Shown here: positions 1-55,188 of the stretch, piece by piece | How the letters are laid out: every line of letters starts with the position of its first letter | Position numbering within the stretch: position 1 is the first letter of the stretch | Source: an uncultured Desulfovibrio sp. | GTDB lineage: Bacteria; Desulfobacterota; Desulfovibrionia; Desulfovibrionales; Desulfovibrionaceae | DNA: 55,188 bases | Reading direction: 5' to 3' | Assembly: GCF_944324935.1 (NCBI RefSeq) | Contig: NZ_CALUYG010000016.1 | Coordinates: 1 to 55,188, forward strand | The notes under the pieces: generated by a model | What the model was told of the DNA's origin: nothing | Databases searched by the model: none | Seen by the model: the letters and a program-made list of their open reading frames with translations, nothing else | Made by a program: the position numbers and the translations under genes

Positions 1-44
1 AAAGGAGTTTTTATAACATACGCAAAGCTTTAAGCTTTTTTGAA

Positions 45-70
45 CCTCCCGCCTAGCGGGAGGTTTTCTT
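45..70 (+). terminator. Rho-independent terminator of an upstream plus-strand gene
   Basis: An 8-bp stem (45-52 with 56-63) and a 3-nt loop are followed by TTTTCTT at 64-70. It would end a gene lying left of the window. Nearly the same hairpin and trailer recur at 55025-55056. Confidence 0.75.
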
Positions 71-76
71 CATACA

Positions 77-106
77 AGAAACGGGCCCTGCTTCGGCAGG
101 GCCCGT
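77..106 (-). terminator. Rho-independent terminator of the RND efflux operon
   Basis: A perfect 11-bp GC-rich stem (81-91 with 96-106) closes a TTCG loop. Read on the minus strand it is followed by TTCTTG. It lies about 90 bp downstream of the outer-membrane factor gene and faces the plus-strand terminator at 45-70. Confidence 0.75.
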
Positions 107-194
107 TCGGTGATCAGGCGGTTTGCGGATCGCCGCGGGCGGACGCGTCTTTCGTTGTGCCGTCGCCTCGCGTGTGGCCTGAAGGCGATACGTC

Positions 195-1727
195 CTAGGA
201 AACCGGTCGCGCCGCCGCGGGCACGGCTTCCGGCGTCTTCGGCCCGGCGGTGCGCTGGGCTTCCACCAGCTTGTCGCTGTCCACCAGCACAGGCCCGGGC
301 GTCACGCCGGGATCCTGCCAGCCGCCGCCCAGGGCCATGCACATGCTCACCACCGCATAGAGGCGGTCACGCAGGGCATTGGCCAGCGAGAGCTCGGCGT
401 TGAACAGCTGTCGCTCGGCATCCAGCACGGTCAGGTAGTCGGAATAGCCGTTGTCGTACTGCAGGCGGGCAATGTCCACCGCCCGGCGCAGGCTTTCCAC
501 CTGAGTCCGGTAGCTCTGCACGATGGCGTTGGCTTCGCGCTGCGCCACATAGGCGGAGCGAATGTCGGAGAAGGCCTCGCCCACCGTCTTGCGGTAAGTG
601 GCGATGGCGGCCTTCTTCTGGGCCTCGGCATCCTTGAGGTTATACCAGTTGTAGCCGAAATCCAGCAGCGGCACGCTGGCCGTGGCCCCGTAGTTCCATG
701 TTCCCGAAGGATTGGTGAACAGGTGGCCGAAAGAGGCGCTCAGCGTGCCCAGCGCGCCGGTGATGGAGATGGACGGGAAGAACTGGGCACGCGCCACGCC
801 GATATTGGCATTATAGGCCATGACCAGGAACTCCGCGGCCCGGATGTCGGGCCGCCGCATGAGCAGCTCCGACGGCAGACCTTCGGGAAGCACGGGCGGC
901 GAGGGCATGTCATCGATGGAGCGGCCGCGCTGGATGGCGCCGTCCATGATCTCGCGCGGCGAGCGGCCCAGCAGCACGGCAAGGCTGGCTTCCGCGGAAT
1001 CCACTGCCACCATGGCGCTGTGCAGCTGCGAGCGGGCCGTTTCCACTTCCGCACGGGCCCGCTGCCAGTCCAGTTCGGTGATGTCGCCCTGTTGATAACG
1101 GCTCGTATAGATGCCGAAGGATTCCTCGCGGCTCTTGAGCGTCCGGTTGGCCGTGGCAAGCTGCATGTCCAGCGCCAGCAGCGCAAAGTAACTCTGGGCC
1201 GTCTGACCGGCAATGGACAGGCGCAGGGCTTCCTGACTGAGCAGGGTGTTCATCAGGACATCCGTCAGCATGGTACGCTGATTGCGATACTTGCCCCAGA
1301 AATCCAGCTCCCAGGCGGCGCTCAGCGCGCCCTGGTAAGTGGTGTAGGAACGGTCGGCCAAGGTGCTGTAGTTGGCGCTGCGCTCGGACATGCTCTGAGC
1401 GCCCGCGCCGGCGTCGCCCGTCACCAGCGGGAAGAGGGCGGAGGTCGCCACCCCGGCCTGGGCCGCAGCGGATTCGATGCGCGCCATGCCCTCGGAGAGG
1501 TCGAGATTGTTCTTGAGCGCTTCTTCCACCAGAGCCGTCAGCACCGGGTCATTGAAGCGCTTCCACCAGTCCGTATACAGCGGCTGGGTCTTCAGATCCA
1601 CCTTGCGCCACTGGCTCGGCATGTCGAAGGTCTCGCGCTCGTATTTGGGGGCCAGCGAGCAGCCCCCCAGCACGAAAAGCACCGTCAGGCACGCGGTCAG
1701 CGCCCGAAGACGGGGAAACGCGGTCAT
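195..1727 (-). CDS. RND efflux outer-membrane lipoprotein (NodT/OprM/CusC family)
   Basis: The product is a 510-residue outer-membrane channel of a tripartite efflux pump. The N-terminus is a lipoprotein signal ending in lipobox LGGC (Cys23), so it is probably lipid-anchored in the outer membrane. The body has two TolC-type repeats with the typical RRPDIRAAE segment and a C-terminal segment of the LQYDNGYSDYLTVLDAERQL type. It is the last gene of a three-gene minus-strand operon, and its ATG overlaps the stop of the pump gene by four bases (ATGA), suggesting translational coupling. The length is slightly above the usual 460-490 residues because of a Pro/Ala-rich tail. The family is clear; the substrate cannot be told from sequence. 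Confidence 0.95.
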   Translation of the reverse strand: MTAFPRLRALTACLTVLFVLGGCSLAPKYERETFDMPSQWRKVDLKTQPLYTDWWKRFNDPVLTALVEEALKNNLDLSEGMARIESAAAQAGVATSALFPLVTGDAGAGAQSMSERSANYSTLADRSYTTYQGALSAAWELDFWGKYRNQRTMLTDVLMNTLLSQEALRLSIAGQTAQSYFALLALDMQLATANRTLKSREESFGIYTSRYQQGDITELDWQRARAEVETARSQLHSAMVAVDSAEASLAVLLGRSPREIMDGAIQRGRSIDDMPSPPVLPEGLPSELLMRRPDIRAAEFLVMAYNANIGVARAQFFPSISITGALGTLSASFGHLFTNPSGTWNYGATASVPLLDFGYNWYNLKDAEAQKKAAIATYRKTVGEAFSDIRSAYVAQREANAIVQSYRTQVESLRRAVDIARLQYDNGYSDYLTVLDAERQLFNAELSLANALRDRLYAVVSMCMALGGGWQDPGVTPGPVLVDSDKLVEAQRTAGPKTPEAVPAAARPVS

Positions 1728-4700
1728 ATGTCGTCCTCCTCGAAGCGTCCCTTCCCTTCATTGGGGTCGCGCTTGCCCTGCAGGCGCAGGGAAACGGACA
1801 TGATGAACCGGAAGAAGAACGGAATGAACAGAGTGGCAAGGCAGGTGGCGGCCAGCATGCCGCCCACCACGGCCGTACCGATGGCGTGCCGGCTGTTGGC
1901 GCCCGCGCCGGAACTGATGGCCAGCGGCACGCAGCCCAGGATGAAGGCCAGGGAGGTCATGACGATGGGGCGGAAGCGCAGGCGGGCGGCGTGCATGGCC
2001 GCCACGTCCAGACTGCGCCCGTCACGCCAGGCCTCGACGGCGAACTCCACGATGAGGATGGCGTTCTTGGCCGCCAGCCCCACGAGGGTCACCAGCGCCA
2101 CCTGGAAGTACACGTCATTGGAGAGGTCCCGCAGCCAGGTGGCCACCAGCGCGCCGAACACGCCGAAGGGCACGGCCGTGAGCACGGCCAGCGGCAGGGA
2201 CCAGCTTTCGTACTGGGCGGCAAGGATCAGGAAGACCATGACCAGCGCCAGCACGAAGATGATGGTGGTATCCGCGCTGGCCAGCATTTCCTGGAGGGCG
2301 GAACCCACCCAGCCAAGGGCGTAATTGCTGTCCAGTACGTCGGCAGCCACCTGATCCATGGCCGCCAGCGCCTGACCGGAGGAATAGCCCGGCGCGGGAT
2401 CCCCCATGAGGTGGGCCGCCGGGAACACGTTGTACCGCTCCATGGTCTGGGGCGCGGTACGCCGCTCCAGGGTCATAATGGCCGACAGCGGCACCATTTC
2501 TCCCTGATTCGTCCGCACGAAAACATCGTGCAGGGATTCGGGCAGCAGGCGGTAGTCGGCCTCGGACTGCATGCGCACCTGGAAGGTGCGGCCGAGGTAG
2601 TTGAAGTCATTGATGTACATGGCGCCGAAGGAGGCGTTCATGGCCGTGAAGACGTCGCTGATGCTGATGCCCATGTCCTTGCAGCGGTCGCGGTCCAGAT
2701 TGGCGTAGAGCTGGGGCGCGCCGGTGGAAAAGAGGCTGCGCAGCGAACCGATGGCCGGATAGCGGCGATTGCCGTTCTCATCCGTGGACATGGCCGCGGT
2801 GACGAACTTGTTGGCCATGGCCTCGAGATCCTGGCTCGTGCCGTCGCCGCGCATCTGGATGTAGCATTCAAAGCCGCCCGTGGTGGACATGCCGCTGATG
2901 GGCGGCGGCGTGAAGCCGATGGTCACGGCCTCGGGCTGCATCATGGTCACGGCCATGACGCTGGCGCTGATGGCGTCGGCGCTGCTCTCCGGGGTCTTGC
3001 GCTCGCTCCACGGCTTGAGCGTGGCGAAGAAGGTGCCGTAATTGCTCTTGGTGGACATGGAGGTGATGTCCAGCCCGTTGATGGACATGACGGTCTCCAC
3101 GGCCGGATTCTTGAGCAGCCTGTCGGCGATGAGCCGCGTCACATCCGTCGTGCGGGACTGCACCGCGCCGTCGTCGAGGATGGCCATGCCGAGGATGTAG
3201 CCCTGGTCCTCATTGGGAACGAGGCCGCCGGGCACGACCTTGAACAGCCAGACGGTGGCCGCGATCATGATGGCGAAGAGGGCGAAGGCCCGCAGCGCGG
3301 AATCCTTGATGAAGCGCACGATGCGCACATATTTGTGCGTGGTCTTGGTGAACAGATAGTTGAAGACCACGAAGGGCCTGGCCGGCTGATGGTCATGGGC
3401 ATGGGGTTTGAGCAGCAGCGCGCAGAGCGACGGGGTCAGCGTCAGGGCCACGATGCCGGAGAGTACCACGGACACCGAGATGGTGATGGCGAACTGTTTG
3501 TACATCTGGCCGGCCAGACCGCCCATGAAGGAGACCGGGATAAACACCGCGCAGAGCACCAGCACGATGGCGATGACCGGGGCCGTCACTTCGCTCATGG
3601 CCTTGGCCGTGGCTTCCTTGGGCGGCAGATGCTCCGTGGACATGATGCGTTCCACGTTTTCCAGCACCACGATGGCGTCGTCCACCACGATGCCGATGGC
3701 CAGCACCATGCCGAAGAGCGTCAGGGTGTTGATGGTGTAGCCGAGGGCGTACATGCCCGCGAAGGTCCCGATGATGGACACCGGCACGGCGATGCAGGGG
3801 ATGAGCGTGGCCCGCCAGCTCTGCAGGAAGACATAGACCACGATGAACACGAGGATCATGGCTTCCACAAGGGTATGGATGACTTCGTTGATGGATTCCA
3901 TGACGAAGTCGTTGGTATCCACGATGACCTTGTAGGCGACGCCGTCGGGGAAGCTCTTCGCCAGCTCTTCGAGACGGGCCGTCACGGCGTCGCCGGTGGA
4001 GATGGCGTTGGCGCCCGGCAGGAGGTAGACCCCCATGCCGCGGGCCTTCATGCCGTTCATTTCGGTGCTGACGCTGTAGTCCTTGCCGCCCATCTCGATG
4101 CGGGCGACATCCTTGAGGCGCAGCATGGCGCTGTCCTCGCCGGTGCGTACGATGATCTCGCCGAATTCCTCCGGCGTGCTGAAGCGGCCCTTGGTGTCGA
4201 TCTGCCAGGAAAGCTCGGCATTCTGGGGCAGCGGCGGGTCGCCGAGGCGGCCGGGCGAGAACTGCGAGTTCTGCTCCTGGATGGCGGCGGCGATGTCGCT
4301 GACGGACAGGTTGTACTTGGCCAGCTTGTCCGGCTGAATCCAGATGCGCATGGCGTAGTCCATCTGGCCGAACACGGACACGTCGCCCACGCCGGGCACG
4401 CGCTTGAGTTCGTCGGCCACGTTCATCTGCATGTAGTTGTGCAGAAAGACTTCGTCGTAGCGCCCGTCGGGCGAGTACATGGCGATGACCTGCAGCATGG
4501 CCGGCGAACGCTTGGTCACGGTCACGCCCTGCAGGCGCACGCTCTCGGGCAGGGTCGTCTGGGCAAGGTTTACCTTGTTGTTGACGTTGACCAGCGCCAT
4601 GTCCGGGTTGGTTCCCAGCGAAAAGTAGACGTTGACCGAACCGGAGCCGGACCCGGATGAGGCCGTGGACGTCATGTAGAGCATGTTTTCCACGCCGTTG

Positions 4701-4921
4701 ATGTTCACTTCCAGCGGAGCCAGCACGGTGGCGGCGATGGTCTCCGCCGAAGCGCCGGGGTAGTACGCGGACACGTTGACCGTGGGCGGCACAAGGTCGG
4801 GATACTGGGCGATGGGCAGGGCCTTCATGGCCAGCGCGCCCACGAGCGTGATGACGATGGAGATGACCGACGAAAGGATCGGCCGTCTCAAAAAGAGATT
4901 GGGTTTAGCGGAGGCAGCCAT
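1724..4921 (-). CDS. RND efflux pump inner-membrane transporter (HAE1, AcrB/MexB type)
   Basis: This is a 1065-residue proton-driven drug or hydrophobic-compound exporter of normal AcrB size. TM1 starts near residue 12 (PILSSVISIVITLVGALA). The TM4 proton-relay Asp pair is present in GIVVDDAIVVLENVER, which marks it as an HAE1-type pump rather than a heavy-metal pump. Two large periplasmic porter/docking regions and a second TM block follow, as in the family. It sits between the adaptor gene (gap of about 10 bp upstream) and the outer-membrane factor (4-bp overlap downstream). No TetR- or MarR-type regulator gene lies beside the operon in this window. The substrate is unknown. Confidence 0.96.
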   Translation of the reverse strand: MAASAKPNLFLRRPILSSVISIVITLVGALAMKALPIAQYPDLVPPTVNVSAYYPGASAETIAATVLAPLEVNINGVENMLYMTSTASSGSGSGSVNVYFSLGTNPDMALVNVNNKVNLAQTTLPESVRLQGVTVTKRSPAMLQVIAMYSPDGRYDEVFLHNYMQMNVADELKRVPGVGDVSVFGQMDYAMRIWIQPDKLAKYNLSVSDIAAAIQEQNSQFSPGRLGDPPLPQNAELSWQIDTKGRFSTPEEFGEIIVRTGEDSAMLRLKDVARIEMGGKDYSVSTEMNGMKARGMGVYLLPGANAISTGDAVTARLEELAKSFPDGVAYKVIVDTNDFVMESINEVIHTLVEAMILVFIVVYVFLQSWRATLIPCIAVPVSIIGTFAGMYALGYTINTLTLFGMVLAIGIVVDDAIVVLENVERIMSTEHLPPKEATAKAMSEVTAPVIAIVLVLCAVFIPVSFMGGLAGQMYKQFAITISVSVVLSGIVALTLTPSLCALLLKPHAHDHQPARPFVVFNYLFTKTTHKYVRIVRFIKDSALRAFALFAIMIAATVWLFKVVPGGLVPNEDQGYILGMAILDDGAVQSRTTDVTRLIADRLLKNPAVETVMSINGLDITSMSTKSNYGTFFATLKPWSERKTPESSADAISASVMAVTMMQPEAVTIGFTPPPISGMSTTGGFECYIQMRGDGTSQDLEAMANKFVTAAMSTDENGNRRYPAIGSLRSLFSTGAPQLYANLDRDRCKDMGISISDVFTAMNASFGAMYINDFNYLGRTFQVRMQSEADYRLLPESLHDVFVRTNQGEMVPLSAIMTLERRTAPQTMERYNVFPAAHLMGDPAPGYSSGQALAAMDQVAADVLDSNYALGWVGSALQEMLASADTTIIFVLALVMVFLILAAQYESWSLPLAVLTAVPFGVFGALVATWLRDLSNDVYFQVALVTLVGLAAKNAILIVEFAVEAWRDGRSLDVAAMHAARLRFRPIVMTSLAFILGCVPLAISSGAGANSRHAIGTAVVGGMLAATCLATLFIPFFFRFIMSVSLRLQGKRDPNEGKGRFEEDDI

Positions 4922-4931
4922 GACGCATCAC

Positions 4932-6119
4932 CTACTGGGCGGCCTTTTCCGCGTTGTCGTCCTTGCCGGCCTCCTTGCCGTCGCCGCCGGATGCGGCGGC
5001 CTTGCCGCCCTTCTCCTGTCCGGGCGCGGCCGCCTGGACGTCCTGATTCTGCGGGGTCACGGGCTGACCGGGACGGGCCTTGACGAGACCTTCGCTGATG
5101 ATGACCTCGCCGCCCTTGAGGCCGGAGTCCACAAGGTACATGTCACCGACGGTCTCGCTGACCGTCACGGGCACGGAATGCACGATATTGTCCTTGTCCA
5201 CGGTCAGGACGAAGGACCCCTTCTGGGTGATGAGCAGGGACTTCTGGGGGATGAGGATGGCGTCCACCAGCACGTCGCCTTCCATGAAGATGCGCACATA
5301 CTGCCCGGGCATGATGGCCCCGGAGGAATTATCGAAGGTGGCCCGGGCCTTGATGACCCCGGTGGTGGGCTGCACGCGGCTGTCGATGAAGTTGATGACC
5401 CCTTCCACCGGGCTCATGCTGCCGTCCAGCAGACGCAGACGGGCTTTATAGAGATTGTTTTCCGGGAAGCGCAGACGACCTTCCGCCGCCAGCTGCTGCC
5501 GGCGCATGCGCTCCGGCGCGGCGATGGAGAAGTCGATGTACATGGGGTCGGTCTGCTCCACATAGGTGAGCAGGGAGTTATTGCTCACCAGGTTGCCGGG
5601 CGTGTAATTTTCCTTGGAGCTGTAGCCGGAGACCGGCGACACCACCTGGCAGTAGTCCAGATTGATCTTGGCCTGGCGCAGGGCGGCCCGGGCGCTGTCG
5701 TAGGCGGCGCGGGCGTTGTCGCGGTCCTTCTGGGAAACGGCGTTCTTCTCGTACAGGGGGCGGATGCGCTGCCATTCGCGGGCAGCGCTGTCGTACTGGG
5801 CCTGGGCCTGCTGCACCTGCGCTTCGTACTGGTCACGCTCGATCTGGAAAAGCAGCTGCCCTTCCTTCACGAACGCCCCTTCATCATACAGGCGCTTCTC
5901 GATGATGCCCTGTACCCGGGCACGCACTTCCACGGAACGGGAACCGGAAGCCTGGGCCTGGTACTGGGCTGTCCAGGGCCGGTCCTTGGCCTCCACATGA
6001 AAAACGCTCACCAGCGGCCCTTTCCCCCCCTGCTGCGCCTGCTCTTCGCCCTTGCAGGCGGCAAGCTGGACAAGCACGAGGAGGGCAAGCGCCGCTGAAA
6101 ACATCTTACGAGTACGCAT
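4932..6119 (-). CDS. RND efflux periplasmic adaptor lipoprotein (AcrA/MexA family)
   Basis: The product is a 395-residue membrane-fusion protein linking pump and outer-membrane channel. Its lipoprotein signal has lipobox LAAC about 20 residues in. A lipoyl-type half-motif (VRARVQGIIEKRLYDEGAFVKEG), a coiled-coil hairpin with the typical QVQQAQAQYDSAAREWQR helix and a barrel domain follow in family order. The tail is Ala/Gly/Lys-rich. I chose the ATG at 6119 because GGAG lies 10 bases upstream; a GTG two codons earlier (6125) is also in frame but too close to that ribosome binding site. It is the first gene of the operon. Confidence 0.95.
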   Translation of the reverse strand: MRTRKMFSAALALLVLVQLAACKGEEQAQQGGKGPLVSVFHVEAKDRPWTAQYQAQASGSRSVEVRARVQGIIEKRLYDEGAFVKEGQLLFQIERDQYEAQVQQAQAQYDSAAREWQRIRPLYEKNAVSQKDRDNARAAYDSARAALRQAKINLDYCQVVSPVSGYSSKENYTPGNLVSNNSLLTYVEQTDPMYIDFSIAAPERMRRQQLAAEGRLRFPENNLYKARLRLLDGSMSPVEGVINFIDSRVQPTTGVIKARATFDNSSGAIMPGQYVRIFMEGDVLVDAILIPQKSLLITQKGSFVLTVDKDNIVHSVPVTVSETVGDMYLVDSGLKGGEVIISEGLVKARPGQPVTPQNQDVQAAAPGQEKGGKAAASGGDGKEAGKDDNAEKAAQ

Positions 6120-6471
6120 CGTCACAAAACTCCATAAGCGGTTGCCCGCTTTTCACAATAGTTGCCGCCGCAGCGGACGCGGAAGACAGAAGACACGGCT
6201 GCAATCAGCGGAAGGCGTCGTACGGCGCACGCGCTTTCCTGCCGAATGCAGCCCGGTCTTCCCCGGCGGCAGACAGCGCACTTTCTTTAGGCACTTTCCT
6301 CCGCAGGGGGGAACAAACTGTCGAAAAACATACTTTCGCCGTTTGTGTCAAGAAAGGCGACGGAAATGTCGCCTCTTTCTGCTCCCTAAAAACCAAATGA
6401 TTCCAACAGGTTGAAAATACGTATGTTTTTTCTGCAACCTGCTGATTTCATTGACTAAAATTTTTCAACCT
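6120..6471. other. Intergenic region upstream of the RND operon
   Basis: This 352-bp stretch carries no convincing gene. It holds the likely RND promoter/operator (6314-6351). At 6408-6460, CAGGTTG and CAACCTG form an inverted repeat 21 bases apart beside T-rich sequence, which could end the minus-strand gene at 6472. Confidence 0.5.
6314..6351 (-). promoter_or_regulatory. Candidate promoter and operator of the RND efflux operon
   Basis: On the minus strand a perfect TTGACA (6351-6346) is followed at once by an imperfect inverted repeat, CAAACGGCGAAA (6345-6334) and TTTCGACAGTTTG (6326-6314), 7 bases apart. This arrangement resembles a repressor site inside a promoter. The -10 element is not well defined, because the best TATGTT is only 14 bases away. 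Confidence 0.35.
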
Positions 6472-7104
6472 TTATTCGTCGCCTTCATCGCCCGTATAGA
6501 GGCCCGCCGCGGCAAGACGGGTATGCTGCGCGGCAAGGCGGATGAAGACGCACCACCAGAGAGCGTTCTTGAGTATCTGGGTACGGTTGCGGCGCCGGGG
6601 CGTCATGCTGGGGCGCAGGGCGCTCAGCTCGAGGGAATGTTCTCCGCCGGTCTCGCTCAGATAGGCCACGCGCAGTTCGATACGCTGCATCTCGTTGACC
6701 TTGTCCGGCGGGTACTGGCTCAGGAGCCGGGCCGAGATGTCCGTGGCCTTGGCCGTGCTCGTGGGCATGTCCGAGCTGTTCTCGGCGATGTCCTGGATGA
6801 GGCCGTCGACGATCAGGTCCACGGAGGTCACGTTGCAAAGATTGATCTTGCCGCGTCCGGCTTCGGCATGCTGCCGCACGACACGGTAATAGAAGCCGCC
6901 CATCTCCTCGGAGACGCCGATGACCACCGTGCTCTGATCCGCACCGGCATAGACGCCGACCTGGGCCGTCATGCGGGTATCGTCGGCGATCTCCGCCTTG
7001 ATGGCGGCGATGAGGCGGCGCTGTACCAGCAGGCGACGCCGGGCTTCCATATAAATAATGGCGATGGCGCTCAGGAGGAGCAGGACGATGAAAAGCTGAA
7101 CCAC
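6472..7104 (-). CDS. Hypothetical membrane-anchored protein
   Basis: I do not recognise this 210-residue protein. It starts with GTG, supported by AAGGAG six bases upstream. Residues 2-19 form one hydrophobic helix (VQLFIVLLLLSAIAIIYM), followed by a basic stretch, which suggests an N-terminal anchor with the rest in the cytoplasm. The middle is mixed alpha/beta with a repeated theme of hydrophobic strands. The C-terminal 50 residues are Arg-rich, with a weakly hydrophobic patch (ALWWCVFIRLAA). It stands alone between the xdhC-like gene, which has its own terminator, and the RND promoter region. The composition resembles its neighbours, so there is no sign of recent transfer. Confidence 0.6.
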   Translation of the reverse strand: MVQLFIVLLLLSAIAIIYMEARRRLLVQRRLIAAIKAEIADDTRMTAQVGVYAGADQSTVVIGVSEEMGGFYYRVVRQHAEAGRGKINLCNVTSVDLIVDGLIQDIAENSSDMPTSTAKATDISARLLSQYPPDKVNEMQRIELRVAYLSETGGEHSLELSALRPSMTPRRRNRTQILKNALWWCVFIRLAAQHTRLAAAGLYTGDEGDE

Positions 7105-7119
7105 GGGAAACTCCTTCGC

Positions 7120-7163
7120 AAAAAAACGGGAAGCCGCCCGGCGTGACGCCTGCGGCCGGGCGG
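7120..7163 (-). terminator. Rho-independent terminator of the topA-xdhC operon
   Basis: A perfect 9-bp stem (7134-7142 with 7155-7163) lies just past the xdhC-like stop. On the minus strand it is followed, after a 7-nt spacer, by seven T (7126-7120). The ribosome binding site of the next gene comes immediately after. Confidence 0.65.
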
Positions 7164-7165
7164 TA

Positions 7166-8356
7166 TCAGTCGTCGATGCGCAGTCGCTGCAAGGTCCCGG
7201 CGCGGGCGGCCAGCAGCTCGGCCACCACGGATACGGCGATCTGCTGCGGCGAATCCGCCCCGATGGGCAACCCTATGGGGCAGCGCACGCAGGCCAGCTC
7301 CGCATCGGGCACGCCCTCCTTGCGCAGGGCGGCGTAGACGCTTTCTTTCTTGGAACGGCTGCCGATCATGCCGATATAGAAGGCATGGCTTTCCAGCGCC
7401 TGCACCAGCACCTCGCGATCGAAACTGTGCCCGCGCGTCATAATGGCCACATAATGCCGCCTGCCGATGCCGCAGGCGCGGACAAGATTGGCAAAGGCCT
7501 GGAGCACGAAACAGTGGCGCGCCATGGGAAAGCGCTCGGCCGAGGCGAATTCCGCCCTGTCGTCCACCACATCCACCACGAAACCGCAGGCGTGCGCCAG
7601 CGTGGCCACCTCAAGCGACACATGCCCGCCGCCGCACAGCAGCAGCACCGGGGGCGTATCCAGCGGCTCCATGTAGACGCGGGCCACCGTCGTATCCACA
7701 AGCCCGGCCTTGCCCTTGCGCTTGTCCAGCAGGGCGCGGGCCGGATCCAACCCGATGATGACATTGGGCGTATCCTCCGGGATGAGCGGCACATCCGCCG
7801 TCCTGCCGTCGGGCAGGGCCTCGGGCCGCCGCTCCAGATAGAGGACGCGCCGGGGCAGGCTCTCGCGGGTGACATCCACCGACCAGATGCCGTCGATGCC
7901 CTGGTCCAGGGCCCGCTGGGCCTGACGGAACAGCGGGGCCTGTGCGACGGAAAGACTTTCGCAGAGCACCTCCATGCTGCCGCCGCAGATCATGTCCGTG
8001 TCGGCGCTGCCGTCCATGCTGCAACGGTGGCAGGCGGAAAGACCGCTGGCAAGACACTGGCGGGCCATCTCCAGCGCGGCGGCTTCCAGCGCGCCGCCGC
8101 CCACGGTCCCCAGCAGGCCCTGTGAGGTCAGCAGGGCCCGCGTGCCGGCGCCGCGCGGGGCGGAGCCCTCCCGGCTGATCACGGTCATCAGGACGGCCCG
8201 CTGCCCGGCCTCCAGCAGGTCGGCGATGCGCTGCTCCAGCCCGAGCGGACTGCTCAACGGCGTGATGCGGGGCGGAGGCGGCGGCGTCACCGCGCCTGCG
8301 GGGATGCGCTCGTCATTCCGGCGCTTGCCGTCTTCCGGCTTCGGCTTTTTAGGCAT
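7166..8356 (-). CDS. XdhC/CoxI family protein (molybdenum-enzyme maturation)
   Basis: This 396-residue protein has both halves of the XdhC family. The N-terminal XdhC/CoxI region contains EGSAPRGAGTRALL and the TVGGGALEAAA segment. The C-terminal Rossmann-like region contains LLLCGGGHVSLEVATLAHACGF and IGMIGSRSKKE. Family members bind molybdenum cofactor and help insert the sulfurated form into xanthine-dehydrogenase-type enzymes; which enzyme this one serves is not shown here. Its start overlaps the topA stop by 8 bases, so it is probably translated from the topA mRNA. A Pro-rich basic leader of about 35 residues precedes the conserved part. No molybdenum enzyme gene is nearby. Confidence 0.88.
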   Translation of the reverse strand: MPKKPKPEDGKRRNDERIPAGAVTPPPPPRITPLSSPLGLEQRIADLLEAGQRAVLMTVISREGSAPRGAGTRALLTSQGLLGTVGGGALEAAALEMARQCLASGLSACHRCSMDGSADTDMICGGSMEVLCESLSVAQAPLFRQAQRALDQGIDGIWSVDVTRESLPRRVLYLERRPEALPDGRTADVPLIPEDTPNVIIGLDPARALLDKRKGKAGLVDTTVARVYMEPLDTPPVLLLCGGGHVSLEVATLAHACGFVVDVVDDRAEFASAERFPMARHCFVLQAFANLVRACGIGRRHYVAIMTRGHSFDREVLVQALESHAFYIGMIGSRSKKESVYAALRKEGVPDAELACVRCPIGLPIGADSPQQIAVSVVAELLAARAGTLQRLRIDD

Positions 8357-10589
8357 GATCGTCCTCCTTCACATAGCCGCACCCCTTGACGGGGCAGATG
8401 ATCTTCACGCCGTCGCGCGACTTCTTTTCCACCAGATACGGGGAGCCGCAGCGCGGACAGGTCTCGGGGACGGGCCTGTCCCAGAGGGCAAAGTCACATT
8501 TGGGATACTGGTCGCAGGAATAGAAGATCTTGCCGCGCTTGCTGCTCTTTTCCACGAGCCTCCCCTCGCCGCAGCGCGGGCAGAGCACGCCCGTGGAGAA
8601 GGGCGCGGCATAATCGCAGTCGGGATAGCCCGTGCAGGCGATGAAGCGGCTGCCCGTGCGGGAACGCTTGACGACCAGGTCCCTGCCGCAGCGCGGGCAT
8701 TCGCCCACCTTTTCCAGCTGCTGTTTCTGCGGGGCGACGATCTCCAGCGCGCCGTCGGCATTGCGCTGGAAATTGCTGGTGTACCGGCATTCGGGATAGC
8801 CGGAGCAGGCCAGGAACTGACCGGCCTTGCCGAACTTGATCACCAGCGGCTTGCCGCAGTCCGGGCAGGTCAGATCCGTGGGAATGCCCCCCTTGACGGA
8901 CTGCATGTTTTTGGCCGCCGCCGCCAGGGTGGGATTGAAGTCGTCGGCGAAGTGATGCAGCAGGTCCACCCACTGTTCCTTGCCTTCCGCCACCTTGTCG
9001 AGGCCTTCTTCCATGCTGGCCGTGAAGCCCACGTCCATGAGCCGCCCGAAGTGCTCCACGAGCTGCCTGCAGACGATGCGTCCCAGATCCGTGGGGATGA
9101 AATGCCTGTCCTGGAGGCTGACGTACTCGCGGTCCTGCAGGGTGGAGATGATGCTGGCGTATGTGGACGGTCGTCCGATGCCGCGCTCTTCCAGCTCGCG
9201 TACGAGGCTGGCTTCGCTGTAGCGGGCCGGGGGCTGGGTGAACTTCTGTTCCTTCTCCAGCTTGTCCAGCGCCAGTTCCTGCCCCGGCGTCAGCGGGGGC
9301 AGCTCGCTGTCCGCCTCGTCCTGACTCCTCGGCATGGCCGCCAGAAAGCCCGGGAAGAGCAGCCGCTCGCCCTTGGCGCGCCACTGGCTCGGCCCGCAGG
9401 CGATGAGCGCCGTAGTGTCGTGGAAGCGCGCCCCGGCCATCTGCGAGGCCACGAAGCGCGACCAGATGAGCCGGTAAAGATTGTACTGATCCGGCGGCAG
9501 ATGCCCTTTGAGACTGTCCGGGGTGATGGTCACGTCCACGGGGCGGATGGCTTCATGCGCGTCCTGCGCGCCGCTCTTGGCCTTGTAGACGCGGCTTTTG
9601 GCCGGCAGGTAGTCCTTGCCCCAGGTGGCGGCGATGAAGTCGTGGGCCGCCGTACGGGCCTCATCGGCGATGCGCGTGGAGTCCGTACGCATATAGGTGA
9701 TGAGGGCCGTGATGCTGCCGTCCTCCATCTCCACGCCTTCGTACAGGCGCTGCGCGATGGTCATGGTGCGCTTGGCCGTGTAGGAGAGGCGCTGGTTGGC
9801 CGCCTGCTGCAGGGTGGACGTGATGAAGGGCGGCTGCGGCGCGCGCTCGCGCTCCTTCTGCTCCACGCTCTCCACGCGCCAGGGCTGCCCGTTCAGGGCA
9901 TCCTCCAGCGCCCGGGCGGCCTCGGCATGGGGGATGACGGCCTTTTTGCCGTTGAGCTTGTGCAGTTCGGCCCGGAAGGGCGGCGGCGTCTCGCCCCGCA
10001 GATGGGCGCGGAACTGCCAGTATTCTTCCGGCACGAAGGCATCCCGTTCGTCCTCCCGCTCCACGATGAGCCGCAGCGCCACGGACTGCACCCGGCCGGC
10101 GGAAATGCCGCGCTTGATGGTCTTCCAGAGCAGGGGGGAGATCTTGTAGCCCACCAGCCGGTCGAGCACCCGCCGTGCCTGCTGGGCCTCGAAAAGATCC
10201 CGGTTGAGCGCGCGGGGGTGGGCCAGCGCGTCCTTGACGGCCCGCGCCGTGATCTCGTTGAACTGGATGCGCTTGATGTCCCTGGCCTTGTCGCCGATGA
10301 GCTCGGCCACATGCCAGGCGATGGCCTCCCCTTCCCGGTCGGGGTCGGGCGCAAGATACACGGTCTCGGCCTTGGCCGCAGCGGCGCGCAGCTCGCTGAC
10401 CACGTTTTTCTTGTTGTCGATGACCTGATACTGGGGGGCGAAGTCGTTGGCCTCGTCCACCCCCAGTGAGCTGGACGGCAGGTCGCGCACATGGCCCACG
10501 CTGGCCAGCACCATGTAATGCGGCCCCAGGAATTTCTTGATGGTCTTCACCTTGGCAGGCGATTCCACGATGATCAGCTCTTTGCCCAT
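8349..10589 (-). CDS. topA: DNA topoisomerase I (type IA)
   Basis: The 746-residue enzyme relaxes negative supercoils. The TOPRIM domain begins at once (MGKELIIVESPAKVKTIKKFLG) and includes the acidic DPDREGEAIAWH motif. The catalytic tyrosine is Tyr299 in TYMRTDSTRIADEAR. The C-terminus carries four Cys4 zinc-ribbon repeats of the CPxCG...C type; in the last one the final pair is CPVKGC. I chose the ATG at 10589, although the frame stays open further upstream, because TOPRIM homology starts there and GGGAG lies just before it. It is the first gene of a coupled pair with the XdhC-like gene. Confidence 0.97.
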   Translation of the reverse strand: MGKELIIVESPAKVKTIKKFLGPHYMVLASVGHVRDLPSSSLGVDEANDFAPQYQVIDNKKNVVSELRAAAAKAETVYLAPDPDREGEAIAWHVAELIGDKARDIKRIQFNEITARAVKDALAHPRALNRDLFEAQQARRVLDRLVGYKISPLLWKTIKRGISAGRVQSVALRLIVEREDERDAFVPEEYWQFRAHLRGETPPPFRAELHKLNGKKAVIPHAEAARALEDALNGQPWRVESVEQKERERAPQPPFITSTLQQAANQRLSYTAKRTMTIAQRLYEGVEMEDGSITALITYMRTDSTRIADEARTAAHDFIAATWGKDYLPAKSRVYKAKSGAQDAHEAIRPVDVTITPDSLKGHLPPDQYNLYRLIWSRFVASQMAGARFHDTTALIACGPSQWRAKGERLLFPGFLAAMPRSQDEADSELPPLTPGQELALDKLEKEQKFTQPPARYSEASLVRELEERGIGRPSTYASIISTLQDREYVSLQDRHFIPTDLGRIVCRQLVEHFGRLMDVGFTASMEEGLDKVAEGKEQWVDLLHHFADDFNPTLAAAAKNMQSVKGGIPTDLTCPDCGKPLVIKFGKAGQFLACSGYPECRYTSNFQRNADGALEIVAPQKQQLEKVGECPRCGRDLVVKRSRTGSRFIACTGYPDCDYAAPFSTGVLCPRCGEGRLVEKSSKRGKIFYSCDQYPKCDFALWDRPVPETCPRCGSPYLVEKKSRDGVKIICPVKGCGYVKEDDHA

Positions 10590-10913
10590 GCCTCTGCTCC
10601 CTCTCCAGTTTCGCAGGCGAGAATACGGCAAAATGCGGCAGCGTCAAGAGGCCCACGCGCATGCCGCCGGCGCTGGGGAACGCTTTTGCCGCGTTTTCGA
10701 CGACATACGCCGGGTTGGACCAGTCCCGCTCCCGCCCGCCCCGCTTCTCTTGTGGTTACTTCTTTCTTCTTCATGGCGCAACAGGGCAGGCAGCGTCGCG
10801 CAGATTCCGATTCTTTCCCTCGGGTCATCGGGACGGGTAGACAAGACGTTTCTCCTGATAAATAAAAAACTAGTTTTTTATTTAAGTAGTCTCTACCGCC
10901 CAAAGGACTCCTC
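10590..10913. other. Divergent intergenic region between topA and the TraT-like genes
   Basis: These 324 bp separate divergent genes and contain no convincing gene. The recognisable element is the long AT-rich palindrome at 10859-10884, close to the TraT-like start. Promoters for both directions must lie here, but I could not place topA's confidently. Confidence 0.5.
10859..10884. promoter_or_regulatory. Perfect 26-bp AT-rich palindrome (candidate operator)
   Basis: The sequence from 10859 to 10884 is a perfect palindrome centred on ACTAGT, with A- and T-rich arms. It lies 29 bases before the TraT-like ATG. A possible -10 (TAAATA) forms its left edge, so a bound dimer would block transcription. 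A hairpin terminator is less likely, because no plus-strand gene ends before it and the arms are AT-rich. A related ACTA-plus-T-run motif occurs in the promoter of the ArsR-type gene near 42950. Confidence 0.45.
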
Positions 10914-11620
10914 ATGGCTGCTCGAGTACGAAAATATGCCGGCCTGCGCCATCTCATCGTCCTGCTGACGGCGTGCTGCCTGTTCCTGTCGGGCTGCGGA
11001 GCCAAACTTTCGGACAGCGGCACAATCCCCTCGGTGACGATCGCAAAGGATACGCCCTTTACTCTGGAAGTCTCGACGGAGGAAGTCCAGAAAAGGGGGA
11101 TGCGCGTCGACGGCCTGACCGCCGCCATCAGGGAGCAGCTCCAGACCGCCGGCGGGGTGGAGGCCGCAAACGGCCCCGGCCCCGGCACGCTGGCGGTATG
11201 TGTGGAGGTGCGGGGCATCTATCTTGCCGGCATGACACGCAAAAATTATTTGACGACCATGGGAGCCACGGCTGTTGCCCTGACGGTGGCCGCCGTGCCG
11301 GGGACTGTGGTGGGGGCCGCCCACGGCCTGATGAACTCCGCTTGTTGCTGCATCGTCCCGAGCGTCATTGCGGGGGGAGTCCTGGGCGCCGCCACAGGCG
11401 CGACCCTGGGCCATGTTATGAGTGAGGGCAGCAGGGAAGCAAGAGAGATCTGGGCCTGCGGGCCAGTGTGAGCATCGGACGCGGCGAAGCGCCGGAGGAA
11501 CAGAAGATCATCATCAATTCCGGCAGACCGCTCTGGGAAAATCCGTTGGACATCCTCTGCGAAAAGCTTGCGGAACGCATCCGCAAGACGCTGGAGACCG
11601 AGCCGGCTCCGGCCTCGTAG
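10914..11620 (+). pseudogene. TraT-like lipoprotein gene with a frameshift
   Basis: The intact frame from 10914 gives a lipoprotein signal (lipobox LSGC), a TraT-like N-terminal domain and a Gly/Ala-rich hydrophobic segment, then stops at 11469-11471. Reading on from about 11455 in the next frame gives a further segment (LRASVSIGRGEAPEEQK..., then LCEKLAERIRKTLE) ending at 11618-11620. This segment aligns with the C-terminus of the next gene (MRADVGLARDKAPDKLE..., LQDKLAQRISAAV). One missing C in the GCC-CTG junction at 11454-11458 explains the break. The restored product would be about 235 residues. Either the gene is recently inactivated, or this is a sequencing error; a truncated 185-residue protein might still be made. 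Confidence 0.8.
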
Positions 11621-11892
11621 GAATGGGCACGCTGCCCGCCTTCCGCAACGCGCCCCGCCCGCTTCCGGCATCGCGGCGGAAACGCCCGACAGGACAGATC
11701 GATGTACCCCTCTCTTTTTTTCCTCCGACTTGCGGCGGCGCGGTCCGCTTGTCTCCCTGGCCGGAATGCCGTATGGCTGAATAAACGGGATGTCCCTCCG
11801 GCGTCCGCGACACGCGAGGCATCCCCTGTCAGGAGGTATCGGGCGACGTCCTGGACAACAAGGCGTTCCGTCCCGCTCCTGGGGAGGACAAC

Positions 11893-12549
11893 ATGAGGCT
11901 TTCTTGCCGTCGCAAGCGCATCGGCGCATACCTGGCCCTTCTTCCGCTCTGCTTCTGCCTGCTTCTGGCGGGCTGCGGGGCACGCCCGGACAGCGGCGCC
12001 CTCGCGCCGGTCCGTGTGGACGAAAACACCTCCTTTTATCTGGATGTCTCGGGGGCCGGCATCAATGCCGAAGACCTCAAATACACCATCATGGGCTACC
12101 TCCAGAGCGATACCGGCATGAACATGGCCGACAGCCCCGGCCCCGGGACACTGGTGGTGCGCGTGGACGTGCGGGAGATCTTCCCGGCGGGCAGCTCGAG
12201 CATGGATGCCCGGGAGACCCTGGGGACCACCGCTACCGGCGTCCTGCTGGGCACGCTGGTGGGGGGGCTTGCGGGCGGCCGCAGCGGCGCACTCATCGGC
12301 GCGGGCGTGGGCGCGGCCACGGGCATCGGCGTCTCGGCGCTGGACAGCCGGACGAAGACCCTCTGGGCCATGCGTGCGGATGTCGGTCTGGCCCGGGACA
12401 AGGCCCCGGACAAGCTGGAAGAGATCGTCGTCAGCGCCGACGGCGTCAGCTCCCGCGACGAGGCGCTGCCCACCCTGCAGGACAAGCTGGCCCAGCGCAT
12501 CAGCGCGGCGGTCACGACCTCGACCGCCGGCGGCGGGCACGAGAAGTGA
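11893..12549 (+). CDS. TraT-like outer-membrane lipoprotein
   Basis: The 218-residue product has a lipoprotein signal ending in lipobox LAGC. It follows the TraT pattern: a strand-rich N-terminal domain (FYLDVSGAGINAEDLKYTIMGYLQS), a glycine-zipper-like hydrophobic hairpin (GTLVGGLAGG...IGAGVGAATGIGV) and a C-terminal domain ending LQDKLAQRISAAV, comparable to the TraT ending. TraT proteins of F-type plasmids act in surface exclusion and serum resistance; the role of chromosomal members is mostly unknown. GGGGAGG precedes the ATG. It shares the PGPGTL-V-V-VREI block with the frameshifted gene upstream, which marks a tandem duplication. Confidence 0.75.
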   Translation: MRLSCRRKRIGAYLALLPLCFCLLLAGCGARPDSGALAPVRVDENTSFYLDVSGAGINAEDLKYTIMGYLQSDTGMNMADSPGPGTLVVRVDVREIFPAGSSSMDARETLGTTATGVLLGTLVGGLAGGRSGALIGAGVGAATGIGVSALDSRTKTLWAMRADVGLARDKAPDKLEEIVVSADGVSSRDEALPTLQDKLAQRISAAVTTSTAGGGHEK

Positions 12550-12935
12550 CGCCACCACGGCATCCCGCCCTTGCGGACGGCGGCTGATCCCGCGCCGCCT
12601 TGCCCGCTCGGAGGAGCCCGCACGGCCGCGGCGGCACTGGACATGGCCGGCGAAAGCTGGTCAAATGGCAGCCGTGCCCCGCGCGGTCGCGAGGGGACGA
12701 CGCCGGATGATCTGACGGGACGTGCCGCCGGTTGTGACGGACGGCAGTCCACGCCCTCCGGCCGCCCTGCACGCGCCCCCGGCAAGCGGATGGCGCGGCG
12801 GTATGGAGCACGCGCGTCAGCGAAAGCTCTCCCGGTTTCCGGGCAGAACACCGTCATGGACCGTCCGCGGGAACGGCCGCCGACGCTTCCTCTTTTCCCC
12901 CTCGGCGGAAATGCCGCACAAAACGGATAGAGCTC
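12550..12935. other. Intergenic region between TraT-like genes
   Basis: This stretch is 386 bp of GC-rich sequence. Open frames exist, but none has a ribosome binding site or a protein-like composition. I see no clear promoter, repeat or remnant of a fourth copy. Confidence 0.5.
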
Positions 12936-13604
12936 ATGGAACACTTACGAAAATCCTTCGTGCTGCCGCTGTTGGCCTGCCTGCTGCTTTCCAGCGCCTG
13001 CGTGAAGCAGGGCGGACAGGCCGGCCCCTTGGACGTCTACCGTAACGGCAAGCTTGACGAAGCCGGAACGGACATAGCCGATGTGGCCTACGTCAACGTG
13101 CGGGACAGCACGGCGCTGGTGAACAATCTGCATGACGAGATCGCCCAGCGTCTGCGGACGCATGGCATCGAACTGACCCAGAACCCGAGCCAGGCGGGCT
13201 ATATCCTCCAGATCTCCGTCCTGACCTGCGCTCCCTCGGCGACGGAGATCCTCAGGCAGCGCGTGGACGCCGGCTACGGCGCTCCCGCCGATCTGTCGGG
13301 CGCGGGCAATACCGCGCTGGTGACGGACGCCCTGCTGGTCTTGCGCCGCGTGCCGCGCGCCGGCAAGAAGCAGGCCCTGCGGAACATCTCCAACCGGCAG
13401 GCCGTGGCCAGCAGCCAGATGCGGCTCGGGCTACAGGCGCACAAGGTGCTGGACACCACCCAGAACCTGCCCCCGGACATCGGCAGCAAGCTGGCGGCGG
13501 AGATCTGCACCCCCATCCTGCACCATGCCGCCGGCACGGAAGATCCGCACGCCGCGGCAGAGCCCGCCGTAACGGACAAGAAGAGCTCCGGCGGCAAAAA
13601 ATAA
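12936..13604 (+). CDS. Divergent TraT-like lipoprotein
   Basis: This 222-residue lipoprotein has a signal with lipobox SSAC. Residues 50-90 (AYVNVRDSTALVNNLHDEIAQRLRTHGI, then a -SQAGYILQISVL- strand) match the TraT N-terminal pattern. A GYGAPADLSGAGNTALVTDALL segment follows in the position of the glycine-rich hairpin, though it is much less hydrophobic. The C-terminus ends in a Lys/Ser/Gly-rich tail. It is the third gene of the array and the most diverged. A strong hairpin follows at 13613-13659. Relatedness to TraT is my reading of patterns and could be confirmed by profile search. Confidence 0.62.
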   Translation: MEHLRKSFVLPLLACLLLSSACVKQGGQAGPLDVYRNGKLDEAGTDIADVAYVNVRDSTALVNNLHDEIAQRLRTHGIELTQNPSQAGYILQISVLTCAPSATEILRQRVDAGYGAPADLSGAGNTALVTDALLVLRRVPRAGKKQALRNISNRQAVASSQMRLGLQAHKVLDTTQNLPPDIGSKLAAEICTPILHHAAGTEDPHAAAEPAVTDKKSSGGKK

Positions 13605-13612
13605 TCCTCACG

Positions 13613-13659
13613 GAAACAGACATCCCCGGCAGTCCGCATCTGCCGGGGATGTCTGTTTC
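13613..13659 (+). terminator. Long perfect hairpin ending the TraT-like array
   Basis: A perfect 20-bp stem (13613-13632 with 13640-13659) closes a 7-nt loop and starts 9 bases after the stop of the third TraT-like gene. The T residues are inside the stem rather than after it, so it may act as a terminator or as an RNA-stabilising end. Confidence 0.65.
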
Positions 13660-13896
13660 AGATCGCCTCAGGCCTCATCGGGCGGCGGTCCGCGAAAAAT
13701 GCGTGCCGAACGCATGTCGTCATCTTGACGAACGTATGCGCCCTCCCTCCTGCCATGCTGCCGAAAACCAGTCAATGACGCAAACAATTATTCAGAATAT
13801 CTGACAAAAAATAAAAGCGCACATTTTTTGCATTCCTTTCCGCGCCATGTCGGCTTTCCGTTGGAGGCGGCACGGCCACTTTTCGGGAGGGAGAAC

Positions 13897-15177
13897 ATGA
13901 CCAATTCTTTGCCCCATATCCGGCCCCCTATGGAGAAGCAAACCAGCCTCTCCCTGACGCAGGGGCGCAAGTCCGCCGAGGCCGACACCTTCGCCGCCAT
14001 GCTCCACAAAGAGGCGGCGGGCGTCTCCCGCCCGGCGCAGTCCGCCGACGCCCCTGCCGGTACGGAAAAGACGCCGGCCCAGACGAAGGACGGTACGGCC
14101 GCCCCGGCCACCGCCGCCGACAACAGCGCGGATGCGGCCGCTTCCGGCAAGGCCGTTCCAATGCGCTCCGAACTGCCGGGCATGCCCCTGCACGGACGGG
14201 GAATGACGCCCCTGCACCGTTCGGCCCTGGCCGGACGCACGCCCAGCGAAGTGATGCAGGGCCAGCTTTTCTCCGACGCGTCGCTGGACATCAAGCGCAC
14301 GCAGGCTCTGGAAGGCTTCATGCAGACGCTGGAAGGCAGCGGGGATTCCCTCCTCTCCAGCGCCCAGAATTTCAGCGTGGCCCGTCAGCTGCCCGGCCTC
14401 AGCCTCTCCCTGCGGGACCAGAACGTCATCCGCGAGCTGAGCAGCGACGACTATGTACGCACGCACAACCCGTCCGATGCCGCCGCCGCGCGGGGACGCC
14501 GCCGTACCGCCCGCAAGCGGCACTCCCATGAAGCCGCCTACGGCGGCGAGGAGATCGGCTCCCTGTCCGCCCGCTTTGAGTCCGGCAAAGCCGGCATCTC
14601 CGCCATCGGCTACGACAGCAAGGGCGGCACGTCCTACGGCAAATACCAGATCGCGTCCCGCGTCGGCAGCATGGACGCCTTCCTGTCCTTCCTCGACACG
14701 GAAGCGCCGGACATCGCCCGGCGGCTGCGCAGCGCCGGACCGGCCAATACCGGCAGCCGGCAAGGGGCCATGCCCGAGGAATGGAAAAACATCGCCGCCG
14801 AACAGCCGGAGCGCTTCGGCAGCCTGCAGGAATCCTTCATCCGGGAAAGCCATTATGACCCCGCCGTGGCCGGCATCACGGAACGTACCCGCCTGAACAT
14901 GGCGGAGCTGTCGCCCATCATGCGGGAAGTCATCTGGAGCACCGCCGTCCAGCACGGCCCGCGCGGCGCCGTGCGTATCTTTGAACAGGCGGATGCCGCC
15001 ACCAGCGGCAGCGGCAAGAAATACGAGCGGGGCCTCATCTCCAACGTCTACGACATCCGTTCCGGGCAGTTCGGCGGCCATTCCGAAGGCATACGAGCAT
15101 CGGTACAAGGCCGCTTCAAGGAAGAGGAAGCCCTCGCCCTGAACATGCTGGACGGCGCCACGAACCGCACGGCCTGA
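13897..15177 (+). CDS. Putative muramidase with VgrG3-C-terminal-type lysozyme domain
   Basis: The 426-residue protein has a low-complexity, Ala/Pro-rich N-terminal half without a signal peptide. Its catalytic-looking C-terminal half runs from about residue 225: SLSARFESGKAGISAIGYDSKGGTSYGKYQIASR, then TGSRQGAMPEEW and FIRESHYDPA. This matches the peptidoglycan-hydrolase domain found at the C-terminus of VgrG3 type VI spike proteins; Glu in ARFESG is the likely acid. No VgrG spike is fused to it and no type VI genes are nearby. Its position beside candidate flagellar genes suggests a wall-remodelling enzyme for flagellum assembly, but that is inference. The ATG at 13897 has GGGAGGG before it. 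Confidence 0.68.
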   Translation: MTNSLPHIRPPMEKQTSLSLTQGRKSAEADTFAAMLHKEAAGVSRPAQSADAPAGTEKTPAQTKDGTAAPATAADNSADAAASGKAVPMRSELPGMPLHGRGMTPLHRSALAGRTPSEVMQGQLFSDASLDIKRTQALEGFMQTLEGSGDSLLSSAQNFSVARQLPGLSLSLRDQNVIRELSSDDYVRTHNPSDAAAARGRRRTARKRHSHEAAYGGEEIGSLSARFESGKAGISAIGYDSKGGTSYGKYQIASRVGSMDAFLSFLDTEAPDIARRLRSAGPANTGSRQGAMPEEWKNIAAEQPERFGSLQESFIRESHYDPAVAGITERTRLNMAELSPIMREVIWSTAVQHGPRGAVRIFEQADAATSGSGKKYERGLISNVYDIRSGQFGGHSEGIRASVQGRFKEEEALALNMLDGATNRTA

Positions 15178-15292
15178 AAGGGCTTGCCCCACCCGTCGGA
15201 AAAGGTCGCCGGGGGGGCCGGCACGCGCCGCCCCCCGGCCGCATGACCGCGTTGCCCCCCCTCAACCAGCCACGCCGCCTGTTTCGCCCCGC

Positions 15293-16939
15293 ATGAGCGT
15301 AGATATCCTTTTTCTGAACCTCACCCGTTTCGGCGATCTGCTGCAAAGCCAGGCGCTGCTCGAGGACTGCCGCCGGGCCGGCCTGCGGGCCGGGCTCGTC
15401 TGTCTGGACAATTTCGCGGCGGCCCTGCCGCTGCTGCGCTCGCTTCCCGAGGCCTGGCCCCTGCCGGGGGCGGAATTCCTCCGGCGGCTGGACGGCAAGG
15501 GGCCGGGCCGGAGCTGGCATGACGCCCCCGCCCTGCTGCTGGACTTCGTAGGCCGCCTGCGGCAGGAAGCCGCGCCGCGGCACATCGTCAATCTGACGGC
15601 CACCCTGCCGGCCCGCCTGCTGGCCTCCCTGCTGGCCCCCTCCCCCGAGGCCGTCACAGGCTTTGCCCTGGACCGCGAGGGTTTCGGCTTCTGTCAGGGC
15701 AACTGGGCCGCCTACCTCTGCGGCACGACCCTCAAACGCTGCAACGCTCCCTTCAACATGCAGGACATGTTCCGCATGGCCGCCCGGCCCGCCATCCGGG
15801 CCCTCGGCCACCCGGCCGCCGCTGACGAGCCGTCGCACGGCGGCCGCCTGCTGCCGCCGAGCGACGCCCTGCGTCAGCAGGTGGACGGCCTGCTTGCCGC
15901 CGCCCCGGAAGGCTGTCGCGGTCTTGTCGGTTTGCAGCTCGGCGCCAGCCACCCCGCCCGACAGTGGCCGGAAAGCTCCTTTGCCGCCGTGGGGGACGGC
16001 CTGTGGCGCTCGGCCGGCCTCTGCCCCGTGCTGCTGGGGACCGCCTCCGAAAAGCCGCTGGCCCGCGCCTATGCCAAGCATGCGCGCGGTCCGTTCCTCG
16101 ACGCCGTGGGCGCCACCAGCCTGCCCGCGCTGGCCGGGCTCGTCTCGCGCCTGCGCCTGCTGGTGACCAACGACACCGGCACCATGCACCTTGCCGCCGG
16201 CCTGGGCATCCCCTCGCTGGCCATCTTCCTGGCGACGGCCCAGGCCTGGGATACCGGCCCCTATCTGGAAGGCTGCTGCTGCCTTGAACCCGCCCTGCCC
16301 TGCCACCCCTGCGGTTTCCGGCAGACCTGCCCGCATGACGGCGGCTGCCGCCGGCACATCTCGCCCCGTACGGTCCTGCGGCTGGCCCTGGGCTGGCTGG
16401 CGTCCGGCCGCTGGGAAAGCGGCGTGGACGACGGCCTGCGGCAGGAGGCGCGCGTCTGGCGAACCACGCGGGACCCCGTGTCCGGCTTTGTCGATCTCGC
16501 CTGCCTGAGCGGACACGAGCATGAAGACCGCAGCCTCTGGCTGCACCTGCAACGCCATTTCTGGCAAGGGCTTCTTGATGAGCTGGACGGCATGCCGGCC
16601 TCTTCCCCATCCCCGCTCCCGGCGGATGTTGTGGACGCCGCGCGGCTGTCGGGCACTGTCCGTACGCTGCTGCCCGTCCTGCAGGAGGCCGCCCACTTCC
16701 TTGCCGCCCTGCCGGAACAGTGCCGGCTGGCGACGGCTCATCCGCGCATGGGCCAGCTCCTCCTGCGTGCCTGCGACCACATCCAGCGCCTTCTGGAAAG
16801 CGGGGACGAGCTGACCTCCCTGGGCTACTTCTGGCATGAGGCGCGGCAGGCCCGCGGCAGCGATCTGGCGGCGCTGGCCAGGCTTTCCGAGCGTCTTGCC
16901 CACCACATACGGTTGCTGACCGCGCTCCTGACGTCTTGA
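15293..16939 (+). CDS. Glycosyltransferase family 9 (heptosyltransferase-like)
   Basis: This 548-residue protein resembles ADP-heptose:LPS heptosyltransferases. The N-terminus ILFLNLTRFGDLLQSQALL is the GT9 acceptor-side motif. The donor-side motif is TNDTGTMHLAAGLGIPSLAIF around residues 290-312, and a Cys-rich loop (CHPCGFRQTCPHDGGC) follows. The family is usually about 350 residues, so the last 180 residues are an extra, mostly helical domain of unknown role. It may act on LPS core or on another surface glycan. No ribosome binding site is obvious at this start. A promoter for the next gene overlaps its stop codon. Confidence 0.85.
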   Translation: MSVDILFLNLTRFGDLLQSQALLEDCRRAGLRAGLVCLDNFAAALPLLRSLPEAWPLPGAEFLRRLDGKGPGRSWHDAPALLLDFVGRLRQEAAPRHIVNLTATLPARLLASLLAPSPEAVTGFALDREGFGFCQGNWAAYLCGTTLKRCNAPFNMQDMFRMAARPAIRALGHPAAADEPSHGGRLLPPSDALRQQVDGLLAAAPEGCRGLVGLQLGASHPARQWPESSFAAVGDGLWRSAGLCPVLLGTASEKPLARAYAKHARGPFLDAVGATSLPALAGLVSRLRLLVTNDTGTMHLAAGLGIPSLAIFLATAQAWDTGPYLEGCCCLEPALPCHPCGFRQTCPHDGGCRRHISPRTVLRLALGWLASGRWESGVDDGLRQEARVWRTTRDPVSGFVDLACLSGHEHEDRSLWLHLQRHFWQGLLDELDGMPASSPSPLPADVVDAARLSGTVRTLLPVLQEAAHFLAALPEQCRLATAHPRMGQLLLRACDHIQRLLESGDELTSLGYFWHEARQARGSDLAALARLSERLAHHIRLLTALLTS

Positions 16940-16964
16940 TAAGGTACGTTTTTTGCTTTATGCT
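16936..16964 (+). promoter_or_regulatory. Sigma-70-type promoter upstream of the 17051 gene
   Basis: TTGATA (16936-16941) and TATGCT (16959-16964) are 17 bases apart, close to consensus. The -35 overlaps the stop codon of the glycosyltransferase gene. The 5' leader would be about 80 nt and holds a small CTCCC/GGGAG hairpin near 17010. Confidence 0.55.
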
Positions 16965-17050
16965 CGATAAACCCTTTCAGGGAAAATTTTGCCGGCAAGT
17001 TCCCGCCTCCCGACGGGAGCTTCTATTGTTCGCTGATGCGAGGAGGTTTT

Positions 17051-17656
17051 ATGATCATTGTGGACGGCCGTAACAGCGGCAAGGAGATCTCCAACTTTGC
17101 CAATCTCGAGGAAATCCTCGTGGACGTTATGGAAGATGAGGGGATGGAAAATCGCGTGGTCACCGATGTGCTGGTGAACAACGAACAGTTCTCCGAGATC
17201 TATCCCCATCAGGCCGAAGACATCTCCACTGCCTCCATCACTTCCGTGGAAGTACGCTCCGTCGAAGCCTCGGAGATGGCGCTGGCCATCGCGGGCGAAA
17301 TGGAAAAAGTCGCCCTGATGATGGAAAAGGCCGCCCACGAGATCGCGCGCCTCTTCCGCGAAGCCTCCAATACCGACGCGCTCGAACTGCTGCAGGACCT
17401 GCTGGACGTCAACCGCGACTTTATGAGCATGCTTGCCCTGCTGCGTACCCAGTACCTCAAGGGCGTCAAGAGCGACGACCTCAACATCCGGGAGGAAAAA
17501 TTTACCGATCTGCTCTCGGAAATGACCGAAGTGTTCGAAAGCGAGGACTGGATCCTGCTGGCCGACCTGCTCGAATACGAATTTGCGCCCCTCTGCCTTG
17601 AATGGCGCACCACCAGCCAGAACGTACACAAGGCCATGCAGGAACAAAAAGCCTGA
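17051..17656 (+). CDS. Conserved hypothetical protein, possibly flagella-related
   Basis: I do not recognise this 201-residue acidic protein. It begins MIIVDGRNSGKEISNFANLEEIL, followed by a short alpha/beta part. From about residue 70 it is almost entirely helical, with heptad-like hydrophobic spacing (ALAIAGEMEKVALMMEKAAHEIARLF, then LLDVNRDFMSMLALL), which suggests a coiled coil or helical bundle. There is no signal peptide or membrane segment. The ATG has an ideal AGGAGG seven bases upstream. It is followed 19 bp later by another small helical protein and the pair ends at a strong terminator, so they form a two-gene operon. A flagellar export-chaperone role is a guess from neighbourhood and shape. 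Confidence 0.7.
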   Translation: MIIVDGRNSGKEISNFANLEEILVDVMEDEGMENRVVTDVLVNNEQFSEIYPHQAEDISTASITSVEVRSVEASEMALAIAGEMEKVALMMEKAAHEIARLFREASNTDALELLQDLLDVNRDFMSMLALLRTQYLKGVKSDDLNIREEKFTDLLSEMTEVFESEDWILLADLLEYEFAPLCLEWRTTSQNVHKAMQEQKA

Positions 17657-17675
17657 ACGGCCGCCGGAGGGACCC

Positions 17676-17999
17676 ATGTCACGCGCGCTGCAATTGCTGG
17701 ATCAGGCTTTTCAATTGGGCCGGCTGGAACGCGAGGCCCTGCGCGGCAAGAACTATGACCTTGCCGTGGAACTCTCCGAACAGCGTCAGGCGCTGACCCA
17801 GGAGGCCTGGGACAATCTCGGCCAGGAGGACAGGCCTGCCTATCTGGAACGCCTCCTGCGCATTGCCGACCTGCAAAAGGAACTCAGCGGGCTGGCCCGC
17901 TCGGCCCACAGCAGCATCCTGTCGGCCCTGCAGGGGTCGCGCCGCCAGAAAAAACGCTTGTCCGGCTATCAACGGACGATCGCGCTCAGCCTGCAATAA
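17676..17999 (+). CDS. Small helical protein, FliT/FlgN-like candidate
   Basis: The 107-residue protein is fully helical and charged (LLDQAFQLGRLEREALRGKNYDLAVELSEQRQALTQEAW), with a basic C-terminus (GSRRQKKRLSGYQ). Size and pattern resemble flagellar chaperones of the FliT/FlgN type, but I see no diagnostic motif. GGAGGG precedes the ATG, and the gene follows the 17051 gene by 19 bp. The terminator at 18031-18057 ends the operon. Confidence 0.6.
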   Translation: MSRALQLLDQAFQLGRLEREALRGKNYDLAVELSEQRQALTQEAWDNLGQEDRPAYLERLLRIADLQKELSGLARSAHSSILSALQGSRRQKKRLSGYQRTIALSLQ

Positions 18000-18030
18000 G
18001 CAATAAGCTTTTTTCCGTACGCCCGCACAA

Positions 18031-18057
18031 GGGGATGCGACAGCATCCCCTTTTTTT
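18031..18057 (+). terminator. Rho-independent terminator
   Basis: GGGGATGC pairs with GCATCCCC around a GACA loop (18031-18050), followed by seven T to 18057. It ends the two-gene operon at 17051-17999. Confidence 0.9.
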
Positions 18058-18098
18058 GCGGCTTGCTGGCAGCGGGCCTTCCGCGGACAACTTGCCGC

Positions 18099-18131
18099 AA
18101 AAAAAGGGCTCATGCCGAAGCATGGGCCCTT
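18099..18131 (-). terminator. Rho-independent terminator of tRNA-Phe
   Basis: A 12-bp stem (18104-18115 with 18120-18131, one G-T pair) with loop TTCG on the minus strand is followed by seven T (18105-18099). It starts about ten bases past the tRNA 3' end. Confidence 0.85.
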
Positions 18132-18141
18132 ACCTTCCTCA

Positions 18142-18217
18142 TGGTGCCGAGGGACAGAATTGAACTGCCGACACGGGGATTTTCAGTCCCCTGCTCTACC
18201 AACTGAGCTACCTCGGC
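18142..18217 (-). tRNA. tRNA-Phe (GAA)
   Basis: The 76-nt cloverleaf has acceptor GCCGAGG/CCTCGGC, a D arm (GCTC...GAGC), anticodon stem GGGGA/TCCCC with loop CTGAAAA (anticodon GAA), a T arm with GTTCAATTC, and an encoded CCA end. Confidence 0.97.
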
Positions 18218-18246
18218 CCTGACGGCGAACCGTCGTGACAGGAATG

Positions 18247-18275
18247 CTTGTACGCCAAAGCAAAAGGTTTGGCAA
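18247..18275 (-). promoter_or_regulatory. Promoter of tRNA-Phe
   Basis: On the minus strand TTGCCA (18275-18270) and TACAAG (18252-18247) are 17 bases apart, about 30 bp upstream of the tRNA 5' end. Confidence 0.55.
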
Positions 18276-18394
18276 GTCCTTTTTTCATCTTTTTCCCCGG
18301 CCCTTGAATTCTCGCCGCTCCGGCGGCATACTCCCCCGGCCCGGCGGCAGCGCGCCCGAGCCTTCCGGGTACTTCCCAGCCACAGGAACCACAC

Positions 18395-19765
18395 ATGGAC
18401 CAGCGTCATCCGCTCCCCCTCTTCCTGCGTGAAGCGCAGGAACTGCAACGCCTCGGCGCCTGGCGTCTCTGCGGACAGGCCCTGCTGACGGGCCTCATCG
18501 CCGGCGGGATCATCGGTCTTTTTCGCCGGCTCTACGACATCATCCGACTCCACGCCTCCTTCTGGCTGCAACTCTATGTCGCGGACACCCCGTGGGCCTG
18601 GGCCTGCATTCTCGGCGGCCTGGCCCTGCTGGCACTGGTCGCCCATCTCCTGTTGCGCCATGAGCCGCTCATCAGCGGCAGCGGCATACCCCAGGTGGAG
18701 CTCATGGCGGCCGGCCTCCTGCCGCCCATGCGCTGGCGGCGCGTGCTCTGGTGCAAGTTCGTGGCCACGCTGGCGGCCCTGAGCGCCGGCCTCTCCGTGG
18801 GTCGTGAAGGCCCGTGCATCCAGATGGGAGCCTGTGTGGGGGCGGGCGTCGGGCGGCTCTGGCACAGCCCGGAGGAACAATACTCCCGCTTCCTCGTGGG
18901 CGGCAGCGTGGCCGGGCTCACGGCGGCCTTCGGCGCGCCGGTGGCGGGCCTGCTCTTCGCCTTCGAGGAGATGCGCAGCCCGCTTGGCCTGCCCCTGCTC
19001 TTCTTTGCGGCGCTCTCGGCCCTCGGGGCCTGGGCGGCGCTCGTCCTCTTCTTCGATTTCGGGCCGGTCTTCCCCTTTGCCGTCTGGAAGGACGCGGGCC
19101 TGCCCCAGTACGGGCTGGCCCTGGGCATGGGCCTGCTGTGCGGGGTGGCCGGCCTCATGTATAATGAAGTCATCATCCGTCTGACCCTCTGGCAGGACTC
19201 TCTGACCTGGCTGCCGCCGTGGCTGCGCTCGGCCTTCCCCTTCGGCCTGAGCGCCCTGCTGCTGGCCGCCGTTCCGCGACTCGTGGGCGGCGTGGGCATC
19301 GAGACGCTCGACCTGGCCTCGCCCGTGCTGCTGGGCGGCGGGCTGGGCTTCCTGCTGCTCCTGCTGCTGGGCAAGACCCTCCATTCCGGCCTGAGCTTTG
19401 CCTCCGGCGTGGCCGGCGGCCTGCTCATGCCCATGCTGCTGGCCGGGAGCCTGCTGGGGGCCTGCGTGGCCAGCCCCCTGCTGGCACAGGGCTGGCTGCA
19501 CGCCGACGAGATCCCCTTGCTGCTCGTCCTGGGCATGGGGGGCATGTTCGCCGCCACGGTGCGCGCCCCGCTCACCGGCGCGGCCCTGGTGGTGGAGATG
19601 GCGCGCTGTCCCTTCTCCGCCCCCGCCGTCCTGCTGACGGCCCTGACGGCCTCGCTGGTGGCCGCGCGGCTGGGCGGCGAACCGGTCTATGACAGCCTCA
19701 AGCGCCGCATCCTGCGCCGCCGTGCGGCGCAGACGCCGGCCAGTCCCCGAACAAATGATATATAA
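18395..19765 (+). CDS. CLC-family chloride/proton antiporter
   Basis: This 456-residue integral membrane protein has the CLC selectivity motifs in order: GSGIPQVE, GREGPCIQMGACVGAGVG and GGMFAATVRAPLTGAALVVEM. The gating glutamate (GREGP) is kept, and FAFEEM supplies the inner proton glutamate of ClcA-type exchangers, so a Cl-/H+ antiporter is more likely than a channel. The length is normal for bacterial CLC proteins and there are no CBS domains. The ATG at 18395 has AGGA upstream. It stands alone, downstream of the divergent tRNA-Phe. Bacterial relatives help in acid resistance; the role here is inferred. Confidence 0.93.
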   Translation: MDQRHPLPLFLREAQELQRLGAWRLCGQALLTGLIAGGIIGLFRRLYDIIRLHASFWLQLYVADTPWAWACILGGLALLALVAHLLLRHEPLISGSGIPQVELMAAGLLPPMRWRRVLWCKFVATLAALSAGLSVGREGPCIQMGACVGAGVGRLWHSPEEQYSRFLVGGSVAGLTAAFGAPVAGLLFAFEEMRSPLGLPLLFFAALSALGAWAALVLFFDFGPVFPFAVWKDAGLPQYGLALGMGLLCGVAGLMYNEVIIRLTLWQDSLTWLPPWLRSAFPFGLSALLLAAVPRLVGGVGIETLDLASPVLLGGGLGFLLLLLLGKTLHSGLSFASGVAGGLLMPMLLAGSLLGACVASPLLAQGWLHADEIPLLLVLGMGGMFAATVRAPLTGAALVVEMARCPFSAPAVLLTALTASLVAARLGGEPVYDSLKRRILRRRAAQTPASPRTNDI

Positions 19766-19798
19766 TACATTGAAATAACAGTATTTAAAAAAAAGTTC

Positions 19799-19827
19799 TT
19801 GCAAAAAGCACAGCAATTGGCTAACAC
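19799..19827 (+). promoter_or_regulatory. Candidate promoter of the PaaK-like gene
   Basis: TTGCAA (19799-19804) and TAACAC (19822-19827) are 17 bases apart, 36 bp before the start codon, in an AT-rich patch unlike the surrounding sequence. The patch also holds TATAAT at 19760-19765, so the start site is not certain. Confidence 0.45.
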
Positions 19828-19862
19828 AGGGCACTCTCCAAAAACCTTGACAAGGTGATGCC

Positions 19863-21128
19863 ATGACCCGCAAAGACCGCACCGAAGGCATTTACAGCCG
19901 CCGCGAAGTGCTCGACGAAAGCGAGCGCCGCCAGTACTGCCTGATTCAGCTCAAGGAACTCCTTTCCTACGCCTACCGCTATTCGGAAGACGTCAAGAAG
20001 CGCTTCGACCGCGCGCAATTCAATGTGGAGAAGTTCAAGACCCTCTCCGACATCAAGCATATCCCCATCCTCAAGAAAAAAGAGCTCATCTTCCTCCAGT
20101 CCATGGGCCCGCGGCTGGGCGGCCTGCTGACCAAGGACATCGGGGACTTGAAGCGCATCTTCCTTTCGCCCGGCCCCATCTTCGACCCCGAGGATCGCGC
20201 CGAGGACTACTGGGGCTATACCGAAGCCTTTTATTCCGTGGGCTTCCGGCCCGGCGACGCCGTGCAGAACACCTTCAATTACCAGCTGACGCCCGCCGGC
20301 CTCATGTTCGAAGAGCCGCTGCGCAATCTGGGCTGTGCGGTCATCCCGGCCGGCCCGTCGGACGCCACCACGCAGCTGGACGTCATGCAGAAACTGCGCG
20401 TCTGCGGTTATGTGGGCACGCCGAGCTTCCTCATGCACCTTGCCCAGAAGGCCGAGGAAAAGGGCCTCAACCTGCGCAAGGACCTTTTCCTCGAAGTGGC
20501 CTTCGTCACCGGCGAGCGCCTTTCCGAAAAGATGCGCTCCCAGATGGAAAAGAAGTACGACCTCATCATGCGTCAGGGCTACGGCACGGCGGACGTGGGC
20601 TGCATCGGCTACGAATGCTTCCACAAGACCGGCCTGCACATCGCCAACCGCTGCTATGTGGAAATCTGCCACCCCGACACGGGCATCCCGCTCAAGGATG
20701 GCGAAGTGGGCGAGATCGTGGTGACGGCCTTCAACAAGACCTATCCGCTCATTCGTCTTGCCACGGGCGACCTGTCCTACATCGACCGCAGCCCCTGCGC
20801 CTGCGGCCGCACCAGCCCGCGCCTGGGCAGCATCGTGGGCCGCGTGGACACCACGGCCCGCATCATGGGCATGTTCGTGTATCCGCATCAGGTGGAACAG
20901 GTTATGAGCCGCTTCGAGGAAGTGAAGCGCTGGCAGATCGAAGTCACCAACCCCGGCGGCATCGATGAGATGACGCTCTTCATCGAGACCAGCGGCTTCA
21001 AGCGCGAAGAAGAGCTGCTGCATCAGTTCCGCGAAAAGATCAAGCTGCGTCCCGAGCTGAAGATCCTTGCGCCCGGCAGCCTGCCGCCGCAGATCCGCCC
21101 CATCGAGGACAAGCGTCACTGGGATTAG
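19863..21128 (+). CDS. Phenylacetate-CoA-ligase-like protein lacking the canonical P-loop
   Basis: This 421-residue protein belongs to the PaaK/AMP-forming ligase family. Present are RQGYGTADVGCIGYE (adenine/acyl region), GEVGEIVVT, IRLATGDLSYI and CACGRTSPRLGSIVGRVD, plus the small C-terminal domain. Where active PaaK proteins have SSGTTGxP, this one reads LSPGPIFDPED, so the phosphate-binding loop is altered. It may bind another nucleotide mode, act on an already activated substrate, or be regulatory. A second PaaK-like protein at 27534 keeps the loop. The substrate is unknown. A structured repeat starts at its stop codon. Confidence 0.85.
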   Translation: MTRKDRTEGIYSRREVLDESERRQYCLIQLKELLSYAYRYSEDVKKRFDRAQFNVEKFKTLSDIKHIPILKKKELIFLQSMGPRLGGLLTKDIGDLKRIFLSPGPIFDPEDRAEDYWGYTEAFYSVGFRPGDAVQNTFNYQLTPAGLMFEEPLRNLGCAVIPAGPSDATTQLDVMQKLRVCGYVGTPSFLMHLAQKAEEKGLNLRKDLFLEVAFVTGERLSEKMRSQMEKKYDLIMRQGYGTADVGCIGYECFHKTGLHIANRCYVEICHPDTGIPLKDGEVGEIVVTAFNKTYPLIRLATGDLSYIDRSPCACGRTSPRLGSIVGRVDTTARIMGMFVYPHQVEQVMSRFEEVKRWQIEVTNPGGIDEMTLFIETSGFKREEELLHQFREKIKLRPELKILAPGSLPPQIRPIEDKRHWD

Positions 21129-21270
21129 AGCATTTTGCCTTTGAAAAAGGCAAGATGCGAGGCGGCAGCACAGCGCCGCCCGGCCGAAAGTGCGCGGAAA
21201 AACCGCGTTTTTTCGCGAAACGCCAGGCCATATGGTTTGAAACGCAACGCGTTTCAAAGTGGAAATGCTC
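21128..21270. repeat. Dispersed structured repeat, copy A
   Basis: The part at 21161-21270 matches 27407-27516 over about 110 bp. The ends of copy A are inverted (GAGCATTT at 21128 and AAATGCTC at 21263-21270; CTTTGAAA and TTTCAAAG just inside). Internal hairpins include GGCGGC/GCCGCC, CGCGG/CCGCG and TTTGAAACGC (21236-21245) with GCGTTTCAAA (21249-21258). It begins on the last base of the PaaK-like stop codon, so it could also serve as its terminator. Confidence 0.85.
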
Positions 21271-21384
21271 CAGACCCTTTTCCGCCTCCCTTCGGAGGCG
21301 GCATCAGCACTGCGGAAGGGGCGCACGGCCGGGACTCGACCTCCTTTCGGCCAGCGTCCCTTCCGCCCTTATGGAGGACCCCCT

Positions 21385-21762
21385 ATGTCAGCTACCCCCT
21401 GCGCCGCGCTCCGGGAATGGCTCGAACAACGTCACGCCGCGGTCATGGCCGCGGAAAACCGGGCCCTTGCCTGCCTGGAAAAGGGCGATCTGCCCGGCCA
21501 TTCCGAAGGCATGCACGAAAAGGCCCGCCTGCTGGCCGCCATCAGCAAGGATGTCGCGCCCCTGCTGGCCGCCCTGCCCGCGGATATGGACGCGCAGGAA
21601 CGCGAACGCCTGCGCCATCGTCTGCATTGCTTTTCGGCCAGCGCCAACAATGCCCTGCGGCTGGATTCGCTCTTCTATATGTCCGCCCTGCTTTACCCTG
21701 AGGATCACAAGCCCGGCCAGCCGGACGACATGCAGGTCTTCATCGCCTCGCTGTCCGCCTGA
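21385..21762 (+). CDS. Conserved hypothetical small helical protein
   Basis: I do not recognise this 125-residue protein. It is predicted helical throughout (ALREWLEQRHAAVMAAENRALACLEKG, then HEKARLLAAISKDVAPLLAALP), without a signal peptide or membrane segment. The size and shape recall FliT/FlgN-like chaperones, but there is no motif. The ATG at 21385 has GGAGG upstream. It lies 55 bp before the EF-hand gene and may be co-transcribed with it. Confidence 0.65.
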   Translation: MSATPCAALREWLEQRHAAVMAAENRALACLEKGDLPGHSEGMHEKARLLAAISKDVAPLLAALPADMDAQERERLRHRLHCFSASANNALRLDSLFYMSALLYPEDHKPGQPDDMQVFIASLSA

Positions 21763-21816
21763 GCCGTCCCCCTCTCCCCCCATTGACCGGGCCGCGTCCC
21801 GGACTGGAGCTCCCAC

Positions 21817-22197
21817 ATGAAATATGTTCCCTTTGCCATGACGGCCTGCGCCGCCCTGTGCGCCCTTGCCCTTTCCCTCTCCACCGCCGCTCAGGCCATG
21901 CCGGGCATGGAATCCGGCCACGGCGCGGCGGCGGAAAAATTCGCCAGGATGGATGCGGACAAGGACGGCAAGGTCAGCGAAAAAGAATTCTTCGCCGCCT
22001 ACCCCAACATGCAGAAAGGCGCCTTCACCGCCATCGACACGGACAAGGACGGCAGCATCAGCGAGAAGGAATGGTTCGGCTTTGCGGTGGATCACGCCAA
22101 GGGCCGCGCGGGCATGCCCGCTCCCGCCCAGAAGGAGGCCGCCCCCGCCGCTCCCGCTGGTGAGGATGTGCCGCTGGTCATGCCGCCTGCGAAATAG
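21817..22197 (+). CDS. Secreted EF-hand calcium-binding protein
   Basis: The 126-residue protein has a Sec signal (hydrophobic core CALALSLSTAAQA, cleavage after AQA near residue 28), so it is periplasmic. Two consecutive EF-hand loops are complete: DADKDGKVSEKEF and DTDKDGSISEKEW, with acidic residues at positions 1, 3, 5 and 12. The C-terminal 40 residues are Pro/Ala-rich. It is followed 20 bp later by the YgiQ gene. The function beyond calcium binding is unknown. Confidence 0.9.
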   Translation: MKYVPFAMTACAALCALALSLSTAAQAMPGMESGHGAAAEKFARMDADKDGKVSEKEFFAAYPNMQKGAFTAIDTDKDGSISEKEWFGFAVDHAKGRAGMPAPAQKEAAPAAPAGEDVPLVMPPAK

Positions 22198-22217
22198 CCG
22201 GACAAGGATGCTCGTCC

Positions 22218-24233
22218 ATGCCGCGTAACGTCCCCATCCCCCAGCCAGGCCGCCGGGCCGCCTGTCCCGGCGTCGACCTTGCCGCCGTGCCCGAGGCCCC
22301 GGCACAGGTCGTCGTGCCCGCACGCACGCCTTTCGGCGCGCCGCAACCGGAATTCCTGCCCATGAGCCGGCGGGAGATGGACGCGCTGGGCTGGGACGAG
22401 CTGGACGTGCTCTTCATCAGCGGGGACGCCTATGTGGACCACTATGCCATGGGCAGCGTGCTGCTGGGCCGCTGGCTGGTGGCGCACGGCTTCCGGGTCG
22501 GGCTGGTCTGCCAGCCCCGCTGGGAAAGCCCGGACGACCTGCTGGTCATGGGCAGGCCGCGCCTGTTCGCCGGCATCAGCGCCGGCGCGCTGGATTCCCT
22601 GCTGGCCCATTACACGGCCTTCCGCAAAAAACGTTATGATGACGCCTACACGCCCGGCGGGCGGGCCGGAGCCCGCCCCAACCGGGCCTGTATCGTCTAC
22701 GCCAATCTGGCGCGGCAGGCCTTTCCCGGCCTGCCGGTCATCTTGGGCGGCATAGAGGCCTCCCTGAGGCGGGTCAGCCATTACGACTTCTGGACGGACA
22801 GCCTGCGCCGCTCCATCCTCATGGACGCCAAGGCGGATCTGCTGCTCTACGGCATGGGCGAGCGCGCCACGCTGGAATGCGCCCGCCGCCTGCGCGAGGA
22901 CAGAGACATCCGCGGCATCGACGGGTCGGCCTGGATGGACGGTCTCACGGCGGGCGGCCAGCCCGCCAATCTGCCGCCGGAGCTGGCGGGCAGCGTGGGC
23001 ATGCTCCTGCCCTCGCACGAACAGCTCAAGGAGGAGCCCGCCCAGCTCCTGCGCCAGACGCGTTTGCTGGAACAGCAGGTGCATGGGCTTGACCGCTGGG
23101 CCTTCGAGCCCGTGGGCGGCTCCCGCGCCGTGGTGCTGGCCCGTCCGGCCGCGCCCCTGACGACGGAGGAAATGGACGCCCTCTACAGCCTGCCCTTCAC
23201 CCGCAAGGCCCACCCCGCCTATGCCGAGCCCGTCCCGGCCGAAGAGATGCTGCGTACCAGCATCACCAGTCACCGGGGCTGCGGCGGGGGCTGTTCCTTC
23301 TGTTCGCTGGCCCTGCATCAGGGGCGGCGCATCTCTTCCCGCTCACAAGATTCCATCCTTGCCGAAGCGGCGGAGCTGGCGCAAAACAGCAATTCGCGCC
23401 GTGGCGGTCTTGCCATTTCCGATGTGGGCGGCCCCACGGCCAACATGTGGCAGGGCCATTGCGCGCTGGACAGCGAACGCCTTGCCGACGGCCGCCGGCC
23501 GCGCTGCCGCCGCGCGAGCTGCTGCTTCCCCACGGTCTGCCGCTCCTTCATCACGCCGCAGATGCGCCATGTGGAGCTGTTGCGGGCCGTACAGCGCCTG
23601 CCCGGCGTGCGACAGGTACGCGTGGCCAGCGGCATCAGGGCGGATCTCGCCTTGCGCGAGCCTGACGCGCTGGCCGCCTATACCGGCGAATTCACCGGCG
23701 GTCAGCTCAAGGTGGCCCCGGAGCATTGCGTGCCGGAAGTGCTGGAACGCATGCGCAAGCCGCCGCTCGATGTCTTTGAGGCCTTTTTGCAAAGTTTCGT
23801 ACGCCAGAGCCGCCGTCTTGGCCGGGAACAGTATGTCGTCCCCTATCTGATGAGCGGCTTTCCCGGCTGCACGGATGAGGACATGCGCGAACTGGCCCAG
23901 TGGCTGGCCCGCCGTCACTGGAGCCCGCAGCAGACGCAATGCTTCATCCCCACGCCGGGCAGTCTGGCCACGGCCATGTTCTACGCCGGCTGCGACGAGA
24001 GCGGCGAACCGATCTATGTGGCCCGCAGCGACGCCGACCGCCTGCGCCAGCACCGTATCCTCATGCCGCATTTCGGACGACCCGACCCGGGCCGGAACAC
24101 TGAACGCGAGCGGCCCGCGGGCAACGGACAGCGACGGCGCGGTGAGCCCCGGCAGCAGGCCGACCCGGCCCCCCGCGCGGCCTGGCCCTTCCGTTCCGGC
24201 CGCAAGACCGCACGGGACGGCGGCGGGCGCTGA
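22218..24233 (+). CDS. YgiQ-family radical SAM protein
   Basis: The 671-residue protein carries the radical-SAM cluster motif CxxxCxxC at Cys355, Cys359 and Cys362 (HRGCGGGCSFC), preceded by the N-terminal YgiQ region (DVLFISGDAYVDH, VILGGIEASLRRVSHYD). TPGSLATAMFYAGCDES and the -LMPHFGRP- ending are typical too. The C-terminus is Arg/Pro-rich and shorter than in E. coli YgiQ. The reaction of this family is not established. It follows the EF-hand gene closely and is probably co-transcribed. Confidence 0.92.
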   Translation: MPRNVPIPQPGRRAACPGVDLAAVPEAPAQVVVPARTPFGAPQPEFLPMSRREMDALGWDELDVLFISGDAYVDHYAMGSVLLGRWLVAHGFRVGLVCQPRWESPDDLLVMGRPRLFAGISAGALDSLLAHYTAFRKKRYDDAYTPGGRAGARPNRACIVYANLARQAFPGLPVILGGIEASLRRVSHYDFWTDSLRRSILMDAKADLLLYGMGERATLECARRLREDRDIRGIDGSAWMDGLTAGGQPANLPPELAGSVGMLLPSHEQLKEEPAQLLRQTRLLEQQVHGLDRWAFEPVGGSRAVVLARPAAPLTTEEMDALYSLPFTRKAHPAYAEPVPAEEMLRTSITSHRGCGGGCSFCSLALHQGRRISSRSQDSILAEAAELAQNSNSRRGGLAISDVGGPTANMWQGHCALDSERLADGRRPRCRRASCCFPTVCRSFITPQMRHVELLRAVQRLPGVRQVRVASGIRADLALREPDALAAYTGEFTGGQLKVAPEHCVPEVLERMRKPPLDVFEAFLQSFVRQSRRLGREQYVVPYLMSGFPGCTDEDMRELAQWLARRHWSPQQTQCFIPTPGSLATAMFYAGCDESGEPIYVARSDADRLRQHRILMPHFGRPDPGRNTERERPAGNGQRRRGEPRQQADPAPRAAWPFRSGRKTARDGGGR

Positions 24234-24645
24234 GACACGCCCCGCGACGGGCTGTCGGACCCAGCTCCCCTGTCCCCTGAATCCGTATCCTTTCCGGTTC
24301 CAAAGCCGCCAGATGCGGCTGTCTGATCAGAGCGCAGCGCGGAACACGATACGCCGCGTCCGCCTGTGTCCCCATCCCGGCGCATCCTTCCCCGGGAGCG
24401 TCCGGCGTGTGCTCCCGTATCCTCAGTGAGGAGGCGGACAAGAGGCATCCACTCGCCGCACACTGTCACTCCCGCATTTCTTCCCGAGCCCCCCTTGCGG
24501 GAAACGTCACGGCTGCCCGCCGCGTCAACAGTCGCATCCGCCGCATCCCGCTGAAGCCCGCATGCTCGCCGCATCGGCACAGCATGCCCCGCGAACACGC
24601 GACGCAAAAAAGCCGGCGTGAACAGATCCCGCCGGCTGCAAAAAC
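24234..24645. other. Intergenic region between the YgiQ gene and tRNA-Ala
   Basis: This stretch is 412 bp. A weak GGGCG/CGCCC hairpin lies at the end of the YgiQ gene. Otherwise I see no gene, repeat or RNA. Confidence 0.5.
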
Positions 24646-24647
24646 AG

Positions 24648-24673
24648 AAAAAGGGGACTTCTGAGAAGTCCCC
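24648..24673 (-). terminator. Rho-independent terminator of tRNA-Ala
   Basis: A perfect 9-bp stem (24653-24661 with 24665-24673) and 3-nt loop are followed on the minus strand by five T (24652-24648), eight bases past the tRNA 3' end. Confidence 0.88.
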
Positions 24674-24681
24674 GTATCTTC

Positions 24682-24757
<76 letters not shown>

Positions 24758-24771
24758 TTCGGACAAGATGG

Positions 24772-24800
24772 ATATTGCCGAAAACACCCCCCGTTGTCAA
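24772..24800 (-). promoter_or_regulatory. Promoter of tRNA-Ala
   Basis: On the minus strand consensus TTGACA (24800-24795) and CAATAT (24777-24772) are 17 bases apart, ending 14 bp before the tRNA. Confidence 0.7.
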
Positions 24801-24862
24801 CGAAAAATTTTCAAGAACGCAAAAAAATCTTTCTTCAAAAATTAACAAATTATTTCAATATG

Positions 24863-26050
24863 TTATTTTTCTGAAGCCAGCTTTGCCATCACCTTGCCGC
24901 AGGCCTCGAGCGCCTTGGCCAGCACATCATCGGCCACGGCGTAGGAGAAGCGGATGCAGTTGTCGTCGCCGAAGGCCGCGCCGGGGACCAGGGCCACATG
25001 GGCCTCATCTAGCAGACGCGTGCACAGCTCCGTGGAGTTCTTCACGCTGCCGCCGTAGCAGCCGCTCACGTCCACGAACAGATAGAAGGCCCCGTCGGGC
25101 TGCGGGCAGACGGCCCAGGGCCAGGTGCGGATGGCCTGCATGGCCATGTCGCGCCGCCGCTGGAAGGCTTCCAGCATGGGCGCGAGGCAGTCCAGCGAAC
25201 CGTTGAGCGCCGCCACGGCCGCCTTTTGAGCGATGGAACAGATGTTGGAGGTGCTGTGCCCCTGCATGCTGGAGATCTTCTTGATGAGGTCGGCATGGGC
25301 CACCAGATAGCCCACGCGCCAGCCGGTCATGGCGAAGCTCTTGGAAAGGCCGCCCAGGATGGCGATCTCGTCCGGGCGGCGCACGAAATGATGGATGGCG
25401 CTGGCCATCTTTGCCGGCGCGAAGACGAGCTGATCATAGATCTCGTCGCAGAGCACGAAGATGCCGTGGGCATGGGCCCACTCCAGCAGAGCGTCCAGTT
25501 CGGCGGCGGTATAGACCGCGCCGGTGGGATTGCTGGGCGAATTGAGGATAAGCAGCCGGGTCCGGCTGGTGACGTGTTTGTCCAGCATGGCCGGAGTGAT
25601 CTTGAAGCCCTGCGCGGCGGAGGCCTGCACGATGACGGGCACGCCGCCGGCCAGACAGACGATGTCCGGGTAGCTCAGCCAGTACGGCGCGGGGATGAGC
25701 ACTTCGTCGCCGGGATTTATGGTGGCCTGCGCGAAATTGTAGAGCGCATGCTTGCCGCCGGCGGAGATGATGGTATTCTCGGCCTTGATGTCGGCGTCGT
25801 AGACCTTTTTGAAATACCCCGCCACGGCCTGCCGCAGCTCGGGGATGCCGGGCACGGCGGTATACCGGCAGAAATTGGCGTCGATGGCGGCCTTGGCCGC
25901 CTCACAGATATGTTTGGGCGTGGGGAAATCCGGCTCTCCTACGGCAAGGCTGATGAGCTGCACCCCCTGTTCGCGCAATTCCATGGCGCGGGTGTTGACA
26001 CTGAGGGTCAGGGAAGGTTTGATGGTGCGCAACCGTTCGGAAATCTGCAT
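24863..26050 (-). CDS. Aspartate aminotransferase-type class I aminotransferase
   Basis: The 395-residue PLP enzyme transfers an amino group between an amino acid and a 2-oxo acid. Diagnostic features are SLAVGEPDFPTPKHI near the N-terminus, LNSPSNPTGAVY, CDEIYDQLVF and the PLP lysine Lys237 in GLSKSFAMTGWRVGY. It fits the bacterial Ib-type aspartate/prephenate aminotransferase group, but the exact substrate cannot be fixed. The ATG at 26050 has AAGGAG eight bases upstream; the frame stays open upstream without family homology. It is divergent from sfsA and transcribed toward tRNA-Ala. Confidence 0.93.
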   Translation of the reverse strand: MQISERLRTIKPSLTLSVNTRAMELREQGVQLISLAVGEPDFPTPKHICEAAKAAIDANFCRYTAVPGIPELRQAVAGYFKKVYDADIKAENTIISAGGKHALYNFAQATINPGDEVLIPAPYWLSYPDIVCLAGGVPVIVQASAAQGFKITPAMLDKHVTSRTRLLILNSPSNPTGAVYTAAELDALLEWAHAHGIFVLCDEIYDQLVFAPAKMASAIHHFVRRPDEIAILGGLSKSFAMTGWRVGYLVAHADLIKKISSMQGHSTSNICSIAQKAAVAALNGSLDCLAPMLEAFQRRRDMAMQAIRTWPWAVCPQPDGAFYLFVDVSGCYGGSVKNSTELCTRLLDEAHVALVPGAAFGDDNCIRFSYAVADDVLAKALEACGKVMAKLASEK

Positions 26051-26173
26051 GTGGGACTCCTTGCAAGCTTGGCTGTCCTGCGGGGCGGCCCATCCGTCAG
26101 CAGGGACAACGGTTAAGGGTAGCCATTTCCCCCAACGCTGTAAACCGACGCCGCCCGGCGAACGAGGCCCTTC

Positions 26174-26956
26174 ATGCCGCAGTCCAGCTCCCCCCGCCCC
26201 GCCCCGCTCCTGCCGTTTGTCGCCCCCTGCGTCTGCGGTACGTTCCTGCGCCGCCACAAACGCTTCAGCGTGGAGATGCGCCTGGACGGCCGGGATGTCT
26301 GGGTGCACAGCAACAATTCCGGCAGCATGCTGGGGCTGACCCGTCCGGGCAGTCCCATGCTGGCCAGCCCCGCCGCCAACCCCGCCCGCAAGCTGGCCTA
26401 TACGCAGGAGGCCGTCTGGCTGGGCGATGTCCTCCCGGACGGTCGCGGCGGCGCCCTGCCCGGGCGGCGGGGATTCTGGGTCGGGGTCAATACCGCCGTG
26501 CCCAATCGTCTGCTGGAGGCCGCCTTCCATGCCGGACGGCTCCCCTTTGCCGCCGGCTACACCCATTGCCGCCGGGAGGCCGTACGCGGAAAAAGCCGGC
26601 TGGACGCCCGCTTCACCGCGCCGGACAGGCCGCCGCTCTGGGTGGAATGCAAGAACGTCACCATGACCGAAGACGATGCGGCCTGCTTCCCGGATGCGGC
26701 CACGGAGCGCGGCCGCAAGCATTTACGGGAACTCATGGACATCGTACGCTGCGGCGAACGGGCGGCCATGTTTTATCTGGTGCAGCGGGCGGACGGCCGA
26801 TGTTTCGCGCCGGCGGACTTCATCGACCCCGACTACGCGGAGCTGCTGTATGAAGCCGTGGCGGCCGGGGTGGAGATCCATCCCTTCCGGGCCCGCATCA
26901 CCGCTCAGGGCGTCGATCTGGAGGAACCGCTCCCCCTGCGGCCCCGCCGCCCCTGA
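26174..26956 (+). CDS. sfsA: SfsA family protein
   Basis: The 260-residue protein matches SfsA along its length: [74 protein letters not shown] and [14 protein letters not shown]. The family has an OB-like N-terminal domain and a nuclease-like C-terminal fold with the E-K pair seen in WVECKNV. It was named from sugar-fermentation stimulation in E. coli, and its true function is unsettled. It stands divergent from the aminotransferase gene with 123 bp between, and is followed 53 bp later by a small membrane protein. Confidence 0.92.
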
Positions 26957-27009
26957 ACCGGGAGCCCCGCCCCGGACGTTTTCACCCCAACACAGTAACG
27001 GAGACTCTC

Positions 27010-27315
27010 ATGGTGGAATTTCTGGCCCTGCTCGTGATGAGCGTCGTGGCCGTGGCGGCGCTTGCCGCGGGCATCAGCTTCTTCGCCCAGATCGAACGCC
27101 GCCCGGCACTGGGCTGGGCCGCCTTTCTGGTGGGCTGCTTTTTGCTCTTCTGGGTGCTCGGCCTCTGGGAAGGCGCGGGCATGCACGCCTGGGGCGTGCT
27201 CGGCATCGCCTTCGTGCTCCTGCTGGCGGGGGCCTACGTCCTGCTGAAGCTGGCCCGGCGCTTCTGGCGGCAGCGGCAGGAACGCCGGGCGGCCCGCGAC
27301 GGCCATCCCCGCTGA
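27010..27315 (+). CDS. Small membrane protein of unknown function
   Basis: I do not recognise this 101-residue protein. Three hydrophobic helices are visible (about residues 3-25, 34-54 and 62-81), followed by a strongly basic cytoplasmic tail (RRFWRQRQERRAARDG). A GGAG-like sequence lies just before the ATG. It may be co-transcribed with sfsA. A structured repeat and a PaaK-like gene follow. Confidence 0.7.
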   Translation: MVEFLALLVMSVVAVAALAAGISFFAQIERRPALGWAAFLVGCFLLFWVLGLWEGAGMHAWGVLGIAFVLLLAGAYVLLKLARRFWRQRQERRAARDGHPR

Positions 27316-27406
27316 GCCGTCCCGGTCGGGCGGCCCGCCCGCCGGAAGGGACGGGGAAGACGGACGCCCTCTTGCGGCAGGCGCGGGAAACGCGCACAAT
27401 GCCCGT

Positions 27407-27516
27407 GGCGGACGGCAGCGCCGCCCGGCCAAAATCAGGCGGAAAAACCGCACGTTTTCCGCGAAACGACAGGCCGTATGGTTTGGAGCGCAATGCGTTC
27501 CAAACGGAAGATGCTC
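27407..27516. repeat. Dispersed structured repeat, copy B
   Basis: This is the second copy of the element at 21161-21270. The terminal hairpin TTTGGAGCGC (27482-27491) with GCGTTCCAAA (27495-27504) is kept, although both arms changed relative to copy A: one A-T pair became G-C and another became G-T. The GCGG/CCGC and CGTTT/AAACG hairpins are kept too. It ends 18 bp before the start of the second PaaK-like gene, so it forms its leader. Confidence 0.85.
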
Positions 27517-27533
27517 TACAAGAGGTGTTCGGC

Positions 27534-28817
27534 ATGGCTTACCGTTTTCTTCCCAGCTATACCGCTGATGAACTGGCCCGCATCCAGCTTAACGGCCTGC
27601 GCTTCACCGTGGCGCAGGCCCTGCGCTCTCCCCAGTACCGGGAAAAGCTCGCCGCCTGCGGCGTCGAGCCCGGCGACATCCGCAGTCTGGATGACCTGCG
27701 CCGCCTGCCCACGGTGGATGTGGACGACCTGCGCGCGGGCTATCCCCTGCCCCTCTGCTGCGTACCGGAAGAGGAGATCGTCCGCATCCATGCCTCCAGC
27801 GGCACCACGGGCAAACGCAAGATCCTTGCCTATACGCAAAAGGATATCGAGACCTTCAGTCTCCAGATGGCCCGCTGTTACGAGCTGGCGGGGCTGACCC
27901 CGGCCGACCGCATGCAGGTGGCCGTCGGCTACGGCCTCTGGACGGCGGGCGCGGGCTTCCAGCGTGGCAGCGAGAAGCTCGGCATGCTGACCATCCCCGT
28001 GGGCCCGGGCAATCTGGACATGCACCTGCAATTGCTGCGCGATCTGGGGGCCACCTGCTTCGGAGCCACGGCGTCCATGGCCCTGCTCATGGCCGAGGAG
28101 GTGGAGCGGACGGGCATCCGCGACGAGCTGAAGCTGAAAAAGGTCATCTGCGGTTCGGAGACCCGCAGCGAAAAGATGCGCCTGGCCATCGAGAGCAAGC
28201 TGGGCCTCGAGGCCAGTTACGACATCGCGGGCATGACCGAGATGTACGGCCCCGGCACGGCCATGGACTGCGATGCTCACGAGGGCCTGCACTACTGGGC
28301 GGACCTCTTCATCATCGAGGTGGTCGATCCCGAGACGCTCCAGCCCCTCCCCGTGGGCGAGGTGGGCGAGATGGTGGTGACCAGCCTGCGCAAGGAGGCC
28401 GTGCCGCTGCTGCGCTACCGCACCCACGACCTTTCCCGCCTGCTGCCCGGAGAATGCTCCTGCGGCCTGGGCATGCCCCGCCATGACCGCATCCTCGGCC
28501 GCTCGGACGACATGATCATCTTCCGCGGGGTCAACATCTATCCGGGGCAGATCATGGACGTCATCGGCGGCTATGCCGAACTGGGCGGCGAGTATCAGGT
28601 GGAGCTGCGCCGGGACGAGCGGGCGCTCGATCACATGACGCTCACCGTGGAGCGCGCCCCGCGGGCGTCCGCCGACGGCGACGCCGCCCTGGCAGAACAT
28701 CTGGGCCGCCGCCTGCACAAGGCCATCCTGGCCCGTGTGGACGTGCGCATCTGCGATCCGGGCAGCCTGCCGCGCACCTTCAGCAAATCCAGGCGCGTGG
28801 TGGATCTGCGGCAGTAG
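27534..28817 (+). CDS. Phenylacetate-CoA ligase family protein
   Basis: The 427-residue AMP-forming ligase has complete PaaK motifs: IHASSGTTGKRKILAYT (P-loop), SYDIAGMTEMYGPG, GEVGEMVVTSL, LLRYRTHDLSRLL, CSCGLGMPRHDRILGRSDDMIIFRGVNIYPGQ and a C-terminal domain with FSKSRRVVDL. The expected reaction is acid + ATP + CoA to acyl-CoA, AMP and PPi, probably on an aromatic or indole-type acid. In anaerobes these proteins often occur with indolepyruvate or 2-oxoacid oxidoreductases, and such an operon lies about 9 kb downstream. AGAGGTG precedes the ATG. Confidence 0.93.
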   Translation: MAYRFLPSYTADELARIQLNGLRFTVAQALRSPQYREKLAACGVEPGDIRSLDDLRRLPTVDVDDLRAGYPLPLCCVPEEEIVRIHASSGTTGKRKILAYTQKDIETFSLQMARCYELAGLTPADRMQVAVGYGLWTAGAGFQRGSEKLGMLTIPVGPGNLDMHLQLLRDLGATCFGATASMALLMAEEVERTGIRDELKLKKVICGSETRSEKMRLAIESKLGLEASYDIAGMTEMYGPGTAMDCDAHEGLHYWADLFIIEVVDPETLQPLPVGEVGEMVVTSLRKEAVPLLRYRTHDLSRLLPGECSCGLGMPRHDRILGRSDDMIIFRGVNIYPGQIMDVIGGYAELGGEYQVELRRDERALDHMTLTVERAPRASADGDAALAEHLGRRLHKAILARVDVRICDPGSLPRTFSKSRRVVDLRQ

Positions 28818-28877
28818 GCCGCTCGAGCGGGCGGATGCGGCGTGTCCCGTCCGGCCCGCTTGACAGGGAGGCTTTCC

Positions 28878-29064
28878 TCACCTAGGCAGAAAAAGCATAT
28901 CGCGGGGAATTCCGTGCGAATCGGAAACAGTCGCGCTGCGGTAAGAGGGTACGGAGCTTCACGGACAGCAGCCTGTCCGAACAGCCAGTCGCGCAAGCGG
29001 TGAAGGCGAAGCGAAGGCCGGCGGCATGGGCCGTCATATTCCCTCAAGTCCGAAACCCGCTCTC
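28878..29064 (+). promoter_or_regulatory. Cobalamin (B12) riboswitch
   Basis: The leader shows the class pattern in order: GGGAATTCCGTGCGAATC, the downstream CAGTCGCGCTGCGGTAAGAG core, a peripheral arm, AGCCAGTCGC, and the B12-box-like AAGTCCGAAACCCGC at 29046-29060. It ends about 35 bp before cbiK, so B12 should repress that gene, as expected for a cobalt-chelatase. Outer limits are approximate. Confidence 0.88.
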
Positions 29065-29098
29065 CATCCACACCTTAACGCGTCATTGAGGAGGATCC

Positions 29099-30001
29099 AT
29101 GTCACACATCCAGCATTTCTCCCGTTTTTTCATCCTGCTGCTCGCCATCTGGCTCGTCGGCCTGCCCCCCGCCGCTCAGGCGGAGACAGGGCCGCGTGAG
29201 GGCCTGCTCATCGTGGCCTTCGGCACCAGCGTGCCCGAAGCCGTGCCCGCCCTGAAAGCTCTTGATAACGATCTCCGGGAGGCCTTCCCCGAGGCCGCCG
29301 TGGAGTGGGCCTACACGTCCCAGATCATCCGTAAGAAGCTGGCCGCGCGCGGCACGCCCGTGGGCGGCATCAGCGACGGTCTGGCGGCCCTTGCCCGCAA
29401 GGGGGTGAAGGTCGTCCGCGTCCAGTCCCTGCACGTCATGCCCGGGGAAGAGTTCAGCGCGCTGGAACGGGCCGTGCTGCTGGACGTCAAGGCCCATCCC
29501 GGCCGCTTCGAGGCCGTCTATCTGGGCCGGCCCCTGCTGGAATCCCGGCAGGATGCCCGCGAAGTCGCGGCGGCCGTCCTGCAAAGCTGCCCCGGGCGCG
29601 CCGCCGGGGAGGGGCTCGTGCTCATGGGCCACGGACAGGCGCACGGCCGGGCCGACCTTGTCTTTGAAGGCATACGCCGGGCCTTTGTCGAGGCGGACGG
29701 CCTGACGTTCATGGCCACGGTGGAGGGCTCGCGCACCTTCGATGACCTTGCGCGGGAGCTTGCCGCCCGCAAGCTGAAGACCCTCTGGCTGCAACCCTTC
29801 ATGGTCGTGGCCGGCGACCACGCCCGCAACGACCTTGCCGGCGAGGACGCGGACAGCTGGGCCTCCCGGCTGCGCAAGCAGGGCTTCCAGGTGAAGACCA
29901 ACCTGCTGGGCCTTGGCGAGATCGCCGGCGTCCGGGCCGTGTTCATCCGGCATGCCCGCGAAACGAAGGACGACCTCACGCGGGAACCGGTCAAGCCGTA
30001 A
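29099..30001 (+). CDS. cbiK: Sirohydrochlorin cobaltochelatase CbiK, exported form
   Basis: The 300-residue class II chelatase inserts cobalt into sirohydrochlorin in anaerobic B12 synthesis. The chelatase core begins at EGLLIVAFGTS. His178 in LMGHGQAHG and His241 in QPFMVVAGDHARND fit the two catalytic histidines of CbiK. A clear signal peptide (hydrophobic core ILLLAIWLVGLPPAAQA, cleavage after about residue 28) directs it to the periplasm, as reported for the periplasmic CbiK of Desulfovibrio vulgaris. That form may deliver metal or handle heme-like tetrapyrroles rather than serve cytoplasmic B12 synthesis. GAGGAGG precedes the ATG, and the gene is under a B12 riboswitch. Confidence 0.94.
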   Translation: MSHIQHFSRFFILLLAIWLVGLPPAAQAETGPREGLLIVAFGTSVPEAVPALKALDNDLREAFPEAAVEWAYTSQIIRKKLAARGTPVGGISDGLAALARKGVKVVRVQSLHVMPGEEFSALERAVLLDVKAHPGRFEAVYLGRPLLESRQDAREVAAAVLQSCPGRAAGEGLVLMGHGQAHGRADLVFEGIRRAFVEADGLTFMATVEGSRTFDDLARELAARKLKTLWLQPFMVVAGDHARNDLAGEDADSWASRLRKQGFQVKTNLLGLGEIAGVRAVFIRHARETKDDLTREPVKP

Positions 30002-30090
30002 CGGCATATCCGGCGCACACATCATGGACGGACGGTCTCCGCCTGCCCCGGCGAGGCCGTCCGTTCAGCATTGGAAGCGGGGAAATACGT

Positions 30091-30158
30091 CTGGACAGGG
30101 GCGGGAAGCCGATGCTAAGGACATCCTTTGTCTGTCCAGAAAAAAATCCCGTTTTTTC
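30091..30158 (+). promoter_or_regulatory. Inverted repeats upstream of the phosphoramidate cluster
   Basis: CTGGACAG (30091-30098) can pair with CTGTCCAG (30132-30139). It is followed by an A-run/T-run hairpin (30140-30146 with 30152-30157). The structure lies between cbiK and the amidotransferase gene. It could be a terminator for cbiK or a leader element for the cluster. I recognise no known riboswitch here. Confidence 0.35.
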
Positions 30159-30186
30159 GCTGTCCGGCAGCACTCATGGGGAACGT

Positions 30187-30849
30187 ATGCCACACACCCG
30201 CCGTATAGGCGTGACCATGCGCGTCGTTCGCTCCGACCACGGCGAGACGCGTGATGCGCTGGCCCGTGACTGGCCTGTCCTGTTTGAAAGGCTCGGACGT
30301 CTGGGAGGCTATGCGCCGGACTGGCTCATGCTGCCCAATACGGGGGAGGCCTGCGTGGCCTTTGCCCGGCGGCAGGGCGTCCGGGGGCTGCTCCTGACCG
30401 GCGGCGACGACCTCGGCGCCACGCCGGACAGGGATGCCACGGAAACGGCCCTGCTCCGCTGGGCCGAACAGGAAGGCCTGCCGGTACTGGGCGTCTGTCG
30501 CGGGGCCCAGCTGCTGGCCTGCCGGGCCGGAGCGGAGCTCGTCCCCCTCGCGCGGGAGCGGCATGTGGCCGCGCGCCATGCCGTCGTCTGGCAGGCGGCG
30601 GATGTGCGCGCCGGCGGCCTGCCCCGTGAAGGCGGAGGGGAGGTCAATTCCTATCATGCCTGGGGACTGGAGGCCGCCCGCCTGCCCGCCTGCCTGATCC
30701 CGCAGGCCATCTGTCCCGAGGACGGCAGCGTGGAAGCATTCGCCCATGCCGTCCTGCCGTGGCGGGGCATCCTCTGGCACCCGGAACGCGAGGCGGCTCC
30801 CGCGCCCCGTGATCTGCCCCTCATGCAGGGGCTGTTCACCCTCAACTGA
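30187..30849 (+). CDS. Class I glutamine amidotransferase, gamma-glutamyl-CDP-amidate hydrolase candidate
   Basis: The 220-residue protein has a single class I amidotransferase domain of the peptidase C26 type. The nucleophile is Cys104 in LGVCRGAQLL and the triad is completed by His198 and Glu200 in LWHPE. LLTGGDDL near residue 70 forms the usual loop. There is no synthase partner domain, so it acts as a hydrolase. In C. jejuni the homologous position is held by Cj1417, which cleaves CDP-L-glutamine to cytidine diphosphoramidate and glutamate. The next gene starts 5 bp after its stop. The ATG at 30187 has only a weak GGGGAA upstream. The assignment to the phosphoramidate pathway rests on the whole cluster. 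Confidence 0.82.
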   Translation: MPHTRRIGVTMRVVRSDHGETRDALARDWPVLFERLGRLGGYAPDWLMLPNTGEACVAFARRQGVRGLLLTGGDDLGATPDRDATETALLRWAEQEGLPVLGVCRGAQLLACRAGAELVPLARERHVAARHAVVWQAADVRAGGLPREGGGEVNSYHAWGLEAARLPACLIPQAICPEDGSVEAFAHAVLPWRGILWHPEREAAPAPRDLPLMQGLFTLN

Positions 30850-30854
30850 GGCCT

Positions 30855-33275
30855 TTGTCCACCATGACGGCATCTTCCACCGGTTCACACCCGACCCCCG
30901 ACACCAAGGCGGAGACCCTGGCCCTGCTGCATGCCCACGCCTTCCCGGTGCCTCCCCTGCTCTATTTTACCCGCGCCCGCTGGACGGCCGAACCGGAGGC
31001 CGTCCTTGCCGAGATCGCGACGCGTTTTCCCGCCGTCTCGCTGGCCGTGCGGTCGTCCGCCCGCGGGGAGGACAGCGGCACGGCGTCCCTGGCGGGCGCT
31101 TTCGACAGCGTGCTGCATGTGCCCTCGCAGGATGTCGCGGCCCTGCGGGGCGCCATCATGAAGGTGGTCTCCCGCTACAGTCATGACGCGGATCAGGTGC
31201 TCGTCCAGCCCATGATCCCCCATGTGGCCATGAGCGGCGTGGTCATGACCCGCACGCTGGATGACGGTTCCCCCTACTATGTCATCAACTATGACGATAT
31301 CTCAGGACGTACGGACACCATCACCAGCGGCAGCGGCATCAGCAAGACGGTCTACATCTACCGGGGGGTAAGGGCGGAATATTTTGATTCGCCCCGTCTG
31401 CGCGCCGTGCTGGATCTGGTGCGGCGGCTGGAAGCCTTCTTTGCCGGCCTGCCGCTGGATGTGGAGTTCGTGGTGGACACGGGGGCCGTGGTGCACCTGC
31501 TGCAGGCCCGCCCCATCGCCGCCGCACGGCACTGGCGCGCCCAGGTGGCGGAGGCCGTTTCCCGTCACATCCGCCATGTGGAGACCTATGCCCGCGACAT
31601 CATGGCCCCGCGCCCGGGGCTGGCGGGCAGGCGGAGCATGCTCGGCGTCATGCCGGACTGGAACCCGGCGGAGATCATCGGTATCACGCCGCGCCCGCTG
31701 GCCATGAGCCTGTACCGGGACATCATCACCCGGCAGGTCTGGCGTCTGGCACGCCGGCAGATGGGTTACCGGGCCCTGCCGCCGGTGGAACTCATGCTTT
31801 CCCTGGCCGGCCGCCCGTACATCGACGTGCGCGCCAGCTTCAACTCCTTTTTGCCCGACGGCATCCCCGATCCGCTGGCCGAGCGTCTGGTGGACGCCTG
31901 GCTGGACCGCCTCGACGCGCACCCCGAATTGCACGACAAGGTCGAATTCGCCATCGTGCCCACGGTGCTGGACTTCGATTTTGACGCCACCTTCCGGGAG
32001 CGCTACCCGGAAACGCTCTCCACCACGGAACACCTGACCTTCAAGGCCGCCCTGCGCCGCCTGACCAGCCGGGCCCTGCGCCCGGCCGGGCAGACGCCCG
32101 CGCCCGGCAGTCTGGAAAAAGCCTTTCAGGATGCCCGCGAGCTGGAGCGGCGGCAACACTCCCTCGCGCTTTCCGCCCTGCCGGCGGGGACGCCGTTCTC
32201 GCTGGCGGCCTCGCTTACCTCCCTGCTGGAGGAATGCCGGGAATGGGGCACGCTGCCCTTTTCCATCGCCGCCCGCCATGCCTTCATGGCGGAAAGCCTG
32301 CTGCGCTCCGCCGTGCGCCGCGAGGCCCTGAGCGAAGAGCGCCTGGCCGCCTTCAAGCGTACCATCCGCACGGTCTCCGGCGAGCTCTCACACGACTTTG
32401 CCGAGGCCGTGCGCCATCCCGAGCGGCGTCCCGCCTTCATGGAACGGTACGGACATCTCCGCCCCGGCACCTACGACTTGCTGGTCCCCTGCTATGCCCG
32501 GCGCGATCTCTTCGCCGACGCCACCCTGTCCCCCGAACCGCCGCCGCCCGCGGCCTTTGCCCTGACGCCCGCCGAGCATGAGGCCCTGAGCCGACTGCTG
32601 GACGAGACCGGGCTGGACTGCACGCCGCCTCATCTGCTGGACTATGCCCGGCGGGCCATTGCCGGCCGCGAATGGATCAAGTTCATCTTCACCCGCCATG
32701 TCTGCGCCGTGCTGGAGACCATCGCCGCCTGGGGCGAACGGCTGGAGCTCGACCGCGAGGCCTGCGCCATGCTGCCGCTGGACGTCATTGCCGGCAGCCT
32801 GCACGCCCCCCTCCCCGATGAGGCCCGCCCCTATTATCTTTCCGTCATTGCGGAACAGCGCCGCCAGCATGAGCTGGCCCGTTCGCTGCGGCTCGCGCCC
32901 CTCATCCGGTCGGAACGGGACGTCTATGTGGCGACCCAGCAGCGCAGCGAACCCAACTTCATCACCCACCGCCGCGTGGAGGCCCCGGTGGCGGTGCTGG
33001 ACGGCGGCGAGGCCCGCGCCGGGGAACTGCGGGGGCACATCGTCTGTATCGAAAGCGCGGATCCCGGCTATGACTGGCTGTTCACCCGCGACATCGCGGG
33101 CCTTGTCACCTGTTACGGCGGGGCCAATTCCCACATGGCCATCCGCTGTGCGGAATACGGCCTGCCCGCCGCCATCGGCTGCGGCGGCATCCTCTACGAA
33201 CGTGCCGGCAAGGCCGGCCTGCTGTTGCTGGACTGCGCCGGAAAACGTATAACTCCCCTGCATGCCGAGGTATGA
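30855..33275 (+). CDS. PEP-synthase-like kinase, L-glutamine kinase candidate (Cj1418-like)
   Basis: The 806-residue protein has the architecture of PEP synthase and PPDK. An N-terminal ATP-grasp domain carries LAVRSSARGEDSGTASLAGAF near residue 65 and VLVQPMI. The middle region is long and variable. The C-terminal swivelling domain has the phosphohistidine His760 in GGANSHMAIRCAEYGLPAAIG. The PEP/pyruvate-binding barrel of true PEP synthase is absent. In C. jejuni the similar protein Cj1418 phosphorylates the amide nitrogen of glutamine, giving AMP and phosphate. I start at a TTG 5 bp after the previous stop; an ATG three codons later (30864) is also possible. The stop abuts the next ATG, so translation is coupled. 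Confidence 0.85.
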   Translation: MSTMTASSTGSHPTPDTKAETLALLHAHAFPVPPLLYFTRARWTAEPEAVLAEIATRFPAVSLAVRSSARGEDSGTASLAGAFDSVLHVPSQDVAALRGAIMKVVSRYSHDADQVLVQPMIPHVAMSGVVMTRTLDDGSPYYVINYDDISGRTDTITSGSGISKTVYIYRGVRAEYFDSPRLRAVLDLVRRLEAFFAGLPLDVEFVVDTGAVVHLLQARPIAAARHWRAQVAEAVSRHIRHVETYARDIMAPRPGLAGRRSMLGVMPDWNPAEIIGITPRPLAMSLYRDIITRQVWRLARRQMGYRALPPVELMLSLAGRPYIDVRASFNSFLPDGIPDPLAERLVDAWLDRLDAHPELHDKVEFAIVPTVLDFDFDATFRERYPETLSTTEHLTFKAALRRLTSRALRPAGQTPAPGSLEKAFQDARELERRQHSLALSALPAGTPFSLAASLTSLLEECREWGTLPFSIAARHAFMAESLLRSAVRREALSEERLAAFKRTIRTVSGELSHDFAEAVRHPERRPAFMERYGHLRPGTYDLLVPCYARRDLFADATLSPEPPPPAAFALTPAEHEALSRLLDETGLDCTPPHLLDYARRAIAGREWIKFIFTRHVCAVLETIAAWGERLELDREACAMLPLDVIAGSLHAPLPDEARPYYLSVIAEQRRQHELARSLRLAPLIRSERDVYVATQQRSEPNFITHRRVEAPVAVLDGGEARAGELRGHIVCIESADPGYDWLFTRDIAGLVTCYGGANSHMAIRCAEYGLPAAIGCGGILYERAGKAGLLLLDCAGKRITPLHAEV

Positions 33276-34064
33276 ATGCAAGCGCTGATCCTTGCCGCCG
33301 GGCGTGGTTCCCGGCTGCGTGAACTGACTGACGACAGGCCCAAATGTCTTGTCTCCCTTGCGGGCAGGCCGCTGCTGCGCTGGCAGTATGACGCCCTGCA
33401 CGCCGCCGGCGCGCGCCAGATCATGGTGGTGCGCGGCTATCTGGCGGAGCGCCTCGTGCCCGAGGCCGCCGGCTTGCCGTCCGGGGCCTTTGCCACGGTG
33501 GACAATCCGCGCTGGGCGCAATGCAACATGCTGGCTTCCCTGCTGTGCGCCGGTCCGTGGCTGGAGACGATCTTTGCCGGCGGCGAGACGGAAGTGGTCA
33601 TCAGCTATGCGGATATCGTCTATCCGGCGGACCATGTGCGCGCCCTGTGCGCCGGCGGCGGCGACAGCCCCGTGGCCATCACCTACGATACGCAGTGGGA
33701 ATCCCTCTGGCGCGTCCGGTTCGCCGATCCGCTGTCGGACGCCGAAAGCTTCGCCTGCCGGGACGGTCTGCTGTGCGACATCGGCCGCAAGCCCTGCGGG
33801 CTGGACGACATCCACGGACAGTACATGGGCCTGTTGCGGCTGACGCCGCAGGGCTGGCGGACCGTTGCCGACGTCTGCCGGGAGCTTGGCGACGCGGTGG
33901 ACCGTACCGATATGACGAACTTCCTCCGCCTGCTCCTGGCGCGCCACGTCCCGGTGGCGGCCGTGCCCGTCCGGGGGCGCTGGTGCGAGGTGGACGATCA
34001 GGACGATCTGCGCGCCTATGAGAGCCGTCTTGAGCAGGGCGGCTGGGAGCATGACTGGCGCTGA
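33276..34064 (+). CDS. Nucleotidyltransferase, CTP:phosphoglutamine cytidylyltransferase candidate (Cj1416-like)
   Basis: The 262-residue protein has the sugar-nucleotidyltransferase fold. The N-terminal signature is ILAAGRGSRLRELTDDRPKCLVSLAGRPLLRW; a metal-binding Asp is in ISYADIVYPADH and another near the end in RWCEVDDQDDL. The -WCEVDxxxDL- ending is typical of CTP-dependent choline-phosphate-type cytidylyltransferases. In C. jejuni Cj1416 couples CTP to glutamine phosphate to make CDP-L-glutamine. Its ATG follows the kinase stop with no gap. On its own it would be annotated as a generic NTP transferase; the cluster makes the specific reading likely. Confidence 0.83.
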   Translation: MQALILAAGRGSRLRELTDDRPKCLVSLAGRPLLRWQYDALHAAGARQIMVVRGYLAERLVPEAAGLPSGAFATVDNPRWAQCNMLASLLCAGPWLETIFAGGETEVVISYADIVYPADHVRALCAGGGDSPVAITYDTQWESLWRVRFADPLSDAESFACRDGLLCDIGRKPCGLDDIHGQYMGLLRLTPQGWRTVADVCRELGDAVDRTDMTNFLRLLLARHVPVAAVPVRGRWCEVDDQDDLRAYESRLEQGGWEHDWR

Positions 34065-34126
34065 GGAGGCGCAGCCTTTCGCATGCGCGCACAGCTTTCT
34101 CAAAGATGGAGCAGGAGGTATCCCGC

Positions 34127-34888
34127 ATGAAACATGGTGATTTTACGGCTCTGGCGGAAAAATACGCCGACTACCGTCCCGGCTATGCGCCCCTGATCGC
34201 CGAGGTCTTCGTCCGCCTGAGCGGACAGGCACAGCCCCGCTGCGTGGATGCCGGCGCGGGTACGGGCATCTGGTCCCGCCAGCTGGCGGCGGCCGGAGCA
34301 CGCGTGGACGCGGTGGAACCCAACGACGCCATGCGCGCGGCCGGACAGCGGCAGAACGGCGCCTGCGCCATCGTCTGGCATGCCGGATCGGCCGAGGACA
34401 GCGGACTGGAAAGCGGAGCATTCGATCTGGCCTGCATGGCCTCCTCCTTCCACTGGCCGGATTTTGACGCCGCCGTGCGGGAGTTCCACCGCCTGCTCAA
34501 GCCGGGCGGCTACTTCATGGCCCTCTGGAATACCCGCTACTATGAATCCAATCCGCTGCTGGTGGAGATCGAAGCGCATCTGCACAGCCTGGCCCCGGAC
34601 ATGCGGCGGGTCTCTTCCGGCCGTTCGGCCTTCTGCAACCAGCTGACGGAACGCCTTGCCGCCCGCCAGGAATTCGACGAAGTCATCTACCTTGAAGGAC
34701 GCCACATCGAGCACCAGAGCCCGCAACGCTACCTGGGCCTGTGGGAGTCCGTCAATGACGTGCGCGTGCAGCTTGGCGAAGAACGGTTCGCCGCCTTTCT
34801 TGCCTATGTCCGGGACAGGACGGCGGATCTGCGGGATATCGAAGCCGAATACCTGACGCGGGCCTGGATCGCCCGCCGGGCGAAGTAA
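34127..34888 (+). CDS. SAM-dependent methyltransferase, phosphoramidate cluster (first copy)
   Basis: The 253-residue class I methyltransferase has motif I VDAGAGTGIWSRQL, the acidic VDAVEPNDAMRAAG (SAM ribose) and HRLLKPGGYFMALWN. It closely resembles the next gene, sharing VDAVEPNDAMRA, HRLLKPG and the ending TRAWIARRA, so the two arose by duplication. In the C. jejuni cluster Cj1419 and Cj1420 occupy this place and are thought to supply the O-methyl group of methyl phosphoramidate. The exact substrate is unproven. I start at the ATG at 34127 because AGGAGG lies ten bases before it. Confidence 0.85.
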   Translation: MKHGDFTALAEKYADYRPGYAPLIAEVFVRLSGQAQPRCVDAGAGTGIWSRQLAAAGARVDAVEPNDAMRAAGQRQNGACAIVWHAGSAEDSGLESGAFDLACMASSFHWPDFDAAVREFHRLLKPGGYFMALWNTRYYESNPLLVEIEAHLHSLAPDMRRVSSGRSAFCNQLTERLAARQEFDEVIYLEGRHIEHQSPQRYLGLWESVNDVRVQLGEERFAAFLAYVRDRTADLRDIEAEYLTRAWIARRAK

Positions 34889-34952
34889 ACGGCACGACTA
34901 CCGGGGTATGCGCTCTGACGACGCCGAAGCGCCCCCTGCCATCGGAGAATCC

Positions 34953-35705
34953 ATGAAAACAACCTGGGACTATACCTCGCTGGCCCAAAGCTACCTCAAG
35001 CGGCCGGACTATGCGCCGTCCGCCCTGCAGGACATCTTCCGCATCGCCGGTCTGCACGCCGGGGATCACGTCTGTGACATCGGCGCAGGCGTCGCCCACC
35101 TCACCCTGCCGCTCGCCCGCTTCGGCTGCCGGGTGGATGCCGTGGAGCCCAACGACGCCATGCGGGCGCTGGGCAGGCAGCGCACGGCGGATCTTCCCGC
35201 CGTCCAATGGTTCGAGGGGACGGGCGAACACACCGGACGCCCCGGAGGACAGTACGACTTCGTCTCCTTCGGCTCCTCCTTCAACGTTTGCGACCGCGCC
35301 GCCGCGCTGGCCGAGACCCATCGCCTGCTCAAGCCCGGCAAATGGTTCGTCTGTCTCTGGAATCACCGGGATTTGCAGGATCCCGTCCAGCAGGAGATCG
35401 AAAACATCATCAAGAAGGCCATCCCCGAATACGGCTACGGCACGCGCCGCGAGGATCAGACAGGCGTCATTCGCGATTCCGGTCTGTTCACGGACATCAC
35501 CCCCGTGGAAGGCGAAGTGCGGCACGTCCAGAGTCCGGCGGAGATCGTGGAGGCCTGGCACTCCCATTCCACCCTGCACCGTCAGGCGGGCGACAAGTTC
35601 GCGTCCATCATCGCGGAGATCGAACAGTATCTTGCCGGGCTCGGCCGGGACGGCATCGCCATCCCCTACACGACGCGGGCCTGGATCGCCCGCCGCGCGG
35701 ACTGA
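34953..35705 (+). CDS. SAM-dependent methyltransferase, phosphoramidate cluster (second copy)
   Basis: The 250-residue class I methyltransferase has motif I CDIGAGVAHLTLPL, then VDAVEPNDAMRALG and HRLLKPGKWFVCLWN. It is a paralog of the preceding gene but differs in the N-terminus and in the substrate region (FGSSFNVCDRAAALAE against MASSFHWPDFDAAVRE), so the two may act on different substrates or form a heterodimer. The ATG at 34953 has CGGAGA upstream. It is followed 7 bp later by the CysC-like gene. Confidence 0.85.
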   Translation: MKTTWDYTSLAQSYLKRPDYAPSALQDIFRIAGLHAGDHVCDIGAGVAHLTLPLARFGCRVDAVEPNDAMRALGRQRTADLPAVQWFEGTGEHTGRPGGQYDFVSFGSSFNVCDRAAALAETHRLLKPGKWFVCLWNHRDLQDPVQQEIENIIKKAIPEYGYGTRREDQTGVIRDSGLFTDITPVEGEVRHVQSPAEIVEAWHSHSTLHRQAGDKFASIIAEIEQYLAGLGRDGIAIPYTTRAWIARRAD

Positions 35706-35712
35706 AACGGCC

Positions 35713-36228
35713 ATGACCGAACGGACAGGACGCGTTTTCTGGATCACCGGCCTCTCCGGCGCGGGCAAGAGCACGCTGGCCCGCGCCCTGCAGGACCGCC
35801 TGTCGCCGTCCATCCTGCTGGACGGCGACGAACTGCGCGCCGTGCTGGGCGCGACGCGCTCCGGCTTCGACCGGCAAAGCCGTCTGGAGCTGGCCGCCAC
35901 CTATGCCCGCTTCTGCAAGCTGCTGGCCGAGCAGGGGCATACGGTCATCATCGCCACCATTTCCCTGTTCCACGAGATCCACGCCTGGAACCGGGAAAAC
36001 CTGCCCGGCTACCGGGAGATCTTTCTGGATGTGCCGGAGAAAGTCCGCCGCCAGCGGGACCCCAAGGGCCTGTATGCCGCGGCGCAGGCCGGCGCCGTGC
36101 GCCAGATGGCCGGAACGGAGACGCCGGTCGACCTGCCGCGGAACCCGCATCTGGTGCTCCACACGGATCGTCTTTCGCTGGAAGACTGCGTGGCGGCGGT
36201 GCTCCGTCTGGCCGCGGAACAGGCCTGA
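35713..36228 (+). CDS. CysC-like kinase, cytidine diphosphoramidate kinase candidate (Cj1415-like)
   Basis: The 171-residue P-loop kinase looks like adenylylsulfate kinase: Walker A GLSGAGKST at residues 13-21, LLDGDELRAVLG, then VIIATISLFHEIHAWNRENLPGYREIFLDVP. No sulfate-activation genes (cysD, cysN, sat) are beside it; it is the last gene of the phosphoramidate cluster. In C. jejuni Cj1415, a protein of similar size, phosphorylates the 3'-hydroxyl of cytidine diphosphoramidate. A general APS kinase cannot be excluded by sequence alone. The gene ends 79 bp before a convergent exporter gene. Confidence 0.82.
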   Translation: MTERTGRVFWITGLSGAGKSTLARALQDRLSPSILLDGDELRAVLGATRSGFDRQSRLELAATYARFCKLLAEQGHTVIIATISLFHEIHAWNRENLPGYREIFLDVPEKVRRQRDPKGLYAAAQAGAVRQMAGTETPVDLPRNPHLVLHTDRLSLEDCVAAVLRLAAEQA

Positions 36229-36270
36229 ACGACGCCCCGCACAGAAACAGAGGGGCCGGAATCGTCCGTG

Positions 36271-36289
36271 CGGGAGGCTCCGGCTCCCG
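36271..36289 (+). terminator. Hairpin after the phosphoramidate cluster
   Basis: CGGGAG (36271-36276) and CTCCCG (36284-36289) pair around a 7-nt loop between convergent genes. There is no T-run, so termination strength is doubtful. Confidence 0.35.
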
Positions 36290-36307
36290 GTCCGCCGCCC
36301 GCACTCC

Positions 36308-37288
36308 TCAGCGATGCCGTCGCGGCAGATGCGGCAGATGGGGCAGATGCAGCATGGGCCCCACCGCGATGCCCAGCGCCCCCAGGACGACGACGCAGGC
36401 CCCGAGCAGGCTGAGCAGGCCCACGCTGTCCAGCGGATAGGCCGCCGGCCACAGACGGTTCAGCAGCACTTCCAGCACGAGCGAGAACAGCGGCGTGGTC
36501 GCCACGACGGCGCTGACCTTGGCCGCGTGCCAGATGCTCATGGCCTTGGTGAAGGCCCCGTACGCCACGATCGTATTGAGACAGGCAAAAACGAGACAGA
36601 TCAGCTGCACCGCATCCACGCGCAGGATGTCCGCGGGCGTGGCCAGCGGCGCGAGCCCCAGCGCGCAGCAGGGATAGATGACCCGCAGGATGCGCATGGG
36701 CGCAAGATACCGCAGCAGGATCTTCTGTGCCAGTCCGTAACAGGCCCAGACCAGCGCCGCGGACGTCCCCAGCAGCATGCCGAAGGAAAAATCATCGTCC
36801 CCGCCCCAGAGCAGGGCCAGACGCACGTTGAAAAAGAGCAAAAGCCCGACCAGCAGCAGTATGACCCCCACGGCCTGCACCGGCAAAAAGGCCTCCCGCA
36901 GGATGAAGACCCCGCCCAGCAGGAGCAGCACCGGCCCCGCCTGGGCCAGGATCTGACAGGCCGAGGCGCTGAGATAGGCCACGGAAGAATTGAAGAACAC
37001 GAAATTGGCGCCCAGACCGGCCGAGGCCACTAGCAACAGCAGCCAGGTACGCCGGCGGGACGGCGGCGCGGCGGCCGCGGCGACCGGCGCGGACTGCCGG
37101 GGCCCGCGCGACGCATGGACGGCCGGAACGCACCATATCCAGACCGCCGCCACGCAAAAACGCAGCCAGACCAGCGTCACCGCATCCATGACGGGCAGCA
37201 GGTGTTTCACCGCCAGCGGCAAGGCCCCCCAGAACAGCGCCGTCAAAAGCGCCAGCAGCAAGCCCGCACCATTGTTCCCCAGTACCAT
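36308..37288 (-). CDS. EamA/DMT-family transporter
   Basis: The 326-residue protein has ten hydrophobic helices in two EamA repeats (first GAGLLLALLTALFWGALPLAVKHLLP, second FGMLLGTSAALVWACYGLAQKILL). Such proteins export metabolites or carry nucleotide-sugar-like compounds. A Pro/Ala loop of about 25 residues follows TM2, and the tail repeats LHLPHLPHLP. I start at the ATG at 37288, with GGAGG seven bases upstream. It is convergent with the phosphoramidate cluster, so a link to that product is possible but unproven. Confidence 0.88.
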   Translation of the reverse strand: MVLGNNGAGLLLALLTALFWGALPLAVKHLLPVMDAVTLVWLRFCVAAVWIWCVPAVHASRGPRQSAPVAAAAAPPSRRRTWLLLLVASAGLGANFVFFNSSVAYLSASACQILAQAGPVLLLLGGVFILREAFLPVQAVGVILLLVGLLLFFNVRLALLWGGDDDFSFGMLLGTSAALVWACYGLAQKILLRYLAPMRILRVIYPCCALGLAPLATPADILRVDAVQLICLVFACLNTIVAYGAFTKAMSIWHAAKVSAVVATTPLFSLVLEVLLNRLWPAAYPLDSVGLLSLLGACVVVLGALGIAVGPMLHLPHLPHLPRRHR

Positions 37289-37559
37289 ACGGCAGCCTCC
37301 TCCGTCGGTTTGATCCTGACGCCCCGCGCCCTTCCTCCCCGCGGGACGCAAGGCGGCCGCCCTTCCCTCCGGGAGGGCGGCCCCGCTTCCTGGGGTAGGA
37401 AATAGAGGGCACAAGGTCAAGCCTGCCGGGGGAATACGACGCAAAAAGCGCCACGCGGCAAAAGTCAAGCGACTTTCCCGCTTGACTGTTCGGCTGAACA
37501 GTAATCAAATACGGCTTGGCGACCGCTGCGCATACCGCGATCGCAAAGGGTAATCATCT
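37289..37559. other. Divergent region between the EamA gene and the kor operon
   Basis: Besides the kor promoter at 37463-37510, this 271-bp region holds a strong hairpin, GGCCGCCCT (37355-37363) with AGGGCGGCC (37374-37382) plus an inner CCC/GGG. It lies in the leader of the EamA gene and could attenuate its transcription. I see no gene. Confidence 0.5.
37463..37510 (+). promoter_or_regulatory. kor operon promoter with two nested inverted repeats
   Basis: TTGACT (37482-37487) and TCAAAT (37505-37510) are 17 bases apart. AGTCAAGCG (37463-37471) and CGCTTGACT (37479-37487) form a perfect inverted repeat covering the -35. A second one, CTGTTC and GAACAG (37486-37491, 37496-37501), fills the spacer. 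Both look like operator sites for dimeric regulators. Confidence 0.6.
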
Positions 37560-37781
37560 ATGTCACGAATCGTTTTTCTGGAAGAGCGCTGCAAGGGCTG
37601 CCGGCTGTGCGTGGAAGCCTGTCCCGCGCATATCATCCGCCCCGCCGGGCGATTCAACCGGCAGGGCTACGAAGTGATGGAAACGGAAGGCCGCTGCACG
37701 GGATGCGCCTCCTGTGCCGTCATGTGCCCCGACACGGCCATCCGCGTCTTCCGCGACAAGAGCGGAGGCAAAACGGCATGA
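37560..37781 (+). CDS. korD: 2-oxoacid:ferredoxin oxidoreductase delta subunit (2x4Fe-4S ferredoxin)
   Basis: The 73-residue protein has two 4Fe-4S motifs, CKGCRLCVEACP and CTGCASCAVMCP, and passes electrons from the oxidoreductase to ferredoxin. It is the first gene of korDABC, and its stop overlaps the korA start (ATGA). The short form without an extra domain is typical of 2-oxoglutarate/branched-chain type enzymes. The symbol is assigned from gene order; a ketoisovalerate (vor) enzyme is possible. Confidence 0.92.
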   Translation: MSRIVFLEERCKGCRLCVEACPAHIIRPAGRFNRQGYEVMETEGRCTGCASCAVMCPDTAIRVFRDKSGGKTA

Positions 37782-38872
37782 ATGACGGACGCATCCTCAT
37801 CAAGGGCAACGAGGCCGTGGCCTACGGCGCTCTGGACGCCGGCTGCCGCTGCTATTTCGGCTACCCCATCACCCCCCAGAACGAGATCCCCGAGGCCATG
37901 AGCGGCCTGCTGCCGGAAAACGGCGGGCAGTTCGTGCAGGCCGAGAGCGAACTTGCCGCCAGCGCCATGCTGCTGGGGGCGGGGGCCTGCGGCATCCCGG
38001 CCATGACGTCCTCTTCAAGCTGCGGCATTGCGCTCATGCAGGAATCCCTTTCCTACATGGCGGGCAGCCAGATCCCCGGCGTCATTGTCAACATGATGCG
38101 CGGCGGCCCGGGCCTCGGCGACATCGGTCCTTCCCAGGGGGATTATTTTCAGGCCGTCAAGGGCGGCGGCAACGGCGACCATCGCAACTTCGTACTTGCC
38201 CCGTCCACGGCGCAGGAATGCTATGACTTCATGTTCCGCGCCTTCCGTCTGGCCTTCACTTTCGCCAACCCCGTCATGGTGCTCGGCGACGCCATCGTGG
38301 CCCAGATCAAGGAGGGCGTGCGCCGCCAGCCGCCAGCCGACGCGCTGACGGCCGACGACTACGCCGCCCTTTCCGCCTCCTGGCGGCTGGAAGGCTACGG
38401 CAAACGCGGGCCGGAAGCGACGCCGCGCCTGCTCAAGTCGGTCTATCTGGCCGAGGGCGCGCTGGCCGAGCGGAATGTGCTGCTCATGCGCAAGTATGAA
38501 GCCATGCGCGCCCATGCGGACTGGGAGGAATGGCAGTGCGAGGACGCCGAGCTCATCGTGGTGGCCTTCGGCTCCATCGCCCGCATCGCCCGCAGCGCCG
38601 TCCGCCAGCTGCGCGAACAGGGCTGCCGCGTGGGGCTGTTCCGCCCCATCACGCTCTTCCCCTTTCCGGAAGCGGCGCTGCGCCGTGTGGCGCGCGACCG
38701 TCGCCTGCTGGTGGTGGAACAGAACACCGGCCAGATGGTGGAGGACGTGCGCCTTGCCCTGGACGTGCTGGCCCGTCGCTCCACGGTCAGCTGGCACGGC
38801 ATCATGCCCGGCCTGTTCATCGGCGCGGACGACCTCGTGGAGCCCATTCTCACCGCACTCAGGGAGGACTGA
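37778..38872 (+). CDS. korA: 2-oxoacid:ferredoxin oxidoreductase alpha subunit
   Basis: The 364-residue subunit carries the pyrimidine-binding and transketolase C-like domains. Typical features are GNEAVAYGALDAGCRCYFGYPITPQNEIPE, MTSSSSCGIALMQE and NMMRGGPGLGDIGPSQGDYFQ. The complex oxidatively decarboxylates a 2-oxo acid to acyl-CoA and reduces ferredoxin, a key step of anaerobic metabolism. Its start overlaps korD and it ends one base before the korB ATG. Whether the substrate is 2-oxoglutarate or a branched-chain 2-oxo acid is not decidable from sequence alone. Confidence 0.93.
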   Translation: MNDGRILIKGNEAVAYGALDAGCRCYFGYPITPQNEIPEAMSGLLPENGGQFVQAESELAASAMLLGAGACGIPAMTSSSSCGIALMQESLSYMAGSQIPGVIVNMMRGGPGLGDIGPSQGDYFQAVKGGGNGDHRNFVLAPSTAQECYDFMFRAFRLAFTFANPVMVLGDAIVAQIKEGVRRQPPADALTADDYAALSASWRLEGYGKRGPEATPRLLKSVYLAEGALAERNVLLMRKYEAMRAHADWEEWQCEDAELIVVAFGSIARIARSAVRQLREQGCRVGLFRPITLFPFPEAALRRVARDRRLLVVEQNTGQMVEDVRLALDVLARRSTVSWHGIMPGLFIGADDLVEPILTALRED

Positions 38873-38873
38873 C

Positions 38874-39704
38874 ATGCAGGACGCGACTTCGGACGAACGC
38901 CTGCGCCCCGGCGCGGGCGAAGAACTGGTCTTTGACGCCACCCCGACCCTGGCGAACAGACCCACCCACTATTGCCCCGGCTGCCATCACGGCATCGCGC
39001 ACCGTCTGGTCAGCGAAGTGCTGGACGAGCTGGGCCTGGCGGAGCGGACCATCCTGGTGGCCTCGGTAGGCTGTTCGGCCTTCAGTTACGATTATTTCAA
39101 CGTCGATGCCGTGGAATCCCCGCACGGGCGGGCCTGCGCCGTGGCCACGGGCATACGTCGCGCCCGGCCGGAAAGCATCGTCTTCACCTATCAGGGGGAC
39201 GGCGACATGGCGGCCATCGGACTGGCGGAGTCCGTGCACGCCGCCAATCGCGGCGAAAACATCACGGCCGTCTTCATCAACAATACCGTGTACGGCATGA
39301 CCGGAGGTCAGATGGCCCCCACCACCCTGCTGGGGCAGAAGACCACCACCACCCCGCTGGGGCGGCATCTGCTGGGCGAGGGCGGCCCCATCCACATGAG
39401 CGAGATTATGAGCGGCCTTGCCGGCGTGGCCTATGCCGAACGCTGCGCCCTGGACAGCGTGAAGCACATCCGGCAGGCCAAGAAGGCCCTGCACGCGGCC
39501 TTCACCTGTCAGGTGCAGGGGCTCGGCTTCAGCTTCGTGGAACTGCTGGCCGGCTGCCCCACCAACTGGCATCTGGACGCCCTGAAGGCCAACCGCCGCA
39601 TCAGCGAGGAGATGATCCCCGTCTTCCCGCTGGGCGTCTTCCGGGACGTACGCGGGGAGCGCGCCGCCGGACAGGCGGACAGACAGAGCGAGGTGCGGGC
39701 ATGA
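38874..39704 (+). CDS. korB: 2-oxoacid:ferredoxin oxidoreductase beta subunit
   Basis: The 276-residue TPP-binding subunit has HYCPGCHHGIAHR near the N-terminus, the TPP motif QGDGDMAAIGLAE through ITAVFINNTVYGMTGGQ, and LLAGCPTNW. AGGGAGG lies just before the ATG, and the stop overlaps the korC start (ATGA). It works with KorA at the active site. Confidence 0.93.
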   Translation: MQDATSDERLRPGAGEELVFDATPTLANRPTHYCPGCHHGIAHRLVSEVLDELGLAERTILVASVGCSAFSYDYFNVDAVESPHGRACAVATGIRRARPESIVFTYQGDGDMAAIGLAESVHAANRGENITAVFINNTVYGMTGGQMAPTTLLGQKTTTTPLGRHLLGEGGPIHMSEIMSGLAGVAYAERCALDSVKHIRQAKKALHAAFTCQVQGLGFSFVELLAGCPTNWHLDALKANRRISEEMIPVFPLGVFRDVRGERAAGQADRQSEVRA

Positions 39705-40243
39705 ACGGCTATCAGGATGTCATCATGGCCGGTTTCGGCGGACAGGGCGTCATGCTCATCGGCAACCTGCTGGCACAGGCCGGACTGGAACAGGGCCTCG
39801 AGGTGAGCTTCATCCCCGTCTACGGCGCGGAGATGCGCGGCGGCACGGCCAATTGCACCGTGGTACTGGACACGCATCCCGTCGGCTCGCCGCTGGTCAA
39901 CCGGCCCATGTCCGCCATCATCCTCAACGAACCCTCCCTGCACAAGTTTCAGCCGCGCCTGCGGGAAGACGGCGTGCAGATCGTCAATGCCTCGCTGGTC
40001 TCCCGCGACCTGCTGGATGCCCGCAAAAGGACGGTCTACATTCCGGTGAACGACATGGCGCATAAACTGGGCAACGTGAAGATGGCCAACGTGGTCGCCC
40101 TGGGCGCGTGGCTCAGGGCCACCGGCGCCCTGGACCCGGAAGCGGTCAAGCAGGCCATGCACAGCGTGGTCAACGCCCATTACGCCAAACTCATCCCCGC
40201 CAACATCCAGGCGCTGGAAGCCGGCTACACCTTTGCCGCCTGA
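39701..40243 (+). CDS. korC: 2-oxoacid:ferredoxin oxidoreductase gamma subunit
   Basis: The 180-residue subunit has the family signature MAGFGGQGVMLIGNLLAQAG, then YGAEMRGGTANCTVV and NVVALGAWLRATG. It completes the four-gene complex and is the last gene before a hairpin at 40280-40307. All four genes are contiguous or overlapping, which gives fixed stoichiometry by translational coupling. Confidence 0.93.
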   Translation: MNGYQDVIMAGFGGQGVMLIGNLLAQAGLEQGLEVSFIPVYGAEMRGGTANCTVVLDTHPVGSPLVNRPMSAIILNEPSLHKFQPRLREDGVQIVNASLVSRDLLDARKRTVYIPVNDMAHKLGNVKMANVVALGAWLRATGALDPEAVKQAMHSVVNAHYAKLIPANIQALEAGYTFAA

Positions 40244-40279
40244 CGGGCGACAGCCAGCCGCCGCATGCCGGCATCCGCA

Positions 40280-40307
40280 GGAAGGCCGTCCGCAGGGGCG
40301 GCCTTCC
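40280..40307 (+). terminator. Hairpin after the kor operon
   Basis: GGAAGGCCG (40280-40288) pairs with CGGCCTTCC (40299-40307), 37 bp after the korC stop. There is no T-run, so it may be a weak or Rho-assisted terminator. Confidence 0.5.
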
Positions 40308-40430
40308 GCGTCCGGGCGGCCGCATGCCCCGGCGTCTCCCCCGGGCCTCGACATTGCGGGTCACCTTTGGCATGCTGGAAGGGCGCGGCATCCCGCGCGC
40401 CGTTCACCGTCAACATACGGGAGATCTGCC

Positions 40431-40835
40431 ATGCGTTTTCTCCTCCTGCCCCTGCTGCTCGTCTGCGGCCTGTTGTGCAGTGCCGGCCTTGCTCATGCGC
40501 TGGACATCGAAGCCAACAACAATTCCCGCTCCGTGGTGGCTATGGCCGTGCACTATCTGCGCCCGTCCGGGCACTGGTCCACCGACGGCTGGTACAGCAT
40601 CCAGCCCGGCAAGACCTTCCATCTCAAGGTGGACAGCAAGAATACGGTCTTTTACGTCCATGCCGTGCGCGTCAAGGACGGCAAGGTCTATACCCTTGGC
40701 GACACCATCGACCGCTGGGTCTGCGACCAGCCGTTCACGCTGACCGACAACGCCCGTCCCGCCACCGGCGGACGCATGGCGCTCTTCAGTCAGTATGAGG
40801 CCCCCAGTCTCAAGATCGCCATCAACTTCAACTGA
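40431..40835 (+). CDS. Secreted DUF1036-type protein
   Basis: The 134-residue protein has a Sec signal (LLLPLLLVCGLLCSAGLAHA, cleavage near residue 22). The mature part (NNNSRSVVAMAVHYLRPSGHWSTDGWYSIQPGKTFHL...) resembles the DUF1036 family, small periplasmic beta-rich proteins of unknown function. The ATG at 40431 has GGGAGA upstream. It stands alone between the kor operon and the AsnB-like gene. Confidence 0.72.
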   Translation: MRFLLLPLLLVCGLLCSAGLAHALDIEANNNSRSVVAMAVHYLRPSGHWSTDGWYSIQPGKTFHLKVDSKNTVFYVHAVRVKDGKVYTLGDTIDRWVCDQPFTLTDNARPATGGRMALFSQYEAPSLKIAINFN

Positions 40836-40981
40836 CGCCCCGCGCCGGCTCGCAGCGGCCCTCCCGCCACGGGAACGGCTATTGTCTATTGTCGCCAAGT
40901 GCTGCATGATAACCAAAAGACTTTGCCCTGCCTCGTCATCCGCGAGGGGAGCGGGCAGGTCCGTGCCCCAAGGATGTGAAT

Positions 40982-42871
40982 ATGAGCGGAATCTGTGGTG
41001 TCCTGACCTCGGAAGTTGTGGGGGATGAAGACCGTACGGCCCTGGCGGCCATGCTTGACGCGCTGTCCCACCGCGGGAAAAACGCCCCGCAGCAGGGGAG
41101 CCTTGGCGACAAGGCCATCATGGGCTACTGCGGCAGCGAGACGGAGGGCGACAGCGGCAAGCGCCCCTTCCTCAGCCCGTGCGGCCGCTACCTCATCGTG
41201 CTGGACGGTCACCTCTACAATGCGCCGCAACTGCGCGAGGAGCTCGAAAAAAGCGGCCATGTCTTCCGCAGCCGCCAGGATGAGGAGATCCTCTCGTATC
41301 TCTTCCTCTCCCAGGGGCCGCAGTGCCTTGACCGGCTCAACGGCATGTTCGCCTTCGCCATGTGGGATCTGCGGGATCAGAAGCTCTATCTCGCCCGGGA
41401 TCGTTTCGGGCAAAAGCCCCTCTACTACGCCTCTTCGGGCAAGGGCATCCTCTTTTCCTCGGAGGTCATGTCCCTGCTGAAGCATCCGGCCCTGGAGCGA
41501 CGCCCCAACGACAATGCCCTTTTTCATTACCTGACCTTTATGATGCCGCCCGCGCCGCTGACGGCCTTTGAAGGCATCCACAAGCTCGAACCGGCAAGCT
41601 GGCTGGAGTGGCAGCCCGGTCGTGCCGCCTTCTTCCTGCGCTACTGGACCGTGGACGGCGACCGCAAATTCACGGGCAGCGACGAAGAAGCCATCGAGGA
41701 ACTGGACAGCCTCCTGGACCGCATGGCCCGGCGGCATGTCACGCCCGGGACGGGCCTCTTCCTTTCCGGGGGGCTGGACTCCACGCTCTTTGCCAGCAAG
41801 GCGGCCCGTCAGACGGGCGACATGCTGAGCCTCTCGCTGGATTATGTGGATGCCGACCACGGGGTCAACAGTCAGGCTGCCCAGGCTGCGGAGATCTGCG
41901 GCACGCGCCATGTCAGCGGCGAGCTGGACGTCAGCGTCACGGAAGAATTGCCGGATATCGTCGCCCACATGGGCGAGCCCTTCGCCGACCCGACGCTGCT
42001 CACCTCCTGGCGGCTTGCCCGCATGGCCAGTCAGCATGTGGGGGCCGCGGTGACCACCAGCGGCACGGACAACATCTTCGGCGGCTATGCCCGCTATCTT
42101 GCGCCCTTCCTCTACGATACGCCGGATCTGCCGCCCGAGGTGCGCAAGGTGCATACCGAGCTGACCAAGACCGTGCCGCACGCCTACGGCGGCAAGAGCC
42201 TGCTCTCCGAAATGGACCCCTGCGCAAGCTATTACTACAGCCAGGTCGCCCTCTTCTTCGGCAACCGCAAGGAAAGCCTCTGCTCCATGGATCTGCGCGG
42301 CGCGGCCGATCCTCAGCTGACCATCATGTTCATGCTGCGGGCCTTTGCCCGCTGCCCGCGCGCCACCTGGCTGGACAAGATCCAGTTCTTCGAACTGGAC
42401 CACTTCCTTGCCGGCCGCCTGCTGCCGCGCATCGATATGGCCACGGCCGCCCATGCCGTGGATATTCGCATCCCCATGCTGGACAACGACATCGCGGATT
42501 TCGCCATGAGCCTGCCCGTGGGCATGCGCATCCGCCGCATGCCCGACCGCCGTCCCGGCAGCTCCGGCAAGGGCTACGAAACCAAGTGGCTGATGAAGAT
42601 GGTCGGCCTGCGCCACCTCCCGCACGATCTGGTATTCCGGCGGCGTGTCAGCAACGTCGTCCCGCTGGAAGGCTGGCTGCGCGGCCCGCTGCGTACGCTG
42701 GTGCTTGATGCGCTTATGAGCACCCAATGCACCATCCGGGAATGGGTGAACCAGTCCGAGATCCGCCGCCTCGTCGCCCAGCACATGGACGGGACAGCCA
42801 ACAACACCCGCGAACTCTGGGCCCTGCTCATGCTGGAACTCTGGGCGCGGCACTGCCTGAACGGCCGCTGA
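40982..42871 (+). CDS. Asparagine-synthetase-like protein with degenerate glutaminase domain
   Basis: The 629-residue protein has the two AsnB domains. The C-terminal synthetase domain is complete, with the pyrophosphate loop FLSGGLDSTLF near residue 265. The N-terminal class II glutaminase domain has lost key residues. It begins MSGICGV instead of MCGIxG, so the N-terminal nucleophile Cys is Ser; HRGPD is HRGKN; and NGEIYN is DGHLYN. It may use ammonia or another amine, like beta-lactam synthetase relatives with inactive glutaminase domains. The ATG at 40982 has AAGGA upstream; an in-frame GTG two codons earlier does not restore the Cys. The gene stands alone. Confidence 0.88.
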   Translation: MSGICGVLTSEVVGDEDRTALAAMLDALSHRGKNAPQQGSLGDKAIMGYCGSETEGDSGKRPFLSPCGRYLIVLDGHLYNAPQLREELEKSGHVFRSRQDEEILSYLFLSQGPQCLDRLNGMFAFAMWDLRDQKLYLARDRFGQKPLYYASSGKGILFSSEVMSLLKHPALERRPNDNALFHYLTFMMPPAPLTAFEGIHKLEPASWLEWQPGRAAFFLRYWTVDGDRKFTGSDEEAIEELDSLLDRMARRHVTPGTGLFLSGGLDSTLFASKAARQTGDMLSLSLDYVDADHGVNSQAAQAAEICGTRHVSGELDVSVTEELPDIVAHMGEPFADPTLLTSWRLARMASQHVGAAVTTSGTDNIFGGYARYLAPFLYDTPDLPPEVRKVHTELTKTVPHAYGGKSLLSEMDPCASYYYSQVALFFGNRKESLCSMDLRGAADPQLTIMFMLRAFARCPRATWLDKIQFFELDHFLAGRLLPRIDMATAAHAVDIRIPMLDNDIADFAMSLPVGMRIRRMPDRRPGSSGKGYETKWLMKMVGLRHLPHDLVFRRRVSNVVPLEGWLRGPLRTLVLDALMSTQCTIREWVNQSEIRRLVAQHMDGTANNTRELWALLMLELWARHCLNGR

Positions 42872-42932
42872 GCCGTGCATAGCGCATACGACATCCCCGT
42901 GTGTCGTTTGGCCCGTTCCGCCGCGCCTTTCA

Positions 42933-42991
42933 ATCTAAAAATCTAAATAACTACTTTTTTAGTTGACAAAGCTCTCCCCTCCCTCTACCGT
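42933..42991 (+). promoter_or_regulatory. Promoter and putative operator of the ArsR-type gene
   Basis: TTGACA (42963-42968) and TACCGT (42986-42991) are 17 bases apart. Just upstream and overlapping the -35 lie an inverted repeat, AACTA and TAGTT (42949-42953, 42960-42964), and two ATCTAAA direct repeats (42933, 42941). Autoregulation by the encoded ArsR-type protein is the simplest reading. Confidence 0.6.
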
Positions 42992-43030
42992 ATTCCTTGA
43001 CAGCCACATTCCCGCCGTCTACACAGGGGC

Positions 43031-43375
43031 ATGAACATCCACTACATCACCGCCCTGCCGGACGACTGGGAGCGTGTGGCGCAGGTCTTTTCCGCCATGG
43101 GAGATGCCACGCGCCAGAAGATCCTCCTGCTTTTTGAACCAGGCGAACGCATCAGCCTGAGCGCGCTGGTGCATGCCGTGGGCATGAGCCGTACCGCCGT
43201 CAGCCACCATGTGACCGTCCTGGTGCGCGCCGGCCTGCTGCGGCCGCAACGCTCGGGCAAAGAGGTCTTCTACCGGCGGGATCTCCCCTTCACGCTGGAG
43301 ATGCTGGATCGCGTGCGGGATTACGCCGTCGCGGAGCTGGCCGCGGAAGAACGCGATGCCGCCCCCACCGGGTAG
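43031..43375 (+). CDS. ArsR-family transcriptional regulator
   Basis: The 114-residue protein has a winged helix-turn-helix: FSAMGDATRQKILLLF, LSALVHAVGMSRTAVSHHVTVLVRAGLL, then the wing RSGKEVFYRR. It lacks the ELCVCDL cysteine motif of metal-sensing ArsR proteins, so it probably senses something other than arsenite by that site. It is the first gene upstream of the MFS-acyltransferase fusion gene (53 bp apart) and likely controls it. Confidence 0.88.
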   Translation: MNIHYITALPDDWERVAQVFSAMGDATRQKILLLFEPGERISLSALVHAVGMSRTAVSHHVTVLVRAGLLRPQRSGKEVFYRRDLPFTLEMLDRVRDYAVAELAAEERDAAPTG

Positions 43376-43428
43376 GGCGCGACGGAACAGGCCTGACGCC
43401 ATACGCAGATGCCGCAAGGAGCACGCGT

Positions 43429-46400
43429 ATGCCACAGAAGCTAGCCCGCCAGGCCATGACGCTGGGGCTCAGCTACACGCTGGGCACATTCAACGACAAT
43501 TTTTTCAAGCAGGCCGTCCTTCTGCTTGCCGTAAGCCTGCACTTCAACGACATGCAGTCCTGGGGCACGATCCTCTTTTCGCTGCCCTTCGTGCTCTTTT
43601 CCTCCTGGGCCGGCTGGCTGGCGGACCGCTTCCCCAAGCGCAACGTGGTACTGGCGGCCAAGCTGCTGGAACTTTCCGCCATGCTGGCCGGGGCCTGGGG
43701 GCTGCTCACCCTCAACTGGGGGGGCATGCTGACCATGCTCTTCTTCATGGGTGTCAGCTCGACCCTGTTCAGCCCGGCCCTCAACAGCTCCCTGCCCGAG
43801 GTATTCCCCAGCGCGCAGGTCCCGCAGGTCAACGCGCTGCTCAAGCTCTCCACCACGCTGGCCATCCTGCTGGGCATAGCGCTGGCCGGCGCGGCCCTGG
43901 AATGCCGCTGGCTCGCCACCCTCATTCCCTTCGGGCGCTGGCTGGTCGCCGTGACGGTACTGCTCGTCGCGGGGCTGGGACTCGCCTCCGTGGCCTTCAT
44001 CCCCTTCCGTCCCGCCGCCGCACAGCGGGAAGAGCTCCCTCCCTTCCCGCTGTTCGGGGTCTGGCATTCCGCCGTGGCGCTCCTCCGTCTGCGCCCGCGC
44101 CGGGACATCTTTCTCTGCCTGTGCGCGGACGCCTTTTTCTACAGCCTGTCCGTCCTCGTCCTGCTGGAGATCAATGCCTTCGGCCTTGGTCAGCTCGGCC
44201 TCAGCGCCACACTGACCAGCCTGCTGCCGGGGGCGCTCATGCTCGGCATCTGCGGCGGCGCTCTGCTGACGGCAAGACGGCGGCAGCAGCACTGGCAGCG
44301 CACCGTCCCCGCGGCGACGGCGACCATCGGCATCCTGCTGCTGCTCGTGTCCTGCGTCCCCCATGCGCCGGCGGCATGGCGCTTTGCCCTGCTCTGCCTC
44401 TGCTACGCCGCCATCGGCATCTGCGGCAGCCTCTACATCGTCCCCGTCTCCAGCTACCTGCAACTGCGCCCGGCAGCCGAGGAAAAGGGACGCATCCTCG
44501 GCCTGTGCAACTTCTTCTCCTTCTTTGCCATGCTGCTTGCCGGGGCCTGCTATTCCCCGCTGTCGCTGCTCAGCCCGGCCGCAGGCCAGGCCCTGCTGGG
44601 CGTGATCGCCCTGGTGACGGCGGCCCTGTTCGCCGCCGCCATCGCCCGCCTGCCGCGCCTCGCCGGGCAGGACGATGCCCGTCCCGCCTTCCATCCCGTA
44701 CGCCGCCTGCTGGGGGCCGGCCTCCGGGGACTGCTCTCCCTGCGCTACCGGGTGCGCCTCGAGGGAGAGGATGTCCTCCGTCAGGCCGCCGCCGACGCCC
44801 AGGCGCGCGGACACGGCCTGCTGCTGCTGCCCAACCATCCCGCCTTTGTGGATCCGGTCATCCTCTGCGCCTGGCTTGCCCCGCTGTCGCCGCGCCCCCT
44901 GGCGGACAGACATCAGATCGGCCGGCCCTGGCTGCGCCCGCTGGCGGCCTTCATGCGCTGCATCCCCCTGCCCGACCTGCGTCGGGAAGGCATCGCCGCC
45001 CGCCGTCAGGTACAGGAGAGTCTTGCCCGCTGCACCGCGGCCCTGGAGCAGGGAGAGCATCTGCTCGTCTATCCCTCCGGCACTCTGAGCCATGACGGCC
45101 GCACGCATCTTGGCGGCAACAGCGGAGCCTATCGCCTGCTGCGGGCCGTGCCCGACTGCGTGCCCCTGGTCATTCGCACACAGGGACTCTGGGGCTCTTC
45201 CTTCAGCTGGGCCGATGGCGCGCCCGTGCTGGGCCGCGCCCTGCTGCGGGGCCTGCTTGCCCTGCTGCGCAACGGCATCTTTTTCCTCCGCCGGCGCGAG
45301 GTACGCATCTCCTTTGTCCGGCCCGCGCCCCTGCCGCGCCCCGAAGAGGGCGTGGCGGCGCTCAATGCCCTGCTGGAAGATTGCTACGCCGCCGCCCCGG
45401 ATGTGCTGCGCCGTGTGCCGTTCTCCCGGCACGAGGCGGCGCTCCCCGACCAGCCGCTGGCGCTCCGCGAATGCCATAGCGACTGCCGGCCGCCGGCGGC
45501 CCTGGATGAAGATGCCCGCCTGAAGGTCATGCGGCTGCTGGCCGGGCTCTCCCCCCTGCGGCCCCGGGCGGAGGAACTGCGACCGGAACAGCGGCTGGAC
45601 GCCGACCTCGGGCTGGACAGCCTGGCCGCCGTCGACCTGAGCCTGCAACTCGCCGCCCTGTCCGGTCAGGACGCTGTGGAACCAGGCGATCTGCTGACCG
45701 TCAACGACTGTCTGCTGGCCGCCTGCGGGCAGCTTGTCCCGCGTTCCGCCGCGCAGGAAAACGCCGCGCGGGAGCAGGCGGCACGCTGGTCGGCCTGCCT
45801 GCGGGCCCTGCCCGAACGGCCCCTCGTTCTGCCGCGGGCGACCAGCCTGCCGCTGACCATCCTGCGCCAGCTCCGCACCATGCCGTCACGGCCCCTGCTG
45901 GCCGACGGCGGGCGGATGCTGACGGCAGGCGACGTCTGGACGCGCGCCGTCGTCCTCTCCCTCTTCCTGCGCCGGCGCTTCGGCAGCGGCCGGCATCTCG
46001 GCATCATGCTGCCCGCCTCCGCCGCAGCGGCCGTCGCCTGGCTCGCGGTGCTGCTCTCGGGCAATACGCCGGTCATGCTCAACTGGACGACCGGCGTCCG
46101 CAACCTGCGGCATGCGCTGTCGCTGACGCATGTCCACCATCTGATCAGCGCCCGCGCGCTGCTCCGCCGCCTCGACGAACGCGCGCTCGACAAGGCCGTG
46201 GCCGAAAGCGGAGCCCACTGGCTGCTGCTGGAGGAAGCGGCGGCCGCCCTGCCGCTCAGCCTGCGGCTGGAAGGCCTCCTGCGGGCCCGTCTCTCGCTGC
46301 TCGGCTGGGAAAGCTGCGCCGTGGGACAGGCCGTCTCGCCACAGGCGGCCATCCTTTTCACCTCCGGTTCCTCATCCTCGCCCAAGGGCGTGCCGCTGAC

Positions 46401-47415
46401 GCACGACAACATCCTGGCCAACTGCCGCGATGTGGCCGGCGTGCTGGCCCTGAACAGCCACGACGTCATGCTGGCCATGCTGCCGCCCTTCCATTCCCTG
46501 GGCCTGACGGGCAATATCGTGCTGCCGCTCTGCTTCGGCATGCCGGTGGTTTACCATGCCAACCCCGCCGAAGGAGGACGGCTTGCCGCACTCTGCCGCC
46601 GCTGGCGACCCACCCTGCTGGTCACGCCGCCAAGCTTCCTCGACGGGTTGCTGCGCCAGGCCCGCCCCGGCGATCTGGAGTCCCTGCGGCTGGGCTTTGT
46701 GGGCGCTGAGGCCTGCCCGCAGCGTCTGTACACGGAGTTTGCCCGCCAGACCGGCGGAGGTCTGCTGTGCGAAGGCTACGGCGTGACCGAATGTTCCCCG
46801 GTCATCAGCGTCAACCTGCCGCAGGATCCCCACCCCTGCACCATCGGACGCCCCCTGCCCTCGGTGGACGTGGCCGTGGTCTCCCCGTATCCGCCCTACC
46901 GGCGCCTCGCGACCGGCCAGACAGGCATGCTGCTCGTACGCGGCCCCAATGTGTTCGCCGGCTACCTCGCCTCGGAGGACAGCGCCCCCGCCGATCCTTT
47001 CGTCATGCTGGACGGCCGGCGCTGGTACTGCACCGGCGATCTCGTCCGGGCGGACGCCACAGGCCTGATGAGCTTTGCCGGGCGGCGGGAACGCTTCCTC
47101 AAGCTGGGCGGGGAGATGATCTCCCTGCCGCAGCTGGAAGAGACGCTGCGACGACATTTCACCGCGAAGGACGGCGACGGCCCCTGCCTTGCCGTGGACG
47201 CGATCTATACGGCGGATCAGCCGCAACTGACGCTCTATACCACGCTGCCCCTGAGCTGCGCCGAGGTCAATGCCGTCCTGCAGGCGGAGGGCTTCTCCGG
47301 TCTGCACATGCTGCGCCGGGTCCGCCGCCTTGCCGCCCTGCCGCTGCTCGGTTCCGGCAAGATCGACTATGCCCGTCTGCGTACGGAGGGGAACGACAAC
47401 ACATCCGACGCATGA
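43429..47415 (+). CDS. Four-domain fusion: LplT-like MFS, PlsC acyltransferase, acyl carrier domain, AMP-forming acyl ligase
   Basis: The 1328-residue protein joins the lysophospholipid-repair system in one chain. Residues 1-410 form an MFS transporter starting TLGTFNDNFFKQAVLLL, as in LplT. A PlsC domain follows, with the HX4D motif at His470/Asp475 (NHPAFVD) and YPSGTLS near 548. Around residue 731 an acyl-carrier-like site (DADLGLDSLAAVDL, Ser731) is inserted. The rest is an AMP-forming ligase (FTSGSSSSPKGVPLTH near 978, YGVTECSPV, then YCTGDLV). E. coli has LplT and Aas as separate proteins without a built-in carrier domain. AAGGA precedes the ATG. Confidence 0.9.
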   Translation: MPQKLARQAMTLGLSYTLGTFNDNFFKQAVLLLAVSLHFNDMQSWGTILFSLPFVLFSSWAGWLADRFPKRNVVLAAKLLELSAMLAGAWGLLTLNWGGMLTMLFFMGVSSTLFSPALNSSLPEVFPSAQVPQVNALLKLSTTLAILLGIALAGAALECRWLATLIPFGRWLVAVTVLLVAGLGLASVAFIPFRPAAAQREELPPFPLFGVWHSAVALLRLRPRRDIFLCLCADAFFYSLSVLVLLEINAFGLGQLGLSATLTSLLPGALMLGICGGALLTARRRQQHWQRTVPAATATIGILLLLVSCVPHAPAAWRFALLCLCYAAIGICGSLYIVPVSSYLQLRPAAEEKGRILGLCNFFSFFAMLLAGACYSPLSLLSPAAGQALLGVIALVTAALFAAAIARLPRLAGQDDARPAFHPVRRLLGAGLRGLLSLRYRVRLEGEDVLRQAAADAQARGHGLLLLPNHPAFVDPVILCAWLAPLSPRPLADRHQIGRPWLRPLAAFMRCIPLPDLRREGIAARRQVQESLARCTAALEQGEHLLVYPSGTLSHDGRTHLGGNSGAYRLLRAVPDCVPLVIRTQGLWGSSFSWADGAPVLGRALLRGLLALLRNGIFFLRRREVRISFVRPAPLPRPEEGVAALNALLEDCYAAAPDVLRRVPFSRHEAALPDQPLALRECHSDCRPPAALDEDARLKVMRLLAGLSPLRPRAEELRPEQRLDADLGLDSLAAVDLSLQLAALSGQDAVEPGDLLTVNDCLLAACGQLVPRSAAQENAAREQAARWSACLRALPERPLVLPRATSLPLTILRQLRTMPSRPLLADGGRMLTAGDVWTRAVVLSLFLRRRFGSGRHLGIMLPASAAAAVAWLAVLLSGNTPVMLNWTTGVRNLRHALSLTHVHHLISARALLRRLDERALDKAVAESGAHWLLLEEAAAALPLSLRLEGLLRARLSLLGWESCAVGQAVSPQAAILFTSGSSSSPKGVPLTHDNILANCRDVAGVLALNSHDVMLAMLPPFHSLGLTGNIVLPLCFGMPVVYHANPAEGGRLAALCRRWRPTLLVTPPSFLDGLLRQARPGDLESLRLGFVGAEACPQRLYTEFARQTGGGLLCEGYGVTECSPVISVNLPQDPHPCTIGRPLPSVDVAVVSPYPPYRRLATGQTGMLLVRGPNVFAGYLASEDSAPADPFVMLDGRRWYCTGDLVRADATGLMSFAGRRERFLKLGGEMISLPQLEETLRRHFTAKDGDGPCLAVDAIYTADQPQLTLYTTLPLSCAEVNAVLQAEGFSGLHMLRRVRRLAALPLLGSGKIDYARLRTEGNDNTSDA

Positions 47416-47520
47416 TGCGGACAAGCTCCGCCCCGGCCTATAGCCGAAACGAATCCTGCCGTTAAGGGATAAGGAAGCAGTCAACGCGTGGTCGCGAGCC
47501 GACCGGCGGCAGGAGGGCGA

Positions 47521-49614
47521 ATGAGTATAAAACTGCGTATTATTCTGGGATTTTTCCTGACTATTCTCCTTACGGCAAGCGGCGGCATTTTCTTTGCCAG
47601 TATGCAGATGCGCGATGACGCCGACGACGAATTTGCCCAGTCGACAGGAAGGCAGCTTGATCTTCTCAACGACTATCTGGACAACTTCCTGCGTACGGCA
47701 CGGACCAATGCCGCCCTGGTGGCGTCCACGGAGCAACTCCAGGGCATGGCCGACAAGATGCCCAATTTCGCTTCCACCACCCAGGACAGCGATTATGCGT
47801 CAGCCGTCAGCAGCCCGGAGGTCAAGAGCGCTCTTGTCCCCCTCCGTAACATGAGCGGCAAGAATGCCGACTACCTTGAGGTGTACGTCGGCTTCCCCAA
47901 CGGGGCATACGCCACAGGCGCTGCCGAGATGAAGGTCCCCGCCGGCTTCGATACCAGCAAGCGGCCGTGGTTCACGTCCACGGCGGCCTCCTCCCAGGAC
48001 GGGCTGTTGTCCGAAGCCTATGTGTCCCTGACGGGCGATATCGTCTTTGCCGTCACCCAGAAGATGCTGGGGCCGGACAACAAGCTGGCCGGCATCGTCG
48101 GCATCGACGTTTCCCTCAAGAGCTTTTCGAACATGCTGTCCCGGCTCAATTTCGGCAAGACCGGGCACTTTCTGGTGCTGGAAGGCACGGGCCGCGTCCT
48201 CTGCGATCCCATCACCGCCGCCAATGTGGGCAAGTTCGTGGGCAAGGAGCTGCCTGATCCGGGGTATGCCGCCATCATGCGGGCCGGCTCCGGCATCCAG
48301 ACCACGACCATTGCCGGGACGCCCGCCCGCGTGAACGTGCTCACCACCGCCAACGGCTGGAAACTGGCCGCCGTGCAGGCCGAGGAAGAGATCTATGCCC
48401 AGTGCGACGCGGCCGTCCTGCGGCTGTTGCTGATCACCGGAGGCATCACGCTCATTGCGCTTGTCATCGCTCTGCTGATCACCCGCAGCATCACCAGGCC
48501 CCTCGGCATCATGCTCCAGGCCGCCGATGCCGTCTCCAGGGGGGATTACAGCGCCATTCCCGACAGCAAGCTTTTCTATGGCGAGCTGCTCAAGCTGCAT
48601 CTGACGCTCGGCGACATGGTCAACAACCTCACCAGCAGCATCGAGATGTCCAAGGCCAAGGCCAGGGAAGCGGAAGAACAAACGGCCAAGGCCAGGGAAG
48701 CGACGGAATCCGCCACCAAGGCGTTCCAGCGGGCGGAAGTGGCCAAGCGCGAAGGCATCCTCCATGCCGCGGAACAACTGGAAGGCGCGACCAACGTCAT
48801 TTCCTCGGCCGCCACGGAGCTCTCCGCCCAGGTGCAGCTCTCCGCCCAGGGAGCGCAGCAGCAGGCGGACCGTGCCGCCGAAACGGCCACGGCCATGAAC
48901 GAGATGAACGCCACCGTCATGGAAGTCGCCCGCAGCGCGGGCAGCGCCGCGGAAGTCTCCAATTCCATGCGGCTCAAGGCTGAGGACGGCGCCAAGATCG
49001 TTCGCAAGGTGGTCAGCAGCATCGAGGGCGTGCATCAGCTCTCGCTGGTGCTCAAGGACGACATGGGCAAGCTGGGTGAAAGCGCCGCTTCCATCGGACA
49101 GATCATGGGCGTCATCTCCGATATTGCCGATCAGACCAATCTGCTGGCCCTCAATGCCGCCATCGAGGCGGCGCGCGCCGGCGAGGCCGGGCGCGGCTTC
49201 GCCGTGGTGGCCGATGAAGTACGCAAGCTGGCTGAAAAGACCATGGCCTCCACCTCCGAGGTGGGCCAGGCCATCCGCAGCATCCAGCAGAGCGCGGATG
49301 AGTCCATCCACCAGGTGGACGTGGCCGTCAACGGCATCAATGAGGCAACGGATCTGGCCAACACCTCCGGCACGGCGCTTGAAGAGATCGTCCAGCTTGC
49401 CGAGAGCGCCGCGGACCAGGTGCGCGCCATCGCCGCCGCCAGCGAGCAGCAATCCGCCGCCAGCGAGGAGATCAACCGCTCCATTTCCGATATCAACAAG
49501 GTGGCCAACGAGAACGCCTCGGCCATGGAACAGGCGGCACAGGCCGTCAATGACCTTGCCCATGAGACCAGCACGCTCAACAGCATCGTGCAGGACATGA
49601 AGACCACGCAGTAG
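47521..49614 (+). CDS. Methyl-accepting chemotaxis protein
   Basis: The 697-residue receptor has TM1 (residues 5-27), a large periplasmic dCache-type ligand domain ([38 protein letters not shown]), TM2 (about 300-321), HAMP, a coiled coil rich in [17 protein letters not shown], and the signalling tip [41 protein letters not shown]. It should direct swimming by modulating CheA. The ligand is unknown, although dCache domains often bind amino acids or organic acids. The ATG at 47521 has AGGAGGG upstream. It is monocistronic, ending at a strong terminator. Confidence 0.95.
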
Positions 49615-49632
49615 GCCGCCTCATGCCAGATC

Positions 49633-49671
49633 AAGACCGCCGGACGTGCCGCGTCTGGCGGTCTTTTTTTT
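49633..49671 (+). terminator. Rho-independent terminator of the chemotaxis receptor gene
   Basis: A 14-bp stem (49633-49646 with 49652-49665, one G-T pair) is followed by a T-run to 49671. Confidence 0.92.
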
Positions 49672-49759
49672 GGGGGGAAGGACCATATGGCATGGCACAT
49701 ACGGCAACGGTCCGGGCAGGACCGGGCAGACCCTGACACGTCCGGGCCAGAATCCGCCC

Positions 49760-50605
49760 TCAGCGGCGACCGGCCTCGTCCCCGCCGTCGAGCCAAGGGC
49801 AGAAGACGCGAGCCTGCGCCGTCCAGCGCGGGCCGTCCGTCCGGTCCTCCTCATGCAGAAAAAGCGGCGGCAGCAGCCGACAGTCCGCAGCCGCCTCCCG
49901 CCGGGCTTCCACAAGCAGGCGGATCGCCGGATGCCGCCGGTCGGGATGCACGGGCAGCAGTCGCCGCAGTCCCAGACGGGCCGCGGACAGGGCAAACAGC
50001 AGACGGCTGATCTCCGCGGCCGGGAAGATGGCGTAAAAACGGCCGTGATGGTTCAGCAGGGAGGCGGCGGCCCGGCAGAACACGTCCAGTACCGCCGGGC
50101 GGGACGCTGCCTCCTCTCCTCTCCCGCCGGCAGGAGACGTTCCGCCCTGCAAGGCCTGCGCCCTGAGCGGCCGCGCCGCCTTCCTGCCCGGCAGAGCGTA
50201 TGGCGGATTGGCCAGCACCGCGCCGAAGGCATGCCGGCCGCACTGCCGCAACACAGCGGCATCTCCCGCATCCCCCCGGACAAAACGGCAGCCTGACAGC
50301 CCCAGCCGCACCGCATTCTCCCGGGCGGCGGCGCACAGCGCCGCTTCACTGTCCATCCCCAGCACATGCGGAGGCTCCCCGCTCAGGGCGGGATGCAGCA
50401 GCAGCGCAAAGAGCGCCGCCCCGCAACCGCAGCCCAGCTCAGCCACCGCCGGGACGGCGGCGCTCTCGCCCAGGCAGCGGGCCACCCAGGCCCCCAGCAA
50501 CAGGGCGTCAGCGCCGAAACGATACGCGCCCGCCGGCTGTTCCAGACCGCAGGGGAAGGCGGCACGGGCCGCGGCGACGGAAGTGGGGAGGCAGATGTCG
50601 GACAT
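49760..50605 (-). CDS. TrmN6-like tRNA/rRNA adenine-N6 methyltransferase
   Basis: The 281-residue class I methyltransferase has YRFGADALLLGAWV near the N-terminus, motif I VAELGCGCGAALFALLL and the catalytic NPPY in VLANPPYALPG. This is the pattern of tRNA1(Val) A37 N6-methyltransferase. The ATG at 50605 is chosen from homology; its ribosome binding site is weak, and the same frame is open a little further upstream. It is convergent with the chemotaxis receptor gene. Confidence 0.82.
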   Translation of the reverse strand: MSDICLPTSVAAARAAFPCGLEQPAGAYRFGADALLLGAWVARCLGESAAVPAVAELGCGCGAALFALLLHPALSGEPPHVLGMDSEAALCAAARENAVRLGLSGCRFVRGDAGDAAVLRQCGRHAFGAVLANPPYALPGRKAARPLRAQALQGGTSPAGGRGEEAASRPAVLDVFCRAAASLLNHHGRFYAIFPAAEISRLLFALSAARLGLRRLLPVHPDRRHPAIRLLVEARREAAADCRLLPPLFLHEEDRTDGPRWTAQARVFCPWLDGGDEAGRR

Positions 50606-50654
50606 GGCGGTGTTGCGGAAAAAAGCTGGGCTGGATGGATTCGCAGCCCCAGAC

Positions 50655-50734
50655 AAAAGCGCGCTGGGGAAGGGCTAGTGAGCGCCTACCTCGTACACCG
50701 AAATTTCGTCTGGTAAAAGCGCGCTGGGGAAGGG
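50655..50734. repeat. 20-bp direct repeat, two copies 60 bp apart
   Basis: AAAAGCGCGCTGGGGAAGGG occurs exactly at 50655-50674 and 50715-50734, between the TrmN6-like gene and the U32 peptidase gene. The 50606-50805 interval has no gene and ends in G/C runs. The repeat could be a binding site pair or the trace of a short tandem duplication. Confidence 0.75.
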
Positions 50735-50805
50735 ATGGGGGGCTTGGAGGGAAGGGGGCCCCCTCCCGCGCGAGGCGAGGGATCCCCCTTCCCCCCAAAG
50801 GCTAG

Positions 50806-52950
50806 TTACAGCAAGGCCCCTTCCCAGTTGAAGAGACCGGGGCGGCGGGCCTCCGGCAGGCCCTGCGGCACATGCTCCTCAAGGCGGGCGAAGAAGCTGT
50901 AGCCCGCGGCCTGCAGTTCCTGCCGCTGCTCGCCGAGATCCAGCGGCCAGCCGGGGTATATCCAGATGTTGCCGCCGTAGTTGCGCGCCCAGAACGCCTC
51001 GCCCTTGGGACTCAGGAAAGGCTCGTTGGGCTTGACGCCCAGCAGGCCGAAACGGCTTATGCCCACGGGCCAGAAACCGGCGATCACCATGCCCAGCGGC
51101 AACGGACTCTGTTTCGGCAGCGCCAGATAGTCCTCACGCGAGAGTTCCGGGCTGACGTAGGCGGCGGCAAAGCCCATGTCCCGCAGGACCGCAAGCGCCG
51201 CCGCATTGGCGATGTTGCAGAAGGGGCCGGCCACAAGGTCGAGCGCATCTCCCTTGAGGTCCGCCGGGAAAAGGTCCTTCTGCCAGGGAGCATTGCAGAC
51301 GAAATGCCGCGCGCCCTCGCGGCAGAGCCGTTCGATGCGCCGCCGCAGGGCCTCTTCCTCTTCGGGCCAGATGACGGGCGGCAGCCACCAGCTGATGCGC
51401 GGGGCCACGGTCCGCGAGATGTCCGCCGTGCGCGGCGACAGCCAGAGGCCGGTGATCTGCTGCCGGCCGCCGCGCGTCTCCCGCCCCTGCGGCAGACCGG
51501 GCCGCACCACGGTATCCGGGCGCGGCGAGGGTTTGACGGCCGGAGGGAAGACCGGCGCTTTCTCCACGGCCCGGCTTTCCCGCACGGGCAAGGCCGCAAG
51601 CCGGGACTGCCATTCCCGCAGCAGCGCCATCAGCTCCGGTTCCCGCCGGTCGATGAGGAAGACCGGCGTACCAGCCTTGGGCGTCTTGTGCCGGGGCAGG
51701 CGCAGGAGCAGCGTGCCGGCCTTGGGGATGCGCCGCGTCACCGGAAGCGTGGCGTGCCAGCGTTCATCCTCCACGCCCACGCGCAGATAATCCTGTGGCA
51801 GGAGCTCGAAATGCGGCTTGAGGGTGACGCGACCGTCCTGCTCGATGCGAATCTTGCCCGCCAGCAGACCGGAACTCGTCATGCCCGAAGGGGAGGTGGG
51901 GATGGTATTGTCCTTCTGCGGCAGGAAGCGTGCCCGGGTGCCGGGACGGCCCAGCGCCAGCTCGAGGATCTCCTCGGCGTCCTTGCGGACTTGCGCATCG
52001 CCGGGATTGTCCCGCAGCATGCGGTAGGCCGTCACCACATGGTAGACATAGTGCGGGCCCTTCTTGCGGCCCTCGATCTTCCAGGAAACCAGATGCGGGA
52101 TGTTGAGCAGCGTCTTGGCCAGCACATCCAGCGAGAGGTCGAGGCAGGAGAAAAAGCGGCCCTCACGCCCCTTGCCCGGCGAACGGCGCTGGTCGCGCCC
52201 TTCCCGGCCCTGCGGTTGCAGTTCCCGCAGCTGACGGCCCTTGTGCCGGACCTCTTCCCGGGCGTTCTGCTGTTCGGCCTGCCGGAGCAGGGCCGCGGCG
52301 GCGCCCCCCCCCTGCCGGTAGACGCGACGACAGGGCTGTACGCAACGGCCGCGCAGGCCGCTCTTGCCGCCCATGTAGCTGGACCAGTAGCAGCGCCCGG
52401 AAACGCAATAGCAGAGCGCGCCGTGGATGAAGCATTCCAGATCGAGCCCGTCGGGACAGGCCTCGCCCATGAGCCGGATCTCGTCGATGGAGAGTTCACG
52501 CGGCAGGATGACGCGGCTCGCGCCCAGCGCCTTTGCGGTCCGCAGACTTTGCGGACTGGTGAGGTTACCCAGCGTGGACAGGAAGAGCCCGCCCTCGAAG
52601 CCGGCCTGACGGGCGATGTCCACAAAGGCCAGGTCCTGCACGATGAGCCCGTCCGGCTTCACCTGACGGGCCAGCCGGTGCACCAGACGGTAGGCGGCCG
52701 CCGGCTCGCCGGGCTTGACCAGCGTATTCATGGCCACATAGACGCGGGCCTGTTCGCTGTGGGCAAGATCCGTCAGGCGGGACAGCTCGGCAAGACTGAA
52801 GTTCTCCGCCTGCATACGGGCGGAAAAATGCTTGAGCCCCAGATAAATGGCGTCGGCTCCGGCGGCGAGTCCCGCCAGAAAGGAGGGCGTATCGCCTGCC
52901 GGGGCCAGGATCTCGGGACGCTGCGGCGTGGGCAGAGGGATGTCATGCAT
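50806..52950 (-). CDS. U32-family peptidase
   Basis: The 714-residue protein begins with the U32 barrel (PEILAPAGDTPSFLAGLAAGADAIYLGLKHFSAR) and carries the signature ECFIHGALCYCVSGRCYWSS, followed by a Cys cluster (GRCVQPCRRVYR) that in relatives holds an iron-sulfur centre. U32 proteins are linked to collagen-like peptide cleavage or to RNA hydroxylation (RlhA, TrhP); which applies here is unknown. The length includes a long second half of the kind seen in anaerobe relatives. It overlaps the end of the epimerase gene by 8 bases and should be translated from the same mRNA. Confidence 0.9.
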   Translation of the reverse strand: MHDIPLPTPQRPEILAPAGDTPSFLAGLAAGADAIYLGLKHFSARMQAENFSLAELSRLTDLAHSEQARVYVAMNTLVKPGEPAAAYRLVHRLARQVKPDGLIVQDLAFVDIARQAGFEGGLFLSTLGNLTSPQSLRTAKALGASRVILPRELSIDEIRLMGEACPDGLDLECFIHGALCYCVSGRCYWSSYMGGKSGLRGRCVQPCRRVYRQGGGAAAALLRQAEQQNAREEVRHKGRQLRELQPQGREGRDQRRSPGKGREGRFFSCLDLSLDVLAKTLLNIPHLVSWKIEGRKKGPHYVYHVVTAYRMLRDNPGDAQVRKDAEEILELALGRPGTRARFLPQKDNTIPTSPSGMTSSGLLAGKIRIEQDGRVTLKPHFELLPQDYLRVGVEDERWHATLPVTRRIPKAGTLLLRLPRHKTPKAGTPVFLIDRREPELMALLREWQSRLAALPVRESRAVEKAPVFPPAVKPSPRPDTVVRPGLPQGRETRGGRQQITGLWLSPRTADISRTVAPRISWWLPPVIWPEEEEALRRRIERLCREGARHFVCNAPWQKDLFPADLKGDALDLVAGPFCNIANAAALAVLRDMGFAAAYVSPELSREDYLALPKQSPLPLGMVIAGFWPVGISRFGLLGVKPNEPFLSPKGEAFWARNYGGNIWIYPGWPLDLGEQRQELQAAGYSFFARLEEHVPQGLPEARRPGLFNWEGALL

Positions 52951-53953
52951 AGTGATAATATTCCTTGAACCAGCTCACGAATTTCGCCATGCCCTCTTTC
53001 AGGGGCGTCAGCGGCGCAAAGCCCGTGGCGGCGGCAAGATCGTCGATGTCGGCCCAGGTCGCCCGCACGTCGCCGGGCTGCATGGGCAAAAGCTCCCGGC
53101 GGGCCGTGCGGCCGAGGGCTTCCTCCAGGGCGGCAATGAAGTCGTTGAGCTCCACTGTCCGGTTGTTGCCGATATTGTAGATGCGCCACGGGGCGCTGCT
53201 GGCAGCGGGATCGGGCGCATCGGCATCCCAGCGGGGATCGGGCCGGGCCGCCAGCGGCAGCAGGCGCACCATCCCCTCCACGATGTCGTCGATGTAGGTG
53301 AAGTCCCGGCGCATGCGGCCTTCATTGAAGACCTTGATGGGCTCGTCCCGCATGATGGCATGGGCGAAGAGCTGGAGCGCCATGTCCGGCCTGCCCCAGG
53401 GCCCGTACACCGTAAAGAAGCGCAGGCCTGTACAGGGCAGCCCGTAAAGATGGGCGTAGGCATGGGCCATGAGCTCGTTGCTTTTCTTGGTGGCGGCATA
53501 GAGGCTCACCGGATGGTTGACCGCGGCATGCTCGGAATAAGGCTGATGCGTGTTCAGGCCGTACACCGAGGAAGAGGAGGCAAAGACGAGGTGTTCCACC
53601 TTGTGGTGGCGGCAGCCTTCCAGCACGTTGCCGAAGCCCACCAGATTGGAGCTGATGTAGGAGGCAGGATTCTGCAGGCTGTAGCGCACCCCGGCCTGGG
53701 CGGCCAGATTGACCACATGGCTGAAGCCCTCGGCCGCAAAGAGCTTTTCCATGCCTGCGCCGTCGGCAAGATCCGCCTCGACGAAGCGGAAGCCGGGCCG
53801 CCCTTCCAGCCGGGCCAGCCGATCCCGCTTGAGCTGCACGTCGTAATAGTCATTGCAGTTGTCCAGCCCCACGACGCTGTGACCGTCCGTCACGAGCCGT
53901 TGTGCAAGGTGGTAGCCGATGAAGCCGGCAGCGCCGGTGACAAGCACATGCAT
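52943..53953 (-). CDS. UDP-glucuronate 4-epimerase-type SDR epimerase
   Basis: The 336-residue NAD-dependent epimerase has GAAGFIG at residues 7-13, the DNCNDYYDVQLKRDRL segment typical of UDP-glucuronate 4-epimerases (CapI group), and the Tyr152/Lys156 pair in SLYAATKKS. It would make UDP-galacturonate for LPS or another surface polymer. The ATG at 53953 has GGAGGGAGG upstream. It is the first gene of a two-gene transcript with the U32 peptidase. Confidence 0.92.
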   Translation of the reverse strand: MHVLVTGAAGFIGYHLAQRLVTDGHSVVGLDNCNDYYDVQLKRDRLARLEGRPGFRFVEADLADGAGMEKLFAAEGFSHVVNLAAQAGVRYSLQNPASYISSNLVGFGNVLEGCRHHKVEHLVFASSSSVYGLNTHQPYSEHAAVNHPVSLYAATKKSNELMAHAYAHLYGLPCTGLRFFTVYGPWGRPDMALQLFAHAIMRDEPIKVFNEGRMRRDFTYIDDIVEGMVRLLPLAARPDPRWDADAPDPAASSAPWRIYNIGNNRTVELNDFIAALEEALGRTARRELLPMQPGDVRATWADIDDLAAATGFAPLTPLKEGMAKFVSWFKEYYHYA

Positions 53954-54020
53954 GGTCTTGCTCCTCCCTCCTGAGAGTATGCCAGAAGATGCGCAGGGGC
54001 AAGCGGCTTTCCACGCCGCC

Positions 54021-54049
54021 TTGTCACTTGCGGGGCTTTCTGCTACAGA
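54021..54049 (+). promoter_or_regulatory. Candidate promoter of the 54057 gene (possible leaderless mRNA)
   Basis: TTGTCA (54021-54026) and TACAGA (54044-54049) are 17 bases apart. The predicted start site is next to the ATG at 54057, and no ribosome binding site is visible, so the mRNA may be leaderless. Confidence 0.4.
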
Positions 54050-54056
54050 CTGGTAC

Positions 54057-54905
54057 ATGAAAAAGCCCGCATCATCCACCACGACTCACGCGTCCCACTG
54101 GGCGGAAAGCCGCCACAAGGACGTCATCATCTATCTGCTTGTGGCCATCTTCCTGCTGGAGCTGGCCGTGGGCGGAGCCTCCGCCATCTACGGCATCATG
54201 CATGCCGAGCCCGTCGAGCCCGGCGGACCGCCGCTGCCGCGCTTTCCCTGGCTGGGCTGGGGGCTGGCCGCCCTGCTGCTGCCCGTGGGCCTCCTGCTGA
54301 TCCTGCATCTTTCCGGCCTGATGGTGGCCCGGACGCTGGAACGCCCGGCCGACGGGGAGACGCCTGCGGGAGCGCAGAACGCCGGGCAGGCTGCCGCAAC
54401 GCCTCTGCCGCCGCATGTGGAGCGCTTCTACAGCATCATACGCCATGCGCCCACGGTGGTCATCCTGCTCTCCCTGCTGGTCTTCGGCGGACTGCTGCTC
54501 TTCGTGGACGGGCTGGTGGACACGCTCGGCCATCTGGGCGGCGCGCTGCTGATCTATCTGCCCTGGATCGTGGGCGGACTCGTCATCTTCCTTACCGTCT
54601 GCTATGTGACCCGCCAGTTCTTCCTCTACCGGCATCATCAGATGGAGCGCGAATACGCCTTCCGTCAGACCGTGCTGGAACGCACCGGCATCATCCTGCT
54701 GCCTGACGGCAAAACGCCGCTGGAGATCCCGCCCGCGGCCCTCAATGCCCTGCCCGCCGCGGATCCCGCGTCCCAGCCGGCCGCTCCGATCGCGGAGATC
54801 CCTTCGGATGTCCCTCCTGCCCGGCCGGGCGATACGGCGGACGACATCGTTGATGCCGACATCTCCCCCGTCGCTCCCCCGGCGGACAACCACAAGCCGG
54901 CCTGA
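54057..54905 (+). CDS. Hypothetical membrane protein with four helices
   Basis: I do not recognise this 282-residue protein. Hydrophobic helices lie near residues 24-45, 62-82, 128-148 and 155-177, grouped in pairs with an Ala/Gly-rich loop between. The last 70 residues are Pro/Ala-rich and probably disordered. There is no signal peptide or known motif. It is divergent from the epimerase gene and ends before the convergent flagellin gene. Confidence 0.7.
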   Translation: MKKPASSTTTHASHWAESRHKDVIIYLLVAIFLLELAVGGASAIYGIMHAEPVEPGGPPLPRFPWLGWGLAALLLPVGLLLILHLSGLMVARTLERPADGETPAGAQNAGQAAATPLPPHVERFYSIIRHAPTVVILLSLLVFGGLLLFVDGLVDTLGHLGGALLIYLPWIVGGLVIFLTVCYVTRQFFLYRHHQMEREYAFRQTVLERTGIILLPDGKTPLEIPPAALNALPAADPASQPAAPIAEIPSDVPPARPGDTADDIVDADISPVAPPADNHKPA

Positions 54906-55024
54906 GCGCCGGACGACGCCTGCCGCTTTTGACCAGCCTGCCGCCCTTGACAGACCGCGGCAGGGTGGCGGCAAATCAAAAGAAGATTTTTGAGCTTGTG
55001 CGATGCTCGAGGCTTTTTGGAGAT

Positions 55025-55049
55025 CTCCCGCCTGGCGGGAGGCTTTCTT
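55025..55049 (+). terminator. Rho-independent terminator of the 54057 gene
   Basis: CTCCCGC (55025-55031) pairs with GCGGGAG (55035-55041) around CTG, followed by TTTCTT. Together with the following bases it nearly repeats the element at 45-77. Confidence 0.75.
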
Positions 55050-55054
55050 CATAC

Positions 55055-55083
55055 AAAAAGGGGAGGCTCTCGCGAGCCTCCCC
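55055..55083 (-). terminator. Rho-independent terminator of the flagellin gene
   Basis: A perfect 10-bp stem (55060-55069 with 55074-55083) with a 4-nt loop is followed on the minus strand by five T (55059-55055), 28 bp past the flagellin stop. Confidence 0.9.
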
Positions 55084-55111
55084 TGGAACGTTTCCTCGTT
55101 GAGGATGATGC

Positions 55112-55188
55112 TTAGCCGATGAGCTGCAGAGCCATCTGAGGCATGCTGTTGGCCTGCGAGAGCATGGCAACGGCGGACTGGGTGAGCA
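55112..55188 (-). CDS. Flagellin, C-terminal fragment (runs off the window)
   Basis: Only the last 25 codons are in the window. They read LTQSAVAMLSQANSMPQMALQLIG, the conserved flagellin C-terminal helix of the D0 domain. The rest lies to the right. Its presence supports motility together with the chemotaxis receptor. Confidence 0.93.
   Translation of the reverse strand, partial: LTQSAVAMLSQANSMPQMALQLIG

What the first reader, a model, noticed from the sequence alone, without database searches (positions are those of the whole stretch)
30187..36228. Complete phosphoramidate-biosynthesis gene cluster outside Campylobacter
Seen: six co-directional genes encode a lone class I amidotransferase, a PEP-synthase-like kinase without the PEP barrel, an NTP transferase, two paralogous SAM methyltransferases and a CysC-like kinase, several with coupled starts. 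Known: C. jejuni Cj1415-Cj1418 convert glutamine, ATP and CTP to 3'-phospho-cytidine diphosphoramidate, and Cj1419/Cj1420 are the linked methyltransferases for O-methyl phosphoramidate on the capsule. Inferred: this organism makes the same activated P-N compound. Separately, each gene would be annotated as ordinary metabolism. An N-phosphorylated glycan or metabolite in a probable sulfate reducer would be unexpected.
Basis: partly seen in the sequence, partly recalled or inferred. Interest (0 to 1): 0.95.

Follow-up and report, generated by a model that had tools for sequence, protein, structure and literature searches.

The report
Phosphoramidate (P–N) pathway in a sulfate-reducer
A Desulfovibrio-like sulfate reducer carries, side by side, versions of the four genes that are predicted to build the rare phosphorus–nitrogen tag described as special to Campylobacter capsules, and the same gene set, whole or in large part, turns up in many other bacterial groups and two archaeal draft genomes, so this odd chemistry is likely far more widespread than papers suggest.

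Summary
Window 30187-36228 carries six co-directional, tightly packed genes: amidohydrolase, PEP-synthase-like kinase without barrel, nucleotidyltransferase, two paralogous methyltransferases, APS-kinase-like kinase. The inference of a Campylobacter-type cytidine-diphosphoramidate pathway is well supported. NCBIfam's gamma-glutamyl-CDP-amidate hydrolase is the best model for the amidohydrolase, though below cut-off (80 vs 250 bits), and 41 of 41 linked homologues given match it. Kinase, amidohydrolase and nucleotidyltransferase lie together in 70 of the 80 best named-genome loci, 51 also with the APS-kinase-like gene; NTase-kinase and amidohydrolase-kinase fusions exist. So it is neither unique to this organism nor Campylobacter-specific.

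The parts
30187..30849 (+). GAT: lone class I amidohydrolase, predicted gamma-glutamyl-CDP-amidate hydrolase (Cj1417 role); C104-H198-E200 present
   Evidence: NF045546 E 2.1e-22, 80.2 bits, cut-off 250; 41 of 41 linked GATs given match NF045546; C104, H198, E200 invariant in 72 sequences
30855..33275 (+). KIN: PPDK_N + mobile phosphohistidine domain without PEP barrel, predicted L-glutamine kinase (Cj1418 role); TTG start; H760 in GGANSHMAIR
   Evidence: (NF004508 875 bits, cut-off 501)
33276..34064 (+). NTP: LicC/COG1213-like nucleotidyltransferase, predicted CTP:phosphoglutamine cytidylyltransferase (Cj1416 role); R13 and D113 conserved
   Evidence: (LicC 1jyk E 2.4e-9); paralogue at G000:C10, 50% identity
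34106..34888 (+). MT1: SAM methyltransferase; close relatives (60-69%) beside the cluster in L022, L025, L030, L033, L035
34908..35705 (+). MT2: paralogous SAM methyltransferase (39% to MT1); nearest relative among the loci compared is the single MT of L024 (61%)
35713..36228 (+). APK: APS-kinase-like P-loop kinase, predicted cytidine diphosphoramidate 3'-kinase (Cj1415 role)
   Evidence: (NF004041 167.4 bits, cut-off 127)

Best explanation
The six genes form a compact operon-like cluster whose four core enzymes are predicted to turn glutamine, ATP and CTP into 3'-phospho-cytidine diphosphoramidate, an activated P–NH2 donor that is likely passed to a surface glycan by TagF-like transferases encoded elsewhere in the genome. 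Inferred steps, by analogy with C. jejuni: KIN phosphorylates the amide nitrogen of glutamine; NTP transfers CMP from CTP onto it; GAT cleaves off glutamate and leaves CDP-NH2; APK adds the 3'-phosphate. MT1 and MT2 would add methyl groups, most likely on the phosphoramidate oxygen (weakest step). Shown here: the genes, their family matches, their conserved linkage and fusions, and a second locus on contig C10 of the same genome with an NTP paralogue and a protein orthologous to the one that follows the cluster in Desulfovibrio sp. ZJ369, whose model is TagF-like. TagF-type enzymes attack the beta-phosphorus of a CDP-linked phosphate (recalled), the same bond that would have to be attacked in the CDP-amidate donor.
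Confidence: 0.8

Rival explanations
1. The cluster makes the same activated P-N nucleotide, but it ends in a small molecule (a secreted phosphoramidate metabolite or modified nucleotide) and not on a glycan.
For: No glycan gene sits in the window cluster; its neighbours are CbiK and an EamA-type exporter.
Against: In relatives the neighbourhoods are glycan-rich: representatives of recurrent neighbour groups match DegT, NeuB, NeuC, NeuA, formyltransferase, flagellin and CDP-glycerol glycerophosphotransferase families; the linked candidate transferase has a TagF-like model.
Confidence: 0.12
2. The kinase acts on another amide or carboxamide and the set makes a different CDP-activated N-phosphoryl compound; the Campylobacter pathway is only a cousin.
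For: GAT is below its equivalog cut-off; five of the six loci with an NTase fused to KIN also hold a free one; lone KINs exist, for example on a Cupriavidus taiwanensis plasmid beside a TPP enzyme and an aminotransferase, with no GAT or NTase in its (incomplete) gene table.
Against: The amidohydrolase is conserved with the kinase and best matches a gamma-glutamyl-CDP-amidate hydrolase model, which fits glutamine as the phosphorylated amide.
Confidence: 0.1
3. Coincidental neighbours from ordinary metabolism (PEP synthase, GMP-synthase-like amidotransferase, CysC, generic methyltransferases).
For: Each protein alone carries a generic Pfam label.
Against: Linkage in 70 of 80 loci from many groups, fusions, and specific model matches.
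Confidence: 0.01

Closest known systems
Campylobacter jejuni MeOPN donor pathway Cj1415-Cj1418
   Same: Same four enzyme types encoded side by side; published steps: glutamine kinase (PMC6429109), CTP:phosphoglutamine cytidylyltransferase, gamma-glutamyl-CDP-amidate hydrolase and CDP-amidate kinase (names as printed in PMC11202532); pathway passage in PMC11800397
   Different: Different phylum; GAT only distantly matches the model that bears the Cj1417 function's name; no capsule or transferase genes in the cluster; C. jejuni proteins not aligned here
C. jejuni methyltransferase pair Cj1419/Cj1420
   Same: Two adjacent SAM methyltransferase genes beside the four core genes
   Different: Homology not tested; function not assigned in C. 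jejuni (PMC11800397)
TagF / TarL CDP-alditol phosphotransferases (PF04464 and relatives)
   Same: Predicted fold of the linked candidate transferase; some other cluster-linked proteins do match PF04464
   Different: The ZJ369/C10 family has no Pfam match at E <= 1 (ZJ369 member) and only 12 relatives, query included, at E <= 0.001 among the 7,997 candidates scored; its predicted donor carries -NH2, not an alditol
Phosphoramide-bearing LPS of Xanthomonas campestris (PMC8042644, PMC3655273) and Shewanella sp. MR-4 (PMC3210612)
   Same: Published P-N substituents on surface glycans outside Campylobacter (passages)
   Different: Their biosynthesis was not examined here; whether those strains carry this gene set was not tested

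Membership tests
Cytidine-diphosphoramidate donor pathway (Cj1415-Cj1418 type) | Glutamine-kinase-type protein: PPDK ATP-grasp plus mobile His domain, no PEP barrel | tested here: met
   PPDK_N + PEP-utilizers only; NF004508 875 > 501 bits. That NF004508 includes Cj1418, and that Cj1418 has this architecture, is recalled
Cytidine-diphosphoramidate donor pathway (Cj1415-Cj1418 type) | gamma-Glutamyl-CDP-amidate hydrolase | tested here: inconclusive
   NF045546 is the best model, but 80 bits against a cut-off of 250; 41 of 41 linked GATs given match it
Cytidine-diphosphoramidate donor pathway (Cj1415-Cj1418 type) | CTP:phosphoglutamine cytidylyltransferase | tested here: inconclusive
   LicC-like by sequence; R13 and D113 conserved in 76 sequences, K23 present in the window but not in 93% of them; substrate not readable from sequence
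Cytidine-diphosphoramidate donor pathway (Cj1415-Cj1418 type) | APS-kinase-like CDP-amidate kinase | tested here: met
   NF004041 167.4 > 127 bits; APS_kinase E 2.5e-30. Family only; substrate not tested
Cytidine-diphosphoramidate donor pathway (Cj1415-Cj1418 type) | The four genes lie together | tested here: met
   window; 51 of 80 loci with all four, 70 of 80 with KIN, GAT and NTP
Cytidine-diphosphoramidate donor pathway (Cj1415-Cj1418 type) | Direct sequence relationship to the C. jejuni proteins | not tested
   No Campylobacter chromosome was reachable; no protein named as Campylobacter was in the lists returned
Cytidine-diphosphoramidate donor pathway (Cj1415-Cj1418 type) | Enzyme activities and P-N product | not testable with these tools
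   needs biochemistry and 31P NMR
O-methyl phosphoramidate (MeOPN) capsule modification system | Phosphoramidate transferase genes in the cluster | tested here: not met
   None among the six genes or the nine flanking proteins scanned; candidates lie on C10 and C38
TagF-type CDP-alditol phosphotransferase (for the C10 protein, tested on its ZJ369 orthologue) | TagF-like GT-B fold | tested here: met
TagF-type CDP-alditol phosphotransferase (for the C10 protein, tested on its ZJ369 orthologue) | Pfam PF04464 profile match | tested here: not met
   no family at E <= 1, so it is called TagF-like and not filed as a PF04464 member

The most novel reading that the evidence does not exclude
Phosphoramidate glycan decoration is a widespread bacterial, and partly archaeal, surface chemistry: one mobile donor module of four enzymes, found in whole or large part in about thirteen phylum-level groups, feeds lineage-specific TagF-fold phosphoramidoyltransferases. 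This module would account for the orphan phosphoramide groups reported on Xanthomonas and Shewanella LPS and would supply the missing transferase chemistry of the field.
Probability: 0.55. Interest if true: 0.9.

Novelty: new member of a known kind. Interest (0 to 1): 0.8.

Why it matters
A 2022 review calls the glutamine kinase C. jejuni-specific (PMC9561416, passage), and a 2019 review says that the modification had only been identified in Campylobacter (PMC6429109, passage). The counts here contradict the first at the gene level and hand over many sources of the enzymes outside Campylobacter. They also point to a testable class of phosphoramidate transferases; a 2026 paper says that the enzymatic details of the capsule decoration are currently unclear (PMC13276843, passage). 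P-N bonds are acid-labile and easily lost in routine glycan work-up (recalled), which could explain why they have been missed.

Tried and rejected
Viral scan: 13 pattern matches in IMG/VR, none a relative of KIN. Plasmids: 14 of 72,556 records carry a KIN relative at E <= 1e-20, all under 60% identity; five of the 14 were read. Of these five, Azospirillum, Vibrio, Smac51 and Roseovarius have a GAT- and an NTase-type gene right after KIN (in Smac51 both are annotated 'hypothetical'; identified as L025); the Cupriavidus table lists neither, but PLSDB tables are incomplete.

Campylobacter bridge: I could not reach a Campylobacter chromosome. I then only scanned ten divergent KINs against NCBIfam, which does not replace a direct alignment.

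Transferase candidates dropped: a pair with a weak, sub-cut-off Sulfotransfer_3 match (L030) and a family with a weak, sub-cut-off GDSL match (L067) did not compare with the PF04464 group; radical-SAM/B12 proteins near the L025 cluster were seen and not compared further. The own-genome C11 PF04464 protein sits in a LicC/LicA-like locus (by my reading of its frames) and is not claimed for this pathway. Families A and B did not compare with each other directly (probability 4.6) although each did with C (99.1 and 97.6); family D compared with B (90) but not with A or C (0.2 each). A relative of family A models as well on UDP-GlcNAc 2-epimerases as on TagF, so only the ZJ369/C10 family is called TagF-like.

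Literature: ten searches; several lists were capped (for example 25 of 2,041, 40 of 64). None of the titles and abstract openings listed, nor the passages I read, reports the donor pathway outside Campylobacter; subscription papers are mostly not held, and five key papers were absent. Helicobacter homologues of Cj1419-Cj1422, the methyltransferases and transferases, are in print (PMC6247508, passage).

Full report
WHAT IS THERE. Window 30187-36228 holds six genes on the + strand: GAT (220 aa), KIN (806 aa, TTG start), NTP (262), MT1 (260), MT2 (265) and APK (171), with gaps of 5, 0, 41, 19 and 7 bases. Upstream lies a CbiK gene (29099-30001), downstream a convergent EamA transporter (36308-37468, minus strand). 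The genome (G000, 2.71 Mb, 99.8% complete) has one KIN and a dsrA well over its cut-off, so the host is a sulfite/sulfate reducer; the named match of highest identity is Candidatus Desulfovibrio gallistercoris, which keeps the CbiK-GAT-KIN order (CbiK 89%, GAT 81%, KIN 87% over residues 3-653, where its frame ends).

FAMILY EVIDENCE. KIN has the PPDK ATP-binding domain and the mobile phosphohistidine domain but no PEP barrel and scores 875 bits on NF004508 (cut-off 501). GAT's best NCBIfam model is NF045546, gamma-glutamyl-CDP-amidate hydrolase, at 80 bits; the cut-off is 250, so it is a relative of that family and not a certified member. Of 41 linked GATs given to (of 72 listed), 41 match NF045546, and it is the only model matched by all; which member gave the best E (3.4e-39) is not shown. 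NTP belongs to the LicC-like cytidylyltransferases. APK passes NF004041. C104, H198 and E200 of GAT are invariant in 72 sequences; H760 of KIN is conserved in at least 93% of 81; R13 (at least 93%) and D113 (invariant) of NTP in 76. A published relative lists an arginine, a lysine and an aspartate as active-site residues (PMC12275187, passage); by my reading they correspond to R13, K23 and D113, and K23 does not reach 93%.

DISTRIBUTION. In the family sample 16 of 149 genomes, the own one included, carry KIN over the cut-off. By my reading of the record titles the 80 span about fifteen phylum-level groups, thirteen of them with at least one locus that also has GAT and NTP, including two Woesearchaeota MAGs in which APK was not found near KIN. 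Of the 80, 70 have GAT and NTP on the same strand within 6 kb of KIN, 51 also APK, 13 also an MT1-like gene; 7 have none of them. Four of those seven sit on contigs that end within 2.6 kb of KIN on one side; L034, L070 and L096 do not. In the host's family, 13 of 13 longer regions have GAT and NTP (one with NTP on the other strand), 12 of 13 APK and 6 of 13 an MT. Fusions: NTP-KIN in L087, L089, L097, L099, L100 and L101, GAT-KIN in L047.

MECHANISM. Known in C. jejuni: Cj1415-Cj1418 make CDP-phosphoramidate 3'-phosphate from glutamine, ATP and CTP (PMC11800397, passage). I infer the same order here. Transfer by a TagF-like enzyme is inferred from fold, synteny and co-occurrence. Methylation is the least secure step: MT genes go with only part of the clusters, MT1-type in some and MT2-type in others, the window having both, and in C. 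jejuni no function is assigned to the pair. Gene presence does not prove the product: MeOPN was seen in 9 of 13 gene-positive Campylobacter strains examined (PMC3907429, passage).

LITERATURE. Reviews describe the kinase as C. jejuni-specific or the modification as known only from Campylobacter (PMC9561416, passages; PMC6429109, passages). Phosphoramide groups on LPS are in print for Xanthomonas campestris and Shewanella sp. MR-4 (passages). None of the titles, abstract openings and passages that I saw in ten searches, some with capped lists, reports the donor pathway in Desulfovibrio or the other groups; most subscription papers are not held.

VERDICT. Observation confirmed; interpretation supported, with the donor pathway very likely as a homologous system and probable in function, the transferase identification moderate, the methylation weak, the acceptor unknown. 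As a kind of system it is a new member of a known one; its breadth and the transferase lead are what would surprise a specialist.

Noticed in passing
L110:7204-8687 (unnamed congener G137): Decayed cluster: GAT is followed by one open frame that joins part of the N-terminal region of KIN to APK; the rest of KIN, NTP and the methyltransferases were not found there. A 727-aa candidate transferase remains next to it.
   Followed up: partly
L087, L089, L097, L099, L100, L101: Kinase fused to an N-terminal nucleotidyltransferase; five of the six (all but L097) also list a free NTase, so some clusters may hold two NTases.
   Followed up: no
L105 (Cupriavidus taiwanensis plasmid): A KIN relative (35%) near a TPP-dependent enzyme, an aminotransferase and nifK, with no GAT or NTase in the incomplete gene table: possibly a different use of the kinase.
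   Followed up: no
L048:18973-19770 and similar loci: Several clusters sit near flagellin, NeuB, DegT and formyltransferase genes, as in flagellar glycosylation islands.
   Followed up: partly
L123:4594-10252 (G000:C11): A frame that reads like fused LicC/LicA, a PF04464 protein and a YidC-like/phosphatase-like membrane protein in a row (names from my reading, except PF04464): looks like another CDP-linked surface decoration locus.
   Followed up: no
window 43429-47415: One 1328-aa frame combines MFS transporter, acyltransferase and AMP-binding ligase domains.
   Followed up: no
window 19863-21128 and about 27480-28817: Two phenylacetate-CoA-ligase-like AMP-binding proteins in the same window (the second by my reading only).
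   Followed up: no
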